DNA from: Planctomycetota bacterium
GTDB lineage: Bacteria; Planctomycetota; Planctomycetia; Pirellulales; Pirellulaceae
NCBI GenBank assembly: GCA_014381825.1
Contig: JACNKX010000052.1
Location: forward strand, 1-51,462
Reading direction: 5' to 3'
DNA length: 51,462 nucleotides
Shown: in pieces, positions 1-51,462 of the stretch
How positions within the stretch are numbered: position 1 is the stretch's first letter
How the letters are laid out: every line of letters starts with the position of its first letter
Position numbers and translations under genes: made by a program
Notes under the pieces: generated by a model
Told to the model about the DNA's origin: nothing
Databases searched by the model: none
Seen by the model: only the letters and a program-made list of their open reading frames with translations

Positions 1-51
1 TGAGGGCTCAAACCGCAGCCCGCTTCCGTTTACCCACTAATTCTTCCCTAG

Positions 52-177
52 AGCCTAATTTATGGTGATGGAGGAAACGACACGATCTTCGGTGATGGTG
101 GCAATGATGATATTCACGGGGGCGACGATAACGACACCATTCACGGCGACAACGGGTTCGGGGACAGCGGTGACGAT
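52..177 (+). other. RTX-repeat coding sequence upstream of the first start codon
   Basis: This stretch stays open in the frame of the next gene and, from about base 61, encodes further glycine/aspartate nonapeptide repeats of the GDGGNDxI type. It has no ATG, GTG or TTG in that frame, and the frame is closed by TAG at 49-51. The repeats therefore belong to the same protein, but its true N-terminus is missing. Either bases 1 to about 57 are foreign sequence joined at a contig end, or the gene is truncated or frameshifted. Confidence 0.6.
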
Positions 178-2736
178 GTGATACACGGCGGCGGTGGAAT
201 CGATGACCTATTTGGCAATGGCGGGAACGATGAACTGTATATTGAATACATCACCTTTTGGAATGACAGCCCGCTGCCTCCGGACGCTGAGACTGCGTCT
301 GGTGGCGAAGGAAATGACAAACTCGTTGGCGAAGCTGGGGGAAGCGGTTGCTCTTGTCAAGGCGGTCCCGGAGATGACCTCATTTTTGCGCAAGGCGGTC
401 GCGCGGTAGCGGGCGGCCAACTTGGTGGTTGGTCGGCCAACGTGGTCTACGGAGGCCCAGGAGATGACACAATCTTCGGCAGCGAAGACGACGACGAGAT
501 TAATGGCGGCCCTGACAACGATATTATTTTCGCCGCAGGTGGGATGGACGAAATTGAGGGTGAGAGTGGGAATGACACGATCTCAGGAGGGTCGGGGGTA
601 GATACGATTAATGGCGGCGACAACGACGATTGGATCGACGGCGGTAATGGCGGGGACATGATCGACGGTGGAACTGGCAATGACGAAATTGCCGGAATGG
701 ACGGCGCTGATGTGATCACAGACCCCGACCAACCCTATAACGGGATTGGCGGCAACCCTGCGTTTATGGATGTCAAAGGGACGGGAGACCCGGCGGATGG
801 CGACTGCGACTTGGAGAACGGCCATCCCGATATCGAATGTGATGGAATCGAGGTAACTGCCTCGATCGATCCCGAGCCCTCGAATGAAGCCGCGGCCGTG
901 ACGCTGTCTGGCACGATCGACGATCCGTACTCCAACGGCATCTACGATATTGTCATTGACTGGGGCGACGGTGCCACCGACACCCAGGACGACGTAACGG
1001 TGTATTCGTTTACGGAGGGACATACCTATGCGGACGACGGCACGTACACGGTGCAGGTGACCGTCACGGATATATCGGACCGGGATGATGCAGTAAGCTT
1101 TACGCACATCGTCAACAACCTGCCACCTGTACCTGTCATCACGGGCGGTGTCGGCGGACCGGAAGGAACGGCGATCACGCTGACCGGCAGCGCCACCGAC
1201 CCGGCGGCACCATATGACACCATTATCTCGCTAGATTGGTCAGTGACCAAAGGTGGAACCGCCTACGCCGCAGGCAGCGGGCCGTCTTTCAGCTTTACCC
1301 CCGATGACAATGGCAATTACGTTGTCACGCTCACCGCGGCGGACGAAGACGGTGGCTCGGGAAGCGCCAGCACGTCGTTGGCCGTAACGAATGTCGCGCC
1401 CAGCCTGACGGCTTCCCTATCAACCAGTGTCATCAATGAAGGATCCTCTGTAACAATTAGCGGAACGTATACCGATCCAGGCTCGGCCGACACGCATACC
1501 GTCGCAATCGACTGGGATGACGGTGCCTTCGGCGGCACGCCGGTTGTCGATACTTTTGCAGTCAGCGGCGGAAGTTTTACGAGAAGCTATACCTATCAGG
1601 ATGATGGACCGGGATACCATGTGGACGGCATGCCTGGCAACGGAACGCTAAGCGATGGCTACAGCATCGGCATCACCATCACCGACGACGATGGCGGCAG
1701 CGACACGGATTCGCAGGCGCTCACCGTCAACAACGTCGACCCCGTTGTGACGCTCGCCACGTCCGGCGACTTTGAGATAACGCTTGATGTCACCATCGAC
1801 GATCCTGGCACGGATGTTCCCTCGTACCACATCGACTGGGGCGACGGGTTCAGCGAGTCCCATCCCTATCTGTATTTCGACAATTATCAATTCAACCATG
1901 ACTATATGATGGAGGGCACGTACACGATTTCCGTAACGGTGGACGACGACGACGGCGGTTCCGGGTCGGCGTCGACAACAGCGACTGTCAGCCTGGGTGG
2001 CGGCGGGGCCTTTTTGACCCTCGCCGATCCCGGTGTTGGACCTCAATCGCCGCTAGCCGGCGCGATCTCGATGGACGCCGTCAAAGCAATGCTGCCGCAC
2101 GCCGTCGAGTACTGGCAAGAATCATCAGGTGTCACTTTCCAGCCGGTCAAGATTCGAATCGTCGATCTGCCCCATGGGCGGCTCGCTGCCGCGAATCCGG
2201 ATTCGGGCACGATATTCGTTGACAAGGATGCGTCGGGATACGGCTGGTTCGCAAGTGAGCATCGTACAGCCGCGGCGATGGCTGGCCGTGTCGATTTGCT
2301 TTCCGCGCTGACGCACGAACTGGGCCACGTCTCAGGCCGGCATCATGACGATCACGGGCCAATGGGCGAGTACTTGGCTCTCGGCACCCGCAGCATGCCG
2401 GAAGCGGATCATCGGCAACATGAATTAACCGTCCTCGCCGTCGACCGCTACTTCGGCGCGGCCCTGCCGCTCGCAAGTCAGCGCAGCACCACTCTGGGAT
2501 CGGGCCTGTCTGACGTAGAACTGTTGCCACCGACAAATGACAAATTGTCGGATCGCAAGCGACTTGTCGCTCCACTTGCTCGGGAAGTCGTTGATGTCAA
2601 GTTGCTGGACAACGGCCCTCCAGCGACTGTGGATTCGGGCGGCGGTGCAGATGACGAATTGGATCTGTTGCTGGGAGGCGACGCAGAGTTGCAAATGGAT
2701 GTCGAAACCGGTGAACTCACGCGCATGCTGTCCTAA
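178..2736 (+). CDS. Secreted RTX/PKD-repeat protein with metzincin-like zinc motif (5' partial)
   Basis: Probably a large calcium-binding extracellular protein. Residues 1-185 are RTX-type repeats (GGxGNDxI, GGxDNDxI) that fold into a calcium-bound beta-roll. Residues about 220-605 hold about four PKD-like modules, recognisable by WGDG and DDDGGS motifs. The C-terminal 230 residues contain HELGHVSGRHH at 713-723, which fits the metzincin zinc consensus HExxHxxGxxH, with a Met (GPMGEY) shortly after it. This suggests a protease domain or a relative of one. The listed start is GTG at 178, but repeat coding continues upstream of it without any start codon, so the real protein was longer at its N-terminus. 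The TPR gene follows after 16 bases. Substrate and activity are unknown. The RTX/PKD assignment is firm; the protease role is inferred from one motif. Confidence 0.8.
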   Translation: MIHGGGGIDDLFGNGGNDELYIEYITFWNDSPLPPDAETASGGEGNDKLVGEAGGSGCSCQGGPGDDLIFAQGGRAVAGGQLGGWSANVVYGGPGDDTIFGSEDDDEINGGPDNDIIFAAGGMDEIEGESGNDTISGGSGVDTINGGDNDDWIDGGNGGDMIDGGTGNDEIAGMDGADVITDPDQPYNGIGGNPAFMDVKGTGDPADGDCDLENGHPDIECDGIEVTASIDPEPSNEAAAVTLSGTIDDPYSNGIYDIVIDWGDGATDTQDDVTVYSFTEGHTYADDGTYTVQVTVTDISDRDDAVSFTHIVNNLPPVPVITGGVGGPEGTAITLTGSATDPAAPYDTIISLDWSVTKGGTAYAAGSGPSFSFTPDDNGNYVVTLTAADEDGGSGSASTSLAVTNVAPSLTASLSTSVINEGSSVTISGTYTDPGSADTHTVAIDWDDGAFGGTPVVDTFAVSGGSFTRSYTYQDDGPGYHVDGMPGNGTLSDGYSIGITITDDDGGSDTDSQALTVNNVDPVVTLATSGDFEITLDVTIDDPGTDVPSYHIDWGDGFSESHPYLYFDNYQFNHDYMMEGTYTISVTVDDDDGGSGSASTTATVSLGGGGAFLTLADPGVGPQSPLAGAISMDAVKAMLPHAVEYWQESSGVTFQPVKIRIVDLPHGRLAAANPDSGTIFVDKDASGYGWFASEHRTAAAMAGRVDLLSALTHELGHVSGRHHDDHGPMGEYLALGTRSMPEADHRQHELTVLAVDRYFGAALPLASQRSTTLGSGLSDVELLPPTNDKLSDRKRLVAPLAREVVDVKLLDNGPPATVDSGGGADDELDLLLGGDAELQMDVETGELTRMLS

Positions 2737-2752
2737 CGCAGGACAAGGTCAC

Positions 2753-3862
2753 ATGCCACGACATCCGCAGCGTGATGCGACCGGCGAACTCCGTATTAAA
2801 CGTGCGGCTGCGGAACTTGATGTGTCGGCGATTGACAGCCTAATGGCTGCATTTGCAGAGTCAACGTCTCTCCCGTCGGAGGAGGATATAGCTGCCCCGA
2901 CGCCGAGTGACGAGTCGCCGTCGGACACGCTCAATGTTCCGTTTCGTGTTGCAGTTCGTCTGCTCAAGTCGGGAGCCTACGAAGAATGTATTGCGATTCT
3001 GGACGGAGTCATCGCGGCCACCCCTGACGCAGGCCGCGGATACCACTTGCGCGGCGTCGCGCACATGCGGCTCAAGCAGTATCAACTCGCCATCAGCGAC
3101 TTCACCGCGGCAATCGAGTGCGAACCGCAACTCGCCGCAGCGTATAGCAACCGCGGCTACGCCTATCTGACCCGAGACCAGCTAGATCTTGCTATTCAGG
3201 ACTTTACGCATGCCATCGCACTCAACCCTGAACTGGCGCTGGCGCACGCCAACCTGGGCATCGCGCTGGCAAGCCAAGGCCGCTATGATGACGCGATTGG
3301 CAGCTTCAGTGAGGCCATCCGCCTCGATCCCAATTTGCGAAATGCCTATCAGAATCGAGGCGTCGCGCAACTCGCGAGAGGGGAATATGAAGAAGCCAGA
3401 CGCGACCTGGACGAGGCAGTCTCGCGCGGCTCCGGTTCGTCAACTGCCTTTTACAACCGCGGGTTCTTGTTCATCGCGAGCGGCGACTTTGAACGCGCAC
3501 TGCAAGATTTGAGCAACGCCATCCGGGTCCAACCCGAATTGGCCGACGCGTACTTCCTGCGTGGCGACATCTTCCGCGCTAGGCAACAGCTGAAACGAGC
3601 GATCGCCGAGTATACAAGCTCGCTAGAATATCGCGAACTCTTCACTTTGGCTCGCTTTCATCGCGGTGAGAGCTTTTTGGAGATCGGCGATCATCAGTCC
3701 GCGATCGACGACTTTACGGCGCTGATCGAGGAAAACGCGCATTCGAGCCAAGCGTTTTTCAGTCGTGGTGCCGCATACGCCGCGAGAGGAGATGTGGTAT
3801 TGGCAAAACGCGATTATGAGGAGGCATTGCGTCTCGATGTTCCGGAGCATGCGGATGACTGA
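2753..3862 (+). CDS. Tetratricopeptide-repeat protein
   Basis: Predicted 369-residue protein. After a variable, acidic N-terminal region of about 65 residues it consists of eight or nine tandem 34-residue TPR units, with the usual signatures such as AYSNRGYAYL, AIQDFTHAI and ALAHANLGIAL. TPRs form a protein-binding solenoid. No catalytic domain, signal peptide or membrane segment is visible, so it is probably a cytoplasmic scaffold. The open frame extends back to an ATG at 2537 inside the RTX gene, but that extension reads as an out-of-frame copy of the upstream gene, so ATG 2753 is preferred. It lies 16 bases after the RTX gene in the same direction and is probably co-transcribed with it. 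Partner unknown. Confidence 0.88.
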   Translation: MPRHPQRDATGELRIKRAAAELDVSAIDSLMAAFAESTSLPSEEDIAAPTPSDESPSDTLNVPFRVAVRLLKSGAYEECIAILDGVIAATPDAGRGYHLRGVAHMRLKQYQLAISDFTAAIECEPQLAAAYSNRGYAYLTRDQLDLAIQDFTHAIALNPELALAHANLGIALASQGRYDDAIGSFSEAIRLDPNLRNAYQNRGVAQLARGEYEEARRDLDEAVSRGSGSSTAFYNRGFLFIASGDFERALQDLSNAIRVQPELADAYFLRGDIFRARQQLKRAIAEYTSSLEYRELFTLARFHRGESFLEIGDHQSAIDDFTALIEENAHSSQAFFSRGAAYAARGDVVLAKRDYEEALRLDVPEHADD

Positions 3863-3896
3863 GTAAGTCGCCACCCTGGAGTCATGGAGAACTCGC

Positions 3897-4062
3897 TTAT
3901 TCAACAGATGCGCCTTCCGCTCGCTCGTCGGTCGGCAGCAACAAGCCGACGACGAGCCCCATCACGATATTTACCGAAAATGACGTTGGCCCGATCCACT
4001 GGAAGCTGACCGGCAGCAGTTGCGTGACCGGGCCGTGCGCACCTAACGAGTCGAACGATCAA
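3897..4062 (-). pseudogene. C-terminal remnant of a membrane protein, possibly a sodium:solute symporter
   Basis: The complementary strand reads as a coherent protein tail of about 53 residues ending at a stop: a segment with VSFQWIGPTSF, then a hydrophobic helix (VNIVMGLVVGLLL) and a short acidic tail. An in-frame TGA lies just upstream, and no convincing coding sequence continues beyond it. The hydrophobic pattern and the final helix resemble the end of sodium:solute symporters, but this identification is weak. It occupies most of the gap between the TPR gene and the convergent TrhO/RluA gene and looks like gene decay. Confidence 0.4.
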
Positions 4063-4151
4063 GTCGAAACCATGCTCAACCTGACCGCACTGGCGATGTG
4101 GACCGACGCGTCTCAGTTTTCGTTCGTGACAAGGCTAACGGAACGCGTTCT

Positions 4152-5954
4152 TCACTTCCGGATTACAGTCGCTATCGACACCCAATCTGGCAACCGTGCC
4201 TCAAAGCTCACGCGCTCGCTCGTTAACGGGTGATTGAAGGCGATTCGCCGTGCGTGCAGACAGAGTGGCGGATCGGTCAGCGAAAGGGTTTGCTTGGGGC
4301 CGACTTGTTTATCCTGTAAATAGAGCGGATCACCGACGATGGGCAAACCTAGATGCCAAAGGTGCAGGCGTATCTGATTCGTCCGTCCAGTGATTGGCCG
4401 AGCCTCGACGAATGATGTCCCATCATCGAGCCGCTGCAACACGCTGAATTCGGTGAGCGATTCCAAGCCGCCTGACTCAATCGTGCGAACACCGACGGCT
4501 CCGTTCTCTGCGCTGATCGGAGCGTCGCAAGCAAACTCGTCATGCGCCGGATGCCCGTGGACCTGGGCGATGTACGCCTTCTCGACTTCACGACGCTGGA
4601 ACTGTGGTTGAAGCAATCCTGCGATGTGCTTCGTACGACTCATCACGATCACGCCTGTCGTATTCGAGTCGAGACGATGTGCGACCCGCGGCCGTTCCGG
4701 GCGATACGCCTCGGCCATGATGTGCATTAACGTGTTGCGATTGAACTGACCGCAGGCATGAACCGGCAGCGGAGCGGGTTTGTTGACCACGATGATCGAT
4801 TTGTCTTCAAACAGGATCTGGATGTCCGCGTTGATTTCGGGCTCGATCATGCGCGGCAAGATGTGGTGGAAGCGTTCGCCCGAATAGACGATCCGTGTCG
4901 GCGAAACGGGCCCCTCGTCGTTGACCATGTCGCCGGCGTCGAAGATTCCCTGCCACCGTTCACGTTGGACGTGCGGCAAGCAGCTACAAAGGAACTCGAT
5001 GAACTCAAAACCGTCGAACCGTTGTGGCACTTTGATAGGTCGTCTGTTCTGGTACGGCGTGCTACCAGGGAGCGGTGTCGTGGCGACACGAATCGCTTCT
5101 TGGCGCTGGTCGATGGTGATGCTTAAACGCTCTTCCGGCTCTTTATAGCAAAACGGACACGATTGACTGGGAACGTATTTCAGCGATTGTTGGTCTTCGA
5201 CGGTGAGCGGCTCCTGGCACACGAAACACAATGCGGCATCCGTCTCTTGCAGCTGCGAATCGAGCGCGACGCGGTGATCGAACACAAAGCAATCACCGTC
5301 GTAATGATCGCTTCCGCACTCTTCAAAGTACTTGAGAATCCCGCCATCCAACTGGAAGATCTGCTTGAAACCTTCGCGTTCCATGAACGGCCCAGCCTTC
5401 TCACAACGAATGCCGCCCGTGCAAAACATAACGACCGGCTGCTCTTTCAATTCCTCTGGCAGTCGTCCAACGGCGTCGGGAAACTCGCGAAAGTGATCGA
5501 CACCCATCGTCTGTGCATTGCGGAACGTGCCGAGTTTGACTTCGTAGTCGTTGCGCGTATCAAGCAGTGTGACCGGGCGGCCTTCGTCAAGCCACTGTTT
5601 CAGTTCGCGGGCGGGGAGTTTAGGAGACGGCCGCGTGCCTGGGTCGATCCCTTCGACGCCAAAGGCGATGATCTCTTTCTTGATCCGCACTAGCATGCGA
5701 TTGAAGGGCTGGTGGTCGCTGAAACTTTCCTTAATCGGCAAATCTTCGAGTCCCGGGATATTACGGACTTCGACAAGCAGCTTATCGATCGCGGCACGGC
5801 TACCGGCAACGAACAGATTGATCCCTTCGGTGCTGATCAAGATCGTTCCCCTCAGCCCCCATCGCACGCACCGCTTTCGAAAGCGGCGGCGAAGTTCTTT
5901 TAGGTCATCGAGGGGGACGAATTTATAGGCGGCGATGTTGACGACGTCGTTCAT
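4152..5954 (-). CDS. Fusion: TrhO-type tRNA uridine hydroxylase (rhodanese) + RluA-family pseudouridine synthase
   Basis: A 600-residue two-domain protein. Residues 1-235 match TrhO (YceA), which makes 5-hydroxyuridine at tRNA position 34. They include an N-terminal acylphosphatase-like part (GTILISTEGIN) and a rhodanese domain with the family active site CTGGIRCEK at 178-186. Residues 243-270 carry two CxxC pairs (CFVC, CPFC) that look like a zinc knuckle. Residues about 313-370 resemble an S4-like RNA-binding region. Residues about 378-600 are an RluA-type pseudouridine synthase with HRLDSNTTG (catalytic Asp429) and a GRTNQIRLHL motif. Both halves keep their key residues, so a bifunctional RNA-modifying enzyme is likely. 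The start codon overlaps the stop of the upstream membrane protein gene (ATGA). The RNA target of the synthase half is not deducible. Confidence 0.9.
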   Translation of the reverse strand: MNDVVNIAAYKFVPLDDLKELRRRFRKRCVRWGLRGTILISTEGINLFVAGSRAAIDKLLVEVRNIPGLEDLPIKESFSDHQPFNRMLVRIKKEIIAFGVEGIDPGTRPSPKLPARELKQWLDEGRPVTLLDTRNDYEVKLGTFRNAQTMGVDHFREFPDAVGRLPEELKEQPVVMFCTGGIRCEKAGPFMEREGFKQIFQLDGGILKYFEECGSDHYDGDCFVFDHRVALDSQLQETDAALCFVCQEPLTVEDQQSLKYVPSQSCPFCYKEPEERLSITIDQRQEAIRVATTPLPGSTPYQNRRPIKVPQRFDGFEFIEFLCSCLPHVQRERWQGIFDAGDMVNDEGPVSPTRIVYSGERFHHILPRMIEPEINADIQILFEDKSIIVVNKPAPLPVHACGQFNRNTLMHIMAEAYRPERPRVAHRLDSNTTGVIVMSRTKHIAGLLQPQFQRREVEKAYIAQVHGHPAHDEFACDAPISAENGAVGVRTIESGGLESLTEFSVLQRLDDGTSFVEARPITGRTNQIRLHLWHLGLPIVGDPLYLQDKQVGPKQTLSLTDPPLCLHARRIAFNHPLTSERVSFEARLPDWVSIATVIRK

Positions 5955-7846
5955 GCGGCAGCAGGATCGTTTTCCGTGAGGCCAAGGAATTCATTCACGA
6001 CCGCTGCGACCATCGTCAGGTCGGCTCGGTCGTGTCCCGTCATGATACCGACCGAAGTCCCTTTGCGGGACTGGATCAAGACGTGATAGATCGTGCGATT
6101 GTTAACTTGAGTTCCGCTGCCCGTCACGTCCACAGACTCCAGGTCGTAGCGATGCCAACGAAACGTCTTACGGAAGAAGGGACCACGACGCAGTAGAGTC
6201 AACGCGTTGTGTTCGGCCGTTATCCGAAACCGTCTTCGCCCGGCGATCAATCCGATGAGCACGCCAACGCTTCCCATGCCACCAAAACTTAGAAGAAATA
6301 CGAAAGCAATCATCAGTTGGCTCACGTCAGCTTTCCTAAATCCGTGGTGAAGTGCGTCCCATCCAACACCAATCGCGATGCCAACCCCAATCGCCGCGAA
6401 GATTAAGCCGAAGATCACAATTCCGGCGTATCGAAACACTCCTCTCGGCGGCACATCAATGCGGATGCCGCCGATGACCCGTTCGACGGTGATTCGGCTG
6501 TTTTGAGTTGGTGTCGCCAGACCGGACTCGTCACGATTGACGACTGCAGGTCGAAACTTCCCATGACCGGTTAATCGTTGTAGTCCCAAGGCTTGATTCA
6601 ATTCGGCGGCAATCCATACGATTTCTGCGTCGTCCAACTGGCTAAGGCAGCCGAATTTCTTGTCACTCGTCGGGAGGATTTGCAGCTCTTTGACAGGAGT
6701 ATTGTTGACCTCTATGCCACTGTTGCCGCAACGTATTTCCTCGATTTGACCGACCGACCACTCGCGAGTCGACTTGCCGAAGATCGAGTGGCGTATGACC
6801 ATCACGAGATCGTCGGCGGTGGCAATCGTCGCATGGCGACGCCCCATGTTTACTGCGCTGGTTAATAGCGCGACACCGACGGCGACGAAGGGAAGGCTGA
6901 GGAGCAACATCATCCACGGCGGCCCATCACCTTCCACCTGGATCACGCCGGCGGCTCCCAGTACTCCCACCACGACGAAGATACTCATAAACGCGTTCCA
7001 AATCATGGCGAAGAAGAACAAGCCCTTCGATCCCTTCCAGAGCCCGACCGGTGGAATCTCGATCGTTATACCGTAAGGTCGCCGATCGATCGTTGCTGTA
7101 CTGTCCGCCGGTTGATCGGGAATGGTCGGTAACACGTCCTTCTCGATCGGGCCTTCGACGACTTCGATTATTCGTGCAGTTGATTCGCTCTCAGTAAGTT
7201 GGCTTGGCTGGCGATTGATCGTGGTGGACTGAACGCTGACGTCTGCTTCGAGTCGCGGTGCAAGTTCTTCGGCGAGTCGCACAAGTATCTCGCGAGGGTA
7301 GGCTGCTGCGATCAGAAACTTGCCCTTGCCTCCGGTTATTGCCATCAACGCGGTCGCAGAGTCTCCCATCCACACTTTTGTGTTCCGTAATTGATGCTCC
7401 TTATCTCCGCTAATGTGCTCGCTGGAATCAACGACTCGTAGCTGTTGAATGCCGGAAGTCTTGCGTTTGCGTTTCAGTCTGGCGAGAAAGAATCGCTCCT
7501 TCACCGAGATCCTTCCACCCCGAATTTCGACCTCGCAGCGAGTGCGATTACAGACGATTGCCAAGCCACCGAACAGTAGCCCTAGTCCCGGTATCAGCCC
7601 GATCAATCCGAAGCATCCAAAAGCGATCGAAAACAAGCCGATTCCAGCGTCTTTCTTTAAGTCATCGATCCCGCCAAGAACTGGACCGGACATCCAAGCA
7701 AGCATCATCAACGACATGATCAGTCCGACGCCCACGACCGCCCAACCAAGGTGCCGGGCTCGACCAAGCTGCCGCGCCGGCAACTTGTACCGTACGCCAT
7801 CGCCCAAATAGTCGGTCGTGAAATCTAGCTGCTCGAATTCACTCAT
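5951..7846 (-). CDS. Membrane protein with three repeated TM-pair/PH-like modules
   Basis: Predicted 631-residue protein of unknown function. It appears to be built from three repeats of one unit: a short motif (KLPARQLG, IPPVGLWKGSKG or VPPRGVFRYAG), a pair of hydrophobic helices, then a basic beta-rich stretch of the kind seen in bacterial PH-like domains (for example RRFRITAEHNALTLLRRG). A Pro/Thr-rich linker separates units one and two. The open frame extends 65 codons further upstream, but ATG 7846 is preceded by GGAGAAG at good spacing, so it is chosen. The gene ends in an ATGA overlap with the TrhO/RluA fusion, which implies translational coupling. A link between membrane and RNA modification is possible, but that is inference from position only. 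Confidence 0.75.
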   Translation of the reverse strand: MSEFEQLDFTTDYLGDGVRYKLPARQLGRARHLGWAVVGVGLIMSLMMLAWMSGPVLGGIDDLKKDAGIGLFSIAFGCFGLIGLIPGLGLLFGGLAIVCNRTRCEVEIRGGRISVKERFFLARLKRKRKTSGIQQLRVVDSSEHISGDKEHQLRNTKVWMGDSATALMAITGGKGKFLIAAAYPREILVRLAEELAPRLEADVSVQSTTINRQPSQLTESESTARIIEVVEGPIEKDVLPTIPDQPADSTATIDRRPYGITIEIPPVGLWKGSKGLFFFAMIWNAFMSIFVVVGVLGAAGVIQVEGDGPPWMMLLLSLPFVAVGVALLTSAVNMGRRHATIATADDLVMVIRHSIFGKSTREWSVGQIEEIRCGNSGIEVNNTPVKELQILPTSDKKFGCLSQLDDAEIVWIAAELNQALGLQRLTGHGKFRPAVVNRDESGLATPTQNSRITVERVIGGIRIDVPPRGVFRYAGIVIFGLIFAAIGVGIAIGVGWDALHHGFRKADVSQLMIAFVFLLSFGGMGSVGVLIGLIAGRRRFRITAEHNALTLLRRGPFFRKTFRWHRYDLESVDVTGSGTQVNNRTIYHVLIQSRKGTSVGIMTGHDRADLTMVAAVVNEFLGLTENDPAAA

Positions 7847-8070
7847 GTATCTTCTCCGACACGTCGTTCGTCTGTGTGGGTTCGCGCATGGAAGCGAATC
7901 ACTGATTTGGCTGGGCGACAACTCAATGCTTGGGAAGGCATAATGTAACACCGTGGCTGGGTCTTCGAGCCGCCGTTGGTGTCGTGGAAGCTGCGGCAAC
8001 ATGCCCCAGCCACGTACTCCAATGTAAATCTTGAAATGCACTCTACGTAACCCTAGCTGGTCGCGTGAGG

Positions 8071-9357
8071 TTAAGTTGCGAGCGGATCCGAAGTGTGCGG
8101 CGGTTTCGCGCTCATGACCAGTGTTGCTGCAAACAGCGGAACGATGGCAAATGCGATTAACGCCACGTCATACGAGCCGAGCCGATCGCTCGCCAAAGCA
8201 AACGGCACCGGGCCGGCGGCAGATGCCAGGATCATCACGGCAAAGGCTAGTCCACGCACCGCACCTTGATGTGCTCGCCCGTAATAGTTCAACCACACGA
8301 CATTTCCCGTCGTTCGCATAACGCTGCCGTGCAATCCGAGCAATACTGCATAAACCACCGCGAACGCGGGATGAGGCATCACCATGACGATGACGGTTGC
8401 CAACACGAGCATCAACATGGCGATGACTAGCAAGTGGCGGTTCGAATAGCGATCTGTCAGCCAGCCAGCTCCGAAAGCTGCGAGTGTAGCGATGGCCGCT
8501 TGAATCGAGAGCAATGCCACGGCCCAAAAGTTTGAAACACCGTGGCTGCCTAGCAGGTTGACTTGATGGAAAATCAGACCCGTGCCAACCATGCCACTTG
8601 TCGCCGGCACGGCCAGCAACTTCCAGAACGTCGGATCGCGAAGAACCTGCGCCACGCTCCAACCTGATACGGTCCCGCCCTTCGGTTCCCGAGAGTGCGC
8701 CAACGAATCGAGCCCATCTGGTTGCAGACCGAGGTCCTCTGGACGGTCACGAATAAATAGCAACGAGGGCAAAACGAGTGATGCCGAAACGAGGCAGCCC
8801 AGAACAAACCAAGCGGTGCGCCAACTGTATTGCGTGCATAGCCATAGGTTCAGCAATGGAATGGTCATCACCGAGACACTGCCCCCGATTCCAGAGATCG
8901 CCGACGCAAAGCCTCGTCGACGCTCGAACCATTCGCCGACCAGCCATGTCCCGACGAGTGTCAACGCGCCTTGGCCGAGTGGGCGAATCAACATGAATCC
9001 AATATAGAGCCCAACGATTCCCTCAGCTCGCGACATACAGATACACGCTCCGCCCAGCAGCAAAGCGATGATAGGGAGTAGCAACCTCGCGCCAAGTCGG
9101 TCGACGAGCCAGCCAACGAATGGAAGCGCAATTCCACTGAGTATCGTCGCAAAGGCATACGCTAGTGAGAATGGAGTTTCGAGAACACCGAGCCCCTCGA
9201 TCATTGGCCCCTTAAACGCCGCCACCGAATAGGATTGCCCCGGAGCGGACATGAACTGAGCGGCCGCGGCAAAGCCGAGCATGGTCCATCCGGGAAAGAA
9301 CCGGTACGAACGCTTGGGTTCTTTCGAGGGTGCAGCAACCGTGGCGACTTCGGACAA
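8071..9357 (-). CDS. Major facilitator superfamily transporter
   Basis: A 428-residue protein with about 12 hydrophobic helices, the size and layout of a major facilitator superfamily permease. The loop after helix 2 carries the family motif GWLVDRLGARLLLP (variant of GxLaDrxGrkxxl), and a related copy GWLTDRYSNRHLL follows helix 8. It resembles the monocarboxylate/oxalate-formate antiporter branch, but the substrate cannot be read from the sequence. The start appears to be TTG, preceded by AAGGAACGATAGG; an ATG slightly upstream runs into a stop after four codons. It is oriented like the downstream membrane protein gene but about 220 bases from it, so it is probably a separate unit. Confidence 0.87.
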   Translation of the reverse strand: MSEVATVAAPSKEPKRSYRFFPGWTMLGFAAAAQFMSAPGQSYSVAAFKGPMIEGLGVLETPFSLAYAFATILSGIALPFVGWLVDRLGARLLLPIIALLLGGACICMSRAEGIVGLYIGFMLIRPLGQGALTLVGTWLVGEWFERRRGFASAISGIGGSVSVMTIPLLNLWLCTQYSWRTAWFVLGCLVSASLVLPSLLFIRDRPEDLGLQPDGLDSLAHSREPKGGTVSGWSVAQVLRDPTFWKLLAVPATSGMVGTGLIFHQVNLLGSHGVSNFWAVALLSIQAAIATLAAFGAGWLTDRYSNRHLLVIAMLMLVLATVIVMVMPHPAFAVVYAVLLGLHGSVMRTTGNVVWLNYYGRAHQGAVRGLAFAVMILASAAGPVPFALASDRLGSYDVALIAFAIVPLFAATLVMSAKPPHTSDPLAT

Positions 9358-9565
9358 CCTATCGTTCCTTCATCTTCCTTGGCCGCAATCACAGCAAGAT
9401 GGACGCTTGCGTTGTGCGTTCCCTGATGAAATCTCGTGTGTTGGTGGGATCTATTTGGGGCGGGCAGACGTTTGCACTATGATAGTGGCAGGATGATCGT
9501 ACGTAAGGGTACCGGTCATCCGCGACAACTTTGCCAACACGTGTGATGAATTAACCGAAGTTTTA

Positions 9566-10159
9566 ATGGGACTCACAATTATGAAGATGAAAATTGCAAC
9601 CTTATTGACCGTGTCGGTATGCCTGGTCGGATATTTCGTTATGGCATCCTGGGCTGATGAACGCGAACTTGACGAATTGCGAGATAAGGCCGCGACTCTA
9701 CTGCGCGAAGCGAAAGAGCATAGCGCCGAAGGACACGCCGACGAGGCGCGCGAATTGATGAAGCGAGCGTATGGGCTGCGAGCCGAAGCGGAAAAGTTGG
9801 CGGAGCATCGCGAGCGAGACGAAGATGAAGAACGCGAACGAAATGAAGAACGAGAGGAATATGAAGAGCGTGAACGGCATGAAGAGCGCGAGCGACACGA
9901 CGGTGGCCATGAACAGATCGAACACATACGTGAAGCGGCCGAGCATTTGCATGCGGCAGGGATTCACGATCACGCCGAGGAGTTGATGCGTGAAGCCGAG
10001 CGCCGCCAGCACGAGATGGAACGTGAACGCGAAGGTCATCATGACGAAGGCTTGCAGCGTCACGTTGAAGAGTTGACAAAGCACGTCCACGAATTGCACG
10101 AACGCTTGGAGCGGATGGAACGATTTGTCGAGGAGTTGGCGAAACGCCGTAGAGAATGA
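9566..10159 (+). CDS. Secreted, highly charged His/Glu/Arg-rich coiled-coil protein
   Basis: A 197-residue protein with a signal peptide (KMKIATLLTVSVCLVGYFVM, then ASWADE) followed by an almost entirely helical, charged region. Residues about 85-125 are a low-complexity run of ERE, EER and HEE units. The rest alternates Glu, Arg and His in heptad-like spacing. Shorter relatives with an AREL motif occur in planctomycete periplasmic proteins. Two starts are possible: ATG 9566 and ATG 9581, the latter giving a typical MKMK signal start; neither has a strong ribosome site. A structural or metal-binding role is conceivable because of the histidines, but no function can be assigned. Confidence 0.75.
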   Translation: MGLTIMKMKIATLLTVSVCLVGYFVMASWADERELDELRDKAATLLREAKEHSAEGHADEARELMKRAYGLRAEAEKLAEHRERDEDEERERNEEREEYEERERHEERERHDGGHEQIEHIREAAEHLHAAGIHDHAEELMREAERRQHEMEREREGHHDEGLQRHVEELTKHVHELHERLERMERFVEELAKRRRE

Positions 10160-10246
10160 GCGCCGCGCGAAACAAGTCCCAACGGTAGGCCGGCCACTCC
10201 TACTTTGTCGCCCGGAGAGCGATGGCTGCGGTGAATTTAACCCAAC

Positions 10247-10774
10247 TTAGCGCCGCTCGAAGAACGCACCGCCCATTTCGAACAGGTCGCCGACCTGCGT
10301 GCATCGCACGATGTCGAGTAACAATTGAACATGTCCGATCACAGGCAACTCGATCAGTACAGCCAGCTTCCCTTCTAACGGAATCGAGTGAACGATTGCG
10401 ATGCCGCTTGCGGATAGATTTCGCGAGATCACCGTAAACTCTTGCCCGACGGGAAAAAGATCGTCATCCAATAGCACGACCGGGATGCTCATCATCATGG
10501 GGCGGCGTGGATGGCGACGCAACTCGTGTTCGAGATCGATCTCTCGTAGGGTCGTCGCCGTCTCGCGACGTTCCGGAAAATAATGCGATAGCTTGATCGA
10601 GTCTCGAAGATGAGCGGGAGACGACGGAGAGAGGCTCGCCAGGTAAGTCGCTCCGCAATTGCGACATTCCCATTCGCGCGTGGCGCCAGCTCCGCCAACG
10701 ACCAAAGTCGGCAGTGGCCCATCGCACGTCACGCATTGCGTAATTTGGAAAGTTCGTTCGGTTACCTGCTGCAT
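10247..10774 (-). CDS. Zinc-ribbon + PilZ domain protein
   Basis: Predicted 175-residue protein. The N-terminus holds a CxxC...CxxC zinc ribbon (Cys14/17 and Cys37/40). The C-terminal half is PilZ-like, with RRHPRR at 86-91 and NLSASG at 119-124 corresponding to the RxxxR and (D/N)xSxxG signatures that bind cyclic di-GMP. It probably acts as a c-di-GMP-responsive adaptor in the cytoplasm. The open frame runs 57 codons further upstream, but that extension has no protein-like character, and ATG 10774 follows a GGAGCGGGGAA ribosome site. The neighbours give no clue to the controlled process. It converges on the charged coiled-coil gene, leaving an 87-base gap. Confidence 0.75.
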   Translation of the reverse strand: MQQVTERTFQITQCVTCDGPLPTLVVGGAGATREWECRNCGATYLASLSPSSPAHLRDSIKLSHYFPERRETATTLREIDLEHELRRHPRRPMMMSIPVVLLDDDLFPVGQEFTVISRNLSASGIAIVHSIPLEGKLAVLIELPVIGHVQLLLDIVRCTQVGDLFEMGGAFFERR

Positions 10775-11042
10775 TTCCCCGCTCCACAGACTATTTTTCA
10801 ACTCTACGTTACAAGGTGGACGAGCGCGGTGATTTCGCCCAGGTGACGCACACCAAGTGTGCTGAATGAATCGCGGTCGATGAGCGGCGATTTTGGTCGA
10901 CCATCGCGTCACCGAACCATCTAGTATCAAGCGGTTTGCGATCAAAGACCTCCCTTTGACACACCCGCCGCTCAGCCGTTACAGTTGGCATAGCGCTGGC
11001 AATTTCGCCAGGATGCAACCGGACGGACAAAGCGGTTGTAAC

Positions 11043-11129
11043 GGATGGGTGGCCGAGTGGTCGAAGGCGGCAGTCTTGAAAACTGCTGTACCTGTAAGGG
11101 TACCCTGGGTTCGAATCCCAGCCCATCCG
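11043..11129 (+). tRNA. tRNA-Ser (anticodon UGA)
   Basis: Complete cloverleaf of 87 bases. The acceptor stem pairs GGATGGG (11043-11049) with CCCATCC (11122-11128), followed by discriminator G. The anticodon loop CTTGAAA sits on a GCAGT/ACTGC stem and gives anticodon TGA, reading UCA serine codons. A long variable arm (paired GTACC/GGTAC) marks a class II tRNA. The T arm is CTGGG-TTCGAAT-CCCAG. CCA is not encoded. The G discriminator and long variable arm fit serine identity. Confidence 0.95.
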
Positions 11130-11323
11130 CTTCTTGATTCTGCGAATTGGGACCGCGTGTGGCTGGTCTTTACAAACGGCTCGAGGTGCAGCTTGGGTAG
11201 GGTCGAATACGTCCACAAGTCAGACAGCGAACTCGCCAGCCGGAGCCAAGTTCACCGGAAGACATGAAAGCACCAAACGGTGGCTTAGCATCGGCCCATC
11301 AGTTACTGTCGCGTTTTGTCGTC

Positions 11324-11380
11324 GTGGTGGCTTCCAGCCGCCACGAAAGTTCATAGACGGTGGCGGCTGGAAGCCACCAC
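11324..11380. repeat. Perfect 21-bp inverted repeat with 15-base loop
   Basis: The arms at 11324-11344 and 11360-11380 are exact reverse complements (GTGGTGGCTTCCAGCCG... and its complement) around a 15-base loop. It lies in a gene-free stretch 3' of tRNA-Ser and has no T-run, so it is not a standard terminator. It looks like a dispersed intergenic element of the REP/MITE kind. Confidence 0.8.
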
Positions 11381-11545
11381 CAAGGTAGATCAGCCAGCCG
11401 GCAAAAGACAGCAAATAAAGTTGCCAAACGAGCCGCTCTTGTCGGCGGTTCTTCGCGCGCATCGGGAATGGCAACAAGATGACAATAGCGACACCAATCG
11501 GCAGAAAGTCCCACATTCAATTGAGCCCGCGCAACGGGAGGCATG

Positions 11546-11616
11546 GCCGACGGCGCTAGCCGCGGGCCTCGAAGCGAGCGATTTCCAAGCCATGGCCCGC
11601 GGCTGGCGCCGTCGGC
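11546..11616. repeat. 23-bp inverted repeat with one mismatch, 25-base loop
   Basis: The arms at 11546-11568 and 11594-11616 (GCCGACGGCGCTAGCCGCGG... against its reverse complement) match at 22 of 23 positions; the odd pair is a G-T-type change. It is very GC-rich, lies between genes, and differs in sequence from the nearby 21-bp hairpin, so it represents a second dispersed repeat type. Confidence 0.75.
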
Positions 11617-11653
11617 TCACATTTCAAAACACGTTTTAAGGATCGACGTTCCG

Positions 11654-12046
11654 TCAATTGTCAGCCCGTGCGGTCGCGGGTGGACCAGCGAGTTCTCGTA
11701 GCTTGGCCTTCAAGTCTTCCATCAGTTCGACCGAATCTGCGCGGAGACGATACCGCCCATTCTCATCCACATCGAGATCGAGCTTGACGTGAATACCCTC
11801 TGCTCTTAGTAGCGCGTAGGCCTCGTCGATGAACTTGCTGAGATCATCCACTCTTTGGGCATCGAGACTTTCGGCATTGGCCGGGGACGAAAGCCGCTCG
11901 ATTTCGGCGCGCAGAGCTTCTGCGTCAGCCGAGTGTGATTGGTGGTCTTGCCACCATCCAATCGCCAACCCAACTGAAAGGGTTAGAGTTGACAACATCC
12001 CAACCCACAACCGCCAACGCGTGGTCACTTTTTTTATATTCGCCAT
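11654..12046 (-). CDS. Small membrane-anchored hypothetical protein
   Basis: A 130-residue protein with one N-terminal membrane helix (residues about 12-32, LWVGMLSTLTLSVGLAIGWW) followed by a soluble, helical, acidic domain. The middle contains a predicted coiled-coil (AEALRAEIERL). Residues 85-110 contain a short beta segment (VKLDLDVDENGRYRL). No family is recognised. The topology suggests an inner-membrane anchor with the domain outside the cytoplasm. ATG 12046 is preceded by a weak purine-rich stretch. It stands alone between the repeat-rich tRNA flank and a long gene-poor stretch. Confidence 0.6.
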   Translation of the reverse strand: MANIKKVTTRWRLWVGMLSTLTLSVGLAIGWWQDHQSHSADAEALRAEIERLSSPANAESLDAQRVDDLSKFIDEAYALLRAEGIHVKLDLDVDENGRYRLRADSVELMEDLKAKLRELAGPPATARADN

Positions 12047-12297
12047 CTCAATTCTCGCCCCTCGTTCTGATTGGATGCTGGTCAGCGAGCTTTAGTTCCG
12101 AGGATTCTCGAAAAATGATCGGAAAGATCCACATGGCGATCGCTCCATTGCGCGTCATGCGGTTAGACGCCGTGCTCGTCCGACTGAGCACTTCGCCAAG
12201 AACGACTTTTCTTGTCGGATAATGGAACGCGCCTCTCGAATTGGACGTCAATAACACCAATCAGATTTTGAGTCACCAAGCATGAAGGGTTCGAGCG

Positions 12298-12456
12298 ATG
12301 GTCCAAAAGTATGCCCTGTATCGAATCGCGCATTGGCTCCGAACGAATCGTGAGCAACTTAGCAAGACGCCGCTCGCAGAAATCAAAGACCGGATGATTA
12401 AAGAAGGCTGTCGCCGACCAGAACCAGCTAGCCGGCTTGATCGACCTCAATCTTAG
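12298..12456 (+). CDS. Possible 52-residue protein
   Basis: A short frame in an otherwise empty stretch. It starts at ATG 12298 with AAGGG nine bases upstream and encodes a helical, basic peptide (YRIAHWLRTNREQL, then AEIKDRMIKEG). Composition and amphipathic spacing look more protein-like than the surrounding frames and suggest a small helix-turn-helix-type fold. No family is recognised. It could be a remnant of a larger gene or chance. Confidence 0.35.
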   Translation: MVQKYALYRIAHWLRTNREQLSKTPLAEIKDRMIKEGCRRPEPASRLDRPQS

Positions 12457-12691
12457 TACGTTGAGCTGCCTCGACGAATCTGCAAGTTACCGGCAGCGGG
12501 GAGCATCTTCACTTGCGGCGCGGTTGCCGCTATCGCTGGGTCACTTCTTTCGACGCGGTTTGCGTGGATCGAGAGTCGCGTCGGCGATTTCTACGAAAGA
12601 ATATGTGAGCGTTTCTTCGTGTCCAGTCGTCCGAGAATGAGTATCACAGCGATAACTAGCGCGGTTTAGCCACAAACGTAGCGGCGCTGTG

Positions 12692-12729
12692 GTAGCGGGA
12701 TTCGCCAGAATTCTGGCGAATCCCGCTAC
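12692..12729. repeat. 38-base perfect palindrome
   Basis: Two 19-base arms (GTAGCGGGATTCGCCAGAA and its exact complement) meet with no spacer at an EcoRI-like GAATTC centre. It is intergenic and lacks a T-run. It resembles a dispersed palindromic element rather than a terminator or a regulator site beside a gene. Confidence 0.8.
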
Positions 12730-12905
12730 ATCTATCACAAAACCAATCTCGATGCCGACTACCAATCCGACCTGCAAATCGCAGCGTTGGCGTGAATTAT
12801 ACCGAATGGCGAAAATTCTTTGGAAGAAGTAACCGCGGCGCTGCAATATTTTCTGCGGTGACGCGTTAGGTCCTTGGTGGGTTGTTTCTTGAAGCAACTC
12901 GCTAG

Positions 12906-12938
12906 AGCCGACGTCGAAGCTGCCCCTCGACGTCGGCT
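12906..12938. repeat. 12-bp hairpin with 9-base loop
   Basis: AGCCGACGTCGA at 12906-12917 pairs exactly with 12927-12938. The plus strand continues CGCCTATTTTC, a weak U-run, so it might terminate plus-strand transcription, though no clear plus-strand gene lies upstream other than the doubtful 52-codon frame. Confidence 0.5.
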
Positions 12939-13147
12939 CGCCTATTTTCTTGCGATCCGTCAGGCTGTTCGGCAGACAGACTTCACGACGACGCTGCGAA
13001 GAAGTATCCGAATTGGGCATCGCTATTAGCCACACTTCGTGATGGATTTCCGAAAGCTGCAGCCTTATAACTGTCGGGCCAGCGTATTCGTTGGCGCTCG
13101 ATTCGCTAACGGCGAATGTTGCCACGCCTCAATTAGATGGAGTCACA

Positions 13148-13825
13148 ATGGGAGTTGCTCTAATCGTCGCCGGATGCGTTCTCGCGGTCGTTGTACTCGT
13201 GATTACTCTCATTCGTTGGAGTATTCGCATGGCGAAAGAACGTACGGCTGCGATGAGTGACTTTGCGGCTGGCTTGGAATTGGAGTTCTTCGAGTCTGGC
13301 CACGAAGAGCTATTGTCTAGGTTGGCAACGTTCCAGCTCTTTAACAGCGGCCACAGTCGCAGAATGAAGAACGTAATCATTGGCAAGACGGAACTGGCTT
13401 CCATAGCGATCTTCGATTACCGCTACACAACGGGCGGCGGGAAGAACCAGAGCACTCACAACCAGACAGTCGTAACAATGGAGTCCGAGTCGTTGGCACT
13501 TCCGAACTTTACGATGCGTCCCGAACATCTCTTCGACCGCGTTGGTTCCGCGCTTGGATTTCAAGACATTGACTTCGACGATCATCCGCAGTTCTCGCAA
13601 TCGTTTGTTCTTAAGGGAAAGGACGAGGCGGCGATTCGCGAGTTCTTCGATCCTCAGATTCTAGACTTCTTCGCCGACCGCGCCGGGATCTGCTTCGAAG
13701 GCACTGCGGGAAGGTTTATCTACTTCCGCGGCGGAACAACGCAATCAACCGACGATCTACGCAAGTATCTGGAGGAAGGATATTCCGTATACCAAGCGTT
13801 CACGGAAAGGTTGTCACGAGGATAA
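13148..13825 (+). CDS. Hypothetical protein with one N-terminal membrane helix
   Basis: Predicted 225-residue protein. Residues 2-24 form a membrane helix (VALIVAGCVLAVVVLVITLI) followed by a basic flank (RMAKER), so the C-terminal 200 residues are probably cytoplasmic. That domain contains LELEFFESG, MRPEHLFDRVGSALGFQDIDF and KGKDEAAIREFF, a pattern I associate with uncharacterised bacterial proteins related to membrane-bound DUF3137-like domains, without certainty. A TTG 19 codons upstream is possible, but ATG 13148 has GGAG eight bases before it and is chosen. No operon partner is evident. Confidence 0.75.
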   Translation: MGVALIVAGCVLAVVVLVITLIRWSIRMAKERTAAMSDFAAGLELEFFESGHEELLSRLATFQLFNSGHSRRMKNVIIGKTELASIAIFDYRYTTGGGKNQSTHNQTVVTMESESLALPNFTMRPEHLFDRVGSALGFQDIDFDDHPQFSQSFVLKGKDEAAIREFFDPQILDFFADRAGICFEGTAGRFIYFRGGTTQSTDDLRKYLEEGYSVYQAFTERLSRG

Positions 13826-13872
13826 AACGATTGTGTCAGTTTGCGATAGAAATCACCGGCCCGTGATGTCCT

Positions 13873-14262
13873 TCAATTGCGATGCAGTACTTCCTCGGAT
13901 CCGCTTCTGAAATCCGGCTGGAAGCTAGGGCCGACCAGAACTCCTCGGACCATGATTGCGATGGTGAAGAAGAGGGCGGACGAGAGCACCACGAGGATCG
14001 TGAGGCTCGTCGCAAAGTGGTCGCGCAGAAGTACGAGTGACGGTGGCTCGGAACTCTTCGGAACGCGACGAGACACCGGGCCGCTGCCCGCTTGTTGTCG
14101 CTGCGCCTCCGAGCGCCAATCTTGCCAGTCTTCTTGCGACGTGGCTGAACTTTCGGTCTTCAGCACGTGCTGCCGCGCAACGACCGACCCGGATACTAGC
14201 GCGCAGAGAAAAACCGTGTACAGCGTGCCGATGACAACGGTTGAATTCAAAGACTTTGGCAT
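13873..14262 (-). CDS. Small two-helix membrane protein, hypothetical
   Basis: A 129-residue protein with an N-terminal membrane helix (VVIGTLYTVFLCALVSGSVV), a hydrophilic Gln/Ser-rich loop of about 50 residues and a second helix (ATSLTILVVLSSALFFTIAI). The orientation suggests the loop faces outside. No family is recognised. ATG 14262 has no visible ribosome site. It converges with the preceding plus-strand gene and lies 74 bases downstream of the M20 gene's stop, so it may be the last gene of that transcript. Confidence 0.55.
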   Translation of the reverse strand: MPKSLNSTVVIGTLYTVFLCALVSGSVVARQHVLKTESSATSQEDWQDWRSEAQRQQAGSGPVSRRVPKSSEPPSLVLLRDHFATSLTILVVLSSALFFTIAIMVRGVLVGPSFQPDFRSGSEEVLHRN

Positions 14263-14336
14263 CGAATTTCAGTAAATCGTCGTGCAGTGAACTGCCCGGT
14301 AATGACTGTCGTGTTAGATTCTGGCAAGCGAGGGTA

Positions 14337-15686
14337 CTAATCGTTTGGCTTCAGTAGCTCGATGGCGGCTTCCGACATGGCAGGAACGCTCGTTTTCAGT
14401 GCGTGTTCGACATCCGGGTAAAAGAGCGGTGAGTGAAGCGAAGGTGGCGGTTGGCGAAGCTGCTCGTAGCGATTCAGGCGTTCACCATCCACGGCACCGA
14501 GTCGAATCATGAGAATTGGCACGCCAGCGCGACCATAGCGACTGAAGTCTTCGCCGCCCATCGACGGTTCCGCATCGGCAACGTTCTCGTCGCCGACGAC
14601 TCGCCGCAGTACGGGATCGAGTCTCGCAGCCAGATCCTCATCATTCCAAAGCGAAGGCGTTCCTTCCGAGATTTCGATCTTCGGTTCTGGGGCGTTAGCT
14701 CCGATCGCGACAGCCTTCGCCTTGCGGGCGATTCCTTCGAGAAGGAGCTTGCGCACACCTTCGTCGTAACTGCGAACAGTGATTTGCATGTGACAAGTAT
14801 TACCGATGATATTGTGTTTGGTGCCGCCATGAATCGAGCCGACCGTGACAACCGCCGGTTCGATCGGTTTAACTTCACGGCTTACGAGCGTTTGCACCGA
14901 AACGATAAACTGTGCCGCCTGGACGATCGGATCGATGGTCGTGTGTGGATACGCGCCGTGGCCTCCACGACCTTGCATCGTTACGTCGACGCTATCGACA
15001 TTCGCGAGTGCGTAACCGGCTCGATAGGCAACTTGCCCCGTTGCGAGCCCCGAATCGACATGCATCGCCACCGCGAAGTCCGGTTTGGGGAATCGTTCGA
15101 AGAGGCCATCTTTCAACATGGCTGCGGCACCCGCTCCACGCTCCTCGGCGGGTTGACCAATGAACATAACCGTTCCTCGCCACCGTTCTTTGTTCGCCGC
15201 GAGATACCGAGCAACTCCGACAAGATTGGTGATATGAACATCGTGCCCGCAGGCATGCATGACGCCAACTTGCGTGCCGTCGGTGCCTTTCACCTTCACC
15301 TTGGATGCGTACACGAGATTCGTTTGTTCGACGACTGGCAACGCATCGAGATCTGTCCGCAACATCAACGTGGGACCATCGCCGTTTTTCAAAAGACCGA
15401 CGACGCCAAAGCCTCCGACCTGCGTTGTTACTTCGGCGCCAACATCCTCCAATTCTTTAGCGAGTCGTTTGCCCGTTTGCTCTTCCTGAAACGATAACTC
15501 CGGATGCATGTGGAAGTGCCGGTACAACTCGACTAGCTGCTCGACGTTCTCCTCGACCCAATCGCTAGAGGTCTCCGCCCGGGCGACGTTCGAGCTGAGT
15601 GGTGCCAACACAGACAGCCAAATCACCCCAAAGTAGACCATCAATTTCGAGAAGCACTCGCCGCGTCCAGTCGGATTCATCGTCAT
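14337..15686 (-). CDS. Exported M20-family amidohydrolase (hippurate / N-acyl-amino-acid hydrolase type)
   Basis: A 449-residue zinc-dependent hydrolase of peptidase family M20D, which removes acyl groups from N-acyl amino acids. Metal-site motifs are present: HACGHD at 145-149, PAEERGAGA at 179-187 and GGEDFSRYG near the C-terminus. The dimerisation domain lies between them (GRGGHGAYPH). A signal peptide (LMVYFGVIWLSVLAPL, cleavage near ARAE) marks it as periplasmic, unlike cytoplasmic HipO. ATG 15686 follows GGAGACGACCT; the open frame continues 29 codons upstream without a convincing signal. It probably releases amino acids from acylated or conjugated substrates outside the cytoplasm; the actual substrate is unknown. 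Confidence 0.9.
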   Translation of the reverse strand: MTMNPTGRGECFSKLMVYFGVIWLSVLAPLSSNVARAETSSDWVEENVEQLVELYRHFHMHPELSFQEEQTGKRLAKELEDVGAEVTTQVGGFGVVGLLKNGDGPTLMLRTDLDALPVVEQTNLVYASKVKVKGTDGTQVGVMHACGHDVHITNLVGVARYLAANKERWRGTVMFIGQPAEERGAGAAAMLKDGLFERFPKPDFAVAMHVDSGLATGQVAYRAGYALANVDSVDVTMQGRGGHGAYPHTTIDPIVQAAQFIVSVQTLVSREVKPIEPAVVTVGSIHGGTKHNIIGNTCHMQITVRSYDEGVRKLLLEGIARKAKAVAIGANAPEPKIEISEGTPSLWNDEDLAARLDPVLRRVVGDENVADAEPSMGGEDFSRYGRAGVPILMIRLGAVDGERLNRYEQLRQPPPSLHSPLFYPDVEHALKTSVPAMSEAAIELLKPND

Positions 15687-15809
15687 AGGTCGTCTCCACA
15701 AATCAGTGTCAAGATTTTTTCGATTTCTCCCCAATAGGGGGATTTCCCCTCGCCGTGCAAGTTTGTAGAACAAGACCTTTCATAAATTGAGGCCTCGTCA
15801 ACAATACGA

Positions 15810-15850
15810 AGCAGGTCGTGGGATTATCATACCCGACCTGCTATTTTTGT
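15810..15850 (+). terminator. Rho-independent-type hairpin
   Basis: AGCAGGTCG...GGG pairs with CCCGACCTGCT around an AT-rich loop and is followed on the plus strand by ATTTTTGTTT. The U-run suits plus-strand transcription, but the nearest genes on both sides run on the minus strand. It could also weakly stop transcripts coming from the K+ channel gene at 16001. Confidence 0.6.
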
Positions 15851-16000
15851 TTACGAACCTCATCAAGCGGGCGGCAATGAAGGGCGTACTCAAGCGGTGA
15901 CGTCAATCGTAGGCCGGAACAAGTCTTCGCAGTTCCGGCATGAATCAAACGTCCTACCACTCTCTAACCAGTGCTAAGCCTTTTTCGGCCCACGGAAAAA

Positions 16001-17080
16001 TCAGCCAACTGAAAGCTCGTACGCGTTTCGAAAGCCTTGGATGTCTTCGGAACGGCCCATTACAATCGCGATGTCTGCTGCTTGGAAACTGTAATTCGCT
16101 TCCGGGTTAAAACTCATCTCGCCATCGGCATGCTTCACCGCAACGACGAGCAATTTGTGCTTGCTGTGTGCTTCCGTCGAAGCAACGGTCACGCCAATCA
16201 ATTGACAGTCCTCCGGCAATGTGATCTCGTCTAGCTCCAAGTCCATAAAGCTGGCTTCGCTAACCAATTCCATGAGGTGAGCTGTCGAGGGACGTGTGAT
16301 CAGTCGTTCCAGTCGGTGTGCTCCGATAATGGCTGGCATGATTACTTTGCTGGCACCCGCCTGAATCAGTTTCCTTTCTGTCGTCGGATGTTCCGCGCGA
16401 GAAAAAATCTGGATGCGAGGGCACAAGGTCCGCGCGGTGAGCGTGATGAACACATTGTCGGCATCACTGGGCAGCGACGAAACCAGCGTTTTGGCGCGAT
16501 CAATCCCAGCGTTTAACAGCGTTTCATCGGACGTCGCATCACCGCAAATGCAGAGGCAGCCTTGTGACTTTGCCGCCTCGAAGCGGTCTGTATCTGCGTC
16601 AATTACGACGAACTCACGACGACTGTGTTTTAGATCGTTGGTGAGAACTTCACCGATTCGGCCGTAGCCGCAGACAATCACGTGACCGCTCAAACTTTCA
16701 ATTCCACGAGTCATACGTCTGTGTCCTAAAACTCTTTCGAGTTCGCCTTCTAACATCAATTGAACGAAGCCGCCGAAGGTATAAGCAGCCGCGGACATGC
16801 CAAATACGATCACACCCACCGTAAACAACTGAAACGTAGGCGATGAGTTAGTCGTTTCCGAAAACCCGACGCTTGAAATTGTAATGGTCGTCATCCAAAA
16901 CGCGCTTACCCAATCGTAACCGCCGAGCAAACGAAAACCGATGACGCCGGAAACGACTACCACGCCCAAAACGAGAGATCCGTTGCGAATTCTTGTTAAA
17001 GGCGACCTGGACGAAGTTCCCTTCGGAACTCGAACGGAGGATTGTGCGCCTCTTGGCAGCGGTTGCACGTGACGTACCAT
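16001..17080 (-). CDS. Two-TM potassium channel-like protein with RCK (TrkA) domains
   Basis: A 359-residue protein. Residues about 34-52 and 83-108 form the two membrane helices around a pore loop reading TITISSVGFSE (65-75), where a canonical channel has T(V/I)GYGD. Residues about 131-250 form an RCK-N/TrkA-N Rossmann domain with HVIVCGYGRIGE, and residues 275-359 form an RCK-C domain. Such proteins are ligand-gated K+ channels of the inner membrane. The filter is atypical (SVGFSE), so selectivity may differ. It starts eight bases after the DUF1501 gene stop with GGAGG-like sequence (ATCCTCCGC in complement) before the ATG, so it is the third gene of that operon, an unusual partnership. Confidence 0.85.
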   Translation of the reverse strand: MVRHVQPLPRGAQSSVRVPKGTSSRSPLTRIRNGSLVLGVVVVSGVIGFRLLGGYDWVSAFWMTTITISSVGFSETTNSSPTFQLFTVGVIVFGMSAAAYTFGGFVQLMLEGELERVLGHRRMTRGIESLSGHVIVCGYGRIGEVLTNDLKHSRREFVVIDADTDRFEAAKSQGCLCICGDATSDETLLNAGIDRAKTLVSSLPSDADNVFITLTARTLCPRIQIFSRAEHPTTERKLIQAGASKVIMPAIIGAHRLERLITRPSTAHLMELVSEASFMDLELDEITLPEDCQLIGVTVASTEAHSKHKLLVVAVKHADGEMSFNPEANYSFQAADIAIVMGRSEDIQGFRNAYELSVG

Positions 17081-17088
17081 GCGGAGGA

Positions 17089-18546
17089 TTACCCAATCAC
17101 ATCGTGCATGATTTTGCCATGAATATCCGTCAGCCGGAAGTCGCGACCTTGGAAACGAAATGTCAGCCGCTCGTGATTGAAACCTAGCAGATGAAGGATG
17201 GTTGCCTGCAAATCATGCACGTGTTTGGCGTTTTCAACGGCACCCAATCCTAATTCGTCCGTCTTACCATGAACTAAACCCGGCTTGAAGCCACCGCCAG
17301 CAACCCACATGGAATAGGCGTCGATGTGATGGTCGCGACCTGTCGTTTGCCGAACCTCACCCATCGGTGTCCGCCCGAACTCGCCACCCCAAATCACAAT
17401 CGTGTCGTCCAATAATCCGCGTTGCTTGAGATCGATGACTAATGCCGCAGAAGCTTGATCAATTTCTTTGCAAATTGCCGGTAGATGGTTCTCCAGATTC
17501 TCTGAAGGTCCGCCGTGATGATCCCAACTGGTGTGATACAGCTGGATGAAGCGGGCTCCTCGTTCGACCAAACGTCTGGCGAGCAAGCAGTTGTTGGCGT
17601 ACGAGGGCGTTCCCGGCGTGGCCCCATACAGGTCGAGAGTGTCCTGCGACTCTTGCGCTAACTCCATCAATTCGGGCGCGCTGCTCTGCATCTCGTAGGC
17701 CATCTCGTAAGCGGCAATGCGCGTCGCGATCTCCTCATCGCCGACTTGATCGAGCCGCAATTGATTCAGCTCTGACACGATATCCACGAAGCGTCGTTCC
17801 CGTTCGCGCGTCATGCCAGCGGGGCTTTTGAGATTTAGAATCGGCTCTGGTCCGCTCCGGAAAGGGACGCCTTGATAAGTCGTGGGCAAGAAGCCACTAG
17901 ACCACAGCGACGATCCAGCACGAGGGCCTCGCGGTCCAGACTGCAACACGACGAAGCCCGGTAGATCGCTCGCTTCGCTTCCTAGTCCGTACGTCACCCA
18001 CGATCCCATGCTGGGTCGACCAGGCTGCGGCGATCCCGTGTTGACAAATATTTTTGCCGGTCCGTGATTAAACACGTCGGTCTTCATACCGTGTAACCAG
18101 CACACTTCATCAACGATACGTCGATGGTACGGGAGCAGATCACTCAACTCCTGGCCACACTCGCCATAGCGGCTGAACCTCCTCGGACTTGCCAGGAGCG
18201 GTTCGGTCCCCTTTAGAAATGCGAAGCGTTTCCCGTCGAGATAGCTTTGCGGTGGCAACTGACCGTGATGCTTTCGGAGCATCGGCTTGTCATTGAAAAG
18301 GTCAAGCTGGCTCGGGCCGCCAGCCATAAACATGAAGATGACGGCCTTTGCTTTCGGCTTGTAGTGCGGCGAGCGAGGTGCCATCGGATTTGTCACGGCG
18401 GGCGTCGCCTGTGCTTGATCCCCGGCAAGCAGCGATGTCAGTGCCATACCGCCGACGCCGACGCCACAGCGCCCGAAGAACTGGCGCCGTGTTGTCTCGC
18501 GAAGCGAATCGAGTTGTATTTGTTCGTGATTATTAGCCATGATCAT
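17089..18546 (-). CDS. DUF1501 (sulfatase-fold) Tat-exported protein
   Basis: A 485-residue protein of the DUF1501 family, distantly related to alkaline phosphatases and sulfatases and very abundant in planctomycetes. The N-terminus has a twin-arginine signal (TRRQFFGRCGVGVGGMALTS). Typical motifs follow: FMFMAGGPSQLDLF, HGMKTDVFNHGP, SWDHHGGPSENLENH, GGEFGRTPMGE and GRDHH. The ATG at 18546 overlaps the stop of the upstream DUF1553 gene by four bases (ATGA); a second ATG two codons later is also possible. The pair is thought to work together outside the cytoplasm, perhaps in breakdown of complex substrates, but no biochemical role is established. Confidence 0.92.
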   Translation of the reverse strand: MIMANNHEQIQLDSLRETTRRQFFGRCGVGVGGMALTSLLAGDQAQATPAVTNPMAPRSPHYKPKAKAVIFMFMAGGPSQLDLFNDKPMLRKHHGQLPPQSYLDGKRFAFLKGTEPLLASPRRFSRYGECGQELSDLLPYHRRIVDEVCWLHGMKTDVFNHGPAKIFVNTGSPQPGRPSMGSWVTYGLGSEASDLPGFVVLQSGPRGPRAGSSLWSSGFLPTTYQGVPFRSGPEPILNLKSPAGMTRERERRFVDIVSELNQLRLDQVGDEEIATRIAAYEMAYEMQSSAPELMELAQESQDTLDLYGATPGTPSYANNCLLARRLVERGARFIQLYHTSWDHHGGPSENLENHLPAICKEIDQASAALVIDLKQRGLLDDTIVIWGGEFGRTPMGEVRQTTGRDHHIDAYSMWVAGGGFKPGLVHGKTDELGLGAVENAKHVHDLQATILHLLGFNHERLTFRFQGRDFRLTDIHGKIMHDVIG

Positions 18547-21518
18547 TCACGTGTAATGAATTCATCCAAGTTTAGCAGAACTCGTGCCACGATGGTCCAG
18601 GTGGCCGATTCGGCCAATTGCTCGTCGTTGCCGTCGGCGGCGCTGATGGACTTGGCATCCGCCGCCGAAGCGAGAAAGTCCGCCCGCTGCTCGTGCACAA
18701 AACCGAGTAAGCGATCCGCCTCGTACTGGCGCGGGGCGCGAGCGAAACAGAGTTGATAGGCTAGACTGACGCGATCCTCATCCGCTTCCGCAGCGAGCAT
18801 CAGTCGTCGCCCCAAGGCTCCCGCGTTTTCCAACATCGCTTCATCGTTTGCCAGCGTCAATGATTGCAGCGGCGTATTCGATCTTACTCGCTGAGTACAC
18901 GTCGTGTTGAATCGAGGCGTATCGAACGTCGTCAGCATGGGGTAAGGCGCGCTCCGCATGAAGAACGTGTACAGCCCGCGGCGGAAACGATCAGCGCCCT
19001 TGCTAGTCGGCCATGCGGCGTTGCGTTGCGTGAACGCATACACGCCACTCGGTTGCGGTGGATAGACGCTCTTGCCGCCGATCCGACCATCGCGCAGCCC
19101 ACTTGCAGCGAGTGCCAGATCGCGTACGACTTCTGCGTCGACACGCAGTCTTGTTTGTCGCGAAATGAACTTATTCAGCGGGTCCAATCGCTGCGAATCT
19201 TCACGCTGATGTGACGACTGACGATATGCAGCCGAGGTTACAATCAGGCGATGTAGGTGCTTCATCGACCAGCCAGTCGCGATCAGCTCGTGGGACAACC
19301 AATCCAGCAGTTCGGGATGCGTAGGCGGCGTCCCTTGCAACCCAAAATCGTTTTCTGTTTCGACAAGTCCTTTTCCGAAGAGCCTTCCCCAAACGCGGTT
19401 GATCGTGACGCGCGCCGTCAGCGGGTGTTCGTTACTGACCAACCATTTTGCCAAGTCGAGACGTGTACGAGCCGGCTCGGCCTCAGGCATCGTGGGCAGG
19501 AAGGCCGGCGCATCGGCGACAACAATGTCACCTTTCCGCAGAAAGTCGCCTCGAATCAAAAGATTGGTTTCACGTGAGTTGTCTAGATCTCGCATGATCA
19601 TCGTCGCGGGAAGGCCCTTCGCGTACTTGTTTCTTTCGTCTTGAGCGCGTTTAAGACTCGCGGCAAGCTTCGTCCTTTGAGCGTCCGGAAGACCGAGTTT
19701 CATGTGCGGTGCATCCGTCACTGCAAGTCGAAGTCGTCCGATGTTGTACTTGGCGGGAGATGCACCAAAGACCAACCTGACTTTCGTGAGTGCGTTACTC
19801 TTCGTAGCCAGCGGCGAGGAAACCAACTTAGCCGTTCGATTCACGTTCGGATTCCCGGAAGCAACGTTAATCGCCCAGCCGGTCTTTGCGTCTCCATCGA
19901 TCGCTTTCGCGACGTCATAGTCTTTCTGCGAGTGATCGGCTGTCGCGTGGAGCCACGTCGGCTTCACATCACCGGCTTGAAGTTCGATTTGGTTCAGAAC
20001 GAAGTTGCCGTTACCAGCTCGCCCCGGACCGCCCAGCGGTAAAGAAGGATGGGTCAATGTTTCCAATCGCACAGCGGTGATCCGTTCCACAGGCGATGTG
20101 AAGCTGATCGAGTACGTATCGCTATCGCCATTGGTTCCGCCCGCAACGAGTGATCCGTCGCTAAGCCTTTCGAAAGTTGCTCCGGCGGTTGACTCGGCCG
20201 ATGTCACTTCGACAACCTTCCACACGACTGGCCGGCCGTCATCTCGTTCCGCCGCTGGAGCTTTCTCGTTTAGATCTTTTTCGTGTTGTGCCAGGGATGC
20301 CTTGGCGCTTGCAATTTGTTTGTCGAGCGCAGCGAGCCGTCTTTGATTCGATTCCGTTGTTACGGTCAGCGTTGGCGCGACGCTGTTCGCGTCCTGCGAG
20401 CCGTTGAAGAATGCGAACAACTGGTAGTACTCGTGTTGCGTCAAGGGATCAAACTTGTGCGTGTGGCACTGGGCACAGCCGACTGTGAGCCCCAACCAAA
20501 CGGCTCCTGTCGTGTTCACTCTGTCGACGACGGATTCGTTTCGAAATTGCTCTTTGTCGGTACCGCCCTCTTGGTTGATCAGCGTGTTACGGTGAAATCC
20601 AGTAGCCACGAGTTGGTCTTGAGTTGGCTCTGGAAGGAGGTCTCCCGCAAGCTGTTCGATGGTGAACTGGTCGAAGGGAAGGTCGGCGTTGATCGCTTGG
20701 ATGACCCAGTCGCGGTAAGGCCACATCGAACGCTCGGAATCGACCGTATAGCCGTTCGTGTCCGCATAGCGAGCTTGATCGAGCCAATGCCGCCCCCAAC
20801 GCTCGCCGTAGTGTGGGTTGGCGAGAACGCGTTCGACCATTCGTTGGTAGGCACCTGGAAGTTGGTCGCTGCTGAACTGAGCCAGATCGTCAAGACTTGG
20901 CGGCAATCCAAGTAGATCCAGATAGACGCGACGAATCAGAGTTTCTCGAGCAGCTTCATCTGCGAGCGTCATACCGGCGTCTGCCAGTCGCTTCGCGACA
21001 AAGGCGTCGATCGGATTGCGCAGCGCTAATTCATTGCGCAGCGCTAATTCATTGTGCAGCGCCAATTTATGGTTCGGCAGTGCTGGCCGTGCGATCGGAC
21101 GAAAGGACCAGTGTTGATCGTACTTGCCACCTTGAGTGATCCACGCTCGCAGCAAGTCGATCTCGGCGGGAGCCAACTTGATATCGCTGTCAGGCGGAGG
21201 CATGCGTTCGTCGGCGATTGAACTTGTGATCCGCTTGTCCAACACGCTGGCCGCCGGATCGTCCGGGTTTATCGCTTGATAACCACCGAGATCTGCGTAC
21301 GCACCTTCGGGCGTATCCAACCGCAAGTCCGCCTCACGGCCCTCTTCGTCGGGCCCGTGGCACTTGAAGCAGGCATTTGACAACAACGGTCGAATGTCGC
21401 GAGCAAAGTCGATTTCGCGCCCTTGCCCCATCAGGTCGGTCGCAATCATCCAGCAGCAGATTGAAAGGAGGCTAACGCCGGTGACAAGCCGAGTAGTTGG
21501 GAGATGTTGGCGCGACAT
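18543..21518 (-). CDS. Planctomycete cytochrome-like protein PSCyt1-DUF1549-DUF1553
   Basis: A 991-residue exported protein. After a signal/anchor segment, the PSCyt1 domain carries CFKCHG (Cys50-Cys53-His54), a c-type haem-binding motif. DUF1549 (PSCyt2) follows with a second CxxCH ([11 protein letters not shown]) and the [17 protein letters not shown] motif. A beta-rich insert (residues about 420-530) precedes the C-terminal DUF1553 (PSD1) domain ([32 protein letters not shown]). Role unknown; a periplasmic redox or degradative partner of the DUF1501 protein is the usual proposal. The frame extends to TTG 21554, but ATG 21518 directly precedes the signal sequence. An 18-base in-frame tandem repeat (21015-21068) encodes repeated NELALR. 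Confidence 0.9.
21015..21068 (-). repeat. 18-base tandem repeat, three copies, in frame in the DUF1553 gene
   Basis: Two identical 18-base units (21015-21032 and 21033-21050) and a third with three changes (21051-21068) encode NELALR-type hexapeptides in the linker between PSCyt1 and DUF1549. Because the unit is a multiple of three, copy-number change would keep the frame. Confidence 0.8.
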
Positions 21519-21801
21519 AGCAACAGGCGGGATTGATTGTAGGAATGACAGCAAGTCGTTGGTCTATTCAGTATAACAACCTCTGGCCTGAAGTGAGTTA
21601 CCTGCTGGCGGCAACGGTTACTTCTTGCAATACTCGATTTGTCTATCGAATCTCTATCAATCGACCGGTCAACGTTTCAATGCATCGACGTATATTTGGG
21701 CCGCGATCATGGCCGCCTCGGCACAACATCAACCGATACGCGGGATGCACGGTCTCGGCAGGGTGCCGTCGTCGGTCGGCATCGTTTGCATGGGTTGGTA
21801 G

Positions 21802-22467
21802 ATGAGCGACTATCAGCCGACGTCGCGCCGACCGATCGCGCAGGCGTTTCGCTCAACGGCAAATTGGTGCGTGCGTCTCTGTGTACGCTTGGGAATTCAC
21901 GCGGATTGTGTTTCGTACGCGTCCGTCGTCGCCGCCGCTGGTGCCGCTGCTTGCTTCTGGAGGGCGTCGGACTATCCGTACTTACTTCTAATCGGGGCAC
22001 TGCTCTGTGGCATACGACTGTGGTTCAACATGCTCGATGGCATGGTAGCGTTGGCGTCGGGCCAGGCGAGTCTTCGCGGCGAGATCGTCAACGAACTGCC
22101 TGATCGATTCTCTGACGTGCTGATTTTCGTCGGAGTCGCGCACAGCGGTTTGTGTTTCGTCGTGAGCGGCTATTGGGCCGCGATCATGGCGTTGCTGGTT
22201 GCCTACATCGGCACGCTGGGGCAGGCGGTTGGAGTACAACGCCAGTTTGGCGGCGTCATGTCAAAGCCCTGGCGCATGGCCGCCTTGATGTTGGGAGCGT
22301 GTCTGACCTCCGTCCTGCTTATGAGCGAACGGGAGATTCGATACCCGAATCTGGTCACCGTGTTGGATTGGACGTGCCTTGTAATCGTGCTAGGTTGCCT
22401 GCAGACGATCGTAGTTCGACTGGCGCGGTTGCTTCGTGAAGTGCGTGACGATGAAGCCATAAAATGA
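21802..22467 (+). CDS. CDP-alcohol phosphatidyltransferase-family membrane protein (YnbA-like)
   Basis: A 221-residue membrane protein with about six helices, first gene of a tight four-gene operon. The CDP-alcohol phosphatidyltransferase signature DxxDGxxAR(x8)GxxxDxxxD is present with exact spacing but changed residues: Asn76-ML-Asp79-Gly80, Ala83-Leu84, Gly93, Asn97 and Asp101. Two of the three metal-binding aspartates (first and third) are Asn, and the arginine is Leu, while the proposed catalytic base Asp101 remains. Order and neighbours match E. coli ynbA. It may join a CDP-activated lipid to an unknown acceptor, or have lost or altered catalysis. Its stop overlaps the next gene's ATG by four bases. 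Confidence 0.85.
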   Translation: MSDYQPTSRRPIAQAFRSTANWCVRLCVRLGIHADCVSYASVVAAAGAAACFWRASDYPYLLLIGALLCGIRLWFNMLDGMVALASGQASLRGEIVNELPDRFSDVLIFVGVAHSGLCFVVSGYWAAIMALLVAYIGTLGQAVGVQRQFGGVMSKPWRMAALMLGACLTSVLLMSEREIRYPNLVTVLDWTCLVIVLGCLQTIVVRLARLLREVRDDEAIK

Positions 22468-23390
22468 GCGATGTCTTTCGACTCTATTTGAGCATTATCG
22501 CGACTTGGCTCGTGTTGGCGGGAATCGTTCTGGCGATACTCTCTTGGGGCCTCAAGCGTAACGTCGGCAACGTTTGGTCGATCTATCGCAGTTGGCTGGT
22601 CATGATTCCTGTGGCCATGTCCTGTATCTATCTCGGGCGCGTCGCGACGATCGTGTTCGTGACCGCATTAATGCTCGTTGCCTGCTATGAGTTCTCGCGT
22701 GCGACGAACTTGACTCGCGACCGCTGGATGATGAGCGCCGTGTTGCTGCTCGTCGGTGCCACCAGCCTGACGGCCTTGGTACACGACCCGTTTCAGGCTA
22801 GACCCGGCTGGTTCCCCATGTTTCTGGCGATGCCCGCGTATGCCATCGCACTGATCTTGATCGTGCCGGTTTTGCGCAACAAGGTTCAAGGGCAGGTACG
22901 GGTCGTCTCTTTGGCGATTGTCGCCTATGTGTTCCTTGGCTGGATGTTCGGCCATCTCGGTCATCTCGCGAACTCCCCGCACGCGGAAGGTTACTTGTTG
23001 TTCTTGTTGTTCGCTGTCGAATCGAACGACATTGCGGCCTTCACATTTGGCAAACTGTTTGGGCGACATCCGCTGCGCAGCGCTATCAGCCCCAATAAGA
23101 CCTGGGAGGGTGCGATAGGCGGATTCGGTGTGTCGATGGCACTGCCGTGGTTGCTTCGCTTCTCCTTCCCCAACGACTTTGGTACAACGCAATTGCTGCT
23201 GACCGGCATCATCGTTGGCCTTGGTGGACAGATGGGTGACCTGGCGATTAGCGTGATCAAACGCGACCTCGACGTGAAAGACATGGGGGCGGCGATACCG
23301 GGGCATGGTGGCGTTCTGGACCGCGTTGACAGCCTGTTGTTTACGTCGCCGTTCTTTGTTCACATGCTCAATTACTTCGATCTGCTTTGA
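22464..23390 (+). CDS. CdsA-family phosphatidate cytidylyltransferase (YnbB-like)
   Basis: A 308-residue membrane protein with about eight helices. The C-terminus carries the CdsA signature: SVIKRDLDVKDMG, then PGHGGVLDRVDS, including the paired aspartates that bind metal and CTP. The family makes CDP-diacylglycerol from phosphatidate and CTP. Coupling by an ATGA overlap to a CDP-alcohol phosphatidyltransferase suggests it supplies the activated lipid for that enzyme, separate from the housekeeping CdsA. The pairing corresponds to E. coli ynbA-ynbB. The substrate specificity is not visible. Confidence 0.9.
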   Translation: MSDVFRLYLSIIATWLVLAGIVLAILSWGLKRNVGNVWSIYRSWLVMIPVAMSCIYLGRVATIVFVTALMLVACYEFSRATNLTRDRWMMSAVLLLVGATSLTALVHDPFQARPGWFPMFLAMPAYAIALILIVPVLRNKVQGQVRVVSLAIVAYVFLGWMFGHLGHLANSPHAEGYLLFLLFAVESNDIAAFTFGKLFGRHPLRSAISPNKTWEGAIGGFGVSMALPWLLRFSFPNDFGTTQLLLTGIIVGLGGQMGDLAISVIKRDLDVKDMGAAIPGHGGVLDRVDSLLFTSPFFVHMLNYFDLL

Positions 23391-23399
23391 CCTGTACGG

Positions 23400-25184
23400 A
23401 TGCCAATGGCCCAAGATCACATCGCCGCCGACTCAGCGACGCGGATTTCGTCGGAACACGGTTTCACGTCGTGGGACGGAACCGAGTTGTTTTACCGTAC
23501 CTGGGAACCGCAATCGCCATCCCGTCAGGCGCTCGTCTTGCTTCACCGAGGCCATGAGCATTCCGGCCGCTTTCAAGACTTCGTGGATCGTGCCAATCTC
23601 GATGACTTTTGGATGTTTGCATGGGACGCGCGAGGCCACGGGCACTCGCCAGGCGAACGGGGATACGCTCCAAGTTTCAGTTCCGTCGTTCGCGACCTTG
23701 ATTGGTTCGTGAAACACGTCTCCGAGTCTCACGACATTCCAGTCGAGAACATGGCGATCGTGGCTAACAGTATCGGCGCGGTGATTACTGCGACATGGGT
23801 TCACGATTATGCGCCGTCGATTCGGGCAATGGTACTCGCCACACCTGCGTTTCGTGTCAAGCTGTATGTGCCCCTAGCTGTGCCCGGCTTGCGAGCGTTA
23901 CACCGAATCAAGCCGAAGTCGTTCATAAAGAGTTACGTCAAGCCAGGGATGTTGACGCACGACGAAGAGATGATCAAGCAGATTGCCGACGACGACCTGA
24001 TCACCGACAACATCGCGGTGAACATTCTCCTCGAAATGCACGACACGGCGACGCGCATCATGGATGACGCCGGCGCGATTCACGTTCCCACGCTCGTGCT
24101 TTCAGCCGGTTCGGATTGGGTCGTACAGCGTTCCGCGCAACGTCGTTTTTTTGAACGGCTGTCGTCACGAACAAAGGAGATGGTCGAGTACAAGGAGTTT
24201 TCTCACGCGATCTTGCACGAGAAGGACCGCACACGCCCGATCGCTAAGATCCACGAGTTCATCAACAGCATCTTTGAAGCTCCGCTCGAACGAGACTCGT
24301 TATTAGAGGCCGATCAAGCAGACTACACGAAACAAGCGGCGGATCGACTCCGTCAGCCGCTCTCACCTATTTCACCACGCGGCATGTACTTTGGCAGCAC
24401 CAAGCTGGTCCTGAAAACGATCGGACAACTCAGTGACGGGATTCGAACCGGCTGGCGAACCGGATTTAACTCGGGCGAATCGCTCGATCATGTCTATCGC
24501 AATCAAGCACAGGGTACGACTCCCTTGGGGTGGCTCGCGGACCGCCTGTACCTCAACAACCCTGGTTGGACCGGCATTCGTCAACGGAAACGACATATGG
24601 AACAATTGTTGGAGCGTGCCATCGGAGAAACGCATCAGCAAGGCCAGCCAATTCGATTGCTCGACATTGCGGCCGGCCCGGGGCGATATGTGCTTGATGT
24701 GATCGGACGGTTGTCCGAATTTGACATTTCGGTCGTCTTGAGAGACCAAAATTCGGATGCTTGCGAAATGGGGCGAACACTGGCGAAACAGCGCGGCGTG
24801 ATCGATGTTGTTTTTGAAACCGGCGATGCGTTTGACGAAGAGGCCCTGGCGGCGATCGACCCACGACCCACCATCGCGATCGTATCGGGGCTTTACGAGC
24901 TGTTCTCCGATAACAAGCGGGTCGCGGCGTCACTCAACGGACTAGGACGAGCTGTCGAAGACGGCGGTTATCTGCTTTATACGAACCAACCGTGGCACCC
25001 GCAGCACGAGTTAATCGCCCGTTCGCTGGTCGGGATGGATGCCCAGCCATGGATCATGCGTTGTCGCACACAGCTGGAAATGGACCAACTGGTCGCAGCC
25101 GCTGGGTTCAAGAAGATCGACATGCTGATCGACGATCAAGGTATCTTTACCGTATCACTTGCCCGCCGGATATCGCGACCATGA
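23400..25184 (+). CDS. Fusion: alpha/beta hydrolase + class I methyltransferase (YnbC-like)
   Basis: A 594-residue soluble protein. Residues 1-295 are an alpha/beta hydrolase of the monoacylglycerol-lipase kind: oxyanion region LLHRGHEHSGR, nucleophile elbow ANSIGA (Ser124; the usual first Gly is Ala), Asp239 in GSDW and His269 in FSHA. Residues about 380-594 are a SAM-dependent methyltransferase with motif I LLDIAAGPGRY (420-430). The same fusion, at similar length, is E. coli YnbC. Following the two lipid-activation genes, a role in editing or methylating a lipid product is likely. ATG 23400 or 23406 may be the start. Its stop overlaps the next ATG (ATGA). Confidence 0.88.
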   Translation: MPMAQDHIAADSATRISSEHGFTSWDGTELFYRTWEPQSPSRQALVLLHRGHEHSGRFQDFVDRANLDDFWMFAWDARGHGHSPGERGYAPSFSSVVRDLDWFVKHVSESHDIPVENMAIVANSIGAVITATWVHDYAPSIRAMVLATPAFRVKLYVPLAVPGLRALHRIKPKSFIKSYVKPGMLTHDEEMIKQIADDDLITDNIAVNILLEMHDTATRIMDDAGAIHVPTLVLSAGSDWVVQRSAQRRFFERLSSRTKEMVEYKEFSHAILHEKDRTRPIAKIHEFINSIFEAPLERDSLLEADQADYTKQAADRLRQPLSPISPRGMYFGSTKLVLKTIGQLSDGIRTGWRTGFNSGESLDHVYRNQAQGTTPLGWLADRLYLNNPGWTGIRQRKRHMEQLLERAIGETHQQGQPIRLLDIAAGPGRYVLDVIGRLSEFDISVVLRDQNSDACEMGRTLAKQRGVIDVVFETGDAFDEEALAAIDPRPTIAIVSGLYELFSDNKRVAASLNGLGRAVEDGGYLLYTNQPWHPQHELIARSLVGMDAQPWIMRCRTQLEMDQLVAAAGFKKIDMLIDDQGIFTVSLARRISRP

Positions 25185-26170
25185 GCGGCCCCGACCTCAA
25201 GACGCTGACATCCTACTTTCGGCTGATGAATACCAATGGCGCGGCACAAGCCTACCATGCGGCATTGCATGCGGGTGTGTTGTCAGCCATGGACAGCGGG
25301 CCGCAATCCAGTGAACAGATCGCGCGGACGTGCGGACTGCAAGAGCACCCGACCGCGTTGCTATTGGACGCCCTGCGTGCGATGGGCGTCGTTCAGCGAA
25401 GCGACTCCAAGTACCAACTCGCGGAAGTCGCTCGCATGCTGCTGTACAGCGAGTACCGCGAATTAGGAAACCAGTATTGGCATGCGCTACCCGACTTTCT
25501 GAAAACGGGCGAGCCCATCAGGAAGATGGATGATGTCACGAAGAGCGAGGAGTCCTATCAAACGCAAGCGGCCATGCTGGGCTGGATGTTGTCGCACGCT
25601 GCGGAAGCCGCCGCGACGGCGTTGACCGCCAAGTCGCCGCGACATGACCTGCGGATCCTGGACGTCGGTGCCGGTTCTGCGGTTTGGAGTTTGAGTATCG
25701 CAAGGCGAGATGCCGAGAGTCACGTCACAGCTGTTGACTGGCTAAGTATTCTCGAAGTCGCCAAAGAAACGGCGCGAACATTTGGATTGCCCGAGCGATT
25801 GACGACCATCGCGGGCAACTTCCATGAAGTTGAACTACCCGCGAATGCCTTCGATTTGGCTATCGTGGCAAACGTTACGCACCTGCAAACGGCGGAAGAA
25901 AATGCAGGACTCTTCGCCAGAATTCACCGCTGCTTAACTTCCGATGGCCAGATCGTCGTGATCGACGCTTTCCCCGGAGCCTCAGAGGGGAACGTTCCAT
26001 TTGCGCTCTATCATCTCGGGCTGGCCTTGCGAACGCAAAACGGCAAGGTGTATTCGTCGGAAGCGATTCGATCCATGCTCCAATCTCAGGGCTTCGAAGC
26101 CGGCACGTTAACACCGCTCGACGTACCACCCTTTATGGTTGGCATGCTGGTTGCGCGAGCGCTCAAGTAG
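25181..26170 (+). CDS. SAM-dependent methyltransferase, O-methyltransferase-2-like
   Basis: A 329-residue protein. Residues 10-90 are a winged-helix dimerisation region (AYHAALHAGVLSAM, TALLLDALRAMGVV) as in plant/bacterial O-methyltransferase family 2 enzymes. Residues about 155-329 form the Rossmann domain with motif I ILDVGAGSAVWSL (159-171) and a later DGQIVVIDAF segment. ATG 25181 overlaps the stop of the fusion gene by four bases; the longer open frame upstream overlaps that gene and is rejected. E. coli has ynbD (a phosphatase-like gene) at this place, so this operon replaces it with a second methyltransferase. Substrate unknown; a small-molecule or lipid head-group acceptor is inferred. 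Confidence 0.85.
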   Translation: MSGPDLKTLTSYFRLMNTNGAAQAYHAALHAGVLSAMDSGPQSSEQIARTCGLQEHPTALLLDALRAMGVVQRSDSKYQLAEVARMLLYSEYRELGNQYWHALPDFLKTGEPIRKMDDVTKSEESYQTQAAMLGWMLSHAAEAAATALTAKSPRHDLRILDVGAGSAVWSLSIARRDAESHVTAVDWLSILEVAKETARTFGLPERLTTIAGNFHEVELPANAFDLAIVANVTHLQTAEENAGLFARIHRCLTSDGQIVVIDAFPGASEGNVPFALYHLGLALRTQNGKVYSSEAIRSMLQSQGFEAGTLTPLDVPPFMVGMLVARALK

Positions 26171-26177
26171 AGGCGAC

Positions 26178-26822
26178 TCACGCGTCACTGGACGATTCCG
26201 CCTCCGGTGCCCTTCGTCGAAATCGGGCCATGCACCAACTTGCTATCCACCCAAGAACAAGACCCGCGAGCAGCGTCGCGGCACCGGCCTTGATCATGAT
26301 GTCCTCGACGGCCGAGCGGAGCATCGGGTTGTCAAATGGACTCAGCGAACTGTGGGCCCGCACGACTTTCCATTCGCCATCGACCTTGTGCAACACCGCG
26401 GTCCACCTCGAAGGAAACTCGAAACGTTCGCCACCGCCATTGATCAGTACATTCTGGGAATTCCCTCGCGCGATGGCGATGTCGCCAATGATTTGGCTCA
26501 ACTCCGGCTGCATATCCGTCGTGTAGCTACCGCCGTCGAGCAACTCGTCGCGTGTCTTTTGCCATCGCTCCTTGAACGCCGTGAAGTCCGAAAACTCGCG
26601 GTCGGTATATGTAACGATGGAGAAATCTTCGGCCAAATGAGGCTCAAACAGATCCAGATTGTTGGTGTTGATCGCCTCCTCGGCGACCGCACGGATCTCT
26701 CGAAGAGCTTCGTGGTCGGCCTCTTGATTTGCCGCGACGTCCGCAGCGTTCAACCACTTTGAACTTGTAACGAAGATGCTGAGCGAGATCAGCAGAATAA
26801 ACGTCATGCCATGGTGAAACAT
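26178..26822 (-). CDS. Exported/membrane-anchored SnoaL-like (NTF2-fold) protein
   Basis: Predicted 214-residue protein. An N-terminal signal/anchor (TFILLISLSIFV) is followed by a DUF4440/SnoaL-like NTF2-fold domain at about residues 35-155 (AEEAINTNNLDLFEPHLAED, FSDFTAFKERW, SRWTAVLHKVDGEWKVVRAH). A C-terminal membrane helix (GAATLLAGLVLGWIASW) and a basic/acidic tail come last. The fold occurs in enzymes and in binding proteins; no catalytic residues can be assigned here. The start is uncertain: ATG 26822 is chosen, but ATG 26873, with AGGAG almost touching it, is possible. It ends seven bases from the convergent methyltransferase gene. Confidence 0.75.
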   Translation of the reverse strand: MFHHGMTFILLISLSIFVTSSKWLNAADVAANQEADHEALREIRAVAEEAINTNNLDLFEPHLAEDFSIVTYTDREFSDFTAFKERWQKTRDELLDGGSYTTDMQPELSQIIGDIAIARGNSQNVLINGGGERFEFPSRWTAVLHKVDGEWKVVRAHSSLSPFDNPMLRSAVEDIMIKAGAATLLAGLVLGWIASWCMARFRRRAPEAESSSDA

Positions 26823-27102
26823 TGGCCTACCGATAAGTGCGATCGTGCAAATTGACAAAATGCGTCGCGACATTCTCCTGTATATCGGGATCGTTCTCCA
26901 GTGGACCACAGTTTCGCCCGAATTTACGCATCCATCCAAAGTCACATTGCCCGTGATACAACCCGTGCAACGGGCGACGAGAGGCGAAACTCAATTCTTG
27001 CCCGCATACCATCGATGGCGGTAGAATCAGATGGTTTCCAGAACTAGCTTCATATTAAGCGAGTCAGCAAGTGTCCCAGTTTACTATCTAGGAGCCGGTC
27101 CG

Positions 27103-28218
27103 ATGTTTTCCAAACTCGCGATGGCGATCATGTTAATACTTTTGGTGAATTCTCTTGGCGTTGGGCAAGAGTCACTGGATATCACTCGGGATCTGCTAAA
27201 CATTGATGTAAGCGATTACGATCGCTCGCATGCGATTCAACTGATCAGTCGCCATGATCAAAACCGCGATCGCTCATTGAACGAAGAAGAGATGCGTACG
27301 TTGAAGTTGATGATGCCCGTTACCGTTATCGACTTCAATCGCAACCGACGACTGACGACGTTGGAGATTGCGATTTACTTTGCGAACGCAAGCGACCAAC
27401 TCAACATCTCGACACTCGAAAATTACAATGCACGCTACCTCGTCAATCGGCACGACCGCGATGCAGATGGTGCGTTGGCTCAACGCGAGCAATCCGAGTT
27501 TCCACTGCAGGACGAAGCAAAGCAGATCGACCGCGATGCCAACGGCGTACTAACCGCATTCGAGTTAGCAATGTGGTTCGCCAACACCTATACCGAGACC
27601 GGTGTCGATGCACGTGACTTTCGTCTCGCAGCCGATTACCTTAACAATCTCGATAGCGACAAAAATCTATCGCTAAACGAAGAAGAGGCGGTGCCGGGCA
27701 TTTGGCCGATCGATCCTTGGTCCCAGGATGCGAATCGCAATCATGAACTGGAAGCTGTTGAAATTGCTGCCGTGTTTGGCAAGTTCAAACAAGATGCGGG
27801 GATCGAAAACGGGCACGAACTGGGGGCAGAGCGAGCGATGGCTCGATATGACAAGGATCGAAACGGTCGACTCGATTTGGGCGAAATCGAACGAGGACGT
27901 TGGCCAAAGGAATGGGAAACGTTCGACGCCAACGAAGACGGTTTTCTGACGGCATTCGAGTTAGCCGCGAGGTTCGCCGCTAAACAACGCACCCTCGGCG
28001 TTGACCGGCGTACGATTGACAAAGCGGAGGCACTGATTCGAAGCTACGATCGCAATCGCAATGGCCAAGTCGATATGCAAGAAATGCTGGAGTTTCGTGC
28101 TGACGTCGGAGCGATCGATACGGACACATTCCTCCGGCTCGACACGGACGGGAACCAAAAGCTTACGAAAGTAGAGTTGGCGGTCTACTTTGTAACCGGA
28201 TCGTCAGGTGGGAATTGA
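27103..28218 (+). CDS. Secreted EF-hand array protein
   Basis: A 371-residue protein with a signal peptide (FSKLAMAIMLILLVNSLGVG) and ten EF-hand-type calcium loops, for example DQNRDRSLNEEE, DRDADGALAQRE, DKDRNGRLDLGE, DANEDGFLTAFE and DTDGNQKLTKVE. They come in five pairs spaced about 75 residues apart. Several second loops are degenerate (DFNRNRRLTTLE). A periplasmic or surface calcium-binding or structural role is likely. ATG 27103 has AGGAG eight bases upstream and begins the signal peptide; the open frame starts 24 codons earlier without such support. It is divergent from the SnoaL-like gene. Confidence 0.88.
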   Translation: MFSKLAMAIMLILLVNSLGVGQESLDITRDLLNIDVSDYDRSHAIQLISRHDQNRDRSLNEEEMRTLKLMMPVTVIDFNRNRRLTTLEIAIYFANASDQLNISTLENYNARYLVNRHDRDADGALAQREQSEFPLQDEAKQIDRDANGVLTAFELAMWFANTYTETGVDARDFRLAADYLNNLDSDKNLSLNEEEAVPGIWPIDPWSQDANRNHELEAVEIAAVFGKFKQDAGIENGHELGAERAMARYDKDRNGRLDLGEIERGRWPKEWETFDANEDGFLTAFELAARFAAKQRTLGVDRRTIDKAEALIRSYDRNRNGQVDMQEMLEFRADVGAIDTDTFLRLDTDGNQKLTKVELAVYFVTGSSGGN

Positions 28219-28343
28219 AGGTAGTGGAGGGGCAAAGCTAGGCATCTGACGTGAAGCGGCCCGTCGCCGCACCGTTCGCTCACGCTACAATATCGGCTAC
28301 ACGTGAAACGGAATTCAAATCAAACGAGCATGGAGAATCTCCA

Positions 28344-28775
28344 TTGAGTGATACTCGCGCAGCGACCGTGCCTCTTGTCGACGAAGCAACCGCAATTGGC
28401 AAAGTAGCGGAGATCTTTGCCGATATCAAACAGACGAAGAACATCGATTTTGTACCGCATTTCTGGCGCGTTATCGCAACGAATCCCACGCAGTTGGAAG
28501 TCGTCTGGACGAGCCTTAAGCGGTTGATGCATCCGGAGGCCACGAAGACTGAATCGCTTCTCGATCCGCGAACTCGAGAGATCATTGCGATCGCCGTCTC
28601 AGCTACAAACGGCTGCAACTACTGCATCAACTCGCATACGACGGCCGCGATGAAGCTAGGCCTGAGCCGCGAGGCGTTGGGGGAAGTGCTGGCGATTGCC
28701 GGACTTTTCAACATGACAAACTCGTTGGCCGACGGATATCAGATTGAGCCTGATGTGCGACCGCCGCTGGAGTGA
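28344..28775 (+). CDS. AhpD-like / carboxymuconolactone decarboxylase family protein
   Basis: Predicted 143-residue protein of the peroxidase-related AhpD-like fold. The redox motif CNYCINSH (Cys91, Cys94, His98) with the preceding Glu (TREIIAIAVSA) matches the CxxCxxxH proton-relay centre of alkylhydroperoxidase AhpD. It may reduce peroxides, or act as an uncharacterised thiol oxidoreductase. The start chosen is TTG 28344, which has GGAG eight bases upstream; a GTG at 28251 would add 31 residues of low complexity. It is followed by a bidirectional terminator at 28832 shared with the converging coiled-coil gene. Confidence 0.82.
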   Translation: MSDTRAATVPLVDEATAIGKVAEIFADIKQTKNIDFVPHFWRVIATNPTQLEVVWTSLKRLMHPEATKTESLLDPRTREIIAIAVSATNGCNYCINSHTTAAMKLGLSREALGEVLAIAGLFNMTNSLADGYQIEPDVRPPLE

Positions 28776-28831
28776 AGGGCTCACGCGCTTATAGGTAGAC
28801 GCGTGATATCCGTTCGTCGATCCCAAGAAGG

Positions 28832-28867
28832 AAAAAACGCGACGGGCGAGGCGCCTGCCGCGTTTTT
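28832..28867. terminator. Bidirectional rho-independent terminator
   Basis: AAAAAACGCG...CGCGTTTTT flanks a GC-rich inner stem (GGCG/CGCC). The A-run and T-run make it functional in both directions, as expected between the convergent AhpD-like gene (plus) and the coiled-coil gene (minus). Confidence 0.8.
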
Positions 28868-28902
28868 GCAATTCAACATTGATTTCGATCAGCCCAGCTG
28901 AT

Positions 28903-29628
28903 CTAGCCCTTCTTCTCTTCTTCTAGGCGAGTCGCGGTCGAAGGGACCGCTTTCTCTTCGGGAGCTTCCGGCTCAGCAGGCTCGTCAGCTGGAGCCGGAA
29001 CTGTCGCGGATGCGAGCTGGTTCTCGAGCATGTCGCTAAGTTCGATTTTCAATTTGTCGAGTTCGTTGCGAACTGCCGTCTGCATATCGACGGAAGCAGT
29101 CCGAGCCGCCAACGCAGCGTCTTGCGCTTCCTTCACACCTTTGCTCATGTCGCCGTCGAATTTGGCGATTGCATCTTTGATCTGAGCATTGGCACTGGCG
29201 TTTAGCTTGGCGACCTTCGCTTCGACTTCTGCTCGCAACTTGGTCGATTCAGCAACGACCGTTTGCTGGGCATCGGTGTGCATCTTGGCAATTTGTTCGG
29301 CGAGTTGCTGCTCAAGCTTCTTCGTTTCAGCGGCCAACATCGCTTGTGCTTGCTGTTGCAACTGAGCCAGACCAGCCGTCAACTGACCTTCGAGCTTCTT
29401 TGAGCCAGCAGCCAAGTGCGTGTCGAGCTTCTCGGATTCCGCCGCGACTTGAGCGTCGAGGCTGGCACCGAGTTCTGCAGCCGCAAGACCGACTTGTCCA
29501 GCGACTGCGGATTGCATTTCGGCGGTGCGACGAGCACGTACTCGACCAAAAAGACCGGCCGAAGCGGTGTCGGTAAATGCTATGACGCTCAACAGTGCGA
29601 GCGCGATCAATGTCAGGGAACTACGCAT
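28903..29628 (-). CDS. Secreted long-helix (apolipoprotein-like) protein
   Basis: A 241-residue protein with a clear signal peptide (SLTLIALALLSVIAF, cleavage after ASAG). It is followed by about 170 residues of Ala/Lys/Glu/Gln-rich amphipathic helix in repeating units of roughly 11 residues (AAETKKLEQQL, VAESTKLRAEV, AAGSKKLEGQL), then a Pro/Glu-rich tail. The pattern resembles apolipoprotein-A1/E-like or LEA-like helical repeats and suggests interaction with membranes or envelope layers. AAGGAGA precedes the ATG. No enzyme domain is present and no family name is claimed. Confidence 0.78.
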   Translation of the reverse strand: MRSSLTLIALALLSVIAFTDTASAGLFGRVRARRTAEMQSAVAGQVGLAAAELGASLDAQVAAESEKLDTHLAAGSKKLEGQLTAGLAQLQQQAQAMLAAETKKLEQQLAEQIAKMHTDAQQTVVAESTKLRAEVEAKVAKLNASANAQIKDAIAKFDGDMSKGVKEAQDAALAARTASVDMQTAVRNELDKLKIELSDMLENQLASATVPAPADEPAEPEAPEEKAVPSTATRLEEEKKG

Positions 29629-30078
29629 GGCTATTCTCCTTCATGCTGTGTAGTCATGGACGCGTTAGGCGGGGGTCCGAATTTGACGCGTGCCGGGGGT
29701 GGGGTTGTTACGTTTAGCATAACTGTTCCAGCACTGCGGTCAAATGGCGGGATACATCCCTCTCCGCCACACGAGTTTCGAGCTTCCGGTGCCCGAACGC
29801 CTCGCGATATTCATTATTAGGTTTCTGTTTGCCAGCCCCCGTGGCGTGAGCGAAAGGTCTACCTACTCAAAAAAGTCGAAGCGAACTTGTTTGGTCATGC
29901 GGATTGTGTCGCTGGGCTACGGTAAAAGTCGCTCAAGATCAACGGTTTCGCGGACGAAGCGCTTGCAGCTCCAAGCCCCCTTGTTACAGTCGAATGTTAA
30001 GCACCGTTCAACGTTCGCAGCTGAACATTGGCAACGGGCTCCGCGCACGACATGCACCCCAGGTTCAGGTTCCGAGAA
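29629..30078. other. 450-base intergenic stretch, nothing recognised
   Basis: This stretch contains the upstream region of the minus-strand coiled-coil gene and of the plus-strand hypothetical gene. Frames up to 136 codons exist but lack protein-like composition. No inverted repeat, RNA or remnant was recognised. Confidence 0.5.
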
Positions 30079-30651
30079 ATGCGAAACTCGCAGAATCCCA
30101 CATCCGACGATGTCGAACACCTGTTGCTCAATGCTCGTCTTCGTGACGAGTTAGAGCCGTATCTCGACGAGTCGATTCACTTGCTCGATGTCCGTCGGAT
30201 GCCGACACAAGCCGAGAACGAGTTCCTCGCTTCGATGTTGGCGTGGGAACGGGCTCCGGCCTTGCCTATCAGCCAGTGGTTTCAGCCCGAGATGCAGCTG
30301 GCGCATCCCGATACGCTCGACGACATGACCTTGCAAGGAGTTTTGCAGGAGACGATTCAGCAGCTGTATGACCAGCGAGTGGTGCTCGACTTTACCGATC
30401 ATCTGACGGACCGCCAGCTGTATTGCGTGATCTACCGCGACATCCTGCCGTCGCACGAAAAGAAGATCGATCTGCCAAAGAATTTCCTGCATTGGCATTG
30501 CTTAGATGACAGCGACGACGTCGAAGCGTGGCTGCGATTCTACGCAACCGAGGCAGAACGTCAGGTATGGCAAGAAGAGACAGAGCTTCCTTTGCCACCT
30601 TCCGAACCAGCTCCCTATCCCCGCAAGATGCCGCGACGACCGCAAAGTTAG
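30079..30651 (+). CDS. Conserved hypothetical protein
   Basis: Predicted 190-residue acidic cytoplasmic protein. Ordered segments include DDVEHLLLNARLRDELEPYL, MPTQAENEFLASMLAWERAP, LQETIQQLYDQRVVLDFTDHL and DRQLYCVIYRDILP, ending in a Pro-rich basic tail. No family function is recognised, but the well-packed pattern and codon use suggest a real gene. The start is uncertain: ATG 30079 is taken, with ATG 30052 and 30028 also in frame and none with a clear ribosome site. It lies 92 bases upstream of the GspE-type ATPase gene in the same direction. Confidence 0.7.
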   Translation: MRNSQNPTSDDVEHLLLNARLRDELEPYLDESIHLLDVRRMPTQAENEFLASMLAWERAPALPISQWFQPEMQLAHPDTLDDMTLQGVLQETIQQLYDQRVVLDFTDHLTDRQLYCVIYRDILPSHEKKIDLPKNFLHWHCLDDSDDVEAWLRFYATEAERQVWQEETELPLPPSEPAPYPRKMPRRPQS

Positions 30652-30743
30652 CCCGACGCAGGTGTCCGTTTGCGTTCTGTGGATCGACCGGGTAGTTTGC
30701 AATAGTTGGAATTTACCGACGCAGCAATCATCGAGGGCGCGTG

Positions 30744-31964
30744 ATGAGTACGGCATCTGCACCGAACGACGTGAGTGTTCACGATCGACTTGCGGAGCTT
30801 GATTCGAGCAGCCCTGAGTACGCAACGGCGTTCGTCGACCAGTTGCTTGACGCGGCGAGTCGTATTCAAGCGAGCGACGTTCATCTCCAGCCAACCGCGG
30901 ATGGACTGGATGTGCGCTGGCGACTCGACGGCGTACTTCAGCCGGTGGGTGTTTTTCCTCGCGGTGACGCCGCAGACGTTGTCTCACGAATGAAGGTGCT
31001 GGCAGAACTTCTGACTTACCGGACGGATGTCCCACAAGAAGGTCGCATTCGCGATCGGCGAGCCGACGTTGAGATTCGCGTCAGCACTTTCCCGACGCTG
31101 CATGGCGAACGTGCGGTCGTCCGGTTGTTCGCAGCGCAAGGCGAGTATCTTCATTTGCAGGACCTCGGTTTACCGGATGATATTTCGACCAGGCTCGGCG
31201 AGTTGCTTGCCGAAACTTCGGGCGCGATTCTGATCACCGGTCCTGCCGGAAGTGGCAAGACGACCACAGCGTATGCCTGCCTGCGAGAGTTGGTCCAGGC
31301 GTCGGAAGGTGGCAAGAGTATCGTCTCGCTCGAAGATCCGATCGAGAGCGCCGTCGATGGCGTTTCACAATCGCGAGTCAATCCGACCGCGGGCTTCGAT
31401 TTGGCCGCCGGGCTCCGTTCACTGATGCGGCAAGACCCGGAAGCGATCATGGTCGGTGAGATTCGTGATCGCGAAACAGCCGAGGCGGCGTTTCAGGCTT
31501 CGCTTACGGGGCATCTGTTGGTCACGACGTTTCACGCCGGGAGTGCCGCCGGCGCGATCAGTCGACTTTCGGACATGGGTATCGAGCCTTATTTACTACG
31601 AAGTGGCATCCTCGGAATCTTGAGCCAGCGGCTGGTTCGGCGCCTGTGTGCGTGTCGCGAACAAACAGCTGATGACGCCGCAAAGCTCAATCTTCCAGTC
31701 GCTCAAGCTTGGCGCGCTGGCGGGTGTGATGCATGCATCGGCTCGGGCTACCGAGGACGCACGATTCTAGCTGAGTTGCTCGAGGCAAATCCTTCCGAGC
31801 TCGGGCGGGCGATCCTGTCGCGGAGCGACGCTCCGCAACTCGAACAGCTTGCGATCGAAGCCGGTATGACATCCATCTGGCAACGCGCAAAGAGCGCTGT
31901 CGAAGCGGGAACGACCAGCCCGAGCGAAGTTCGGCGAGTTCTGGGATTTGCCGCACGAAGTTGA
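30744..31964 (+). CDS. GspE/PilB-type secretion ATPase, short form
   Basis: A 406-residue hexameric ATPase of the type II secretion/type IV pilus family. It has Walker A GPAGSGKTT (166-174), an Asp box near 195-199 (SLEDPI), Walker B EAIMVGEIRD (233-242) and a His box (TTFHAG). A tetracysteine zinc site (CAC at 302-304, CDAC at 328-331) places it with GspE/PilB rather than PilT. It lacks the N-terminal MshEN/N1E domain that usually docks to the platform protein, so it is short for the family. GTG 30741 or ATG 30744 may start it. No other pilus or secretion gene is near, so it must work with partners elsewhere. Confidence 0.9.
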   Translation: MSTASAPNDVSVHDRLAELDSSSPEYATAFVDQLLDAASRIQASDVHLQPTADGLDVRWRLDGVLQPVGVFPRGDAADVVSRMKVLAELLTYRTDVPQEGRIRDRRADVEIRVSTFPTLHGERAVVRLFAAQGEYLHLQDLGLPDDISTRLGELLAETSGAILITGPAGSGKTTTAYACLRELVQASEGGKSIVSLEDPIESAVDGVSQSRVNPTAGFDLAAGLRSLMRQDPEAIMVGEIRDRETAEAAFQASLTGHLLVTTFHAGSAAGAISRLSDMGIEPYLLRSGILGILSQRLVRRLCACREQTADDAAKLNLPVAQAWRAGGCDACIGSGYRGRTILAELLEANPSELGRAILSRSDAPQLEQLAIEAGMTSIWQRAKSAVEAGTTSPSEVRRVLGFAARS

Positions 31965-32268
31965 GCAGCGATCCGTTGACGATCAAATCGGTTATCAGAT
32001 ACTCGCGCACTAGCTCTTCGATTAGCTTCGCTCGCTCAATTGGTGTCGCCGTCAGGTCGACGGTCAATTCCGCGTCAGGAGCAAGGCAAAGTAGTCGCCG
32101 CGTTTAAAACCCTGCAAAGACGCGATTGAGGGCTTGGGAATCGATCATGTTCCCCATGATTGTGGCGATCTTTTCATGTATCGCGAAAGCGCCCGACTCG
32201 GTTCGTTGCTTGAGTTCACATGCTAAGGGCGAACCACGTCGGCGCTCGCGTGTCACGTAGAGACGGTT
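31965..32268 (-). pseudogene. Frameshifted remnant of an unidentified gene
   Basis: The complementary strand reads as one protein broken by two frame changes. Frame A (32268 to 32104) includes YVTRERRRGSPL, RTESGAFAIHEKIATIM and LNRVFAGF and then hits TAA. The text resumes one frame over as KRGDYFAL for about ten codons. It then continues in the third frame as APDAELTVDL, IERAKLIEELVREYL and ITDLIVNGSLLN, running to the end of the ATPase gene. An extra T in a TTTTAAA run would explain the first shift. The text is strongly protein-like, but I cannot name the family. There is no start and no intact frame, so it is a decayed gene or carries two sequence errors. Confidence 0.55.
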
Positions 32269-32312
32269 CTATCAAATTTCCCAGTTGAAGCTTCTGCGCG
32301 AGACCAATAGCA

Positions 32313-33497
32313 ATGAAACTTCGCGACTTCACGTCCGACTTCCGATTGATGCTAGATCACTCGAGCGAATTGCTCGGCGGTGAAGCGCGGCCGGTCCAAA
32401 TCGAATGGACGATCGAGCACTCACTGGAACGCCACCTCATACGTCGAGGCAGCAGCGGTATCGGTATGAATCAACCGTTGGTCTGGCTTAACGACGGACG
32501 CCGCGGACATGAGATTACGATCGGAGTACAGTTGTATGGGCTAAGATTGCCTGATGCTGAGCTGCCGATCGTCGAGATTTCGCCGCCGTACCGATCTCGA
32601 GTTCCTCAATTCTGGGCTGTGCGTGAGCAAGACTATCGCCGTTTCTATCGCTTCATACGCGAGAAGCTGAAGGAGTCGCGGGCGGAATGTGTCGAGCCGA
32701 TCATGTGTGCGTCGGACCGTCAGCGTCTGTGGGACAACACCGTGGGCTTTTTGCGGCGGGATGTCAGCCAACTGAAGCGGTTCGGTGTGCCGCAGAAACG
32801 CGGTGTTTTGTTGTCGGGAGATCCGGGTAACGGCAAGACAATGGCATGTCGTTGGCTTCGAAGTCAATGTGAGCGCGTTGGCCTTGATTGGACGAACGTG
32901 ACCGCTGACGAGTACGAATCAGCTCGACGGGACCAACGTTTGCACGACCTTTTTCAGCCCGATCGCGCCGGAGTTGTGTTGTTTGATGACTTTGACGCGG
33001 CGCTGCGCGATCGAGAAAAGTGCGATAATCCTCGTGAGCAAAGTACGTTTCTGACCGAAATCGATGGCATGGCGCCGAAGATTGGTGTGGTGTATTTGTT
33101 CACGTCCAACTTGAAGTCGGAAGAACTTGACCCGGCACTTCGTCGGCCAGGCCGAATCGATGACATCATCCACTTCGCGAAGCCCGACGCCGATCGTCGC
33201 AAGGAACTGATTCATCAACGCTGGCATATCGACATCGTGCAAGGAATTCCCGTCGACGACGTCGTCAGACAGACCGAAGGGTTTAGCTTTGCCGAGATGG
33301 AAGAGCTGAAGAAGCAGCTCGTACTAGGCTATCTCGACTCGGGACAGATCGACTGGCCGATTGCTCAGAAGGCACTCGATCAACGCCGCGAACTAGTCGA
33401 AACGCGCCGCTCGATTGGCTTCTCTACCGGGCGCGCCGCGTCGACGGATTCAAACAATTCGGTTTCCGCATCGGATAGAGATCAATCGATCTCTTAG
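32313..33497 (+). CDS. AAA+ ATPase
   Basis: A 394-residue cytoplasmic protein. Residues 1-130 are a family-specific N-terminal domain without recognised motifs. Residues about 135-340 form a classical AAA module: Walker A GDPGNGKT (169-176), Walker B VVLFDDFD (221-228), sensor-1 region LFTSN (262-266) and arginine-finger region RRPGRIDD (277-284). The second acidic residue of Walker B is Asp instead of Glu, a conservative but unusual change at the catalytic position. Such ATPases remodel protein complexes; the substrate is unknown. The last four bases overlap the end of the convergent thioredoxin-like gene. Confidence 0.88.
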   Translation: MKLRDFTSDFRLMLDHSSELLGGEARPVQIEWTIEHSLERHLIRRGSSGIGMNQPLVWLNDGRRGHEITIGVQLYGLRLPDAELPIVEISPPYRSRVPQFWAVREQDYRRFYRFIREKLKESRAECVEPIMCASDRQRLWDNTVGFLRRDVSQLKRFGVPQKRGVLLSGDPGNGKTMACRWLRSQCERVGLDWTNVTADEYESARRDQRLHDLFQPDRAGVVLFDDFDAALRDREKCDNPREQSTFLTEIDGMAPKIGVVYLFTSNLKSEELDPALRRPGRIDDIIHFAKPDADRRKELIHQRWHIDIVQGIPVDDVVRQTEGFSFAEMEELKKQLVLGYLDSGQIDWPIAQKALDQRRELVETRRSIGFSTGRAASTDSNNSVSASDRDQSIS

Positions 33498-33907
33498 CGA
33501 GAGGCTCGCAGTCTCGCGAGCTGCGCCAGAAACTGATATTTGTCAAAACTTCCATGCACGCGTCCGATTTCGTTTCCGTGCGGCGTGAGAACCAGGAGCG
33601 TTGGCGAAAGCGTCAGATTGAAAGCGGCGGCGAGTTCAGGATGCTTGTCGTAGGTAACTCGTACGGTCACATAGTATCGACGCAGTTCGGTGATTACGCG
33701 AGGGTCGCTGAGGACCTCTTTCTTGGTTTGAACACAGTTGTGACATTGCATGTTGTCGATGAACAACAACATCGGCTTATCCAGCCGTTTGGCTTCTCTT
33801 GCCGCAGAAACGACATCGCCATTCCAATCAGCGGCCAGGCCGAGGCGCGGACCCAGCAGAGCAAGTGTGATTAACGTACAACTGATGGCAAGACGTGCTG
33901 TGGTCAT
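33494..33907 (-). CDS. Exported thioredoxin-like protein
   Basis: A 137-residue protein with a signal peptide (RLAISCTLITLALLGP) and a thioredoxin-fold domain of the DUF255/thioredoxin-7 kind. It contains KPMLLFIDNMQCHNC with a CxxC redox pair (Cys55, Cys58) and the cis-Pro region TLSPTLLVL. It is likely a periplasmic thiol reductase or isomerase. It lies 114 bases downstream of the DUF3179 gene in the same direction and may share its transcript. It overlaps the end of the AAA+ gene by four bases, tail to tail. Confidence 0.85.
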   Translation of the reverse strand: MTTARLAISCTLITLALLGPRLGLAADWNGDVVSAAREAKRLDKPMLLFIDNMQCHNCVQTKKEVLSDPRVITELRRYYVTVRVTYDKHPELAAAFNLTLSPTLLVLTPHGNEIGRVHGSFDKYQFLAQLARLRASR

Positions 33908-34021
33908 TGAATTTTCCTCGATCGTCCATTCGACGCGTCGTCAACGCGCGCATCGCAAGCGTGTTCACAAAAGCCTAGCTCGCAGTTTAGACGCGTGCGG
34001 AGACATCTCGTCGCCGCTGCG

Positions 34022-35473
34022 TCATTTAACGAGGCGAGTTCTAGGGAACGCCGCATGCCAACCGAACCAGAATGCCCGATGCGCGGGTAAGCGAGCCAAC
34101 GATTCTTCACCGCCCCTGCTGATCAGGGCCGCCTCACCGATGTCCCATTCACTCCCATCCTCCGCCTGGAGACGGCCCGATGCCAGTGTTTCGGCGAATT
34201 TGAGTTCTTTCGATTCATAGACCCGATTTGCCCCCGACTCATCGGTCAGTACAACGAACCCCGTCTCGCCAAGTCGATCGTGGTAGATTCGACGTGTCGC
34301 TAGAAACACAGCCGAAATCGCAAGCTTCTCGTCAGTGCGATCATCCAGTCGAATTGCCAGCACTTCGTCTTTGTTCTTCAGTCGCGCATCTAAGTTCGGT
34401 ACGGCGAACATTAGTTCGTCGGTGGCGAAGTAGTCGCGATAGGCAATCCCCTCGCCATAGTCGCGACGATGTCCCGTCGCCAATGATAGGACGGCCGTTT
34501 CTGGATGCTCCGCTCGCCAGCTGCCCCATGTCGTTGTAACAACGGAAAGTGGCTCGAGCTTAATGCCCTGCCCTACGAGCGACCCCACGACTGGTTCACC
34601 GTCAAGCGTTGACCATAACGACTTGGTAGCGTGGTCGTACATTAACTTATTCGATCGATAGAGAAAGCCGCTCGTGCCAAGTTCATAATGCTTGTCGCCG
34701 ATATGCGTCCGGTAGACGATCATCGACCCACAAAGTGTGCAGTAGACACCGTTGATCGATTCACCACCGATCGTATCCTTGACCATCTCGTGCCAAGCGA
34801 GGATACGTTTTGGATATGCCCGAGCTTCTCCGTTTATTTCGACACCGAAGACCACATCCGAATCGCTAAGGTAACCCGCATCGCTCGCCGCCAACGTCGC
34901 CGGATCTTTCAGCGGTGGTATGCCATCACGTCGAACGCCACCCCAGCGAACCTCGTCAAGCCGAATCGAAGCATCATCCGCGTTGGCAAAGTACTCGTGA
35001 AAACGTTCGTCGAGCCGCGAATACAATTCGGCCTTGAATTTCGGATACACAGGGTGCGGCTCGTACTCCTGTTGCCAAATCCAACGGTACCAGGCGTTCA
35101 GATCGGGTCCAAACTGTTTCCCCGTCTTGTCTTGCAGCACGTTGATCGCTGCTGCACGGATTGCGTTGCTGCGAATAAATCGGACGCTTTCGACAAACAT
35201 GATCGCGCTGCCCGGATGCCACTGCTGTTCGATCGTCGTGATTGCGTCGAACAGCGCGACACGATCGCGCGATTGAGTGAGTGTGATAAAGGCGTCAACA
35301 GACGCGACGGTCTTGGCATCCGAATCCGTATCCACCACCGATTGCGCTCGCTCGACTCGGCGTTGTGGAGCGGAGCCCGTCGAGTGTAGGTCTCGAGTCG
35401 CGTAACCCGCTGCGAACCCGGATGCAGCGGCGACCAGCACCAGCAAGACCAAATGGCGAAGGCGAAATCTCAT
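34022..35473 (-). CDS. DUF3179 domain protein
   Basis: A 483-residue protein with an N-terminal membrane anchor (HLVLLVLVAAASGFAAGYA). The DUF3179 region occupies about residues 165-480: GIPPLKDPATLAASDA, INGEARAYPKRILAWHEMV, VYCTLCGSMIVY, LGTSGFLYRSNKLMYD and GHRRDYGEGIAYRDYF. The conserved YCxLCGS motif hints at thiol or metal chemistry, but the family has no established function. The domain is probably outside the cytoplasm. ATG 35473 directly precedes the anchor. It is upstream of the thioredoxin-like gene, which could service its cysteines; this is inference from position. Confidence 0.87.
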   Translation of the reverse strand: MRFRLRHLVLLVLVAAASGFAAGYATRDLHSTGSAPQRRVERAQSVVDTDSDAKTVASVDAFITLTQSRDRVALFDAITTIEQQWHPGSAIMFVESVRFIRSNAIRAAAINVLQDKTGKQFGPDLNAWYRWIWQQEYEPHPVYPKFKAELYSRLDERFHEYFANADDASIRLDEVRWGGVRRDGIPPLKDPATLAASDAGYLSDSDVVFGVEINGEARAYPKRILAWHEMVKDTIGGESINGVYCTLCGSMIVYRTHIGDKHYELGTSGFLYRSNKLMYDHATKSLWSTLDGEPVVGSLVGQGIKLEPLSVVTTTWGSWRAEHPETAVLSLATGHRRDYGEGIAYRDYFATDELMFAVPNLDARLKNKDEVLAIRLDDRTDEKLAISAVFLATRRIYHDRLGETGFVVLTDESGANRVYESKELKFAETLASGRLQAEDGSEWDIGEAALISRGGEESLARLPAHRAFWFGWHAAFPRTRLVK

Positions 35474-35529
35474 TTGCGTGGGGTCCGGTCAATCGTCGCA
35501 ATTGCCAAGAGGCCAACGGCCCCGCCATT

Positions 35530-37710
35530 CTACTCAAGTTCGAGCTGTCGAAAGATTGGTAAATGGCGATAGTAGACCTCCAGGCTGCATGTGGCGAGAG
35601 CCGTCATGTACAGACGACCGCCAGCGGATGCGTGCGGGCCGGTCGGATCCCAACTACCGGCTTCGTGACCCCTGCGCTCCTGCGTCTCGATCAGAATCTC
35701 ACGCATCTCGCGGTTCCACATCTCCCATTCAGGGCCGCCATGATGGTGTAGGGCCTGCGTGCCGTAATACCAGTAATAGATATTTGGAGAACTCCGATTT
35801 GGCAGATGTTGGGTGGTCAGGAAGCGAATTCCTCGTTCAATGCCTGGCATATCCAGTTTCCAGCCGAGATACATTCTGCAGAGGAGTCCTTCAGCGGTCA
35901 TAATATGAGTCGGACGTTCACGCGGCATATACGCATACTTCGAGCCGCTGTCGCTAGAGACGGAATCGAGAAATACTCCGGCAAGTTCGAGTGTTTCCTC
36001 GAGCACGGTCAGGTTCGCAGCGCGACCGCTCTGCAACGCCATGACCTGCCAGCCCACAACGCTTGTATCTCCTGGCTGTTTTGGGTTGTATCGCCATCCT
36101 CCGGCGTCGTGTTGCGCGGCCACAATGAAATCGAGCGCTTTCTGCGCTGGTACACGCAGTGTGTCATCGCCAGTCATCATGTAGGCTTCGCACAAAACGA
36201 TCGTCGCCTGGCCGTGAGCGTACATCCCGGCGTTGTCGCGTGAATCAGCTCGAAGGTCGCCGCTATCTTGTTGGTGGGTGAGCAGCCATCGCAGCCCGCG
36301 AGAGACTTCATCGCGATAGCGGCCCACGAGATGAGTCTGCCCCGCGCCCAGATAAGGCAACAGTGCGAGCGACGTTCCCGCGGCATCGCTCCGTTTCGAG
36401 CCAATCCCGCTGCATGAACAACCTCCGCGACGATTGAAATCGTTCAGGCTCCAATGACCATCAGCTTCCTGATGCATTGCCATCCAACGCAGTCCGCGGG
36501 CGACGGCTGCTTCGGTCAGCGTTGTACCACCCTCGCGTTTCACGACTTCGACGCGGATGCGGGGATCGCGAGCCGCCACGGCGTGTCCGCCACCGCTGGC
36601 CGTTCCAACCAGTTGCTTGACATGACTAAGATCCGGCAGACTTGGCTCATCAGCTCCGGGATCGATCCGCAATTCGCGAGCATCTTGATCAGCCTTGACA
36701 ACCGCTTCGCGTTGGGTCGCATCGGTCAAATTCATGTCCTTGGGAACGGGCAGGTCGAAGACAACTTCATTTAGCGGATCGATCACCATGGTGTCGCCGC
36801 CCATTTGGACTTCCTTCGCCACGGTCGTCGACAATGTAATGAACGGGCCCTCGTCGTCTTCCCCGAACGTGAAAAGCGCTAACAACAACATCATAATCAT
36901 GTGAAAGACGAGGCTCACCAGCCACGCTGGTGTACAGCCAAATAGATCGCGCACGACTGCGGTCACACCCGTAGCCCGCGCACTCTTCTGAAGCCTGGCG
37001 CGAATTCGATTCGCCGACGCCGAAACCGGGCGGCGCGGAGGCGGGCGGCGACTTGGACGAGGTGGTGCAGCCGCGCGACCAGACGAGGGAGGCGCGTCTC
37101 GGCGTCGCTGAGGATTCTGTTGTGGCCGAGCCGGAGTCGATGCGGTTCGTGGTGGTGGCTTGGGCGTTGTCTTCGCGTCTTCCGTTGGGGCGGGCGATGG
37201 CGTCGACTTGGTCGCGGCTGAAGATCGAGGAGCTGTAGCCTGCTTTGGCCGCGAGGCTGACGCAGACTTCTCCTGCTCCGCCAGCAGCCGTCTTGCTTCG
37301 CGTTCCTGCTCCTCCGACAACTCGATGCTCGTTCCGCACTGCCAGCAATCGGCAATCATCAGCCAGAAACGAATTGACATCGGTGCGCGGCAGTCGGGGC
37401 AGGCGCACATTAAGGCACCGCCGTTCAGCCAGAGTTGCCCGGGTGCAACCCCCGAAGGAATCGAACCGGAAACTTCCTTCGACTCGAAAGCCTCCATCCT
37501 GGGTTGCGTTTCCTCAGGTAACTCGAAAGGTCCCGTCGAGTTGAGATCGATGATGCGGACCTCAGGCCGTTCCGGCGTACCGGGAGCTGAGTCGGGCGGG
37601 TCGATCGGACCGAACCTCAGAAACAGATTGGAATCGTGGTCCGAGTTCGCCATTTGCGCGTTGGCCATGCAGCTATCTTCGTTCACGAGCGGTGGAGCGC
37701 TCGCAGCCAT
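35530..37710 (-). CDS. Membrane protein: zinc ribbon, Pro/Arg linker, TM helix, alpha-toroid domain
   Basis: A 726-residue protein with four parts. Residues 102-125 carry a zinc ribbon (CPDC at 104-107, CWQC at 122-125). Residues about 145-240 are a low-complexity Pro/Ala/Arg-rich linker. Residues 261-282 form one membrane helix. Residues about 400-720 are a prenyltransferase/squalene-cyclase-like alpha-alpha toroid (ARGLRWMAMHQEADGHWSL, RGLRWLLTHQQDSGDL, ALDFIVAAQHDAGGWRY). No DxDD cyclase motif is visible, so catalysis is doubtful and a binding role is more likely. ATG 37710 or 37668 may start it. The architecture predicts zinc ribbon inside and toroid outside the cytoplasm. Confidence 0.85.
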   Translation of the reverse strand: MAASAPPLVNEDSCMANAQMANSDHDSNLFLRFGPIDPPDSAPGTPERPEVRIIDLNSTGPFELPEETQPRMEAFESKEVSGSIPSGVAPGQLWLNGGALMCACPDCRAPMSIRFWLMIADCWQCGTSIELSEEQEREARRLLAEQEKSASASRPKQATAPRSSAATKSTPSPAPTEDAKTTPKPPPRTASTPARPQQNPQRRRDAPPSSGRAAAPPRPSRRPPPRRPVSASANRIRARLQKSARATGVTAVVRDLFGCTPAWLVSLVFHMIMMLLLALFTFGEDDEGPFITLSTTVAKEVQMGGDTMVIDPLNEVVFDLPVPKDMNLTDATQREAVVKADQDARELRIDPGADEPSLPDLSHVKQLVGTASGGGHAVAARDPRIRVEVVKREGGTTLTEAAVARGLRWMAMHQEADGHWSLNDFNRRGGCSCSGIGSKRSDAAGTSLALLPYLGAGQTHLVGRYRDEVSRGLRWLLTHQQDSGDLRADSRDNAGMYAHGQATIVLCEAYMMTGDDTLRVPAQKALDFIVAAQHDAGGWRYNPKQPGDTSVVGWQVMALQSGRAANLTVLEETLELAGVFLDSVSSDSGSKYAYMPRERPTHIMTAEGLLCRMYLGWKLDMPGIERGIRFLTTQHLPNRSSPNIYYWYYGTQALHHHGGPEWEMWNREMREILIETQERRGHEAGSWDPTGPHASAGGRLYMTALATCSLEVYYRHLPIFRQLELE

Positions 37711-37811
37711 CCCCTACTGGTCCTACCAACCAGTTTAGCTGCCGGGCATAGCCTCGGGCAACCGACGCGTGGTCGTAAATGGTGGCTGGCTGCTGATGGC
37801 ACTCGCTGCTT

Positions 37812-38438
37812 CTAGTGCCCGAAACTCACCCCCCAGTGTACGCCTCGTCGAGAATGTGGATGGGGGCGATGGTGATGTGAACTGTGAAAAGGAAATGGCG
37901 GAGCGACGTAATGATGCTCTTCGATGATCACTGGGCCGGTGTGACTCACAACTGGCGGACCAGACACTTGGGAGGTAGGTGGCGGAATCTGCTGCATGGC
38001 TTGTATCACGGCGTCGCTTACACCCGCGCCGCGAAGCGTGATCAAATCGTTCACGCTGGGAGGGCTCGCGACTCCGTTAGCGCGCATGTGAGTTGAGATT
38101 ACATTGTCGCTCAGGCCCGCCTGCGACATAGCGATGACGTCGTTCATCGCCACCGCGCCTGCAAGCCGACGGCCCATTCGTTGTTCGATGATCTCGGCCG
38201 AGCGAGCTGCTTCGTAGTCGATCGTGTCGCCCACCGCAGTGCCAGCCAATGCGCCGACGATAGTTCCGACGGCGGCACCGCTCGCGGCATCGCCATTGTG
38301 ATGCCCAATCGCCGCACCGCCCAGCGCGCCAGTCAATGCACCAAGAGTCGCACCACGTTCTGCATAGCTTGTCGTGTGGCAGCCACAAGCAGCCACGACA
38401 ATCAACACTGAAAACAGTTCAACCAACCAGACCTTCAT
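37812..38438 (-). CDS. Glycine-zipper lipoprotein
   Basis: A 208-residue protein with a lipoprotein signal (VELFSVLIVVAACGC). It is followed by a glycine-zipper region (GATLGALTGALGGAAIG, GAAVGTIVGALAGTAVG) typical of outer-membrane YMGG/17-kDa-antigen-like proteins. The middle contains two repeats of a helix-loop motif (VIAMSQAGLSDNVIS, LITLRGAGVSDAVIQ), and the tail is His/Pro-rich. It is probably anchored in the outer membrane. ATG 38438 has GAAGGAG upstream; the frame starts 14 codons earlier without support. Confidence 0.85.
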   Translation of the reverse strand: MKVWLVELFSVLIVVAACGCHTTSYAERGATLGALTGALGGAAIGHHNGDAASGAAVGTIVGALAGTAVGDTIDYEAARSAEIIEQRMGRRLAGAVAMNDVIAMSQAGLSDNVISTHMRANGVASPPSVNDLITLRGAGVSDAVIQAMQQIPPPTSQVSGPPVVSHTGPVIIEEHHYVAPPFPFHSSHHHRPHPHSRRGVHWGVSFGH

Positions 38439-38618
38439 AAATACTCCTTCACAACGCGCGGGGCGAGATAATCTCAGCATCGGATCGGGCGGTCAATACT
38501 GGATCGAATTGCTAGCGGCGTGTTACCTACTTTCCGTGCGGCAGGAATCCCTTTAGAACGGGTACGAACAAAACCCCAAGTATCCGCCGAGATCATCCAT
38601 TCCGGCGTGTTTTCAGCA

Positions 38619-39596
38619 ATGAGCCAAGGCCCCATCATTTCCGTGACCGCGCCCAGCCGCCTGCACTTTGGGCTCCTTTCGTTTGGGAATCCGAACGTAC
38701 GACAGTTTGGCGGCATTGGCGTAATGCTGGACCGACCGGGCGTGAAGCTTCGGATTCAACCGGCTAATTCGTTCGAGATCGTCGGTTTGATGCGAGATCG
38801 TATTCGCGATGCGGCGTTGCGTTGGGAAAGGTGTTCCAAGGACGTCAGCGAGTTGCGTTGCAAGATCGAACTTGTATCTGCCCCGCGGTTGCATGCGGGT
38901 CTTGGAGTCGGAACTCAGTTGGCCCTGGCCGTCGCAACGGGGCTTAACGAACTTCATGGCCGTCCGACTCCTCCTGTCGCGGAGTTAGCCAACAGTGTCG
39001 GTCGTGGCTTGAGATCCGCTGTGGGAACCTATGGGTTCGTATCAGGTGGACTGATCGCGGAGCAGGGCAAACTGCAGAATGACTCCGTGTCACCGCTTCT
39101 CGAACGCGTCGCGTTACCCGACCCGTGGAGGTTTGTCCTTGTGTCACCGCGAAGTGGCGTTGGGCTTCATGGAAAAGCCGAGCAGGCGACGTTTGACGAA
39201 TTGCCTCCCGTTCCTACTCAAGTCACAGAACGACTCACTGAGATAATGATCAAAAGGATCTTGCCCGCCGCAAAGTTGGCAGATTTCCTTGAATTCAGCG
39301 AGGCTGTCTACGACTTCGGTTTTCTTTCAGGAAGTTGTTTCGAGTCGGTACAGGGAGGTTCATATAACGGTCGTGAGTTGGAAAGCTTAGTGAACCGTAT
39401 TCGAGATGGCGGAGTGCGTGGCGTCGGGCAAAGTTCCTGGGGGCCGACGATCTTCTCAGTTTGCGAAAGCGATGCGAGCGCCAACGCGCTCGCCGAGAGC
39501 TTGTGTTCACAAGACGAAGGCGGCGAGTACGAACTCGTCATCTCGGCACCTAACAACCGTGGTGCCCGAGTGACGACAGAATCGCCTGTCCGGTAG
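38619..39596 (+). CDS. mptG: Beta-ribofuranosylaminobenzene 5'-phosphate synthase
   Basis: A 325-residue GHMP-kinase-superfamily enzyme. It condenses p-hydroxybenzoate- or p-aminobenzoate-type acceptor with PRPP, the first committed step of tetrahydromethanopterin synthesis. Visible family features are TAPSRLHFGLLSFG at the N-terminus, RQFGGIGVML, the glycine-rich loop LHAGLGVGTQLALAVA, and a C-terminal GVGQSSWGPT. The length fits. Planctomycetes are known to carry H4MPT-linked C1 transfer genes, so a complete pathway elsewhere is expected. ATG 38619 is preferred over GTG 38520, which adds unrelated residues. The next gene, pdxJ, is 176 bases away. Confidence 0.85.
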   Translation: MSQGPIISVTAPSRLHFGLLSFGNPNVRQFGGIGVMLDRPGVKLRIQPANSFEIVGLMRDRIRDAALRWERCSKDVSELRCKIELVSAPRLHAGLGVGTQLALAVATGLNELHGRPTPPVAELANSVGRGLRSAVGTYGFVSGGLIAEQGKLQNDSVSPLLERVALPDPWRFVLVSPRSGVGLHGKAEQATFDELPPVPTQVTERLTEIMIKRILPAAKLADFLEFSEAVYDFGFLSGSCFESVQGGSYNGRELESLVNRIRDGGVRGVGQSSWGPTIFSVCESDASANALAESLCSQDEGGEYELVISAPNNRGARVTTESPVR

Positions 39597-39680
39597 CCTC
39601 GACCAATTGTCGCCGCTAAGATTTGCTAGATATAAGCGAAAGCGAACTTTGAGCGCACGGTTCGTGTCTCTATGCGAACG

Positions 39681-39737
39681 TGTATCTCCACGAAGACACT
39701 GTATCTCCACGAAGACACTGTATCTCCACGAAGACTC
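39681..39737. repeat. 19-base tandem repeat, three copies, upstream of pdxJ
   Basis: TGTATCTCCACGAAGACAC occurs at 39681-39699 and 39700-39718, and again at 39719-39737 with one change near its end. It ends 35 bases before the pdxJ start, inside the likely leader. The copies are near-identical, which suggests recent expansion. It could carry regulator sites or only reflect slippage. Confidence 0.85.
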
Positions 39738-39772
39738 TTCGCGTCGGTGAAAGGCGTCGGTGAAAGAAACTC

Positions 39773-40486
39773 ATGGCTGAACTTGGCGTCAATATCGATC
39801 ACGTGGCGACCGTCCGGGAAGCGCGCCGGACCCACGAGCCTGACCCTGTTTGGGCGGCTGCGCTGGCGGAGCTTGGGGGCGCAGACGGAATAACGATTCA
39901 TCTGCGAGAGGACCGTCGGCACATCCAAGATCGTGACCTCGATGTGCTGCGCGAAACTGTAAGCGTGAAGCTCAATTTAGAGCTCGCCTGCGACGAAGGA
40001 GTTCTTGACCTTGCCTGTCAAGTGCGACCCGATCAAGCGACGCTCGTTCCTGAAAAGCGCGAGGAAGTTACGACCGAAGGTGGGCTCGACGTTGTTTCGA
40101 ATCGTGACGCGGTCGCCCGGGCCGTGGATCGACTGCGAGATGTTGGAATTGATGTAAGCTTGTTCCTCGATCCCGATGCCTCGCAGATCGAGCTTGCTAG
40201 TCAACTCGGCGTTCACGCCGTCGAGCTACACACTGGCCAGTACGCACTCGCCAAAGGCGAGCAGCGGCAGCAAGAACTCACCACACTCGTCGCCGCGAGC
40301 AATCAGATCATCGGTCTCGGCATGGCACTTCACGCGGGGCACGGTTTGAACTATCAGAATGTGACGCCGGTCGCGGCCATCGCGTCGATGCACGAGTTAA
40401 ATATCGGCCATAGCATCGTCTCGCGAGCCATTATGGTTGGTATGGAACGGGCAGTGCGGGAAATGAAAGCGTTGATTTCCAAATAG
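39773..40486 (+). CDS. pdxJ: Pyridoxine 5'-phosphate synthase
   Basis: A 237-residue TIM-barrel enzyme that joins 1-deoxy-xylulose 5-phosphate and 3-amino-2-oxopropyl phosphate to form pyridoxine 5'-phosphate, the last ring-forming step of the DXP-dependent vitamin B6 pathway. Diagnostic motifs are [16 protein letters not shown] at the N-terminus, [26 protein letters not shown] and GHGLNYQNV near the C-terminus. Length is normal for the family. ATG 39773 is the only sensible start. A 19-base tandem repeat lies just upstream, and a short hairpin follows the stop. Confidence 0.96.
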
Positions 40487-40513
40487 GGTGAGCCGTCGCT
40501 ATCAGCTCGTTTC

Positions 40514-40530
40514 GGTAGGCACAGCCTACC
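40514..40530. repeat. Short hairpin after pdxJ
   Basis: GGTAGGC and GCCTACC pair around a three-base loop 28 bases past the pdxJ stop. No T-run follows, so termination is uncertain; it may be a dispersed element. Confidence 0.5.
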
Positions 40531-40641
40531 CTGCAGGTCAGCTCTCCCTTTGCCAGCCCGCGCGGCACCCTTTATCATATTGGGCAAACTTGGCTCGATC
40601 GGTTCGTCTCCCAATCCTCATGTAAGAATCAACGTATCGCC

Positions 40642-41529
40642 ATGACTCGAAAAGGCTCCAATTTCGCTGGATTGTCCGTTGCCATCACGACTCCGTTCAA
40701 AGACGGCGAGGTCGACTACGACGCGTTGCGAGCTCAAATCGAATTTCAGATTGAGGCCGGAACGGTCTGCCTCGTGCCTTCGGGCACAACGGGCGAATCA
40801 CCCACCCTCTCGCACGAGGAACATGAACGCGTGATCTCAGCAGTCGTCGCGGCGGCATCTGGCCGAGCCAAGGTAATGGCGGGGACCGGATCGAACAGTA
40901 CGGCAGAGGCTTTGCGTTTAACCAAGTGGGCGGCGAAGGAAGGTGCCGACGCCGCGTTGCTCGTCGCTCCATACTACAACAAGCCCACGCAGCAGGGCTT
41001 TTACGAACACTATAAAGCCGTCGCCGAGGCAGTCGACATACCGATCTGCGTTTACAACATTCCCGGTCGGGCGGCAAAGAACATCGAGCCCGAGACGATC
41101 GCAAGACTCGGCGAAATTCCGAATATCACGATGGTGAAAGAAGCAACGGGATCCTTGGATCAAGCGTCTCAAGTCCTCGCGACGACGGATCTTACTTTGT
41201 TAAGCGGCGACGATAGTTTGACGTTGCCTTTGATGTCAGTCGGAGGTGAAGGTGTAATCTCGGTGGTCGGTAATATCGTGCCAAAAGACATGATCGCTCT
41301 CGTCGATGCATTTAATGCCAGTGATGCCGCTAAGGCGCGCGAGTGGCATTTCAAACTATTCTCGCTCTGTCGAGACATGCTTGGAATCGCAACGAATCCA
41401 ATCCCCGTAAAAGCCGCGTTACAAATGCTGGGCCGCGATACAGGCGACTTGCGTTTGCCGATGACGCCGCTGGATGAACAGAGCCAGCAAAAGTTGCGAG
41501 CTACGCTCGTTGCCTACGGACTGCTGTAA
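40642..41529 (+). CDS. dapA: 4-hydroxy-tetrahydrodipicolinate synthase
   Basis: A 295-residue TIM-barrel class I aldolase that condenses pyruvate with aspartate semialdehyde, the first committed step of lysine and diaminopimelate synthesis. Active-site residues are in place: Thr49/Thr50 (PSGTTGE), Tyr112 (APYYNKP), Tyr138 (VYNIPGR) and the Schiff-base Lys166 (MVKEATG). Length is normal. ATG 40642 gives the standard N-terminus ([10 protein letters not shown] follows). The aspartokinase gene for the same pathway lies about 1.4 kb downstream on the other strand. Confidence 0.96.
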
Positions 41530-41988
41530 TACTGTCAACAATTCTGCAGACGCTTTTCTGCTAGCTGGCCGCTTCTAACGGTTGTAAAGCTAAATCATCG
41601 TGCGCGGACTAGTACGACAATCGTAGTGTCCGCTTGTTTGTATAGCACTTGATCGATATGCCCGATCGGCGATGAACTACAGGCGCTTTATGGACTTACA
41701 AAAAACTTTCCTGATCTGAAAACTTGAGCTAAAGTTCAAGTGTCGCTTAAAAGAATTCAGTGACCTGTGAAGACCAGACGGAACGGAAACAACAAGCGTC
41801 GCAATCGCGACCAGTTATCAAGTCCATCAGCCATCAGAAAGCGACAACTCGTCACAAAGATCGGCCTAGACGAGATTGAATTCTCGATCGTGTGTAACTC
41901 GACGTGTCGTGTGTGCGATCGTGCAACTTAGGTTTGACCAACGCTGAACGAACACGGGTCCGAATTTACACGGGGCAGCGAAAACATC
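41530..41988. other. 459-base intergenic stretch, nothing firm
   Basis: The stretch after dapA holds no convincing gene. A weak 6-bp hairpin (ACTTGA/TCAAGT, 41722-41741) and a 54-codon frame starting at GTG 41767 were seen; neither is strong enough to call. Part of it is probably the promoter of the following small gene. Confidence 0.5.
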
Positions 41989-42324
41989 ATGAATTGCACT
42001 GACTTAGCCAAGCGAATCGAAGAAATCCGCCCCGGTGCTGATGCACGCGATGTAGCTCGCCTGTGTTTGCTGTTGTCGAACTCTGCGAACGACATCGAAA
42101 TGCTCGCAGAGGACGCCAAGCTTACGTCCGCATGGAAAGAGATGGATCTACGACTACAAGCGGCAACGGACCAACACGCGGCGATGACGGAAGAGTTGGA
42201 GTGTCTGGCCCGTAGTGATCCACAAAAATTCAATCCCGACCAAATCTGGATTCTGATCCGAGCGATCAAGGTGCAAAGCCAGATTCTTCAGCTGTACGTG
42301 GGTGAACCGGTACTCGATGTCTGA
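41989..42324 (+). CDS. Small helical hypothetical protein
   Basis: A 111-residue, all-helical cytoplasmic protein. It reads as three or four amphipathic helices: LAKRIEEIRPG, VARLCLLLSNSANDIEMLAED, WKEMDLRLQAATDQHAAMTEELE, and a last helix IWILIRAIKVQSQILQLYV. No catalytic motif is visible, and the family is not recognised. ATG 41989 follows a weak GGGGCAGCG. It lies 129 bases before the bifunctional-nuclease-domain gene in the same direction and may be co-transcribed. Confidence 0.65.
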   Translation: MNCTDLAKRIEEIRPGADARDVARLCLLLSNSANDIEMLAEDAKLTSAWKEMDLRLQAATDQHAAMTEELECLARSDPQKFNPDQIWILIRAIKVQSQILQLYVGEPVLDV

Positions 42325-42453
42325 GCGTTTTCCAGTAGGGAGCGTTGCAAACACGGGTAGACCAACCACGCACTAGTCGGTGGCTGCTAGAACGATCTAT
42401 AATCGGAGTTGTGTTTGAAGAGGCAAACCGTTCCGATGGATTGAGGCCTAGCC

Positions 42454-42861
42454 ATGCCGGTCGAAATGAAGCTGTCTCGCATTATCATCAGCGAGATTAA
42501 CGAGCAGCAGGTGATTTACCTGAAAGAAGTCGACGGGGATCGGCAATTTCCGATTTTAATTGGCATCTTCGAGGCGACCAGCATCGATCGACGCGTTAAA
42601 TCGGACAAGCCGCAACGCCCTCTTACCCACGACTTGCTGGTTGCCGTCGTTGACGCTTTGGGCGGGGAGCTCGACAGCGTCGTGATTCACGAGCTGCGCG
42701 CACATACCTACTACGCCAAACTTCGAGTTCGCGTCGACGGTGAACTCGTCGAAGTCGATTCGCGTCCCTCCGATGCGATTGCGATCGCTGTGACATGCGA
42801 GCCTCGATTACCGATTTACGTGTCGGAAGAAGTTCTGGAAGAAGTGCTCGACGAATCTTGA
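42454..42861 (+). CDS. Bifunctional nuclease (BFN/DUF151) domain protein
   Basis: A 135-residue single-domain protein of the BFN family. Signatures include VIYLKEVDGDRQFPILIGIFEA near the N-terminus (residues 23-44), RPLTHDLLVAVVDALGG, TYYAKLRV and VDSRPSDAIAIAV. Family members from plants and Thermotoga bind nucleic acid and have nuclease activity, though the bacterial role is unsettled. ATG 42454 has GAGG upstream. It converges with the aspartokinase gene, about 80 bases apart. Confidence 0.9.
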   Translation: MPVEMKLSRIIISEINEQQVIYLKEVDGDRQFPILIGIFEATSIDRRVKSDKPQRPLTHDLLVAVVDALGGELDSVVIHELRAHTYYAKLRVRVDGELVEVDSRPSDAIAIAVTCEPRLPIYVSEEVLEEVLDES

Positions 42862-42942
42862 CAAGTTTCGACGACTCGTAGCTCAAGTCGTTAGGCTTCA
42901 GAATCCGGTACTCTCGCGAGCTCAACGACGAAACTAGACTCT

Positions 42943-44724
42943 CTACTGCAGCACGTCGGCGAATGCTTGTTGAATCTGTGCTAACGCCTCCGTCGACTTT
43001 CTGCCATCGACGACGACGTTGACACGCACTTCGCTCGTATTAATCATCTCGACGTTGATACCGGCTTTCGCCAATGCATTGAACGTGCGAATGGCGACCC
43101 CCGTGTGGCTTCTTAACCCGACACCCGAGACAGAGAGCTTTGCGATATCAGGGCTGCTCGTCACACCTTCACAGTCGAAGGTCGCTGCGAGTCGATTTGC
43201 GACTTCGACGCTTGCGGCAAGCTTGCCGCTCGGAACCGTGAAACTGAGACTCGCCTGCCCAGCATGCCCGTTGTAACTTTGCACGATCATATCGACGAAG
43301 ATTCCAGCTGCGGCAACTTCATCAAAGACCTTGGCGGCAACGCCGGGAGTGTCCGGAACACCGCTGATCGAAACACGAGCTTGACCTTCGTCCAGCGAAA
43401 TCGCATCGATCGTCAACTCTTCCATGTCGACACCGCGCAGGTGTGTTATCACATCGGCTGCGTCTCGGTTCTGCGACGTCGTATCGGTTTCGAGTTCTGG
43501 AATCGTCGCTGGCTCCTGGTGCAACGCAAAGATTTGGTGAACAGCACGAAGAGCCTTCTGGGCTTCGTCGCGCGCGACGAGAACTGAGATCTTAATCTCG
43601 CTCGTGGTAATCATTTGAATGTTGACGCCAGCGTCGGCCAGTGCGTGAAACGTCTTATCAGCGACGCCGGTCTGGAGCGCCATTCCAAGACCGACGACAG
43701 AAACCTTGGCAACCTTGTCATCGTGAGTGACTTGGTCCGCTCCGATCAGTTCGGCAGCTTCGTGGACCGCCTCCAGCGTTGCTCGCAACTCGTTTTCGGG
43801 CACGGTAAACGAAACGTCGGCCTTTCCCTTCTCGCCAACGTTTTGCACGATCATGTCGACCGATATGCTACGTTCGGCAATTCGAGAGAAGATCTCCAAG
43901 CTGTTCCCCGGCTTATCCGGTACGCCGAGAATGCTGACGCGAGCTTCGTCCTTGAGCAGTGCTGCCCCACAGACCGGTTGATCGGGCGATTCGGGTTCGG
44001 CGACAATCATCGTTCCTGGAGCATCGCTCAGGCTGCTGCGTACATGGATGGCGACACCGAACTTCTTCGCAAATTCGATCGAGCGATTGTGCATCACTCC
44101 CGCACCGAGACTGGCCAGCTCGAGCATTTCGTCGTAGCTGATCCGACAGACGCGACGCGCCTCGGGCAACACGCGAGGATCAGTCGTGTAAACGCCGTCG
44201 ACGTCCGTATAGATCTCGCACGAGTTTGCATTCAAAACGGCAGCCAACGCAACCGCCGTCGTATCGCTTCCGCCGCGTCCCAGCGTCGTGATGTTGAAAT
44301 CTTCATCGATCCCCTGAAATCCGGCCGCAATAACGATGTTGCCTTCGTCCAACAAACGCTGCATTCGCTCCGTCGAGATTGATCTAATACGAGCTTTTGT
44401 GTGACTACTGTCAGTCCGAATTCCGATCTGGGCACCGGTGAGGCTAACGGCCCGATGTCCGAGGGAATGGATCGCCATCGCCATTAAAGCAACGCTGACT
44501 TGCTCACCGGTCGACAGCAACATGTCCATCTCGCGAGCCGACGGCTGATCCGTGATCTGGCTTGCAAGGTCAACGAGTAAGTCCGTGTTCTTACCCATCG
44601 CGCTCACGACCATCACAACTTGATGGCCCTGCTGTTGAGCACGAATTGCCTTCCGCGCTGCCGCCAGGATCTTTTGACTGTCAGCAACACTTGTTCCGCC
44701 AAATTTTTGGACGATGAGTGACAT
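42943..44724 (-). CDS. lysC: Aspartokinase with four ACT domains
   Basis: A 593-residue aspartate kinase, which phosphorylates aspartate at the head of the lysine, threonine and methionine pathway. The kinase domain begins VQKFGGTSVAD and includes TLGRGGSDTTAVALA and TDVDGVYTTDPR. Usual enzymes have two ACT regulatory domains in about 400 residues; this one has four in two pairs: VSILGVPDKPGNSLEIF, VSVVGLGMALQTGVADK, VSISGVPDTPGVAAKVF and LSVSGVGLRSHTGVAIR. The duplicated unit probably adds a second effector site for lysine or threonine. The next gene upstream in the same direction is the ApgM-type enzyme, 52 bases away, a likely operon. Confidence 0.95.
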   Translation of the reverse strand: MSLIVQKFGGTSVADSQKILAAARKAIRAQQQGHQVVMVVSAMGKNTDLLVDLASQITDQPSAREMDMLLSTGEQVSVALMAMAIHSLGHRAVSLTGAQIGIRTDSSHTKARIRSISTERMQRLLDEGNIVIAAGFQGIDEDFNITTLGRGGSDTTAVALAAVLNANSCEIYTDVDGVYTTDPRVLPEARRVCRISYDEMLELASLGAGVMHNRSIEFAKKFGVAIHVRSSLSDAPGTMIVAEPESPDQPVCGAALLKDEARVSILGVPDKPGNSLEIFSRIAERSISVDMIVQNVGEKGKADVSFTVPENELRATLEAVHEAAELIGADQVTHDDKVAKVSVVGLGMALQTGVADKTFHALADAGVNIQMITTSEIKISVLVARDEAQKALRAVHQIFALHQEPATIPELETDTTSQNRDAADVITHLRGVDMEELTIDAISLDEGQARVSISGVPDTPGVAAKVFDEVAAAGIFVDMIVQSYNGHAGQASLSFTVPSGKLAASVEVANRLAATFDCEGVTSSPDIAKLSVSGVGLRSHTGVAIRTFNALAKAGINVEMINTSEVRVNVVVDGRKSTEALAQIQQAFADVLQ

Positions 44725-44776
44725 GGCGATTTTCGATTGTTGATTCTGGTTGGGCGACCGCGTCGCGACACAAACA

Positions 44777-45976
44777 CTAGCCGAGAAAATACTTCATCAG
44801 CTTCCAGCCTTCCGAAAAGTCGAGTGTCGACGCCTCGGCAGAGATCTCGTCGTAGGTGGCAAGCCCATCGCGTTCGACGCCCGATCCAGCGATCGCAAAT
44901 GGTACGAAGCCGTGGCTGTGCGTCTTGGTTCGGATCGGCGTGGGATGGTCAGGCGAAACGAGAATGCGGTACTCGCCCCGATCGCGAAGTTCGTTGTGCA
45001 GCGGCCGCACGATGTGCCGGTCGATCTCTTCGAGTGCTCTTATCTTTGCTGCCACGTCGCCTTCGTGAGACGCTTCGTCCGAAGCTTCGACATGCACACA
45101 GATAATGTCCGTTGAATCGAGTGCGTCGATCGCGTAACGCCCCTTCGCGGCATAGTCTGTATCCGTATAACCGGTCGCACCGGGCACTTCGATTCGATCC
45201 CAACCGATCAGCGCCGCCAGACCTCGCAACAAGTCAACCGCCGTGATCATCTTGCCCGACTTGCCGTACGCTTCTTGAAATGGCTGGAGGCTCGGCGCTT
45301 TACCAAGACCCCACAACCAAAGGTTCGTCGCGACCAGCTTGCCGGCGGCACGACGAGCAGCGTTGACCGGGTGATCAGCAAAGATATCGATGCTCCGGCT
45401 CATCAAGTCAGTCAGCAAATCGCTGCCAGGTCCGCGAGGATAATCTTCGGTGACCGATTTATCCGTCAAATCGTGTGGAGGCGTGGTGCGCGTGTCTCGA
45501 TCGAAGGGCACTGCTTGAGTTGCCCCTCGGTAGAGGAGCAAGTTGCGATAACTGACACCGGGGACGAACTCCAACGGCCCTTCCACGAGCTGTTGCTGAG
45601 CAAGGTCGAGCAGTTCTTTGGCTTCTTCGCTCGAAACGTGACCGGCCGTGAAGTCGCACATAATCTGATCTTCGACCGTGACCAAATTACAGCGCACAGC
45701 CCAGTCGTCCGGTCCAAGCTCGATGCCTTGCGCGGCAGCTTCTAGCGGAGCTCGCCCGGTGAAATGAACATTCGGGTCGTAACCCAAAAGGCTCAAATTC
45801 GCGACAGCGGAACCCGGCGGGAGATGCAACGGAACATTATTCGCTCGCCCGACCACGCCAGCTTCGGCGATCTCATCCATCGCAGGCACGTTGGCTGCCT
45901 GGAGAGGCGTATTGCCGTTCAACGAGTCTTGCGGCTCGTCCGCGCAACCGTCGGGAATAATGATGGCGTACTTCAT
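44777..45976 (-). CDS. apgM: ApgM-type phosphoglycerate mutase family; proposed homoserine kinase
   Basis: A 399-residue metal-dependent enzyme of the alkaline-phosphatase superfamily. The N-terminus KYAIIIPDGCADEPQDSLNG and the motifs PPGSAVANLSLLGYDP and CVHVEASDEASHEGD are those of cofactor-independent phosphoglycerate mutase of archaeal (ApgM) type. One branch of this family has been proposed to act as homoserine kinase. The gene lies directly upstream of the aspartokinase gene in the same direction, which favours that amino-acid role, but glycolytic mutase activity cannot be excluded. ATG 45976 gives the family-standard start; the frame runs 28 codons further without support. Confidence 0.88.
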   Translation of the reverse strand: MKYAIIIPDGCADEPQDSLNGNTPLQAANVPAMDEIAEAGVVGRANNVPLHLPPGSAVANLSLLGYDPNVHFTGRAPLEAAAQGIELGPDDWAVRCNLVTVEDQIMCDFTAGHVSSEEAKELLDLAQQQLVEGPLEFVPGVSYRNLLLYRGATQAVPFDRDTRTTPPHDLTDKSVTEDYPRGPGSDLLTDLMSRSIDIFADHPVNAARRAAGKLVATNLWLWGLGKAPSLQPFQEAYGKSGKMITAVDLLRGLAALIGWDRIEVPGATGYTDTDYAAKGRYAIDALDSTDIICVHVEASDEASHEGDVAAKIRALEEIDRHIVRPLHNELRDRGEYRILVSPDHPTPIRTKTHSHGFVPFAIAGSGVERDGLATYDEISAEASTLDFSEGWKLMKYFLG

Positions 45977-46100
45977 GGATCCATTTACCAAAGGCGAGTC
46001 GCAAGATAGTCGCTTTTCGCTCCGCAAAAAGACATTTGTTCGCGGCGCGAACAACGACAATGCGTGATTCCTTCAAAATAGCAAACGGACCAAACACCCG

Positions 46101-47105
46101 CTATGGGCGGCCTCGCCCGGTCACGGGATATGCCGAGTCCTGGAAGCCCTTCCCGCTGTGCTCACCGGTTGGAACAAGGCTGTCGACGAACTCTTCGTCC
46201 TTGTCAGTGATGGCGATCTGGAGACAGGCGATGTTGTCATCAAATTGCTCCATCGTCCGCGGACCGACGATGACGGAGCTGATGATCGGATTCGCCATGC
46301 ACCAGGCCAAAGCAAACTGACTGGTCGCGACTCCCTTTTTCTCGCAATAGTTCGACAGCTTGGCGGCGACTTCAAGGCTTGCCTCACGCCATTCGGCCTG
46401 CAGCATGCGAGCGTCCTTCCTGGCGGCGCGAGTTCCTTCTGCTGGTGCCTCGCCCGGTTTGTATTTTCCCGTCAAGACCCCACGCGCCAGCGGACTGTAC
46501 GTGACCACTCCCACGCGGTGTTCTTTGCACAGCGGCAGCAGCTCAACTTCGATGTCGCGGTTCACCAGGTTGTATAGCGGCTGAACGCAGCAATAACGAT
46601 CGAGATTTAGCTTATCGCTCGTCCACAAGGCTTCGCACAATCGCCACGCTCGCACGTTCGAACAAGCGATGTAACGGACCTTTCCGCTCCGCACCATGTC
46701 ATCCATTGCTCGAAGTGTTTCATCAACGGGCGTGTCGTTGTCTGGGGCGTGGGCGTAGTAGACGTCAATGCGGTCTGTGCCAAGTCGCTTGAGACTTGCG
46801 TCGAGTGCGTTCATCAAGTGCAGTCGCGACAGCCCTTGTTCATTCGGCCCAGCTCCCATCGCGTTTCGGCCTTTGGTCGCCAAGACGACTTCATCGCGCC
46901 GCCCCGCAATCGCTCGCCCAACGACACTCTCTGATTCACCGCGGCTGTACATATCCGCCGTATCGACAAAGTTGATTCCGAGGTCGAGGGCCTTATGAAT
47001 GATCTTGGCCGAATCAGCCTCGTCGGTCGGACCACCAAACATCATGGTCCCCAAACAAACCGGTGAGACCTTCACCCCCGTGCGTCCCAACAAGCGATAC
47101 TCCAT
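46101..47105 (-). CDS. Aldo/keto reductase
   Basis: A 334-residue NADP-dependent TIM-barrel oxidoreductase. The catalytic tetrad Asp48, Tyr53 (VDTADMYSRGESE), Lys78 (LATKGR) and His119 (DVYYAHAPD) is complete. The nucleotide-binding C-terminal part reads ISSVIVGPRTMEQFDDN. It belongs to the YajO/YghZ-like branch, which reduces diverse aldehydes; no specific substrate can be given. ATG 47105 follows a good AGGAGAGGGACG ribosome site. It lies about 125 bases upstream of the ApgM-type gene in the same direction and could share its transcript. Confidence 0.93.
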   Translation of the reverse strand: MEYRLLGRTGVKVSPVCLGTMMFGGPTDEADSAKIIHKALDLGINFVDTADMYSRGESESVVGRAIAGRRDEVVLATKGRNAMGAGPNEQGLSRLHLMNALDASLKRLGTDRIDVYYAHAPDNDTPVDETLRAMDDMVRSGKVRYIACSNVRAWRLCEALWTSDKLNLDRYCCVQPLYNLVNRDIEVELLPLCKEHRVGVVTYSPLARGVLTGKYKPGEAPAEGTRAARKDARMLQAEWREASLEVAAKLSNYCEKKGVATSQFALAWCMANPIISSVIVGPRTMEQFDDNIACLQIAITDKDEEFVDSLVPTGEHSGKGFQDSAYPVTGRGRP

Positions 47106-47340
47106 CGTCCCTCTCCTCGAACACTGAACGGTTTGTCTAGTTCTGGGCAGTTAACAAGCCGGTCATTGTGTTCGCCAATTCACCTCGTAGCCAGCCCCCT
47201 CGCGGGCTGAGGCGTCGTTTCGAGCAATCTGACTTTGCTTTACAGTGCTAGATCTCGTTAAACTAGAAGACGCTGGCGAAACCACTTAACTTTGGCTCCG
47301 CCTTCTCCCGCCTACCCTCCTACCAACCACACCACACCTC

Positions 47341-49890
47341 ATGCCATACAACCTCTCAGCACTTGCGATACTCGTGCTGCTTGTCAATCAGGCGACAGTC
47401 TTCGCCGAGGAGAAGGTTACCTTCGAGAAAGACGTTCGCCCGATCTTCAAGACTTACTGTCTGGATTGTCACGGGGCGACGGACGAGCCCGATGGCGGAC
47501 TCGATCTACGGCTGCGTCGTTTCGCAGTGAAGGGAGGCGAGAGTGGTGCTGCAATCGTGCCAGGTGATGCCAAGGCAAGTTACATCGTCGAGCGATTGAC
47601 CAGTGGCGAGATGCCACCTGGTGAGAAGAAACTTTCCGCCGAACATATCGATACGATCCGGCGCTGGATCGCTTCGGGTGCGGCCACCGCGAGCCCGGAG
47701 CCAGACAAGCTCGACCCGGGGATCGGAATTACACCAGCAGAGCGAGCGTTCTGGTCGTTCCAACCGATCCGACGAAGCGAGATTCCTTCGTTTTCGGTCG
47801 CCGAGCGAATCGCTACGCCAATCGATGCGTTCGTTCTCGCCAAGCTGAAAGAACGAGAGCTGTCTTTCTCGCCGGAAGCCGACAAGCTGACACAGATCAA
47901 GCGAGCGTGTTTCGGACTTACCGGATTGCCACCGAAACCAGAACAGATCGACGCGTTTCTGGCCGACGAATCGCCGGAGACATATTCAAAGCTGATCGAC
48001 ACGCTCCTCGAGTCGCCTCGTTACGGCGAGCGATGGGCGCGGCACTGGCTGGATGTAGCCGGGTATGCAGATACGGAAGGTTATTCGAACGCGGATGCCG
48101 ATCGCCCGTGGGCGTATAAGTACCGGGACTACGTGATTAAGTCATTGAACGATGGCAAGCCGTTCGACCAGTTCATCCACGAGCAACTGGCCGGTGATGA
48201 AATGGTGCCGCCGCCACACTCGAATCTCGCTCCCGAGCAGATCGAGAAGTTGACGGCAACGGGCTTCTTACGCATGGCAGCTGACGGAACCGGAAGCGGT
48301 TCAAACGATGATGCGGCTCGCAATCAAACGATCGCCGACACGATCAAGATCGTTTCGACATCGTTGCTCGGATTGAGTGTCGGTTGCGCGCAGTGCCACG
48401 ACCATCGGTACGATCCAATCCCGCAAAAGGATTATTATCAGTTGCGAGCCGTGTTCGAGCCCGCGCTCAACTGGAAGCAATGGCGAACGCCGCAACAACG
48501 CTTGATTACGCTTTACACGGACGAAGATCGCGCCGAGGCCGCCGAGGTCGAAGCCGTCGCGCAAAAGATCGCGGCGGAGAAGAACGCGAAGCAAGCGACA
48601 TACATGGCCGAGGCGCTGGACAAGGAACTGCAGAAGTACGACGAGGCATTGCGGCCAAAGCTGCGGGACGCCTACAAGACTCCGGGAGATAAACGAACTG
48701 AAGAGCAGAAAGCGTTGCTGAAAAAGAATCCGGCGGTCAACATCTCGCCGGGCAACCTCTACCAATACAATCAAGCGGCTGCCGACGATCTCAAGAAGTT
48801 CGATGCGCGAATCGCCGAGACTCGAACGAAGAAGCCGGTCGAGGAGTTCATCCGCGTGCTGGCCGAGTCGGGCGTTGAACCTCCTGCGACACATCTGTTC
48901 CATCGCGGCGAATATCGCGAACCCAAAGGTGCCGTGACTCCTGCGGCGTTGACCATTTCGAGCCAGCCCGGAGAACGTGTCGAGATCGCATCGGTCGATA
49001 CAACGATTCCAACGACCGGCAGACGATGGGCTTACGCCAAGTGGCTCACGAGCGGCAGACATCCGCTGCTGGCGCGTGTGATCGTGAATCGTGTCTGGAT
49101 GCATCACTTTGGTCGCGGCATTGTTGGCACGCCTTCGGATTTCGGAGTGCTTGGCCAGCGTCCGACTCATCCTCAGTTGTTGGACTGGCTAGCCAGTGAA
49201 TTTGTCGAGAGCGGTTGGAATCTGAAACAGTTGCACAAATTGATCATGACATCGAGCGTCTATCGCCAGTCATCCCAAGCGACGACGGATGGTTTGACCG
49301 CTGACTCGGGAAACACGCTCTACTGGCGAATGCCGATTCAACGGCTCGACGCCGAGGCATTGCGAGATCGGACGCTGGCCACCAGCGGAACGCTGGTCGA
49401 TAAACTTTACGGACCACCGGTAAGTATCAAAGCAGACGATACCGGCCAGGTGATCGTCGATGGTGACGAGACTCGACGCAGCGTCTACGTTCGTATAAAG
49501 CGGACACAGCCAGTTGCGATGCTCAAGGCATTCGACGCGCCAGTGATGGAAGTCAACTGCGAGCGACGTCCGTCATCGACGGCGGCAACTCAGGCGTTGA
49601 TGATGATGAACAGCGAGTTCGTCCTCCGACACGCCCGCAAGCTGGCCGAACGAGTTAAAGCGGCATCGACGGCGGATTCGTCTGTTGAGCAAGTCCGTGC
49701 TGCTTGGCGATTGGCCTTTGGTCGTCTGCCTCGCGAAGAAGAACTGGACGTGGCGACAGCGTTCCTTGCCAAACAGAATGCTTACCTAAAAGAAAACCCG
49801 ATTCCCGACAACGTGGATCCGTCGCTGCATGCATTGGCTAATCTGTGTCAATCGTTACTCAGCTCAAACGAGTTCCTTTACGTCGACTGA
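47341..49890 (+). CDS. Planctomycete cytochrome-like protein PSCyt1-DUF1549-DUF1553 (second copy)
   Basis: An 849-residue exported protein. A signal peptide (LSALAILVLLVNQATVFAEE) leads into PSCyt1 with CLDCHG (Cys40, Cys43, His44). DUF1549 follows with RWARHWLDVAGYADTEGY and the second haem-type motif CAQCHDHRYDP, then DUF1553 with LARVIVNRVWMHHFGRG and YWRMPIQRLDAEALRD. Compared with the paralogue at 18543-21518, it lacks the beta-rich insert and carries a charged coiled-coil segment between DUF1549 and DUF1553 (residues about 395-510, EAVAQKIAAEKNAKQATYM). It is followed 14 bases later by its DUF1501 partner gene, so the pair forms an operon. Confidence 0.93.
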   Translation: MPYNLSALAILVLLVNQATVFAEEKVTFEKDVRPIFKTYCLDCHGATDEPDGGLDLRLRRFAVKGGESGAAIVPGDAKASYIVERLTSGEMPPGEKKLSAEHIDTIRRWIASGAATASPEPDKLDPGIGITPAERAFWSFQPIRRSEIPSFSVAERIATPIDAFVLAKLKERELSFSPEADKLTQIKRACFGLTGLPPKPEQIDAFLADESPETYSKLIDTLLESPRYGERWARHWLDVAGYADTEGYSNADADRPWAYKYRDYVIKSLNDGKPFDQFIHEQLAGDEMVPPPHSNLAPEQIEKLTATGFLRMAADGTGSGSNDDAARNQTIADTIKIVSTSLLGLSVGCAQCHDHRYDPIPQKDYYQLRAVFEPALNWKQWRTPQQRLITLYTDEDRAEAAEVEAVAQKIAAEKNAKQATYMAEALDKELQKYDEALRPKLRDAYKTPGDKRTEEQKALLKKNPAVNISPGNLYQYNQAAADDLKKFDARIAETRTKKPVEEFIRVLAESGVEPPATHLFHRGEYREPKGAVTPAALTISSQPGERVEIASVDTTIPTTGRRWAYAKWLTSGRHPLLARVIVNRVWMHHFGRGIVGTPSDFGVLGQRPTHPQLLDWLASEFVESGWNLKQLHKLIMTSSVYRQSSQATTDGLTADSGNTLYWRMPIQRLDAEALRDRTLATSGTLVDKLYGPPVSIKADDTGQVIVDGDETRRSVYVRIKRTQPVAMLKAFDAPVMEVNCERRPSSTAATQALMMMNSEFVLRHARKLAERVKAASTADSSVEQVRAAWRLAFGRLPREEELDVATAFLAKQNAYLKENPIPDNVDPSLHALANLCQSLLSSNEFLYVD

Positions 49891-49904
49891 AGAAATCACC
49901 TGTT

Positions 49905-51362
49905 ATGAATAACGCACGAACCCGACGACAATTCCTCGCCCAGAACGCGATGGGCGTGGGAAGCATGGCCCTGGCGTGGTTGCTCCAGCAGGAAGAGCTG
50001 CTGGCCAAGCCATCCACAATTCCACAGGCTCAGCAGACGTTCGACATGCTGCCAAAGTCGACACCAATCGCCTCCCAAGCAAACGCGATGATATCGCTCT
50101 TCATGCATGGTGGTCCGGCACACATGGATCTCCTCGATCCAAAACCTGAGTTGACGAAGTATAGCGGTACTGAGTTTTCAGACGACGTTCAGTTTAGCTT
50201 TATCAATCGCGCCAGTAAGACTCTGTTCGGCAGCCCGTGGCGGTTTCAAAAGCACGGCGAATGTGGAACGGAGGTGTCTGAGCTGTTACCGCATTTTGCG
50301 AAGATCGTTGATGATGCGTGCGTCATCCGTTCGATGCATACGGGCTACAACGGACACGAAGTATCAATTCGTTATTGGCAAGGCGGAATTCCTGCAGTAC
50401 TCGGCCGACCAACGCTTGGGGCGTGGCTTACCTACGCGCTCGGATCGGAATCGCAAGATCTTCCGGCGTACATGGTGCTGACCGATCCTGGCGGACATCC
50501 GGTCGATGGCGTTAATAACTGGACGAACGGCTGGATGCCACCGCTGTTTCAAGGAACCGTGCTGCGAGCGCAAGAACCTCGCATTTTGAACCTGCAGCCG
50601 CCGCAGCACTTAAAGGGTGAATTACAGCGACAAAACCTCGCATTCTTGGCGAAGCTGAACCAATCGCACCTGGAGCTTCATCCCGGCGAAAACGATCTTG
50701 AAGCGCGAATCGCCAGCTACGAACTCGCCGCGCGCATGCAAACCGCCGCGACGGAGGCCCTTGATATATCAGGCGAAACCGAGGCGACGCTGCGACTGTA
50801 TGGAATCGATCAAGCGGAAACCAAAGAGTACGGCACGCGATGTTTGATCGCGCGAAGACTTGTCGAACGCGGCGTTCGCTTCGTTCAGCTGTTCCTCGGC
50901 GGACAACCCTGGGACAATCACAGCAGCATCAAGACCAGCCTTGCCGCCGTCTGCAAACGTACCGACCAACCAGCCGCCGCTTTGGTACAGGATCTAAAGC
51001 AACGAGGCATGCTCGATTCGACCTTGGTCCACTGGGGTGGCGAGATTGGCCGTCTCCCAGTCACCGAGAATCACGGCGCAGCTGACAAACAAGGTCGAGA
51101 TCACAATGGTCAAGGGTTCAGTACCTGGTTGGCCGGAGGTGGCGTGAAGGGTGGTATGACTTTCGGCGAGACGGACCAGTTCGGCCACCGCGCCGTGGTG
51201 GATAAAGTCACACCGAACGACTTGCAAGCAACGTTGCTTCATCTCTTTGGTCTAGAACACGAGCAGCTTAGTTTCCGTTACAACGGCCGCGAACAGCAAC
51301 TGACCGATGGTCGCGAGTGTCGAATTGTCAACGAACTTCTTGAACGCGCGAGCAATTCCTAG
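49905..51362 (+). CDS. DUF1501 (sulfatase-fold) Tat-exported protein (second copy)
   Basis: A 485-residue DUF1501 protein, the same length as the paralogue at 17089-18546. The N-terminus carries a twin-arginine signal (TRRQFLAQNAMGVGSMALAW). Family motifs are SLFMHGGPAHMDLLDP, RSMHTGYNGHEV, GQPWDNHSSIK, VHWGGEIGRLPVTE and GRDHNGQGFS. The motif GGEIGRLP replaces the more common GGEFGRTP, so the two copies have diverged in the conserved core. The open frame begins 20 codons earlier inside the upstream gene; ATG 49905 starts the Tat signal and is preferred. Function unknown, presumed to act with the adjacent DUF1553 protein. Confidence 0.93.
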   Translation: MNNARTRRQFLAQNAMGVGSMALAWLLQQEELLAKPSTIPQAQQTFDMLPKSTPIASQANAMISLFMHGGPAHMDLLDPKPELTKYSGTEFSDDVQFSFINRASKTLFGSPWRFQKHGECGTEVSELLPHFAKIVDDACVIRSMHTGYNGHEVSIRYWQGGIPAVLGRPTLGAWLTYALGSESQDLPAYMVLTDPGGHPVDGVNNWTNGWMPPLFQGTVLRAQEPRILNLQPPQHLKGELQRQNLAFLAKLNQSHLELHPGENDLEARIASYELAARMQTAATEALDISGETEATLRLYGIDQAETKEYGTRCLIARRLVERGVRFVQLFLGGQPWDNHSSIKTSLAAVCKRTDQPAAALVQDLKQRGMLDSTLVHWGGEIGRLPVTENHGAADKQGRDHNGQGFSTWLAGGGVKGGMTFGETDQFGHRAVVDKVTPNDLQATLLHLFGLEHEQLSFRYNGREQQLTDGRECRIVNELLERASNS

Positions 51363-51416
51363 TGCCGGATATTGGAGTTGCCAATTGATGGAACCAGAAT
51401 TGTTCCGATCTTCACT

Positions 51417-51437
51417 CTTTACCGCAACGCGGTAAAG
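51417..51437. repeat. 9-bp hairpin after the DUF1501 gene
   Basis: CTTTACCGC pairs exactly with GCGGTAAAG around a three-base loop, 54 bases past the stop. No T-run follows before the window ends. It could be an attenuated terminator or a dispersed element. Confidence 0.5.
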
Positions 51438-51462
51438 ATACGCAAACTCTCGTTCTCATTCA

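Follow-up and report, generated by a model that had tools for sequence, protein, structure and literature searches.

A ynbABC-like operon with a predicted O-methyltransferase gene in the place of ynbD in a planctomycete

As genes of the E. coli ynbABC kind are followed at this planctomycete locus by a methyltransferase gene, the question arises whether the latter is a working part of the set and which lipid the four products might make. The window, i.e. the whole stretch of DNA that was analysed (51,462 nt of Pirellulaceae DNA, contig JACNKX010000052.1), carries the operon at 21802-26170 as four open reading frames (ORFs) on the + strand (Table 1). Taken together, the data argue strongly for a lipid operon of the Ynb/Arc1 type in which gene D is a working part.

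Table 1. Features of the operon and of the gene next to it
Feature	Position	Strand	Description
Gene A	21802-22467	+	YnbA-type protein, CDP-alcohol phosphotransferase fold, 221 aa
Codon of Asn76	22027-22029	+	Position of first Asp, CDP-alcohol transferase motif
Codon of Asn97	22090-22092	+	Position of third Asp, CDP-alcohol transferase motif
Gene B	22464-23390	+	YnbB/CdsA-type phosphatidate cytidylyltransferase, 308 aa
Gene C	23400-25184	+	YnbC-type alpha/beta hydrolase and Methyltransf_20 fusion, 594 aa
Gene D (MT)	25181-26170	+	329 aa, stands where ynbD is usual; predicted SAM O-methyltransferase type (class I) with a dimerisation domain at the N-terminus
Gene E	26178-26945	-	DUF4440/SnoaL-like protein, tail to tail with D

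Layout of the operon and genes B and C

The ORF coordinates bear out the sequence-only reading of four genes joined by two ATGA overlaps (A/B at 22464-22467, C/D at 25181-25184) and one gap of 9 bases (B-C, 23391-23399), and the products may be made in fixed proportion as that reading proposed. Gene D was taken from the ATG at 25181; the mechanical ORF list opens it earlier, at GTG 24992. The claimed kinship with ynbABC held as well, with A, B and C being 32% (over 110 residues), 32% (over 307) and 47% (over 585) identical to E. coli YnbA, YnbB and YnbC, in the same order and on the same strand. A GC content of 0.57 for the operon against 0.562 for the window gave no sign of recent transfer, and a GC anomaly as a mark of such transfer was rejected. 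Promoter and terminator scans did not exceed shuffled sequence (1 site against a mean of 2.3, and 5 against 5.6).

Pfam analysis of gene B led to CTP_transf_1 (4.7e-59, 200.8 bits, cut-off 24), and the stretch SVIKRDLDVKDMGAAIPGHGGVLDRVD, which matches the CdsA signature pattern, marks it as a CdsA-type cytidylyltransferase. In the 10 ynb loci where the window's B was the better match and lay close by, identities were 47-60%. Gene C matched Hydrolase_4 (4.9e-66) and Methyltransf_20 (PF12147, 2.3e-119), reflecting a monoglyceride-lipase-like alpha/beta hydrolase at about residues 40-276 and a Methyltransf_20 domain at 284-590, and as its similarity to YnbC spans the full length it is a fusion of the YnbC type. 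The nearest solved chains are monoacylglycerol lipases, which cover the hydrolase part only, and Ser124, Asp239 and His269 stand at triad-like positions common to E. coli YnbC, making them a putative catalytic triad. Foldseek with the Methyltransf_20 domain returned class I methyltransferases of no particular kind, 3ocj being the best (TM 0.66), and gave no hint of a substrate, and a limited literature search on Methyltransf_20/PF12147 found nothing.

Gene A and its asparagine pair

Gene A had no Pfam match at E<=0.01, and its best NCBIfam match, to inositol-phosphate-type CDP-alcohol transferases, reached 5e-20 and 72 bits (cut-off 180); the archaetidylinositol- and phosphatidylinositol-phosphate synthase models scored 5e-20 and 1.4e-11, both under cut-off. 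It is 55-68% identical to the A genes adjoining ynbC in 7 aligned Verrucomicrobia/Planctomycetota loci. The predicted structure (pLDDT 91) has the six-helix membrane fold, with CDP-alcohol transferases making up all 19 Foldseek matches at E<=0.001. The phosphatidylinositol-phosphate (PIP) synthases ranked first (closest fold, MtPgsA1 6h59 and RsPIPS 5d92; closest solved sequences, MtPgsA1 and M. kansasii PIPS). Unlike these, gene A has Asn for the first and third Asp of the motif DxxDGxxAR...GxxxDxxxD and Leu for its Arg, reading NMLDG...N...D from residue 76, and it was therefore filed as a YnbA-type variant, not as a canonical enzyme.

The Asn pair, present in E. coli YnbA too, was found at these two metal-binding positions in 84 of 86 rows of YnbA relatives, several rows being one gene fetched twice and both misses coming from a single gene that is broken into two frames in L057, against Asp at both positions in all five other CDP-alcohol transferases of the window's genome. 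The only study that a broad literature search found for a CDP-alcohol transferase with Asn concerns MjPSS, where changing any of the four motif Asp is reported to reduce or abolish activity and where Mg2+ brought back little or none of the activity lost in D62N (third Asp; PMC8633023). YnbA may therefore not be an ordinary phosphotransferase, and it could have given up the transferase reaction, either binding CDP-diacylglycerol and passing it to a partner or using a one-metal site for other chemistry. We consider this unlikely, since the CDP-alcohol transferase fold is kept in the model, all 25 aligned rows keep the second and fourth motif Asp and the two Gly, and loss of P. aeruginosa arc1A, which encodes a YnbA sharing the Asn pair of the window's, is reported to have a phenotype (PMC12663445). 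The conservation of the Asn suggests a retuned chemistry rather than decay.

The methyltransferase in the place of YnbD

Gene D matched Dimerisation (PF08100, 31.6 bits, cut-off 25.6) and Methyltransf_2 (PF00891, 47.2 bits, cut-off 22.3), and with ILDVGAG as SAM motif I it has the make-up of a class I O-methyltransferase with a dimerisation domain, the type that we predict for it; the nearest solved chain, 2r3s, is uncharacterised. It follows C directly, and the earlier claim of a methyltransferase in the place of YnbD was confirmed. The order A-B-C-MT is repeated in a second planctomycete (G056, completeness given as 88%), and a third (G226, 91%) has the reordered set A-C-D-B-acyltransferase. 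The grouping of the four genes thus exceeds chance, because all of them adjoin in two other planctomycetes, once in identical order. An assembly or annotation accident for D was ruled out by its place beside ynbC in other genomes.

D could nevertheless be a passenger, an unrelated O-methyltransferase that came to lie behind a ynbABC set which had lost ynbD. Its family is large and versatile, with matches at E<=0.001 in 236 of 392 phylum genomes, and among 80 ynbC loci a D-like gene was seen only in L046, plus a weak match in L044. Against this, the best two matches to D outside the window in the 392 phylum genomes (49% and 37%) are the ynbC neighbours in G226 and G056, and D is coupled to C by ATGA, so that we regard the passenger reading as rather improbable. 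In the YnbC tree the three methyltransferase-bearing rows did not form one group (3 changes; joined in 0% of 200 bootstrap trees), whereas in the D tree the three ynb-linked proteins fell with two others into a five-row set (support 80/98); on their own the three were weakly grouped (46/5, 44% of bootstrap trees, with the bootstrap not settled). As the YnbC rows are scattered while the D proteins cluster, the trees hint that D has been paired with different ynb cores.

The usual ynb set in the 80 loci consists of an acyltransferase, YnbA, YnbB, YnbC and YnbD, the last of which is a PAP2-like plus dual-specificity (DSP) phosphatase. YnbD was in or near the operon in 70 loci and was not found in the other 10, some of them cut by contig ends, and is therefore usual rather than universal; a PlsC-type acyltransferase was nearby in 62. 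At several loci the contig stops within the flank, which makes absences there soft. In the five-gene version of Verrucomicrobia/Planctomycetota (A, B, acyltransferase, C, YnbD; e.g. L055, L061, L076) the acyltransferase and YnbD are present that the window's operon lacks, and D and E are missing. No YnbD was found in the window's operon, the only related frame elsewhere in the genome being a separate PAP2-like one of 230 aa, and no acyltransferase either, B and C being only those few bases apart, with six acyltransferase-family genes elsewhere in the genome. None of the three methyltransferase-bearing genomes had a full-length YnbD (G056 has separate DSP-like frames), against three of the four compared ynbC genomes without a methyltransferase beside ynbC, the fourth having a fragment; this pattern comprises seven genomes, and in one (G344) the contig ends just behind ynbC, where a methyltransferase is possible. 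We put the odds that D stands in for the YnbD step at slightly under even.

A DUF4440 gene flanks both the window's operon and that of G056. Gene E (DUF4440, 1.6e-9 in Pfam) has, by eye, a hydrophobic N-terminus and a C-terminal hydrophobic helix, its true start probably lying downstream of 26945. The gene immediately before A in the G056 operon is 47% identical to it over 178 aa, and 12 of the 392 phylum genomes, counting the window's, have a match.

Relation to arc1 and a possible pathway

Compared with E. coli ynbABCD, whose fourth gene encodes the phosphatase YnbD instead of an O-methyltransferase type, the window has the DUF4440 gene alongside and tighter junctions; an acyltransferase is annotated beside neither. 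A PA2541 primer sequence (PMC8926400) had a single match among 398 family genomes. All four primer sites were located in that stretch in the order expected, one of them with a single mismatch and the other three exact, and the ORF bounded by the arc1 primers turned out to be a YnbA, 50% identical over 175 aa to the E. coli protein. Behind it come YnbC (56%), YnbD (41%), an ORF of 150 aa, another that is acyltransferase-like, and YnbB (39%). By homology, arc1A of P. aeruginosa arc1A-F (PA2541-36) is therefore YnbA, the second gene YnbC and the sixth YnbB; YnbD, the 150-aa protein without Pfam hit and the acyltransferase-like gene, three of six, lack counterparts in the window. Judged by sequence, the window's set is homologous to arc1. 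A limited literature search under the ynb names, arc1 and PA2541-36 found no recognition of a ynb-arc1 link, and 'ynb' occurs 0 times in the main texts of PMC8926400 and PMC11888443. The earlier description of the product as uncharacterised is incomplete, because the system as a whole has a homologue with a reported role in arc1. The usual acyltransferase member, the DUF4440 link and the Asp-to-Asn changes of YnbA are additions to the sequence-only reading.

Arc1 is described as antagonism resistance cluster 1, protective against type VI attack and, unlike what can be expected in a planctomycete, controlled by Gac/Rsm, a pathway called restricted to gamma-Proteobacteria; the Arc1 defect is stated to be unchanged by any single-effector mutation of the attacker (PMC8926400). 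Full resistance to lipase effectors reportedly needs arc1A, which is called auxiliary because a strain without tssM1, arc1A, arc3A and aas did no worse than one without tssM1 and arc3A (PMC12663445).

Another possible use for YnbB follows from reports that the E. coli protein fails to complement cdsA and that its overproduction raises MPIase (PMC6362211), and the product of the operon might accordingly be, instead of a phospholipid, an MPIase-like lipid anchor or glycolipid precursor (GlcNAc-PP-diacylglycerol). This appears quite improbable, as ynbB deletion is reported without significant change in MPIase and ynbB as unnecessary for ECA-PG (PMC6362211, PMC8609368), the operon contains no glycosyltransferase, and its hydrolase and two methyltransferases are out of keeping with that product.

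Besides the operon, the genome holds three CdsA-type genes, one of them adjoining a uppS-like ORF, and the five further CDP-alcohol transferases, in agreement with the earlier claim of a specialised set; likewise, the fusion gene proved related to YnbC as claimed. PF12147 was found in none of 39 relatives and, at nearly full length, in 7 of the 392 genomes of the phylum, a patchy spread as for an accessory trait. This count leaves out G280 (174.6 bits, positions 40-309), G169 (108.9) and G282 (97.1), which match most of the profile in frames too short for the fusion (397, 348 and 286 aa), and other rows that are partial or weak. Ordinary housekeeping phospholipid synthesis, to which the resemblance of B and A to the CdsA and PIP-synthase families might point, was rejected as very improbable on these further genes and on the missing PF12147 in the relatives.

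With the homology, gene order, recurrence with D, lack of a full-length YnbD and Asn signature as observations, we infer the reactions, acceptor, product and role of the operon as follows. Our main reading, at a probability of roughly 55%, is that the operon forms an accessory branch of phospholipid synthesis, of the Ynb/Arc1 kind but with methylation as a modification. B would make a dedicated pool of CDP-diacylglycerol, and A would pass the phosphatidyl group on to an alcohol, which may be a phosphorylated polyol because the nearest structures are PIP synthases. In C, the lipase-like domain may process an intermediate of the acyl or lyso type and the Methyltransf_20 domain may methylate the product. 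D would methylate a second time in place of the step that the YnbD phosphatase carries out in the usual set, and the acyltransferase step would come from genes elsewhere in the genome. The product could thus be a methylated phospholipid, as proposed before; a literature search on methylated lipids of planctomycetes turned up a paper on a trimethylornithine lipid (PMC7828035). The altered membrane might suffer less when other bacteria attack it with lipases, in line with what is reported for arc1A in Pseudomonas (PMC12663445). As the related operon reportedly aids survival under rival attack there, the window's operon may tailor a protective lipid, yet such protection in this organism is a tentative and rather doubtful suggestion, transferred as it is from a distantly related bacterium. 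As a long shot, D might cap a terminal phosphate or hydroxyl of the YnbA product by O-methylation where YnbD would remove it, leading to a so far undescribed class of phospholipids that carry two methylations and resist lipases, the precursor being made by a YnbA with two of four Asp ligands changed to Asn; if true, a lipid pathway for defence against antagonists would have a last step that can be switched between dephosphorylation and methyl capping.

In the annotation of E. coli, ynbABCD is still a gap, and recognising it and the window's operon as homologues of arc1 gives the pathway a testable role, membrane resistance to lipolytic attack. The version with the methyltransferase, an apparent natural swap of one step, narrows the chemistry, and the Asn pair of YnbA leads to the clear prediction of an unusual transferase.

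Operon layout and likeness to ynbABCD

The sequence-only reading had described a run of four genes (A to D) joined by ATGA overlaps apart from nine bases before the fusion gene, and all of this is present: both the A/B and the C/D junctions are ATGA overlaps, and the B-C spacer is nine bases long. Gene A gave no Pfam domain at E<=0.01, and it matched the NCBIfam models for archaetidylinositol- and phosphatidylinositol-phosphate synthases with scores below cut-off. Its predicted structure, built with 25 sequences (pLDDT 91), has a CDP-alcohol transferase fold, and all 19 Foldseek matches of this model at E<=0.001 belong to the CDP-alcohol transferase superfamily, PIP synthases ranking first.

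Features of the operon and its downstream neighbours (window positions)
Feature	Position	Strand	Assignment
Gene A	21802-22467	+	ORF
Gene B	22464-23390	+	CTP_transf_1 (Pfam)
Gene C	23400-25184	+	Hydrolase_4 + Methyltransf_20 (Pfam)
Gene D	25181-26170	+	Dimerisation + Methyltransf_2 (Pfam)
Gene E	26178-26945	-	DUF4440/SnoaL-like; membrane-anchored by look; convergent with the operon
EF-hand protein	27031-28218	+	many repeats; downstream of the operon

The proposed likeness of the first three genes to ynbABC was borne out, as YnbA, YnbB and YnbC of E. coli K-12 match A (32% over 110 residues), B (32% over 307) and C (47% over 585) respectively. Likewise, the fourth place is indeed held by a methyltransferase rather than a YnbD-type phosphatase: D is a class I methyltransferase, with the itself uncharacterised 2r3s as closest solved relative, whereas E. 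coli YnbD is a PAP2-like and DSPc protein (DSPc 1.4e-27; PAP2 weak, below cut-off). The window's genome holds two further CdsA pairs, an acyltransferase-like gene with CdsA (contig C63, L129 5497-7386) and CdsA with a CDP-alcohol transferase (contig C75, L127 7073-8749), the CdsA of the latter being 44% identical to E. coli YnbB, above the 32% of gene B itself.

E. coli YnbB fails to complement cdsA, MPIase rises when YnbB is overproduced, and deletion of ynbB leaves growth unaffected (PMC6362211); ynbB is also dispensable for ECA-PG (PMC8609368). A transposon disruption of ynbC, possibly polar, altered the localisation of a group II intron protein (PMC2435150), and ynbC appears in the mutated-gene table of a persistence study (PMC13313352). 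The available parts of these four papers name no product of the ynb pathway.

Recurrence of the methyltransferase and of gene E

A search across 84,980 species, one genome each, used the aligned YnbC proteins of the window and E. coli as query and gave at least 496 confirmed relatives. Among the best 80 of the 496 loci, an uneven draw with Burkholderia, Pseudomonas and Rhizobium heavily represented, neighbours within the available flanks and at set match thresholds were YnbA (74/80), YnbB (65/80), YnbD (70/80) and a PlsC-type acyltransferase (62/80), and the complete five-gene set (A, B, C, acyltransferase, YnbD) was present in 46 of the 63 loci with >4 kb on both sides. Only two of the 80 have a D-like gene, clear in L046, weak and upstream of A in L044. 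The wider phylum does have PF12147 (Methyltransf_20), since Rhodopirellula baltica (L099) and further planctomycetes are represented among the best 80.

PF12147 was found at E<=0.001 in 33 of 392 genomes of the phylum (30 over cut-off) and near full length (>300 bits) in seven; the 39 relatives of the window's genome, two of which share its genus, gave no match. Besides the window, two of the seven carry a D homologue adjoining ynbC: G056, with contiguous A, B, C and D in that order, and G226 (same contig as L046), with A, C, D, B and acyltransferase. Leaving the window aside, these two genes also rank highest among the D matches of all 392 genomes (49% and 37% identity). In the D tree, the three ynbC-linked proteins form a set with those of G218 and G312 (support 80/98), and the three alone are weakly grouped (46/5; bootstrap not settled). 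As the YnbC tree, with few firm branches, joined the three methyltransferase-bearing rows in 0% of 200 bootstrap trees, and as A and B of G056 resemble their E. coli counterparts (36% and 37% identity) more than those of the window (28% and 30%), D seems, at modest supports, to have come together with more than one kind of ynb core, an argument for D having a function. In G218 (L134/L184) a D-like methyltransferase is, by eye, apparently fused in frame to a PAS and histidine-kinase-looking region.

A YnbD profile made from six sequences and run against the seven ynbC genomes, a small sample, gave nearly full-length matches in G426, G258 and G196 and a fragmentary one in G344, whose ynbC contig stops just behind that gene. 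In the methyltransferase-bearing genomes it picked up no more than a PAP2-like frame (window's genome), DSP-like frames located on other contigs (G056) and a marginal match (G226). The sole YnbD-like match found in the window's genome is this PAP2 gene, which lies beside a DUF4440/SnoaL-like paralogue, 25% identical (C75, L185 3082-4467).

In G056, the gene immediately preceding A in the same orientation (L121 10944-11579) shares 47% identity over 178 aa with gene E; a gene of this kind borders both operons and is a possible fifth member. No counterpart occurs in the available flanks of the best 80 ynbC loci, so gene E marks at most the methyltransferase-bearing version. It has matches in 12 of 392 phylum genomes, its own included; relatives in eight regions fetched from the other ten genomes are 24-39% identical, and a YnbD-like ORF is present in seven of the eight regions. 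In the single case checked, L175, Pfam identifies this ORF as PAP2. In L175, L180 and L181 (G303, G066, G096), and also in L179 (G079), relatives of gene E have PAP2/YnbD-like ORFs and a B12-binding radical SAM gene in their vicinity, apparently a recurring planctomycete cluster; the neighbours were assigned by Pfam in L175 and by visual resemblance of the ORFs in L180 and L181.

An Asn pair in the YnbA motif

The CDP-alcohol transferase motif is DxxDGxxAR..GxxxDxxxD (PMC8633023). Asn replaces its first and third Asp in 84 of 86 YnbA rows; both exceptions come from a single split gene, and the row count includes some genes twice. Across a 25-row alignment N76, D79, G80, G93, N97 and D101 are invariant, and the Asn pair recurs in the relative of arc1A (see below); Asp stands at both positions in each of the five further CDP-alcohol transferases that the window's genome encodes. 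In MjPSS, any change of conserved motif residues lowered or abolished activity, and Mg2+ reactivation of D62N (third Asp) was negligible or absent (PMC8633023). Conservation of the pair, together with these impaired mutants, therefore speaks for an altered metal site in YnbA. We found no mention of the pair in the literature consulted, which is no proof that none exists.

Link to arc1 and proposed pathway

Antagonism resistance cluster 1 of P. aeruginosa (PA2541-36, arc1A-F) is controlled by Gac/Rsm, five of its six genes look phospholipid-related, and it is reported to serve in defence against type VI attack; in that study no single attacker effector accounted for the Arc1 defect, and Arc1 loss also modestly raised attacker survival (PMC8926400). 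Against lipase effectors, arc1A is reported to make an auxiliary contribution to resistance (PMC12663445). The identity of arc1 and ynb was tested by searching a deletion-primer sequence in 398 genomes (family of Pseudomonas sp. GD03944), which led to one match; in that stretch all four primer sites follow one another as expected, three of them perfectly matched and the fourth with a single mismatch. The sites bound the YnbA ORF, and behind it come YnbC, YnbD, a 150-aa ORF, an acyltransferase-like ORF and YnbB. The 150-aa product of this fourth gene (L188 4933-5385) had no Pfam match at E<=0.01.

Most likely, though we infer every chemical step, B would activate a lipid, A would transfer it, C would edit and methylate it, and D would add a further methylation where YnbD normally stands. 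That methyl capping takes the place of dephosphorylation is a striking reading of low probability. The role of the operon would, by analogy, be that of arc1. The four-gene arrangement is genuine, it recurs, and it is connected to a pathway associated with defence.
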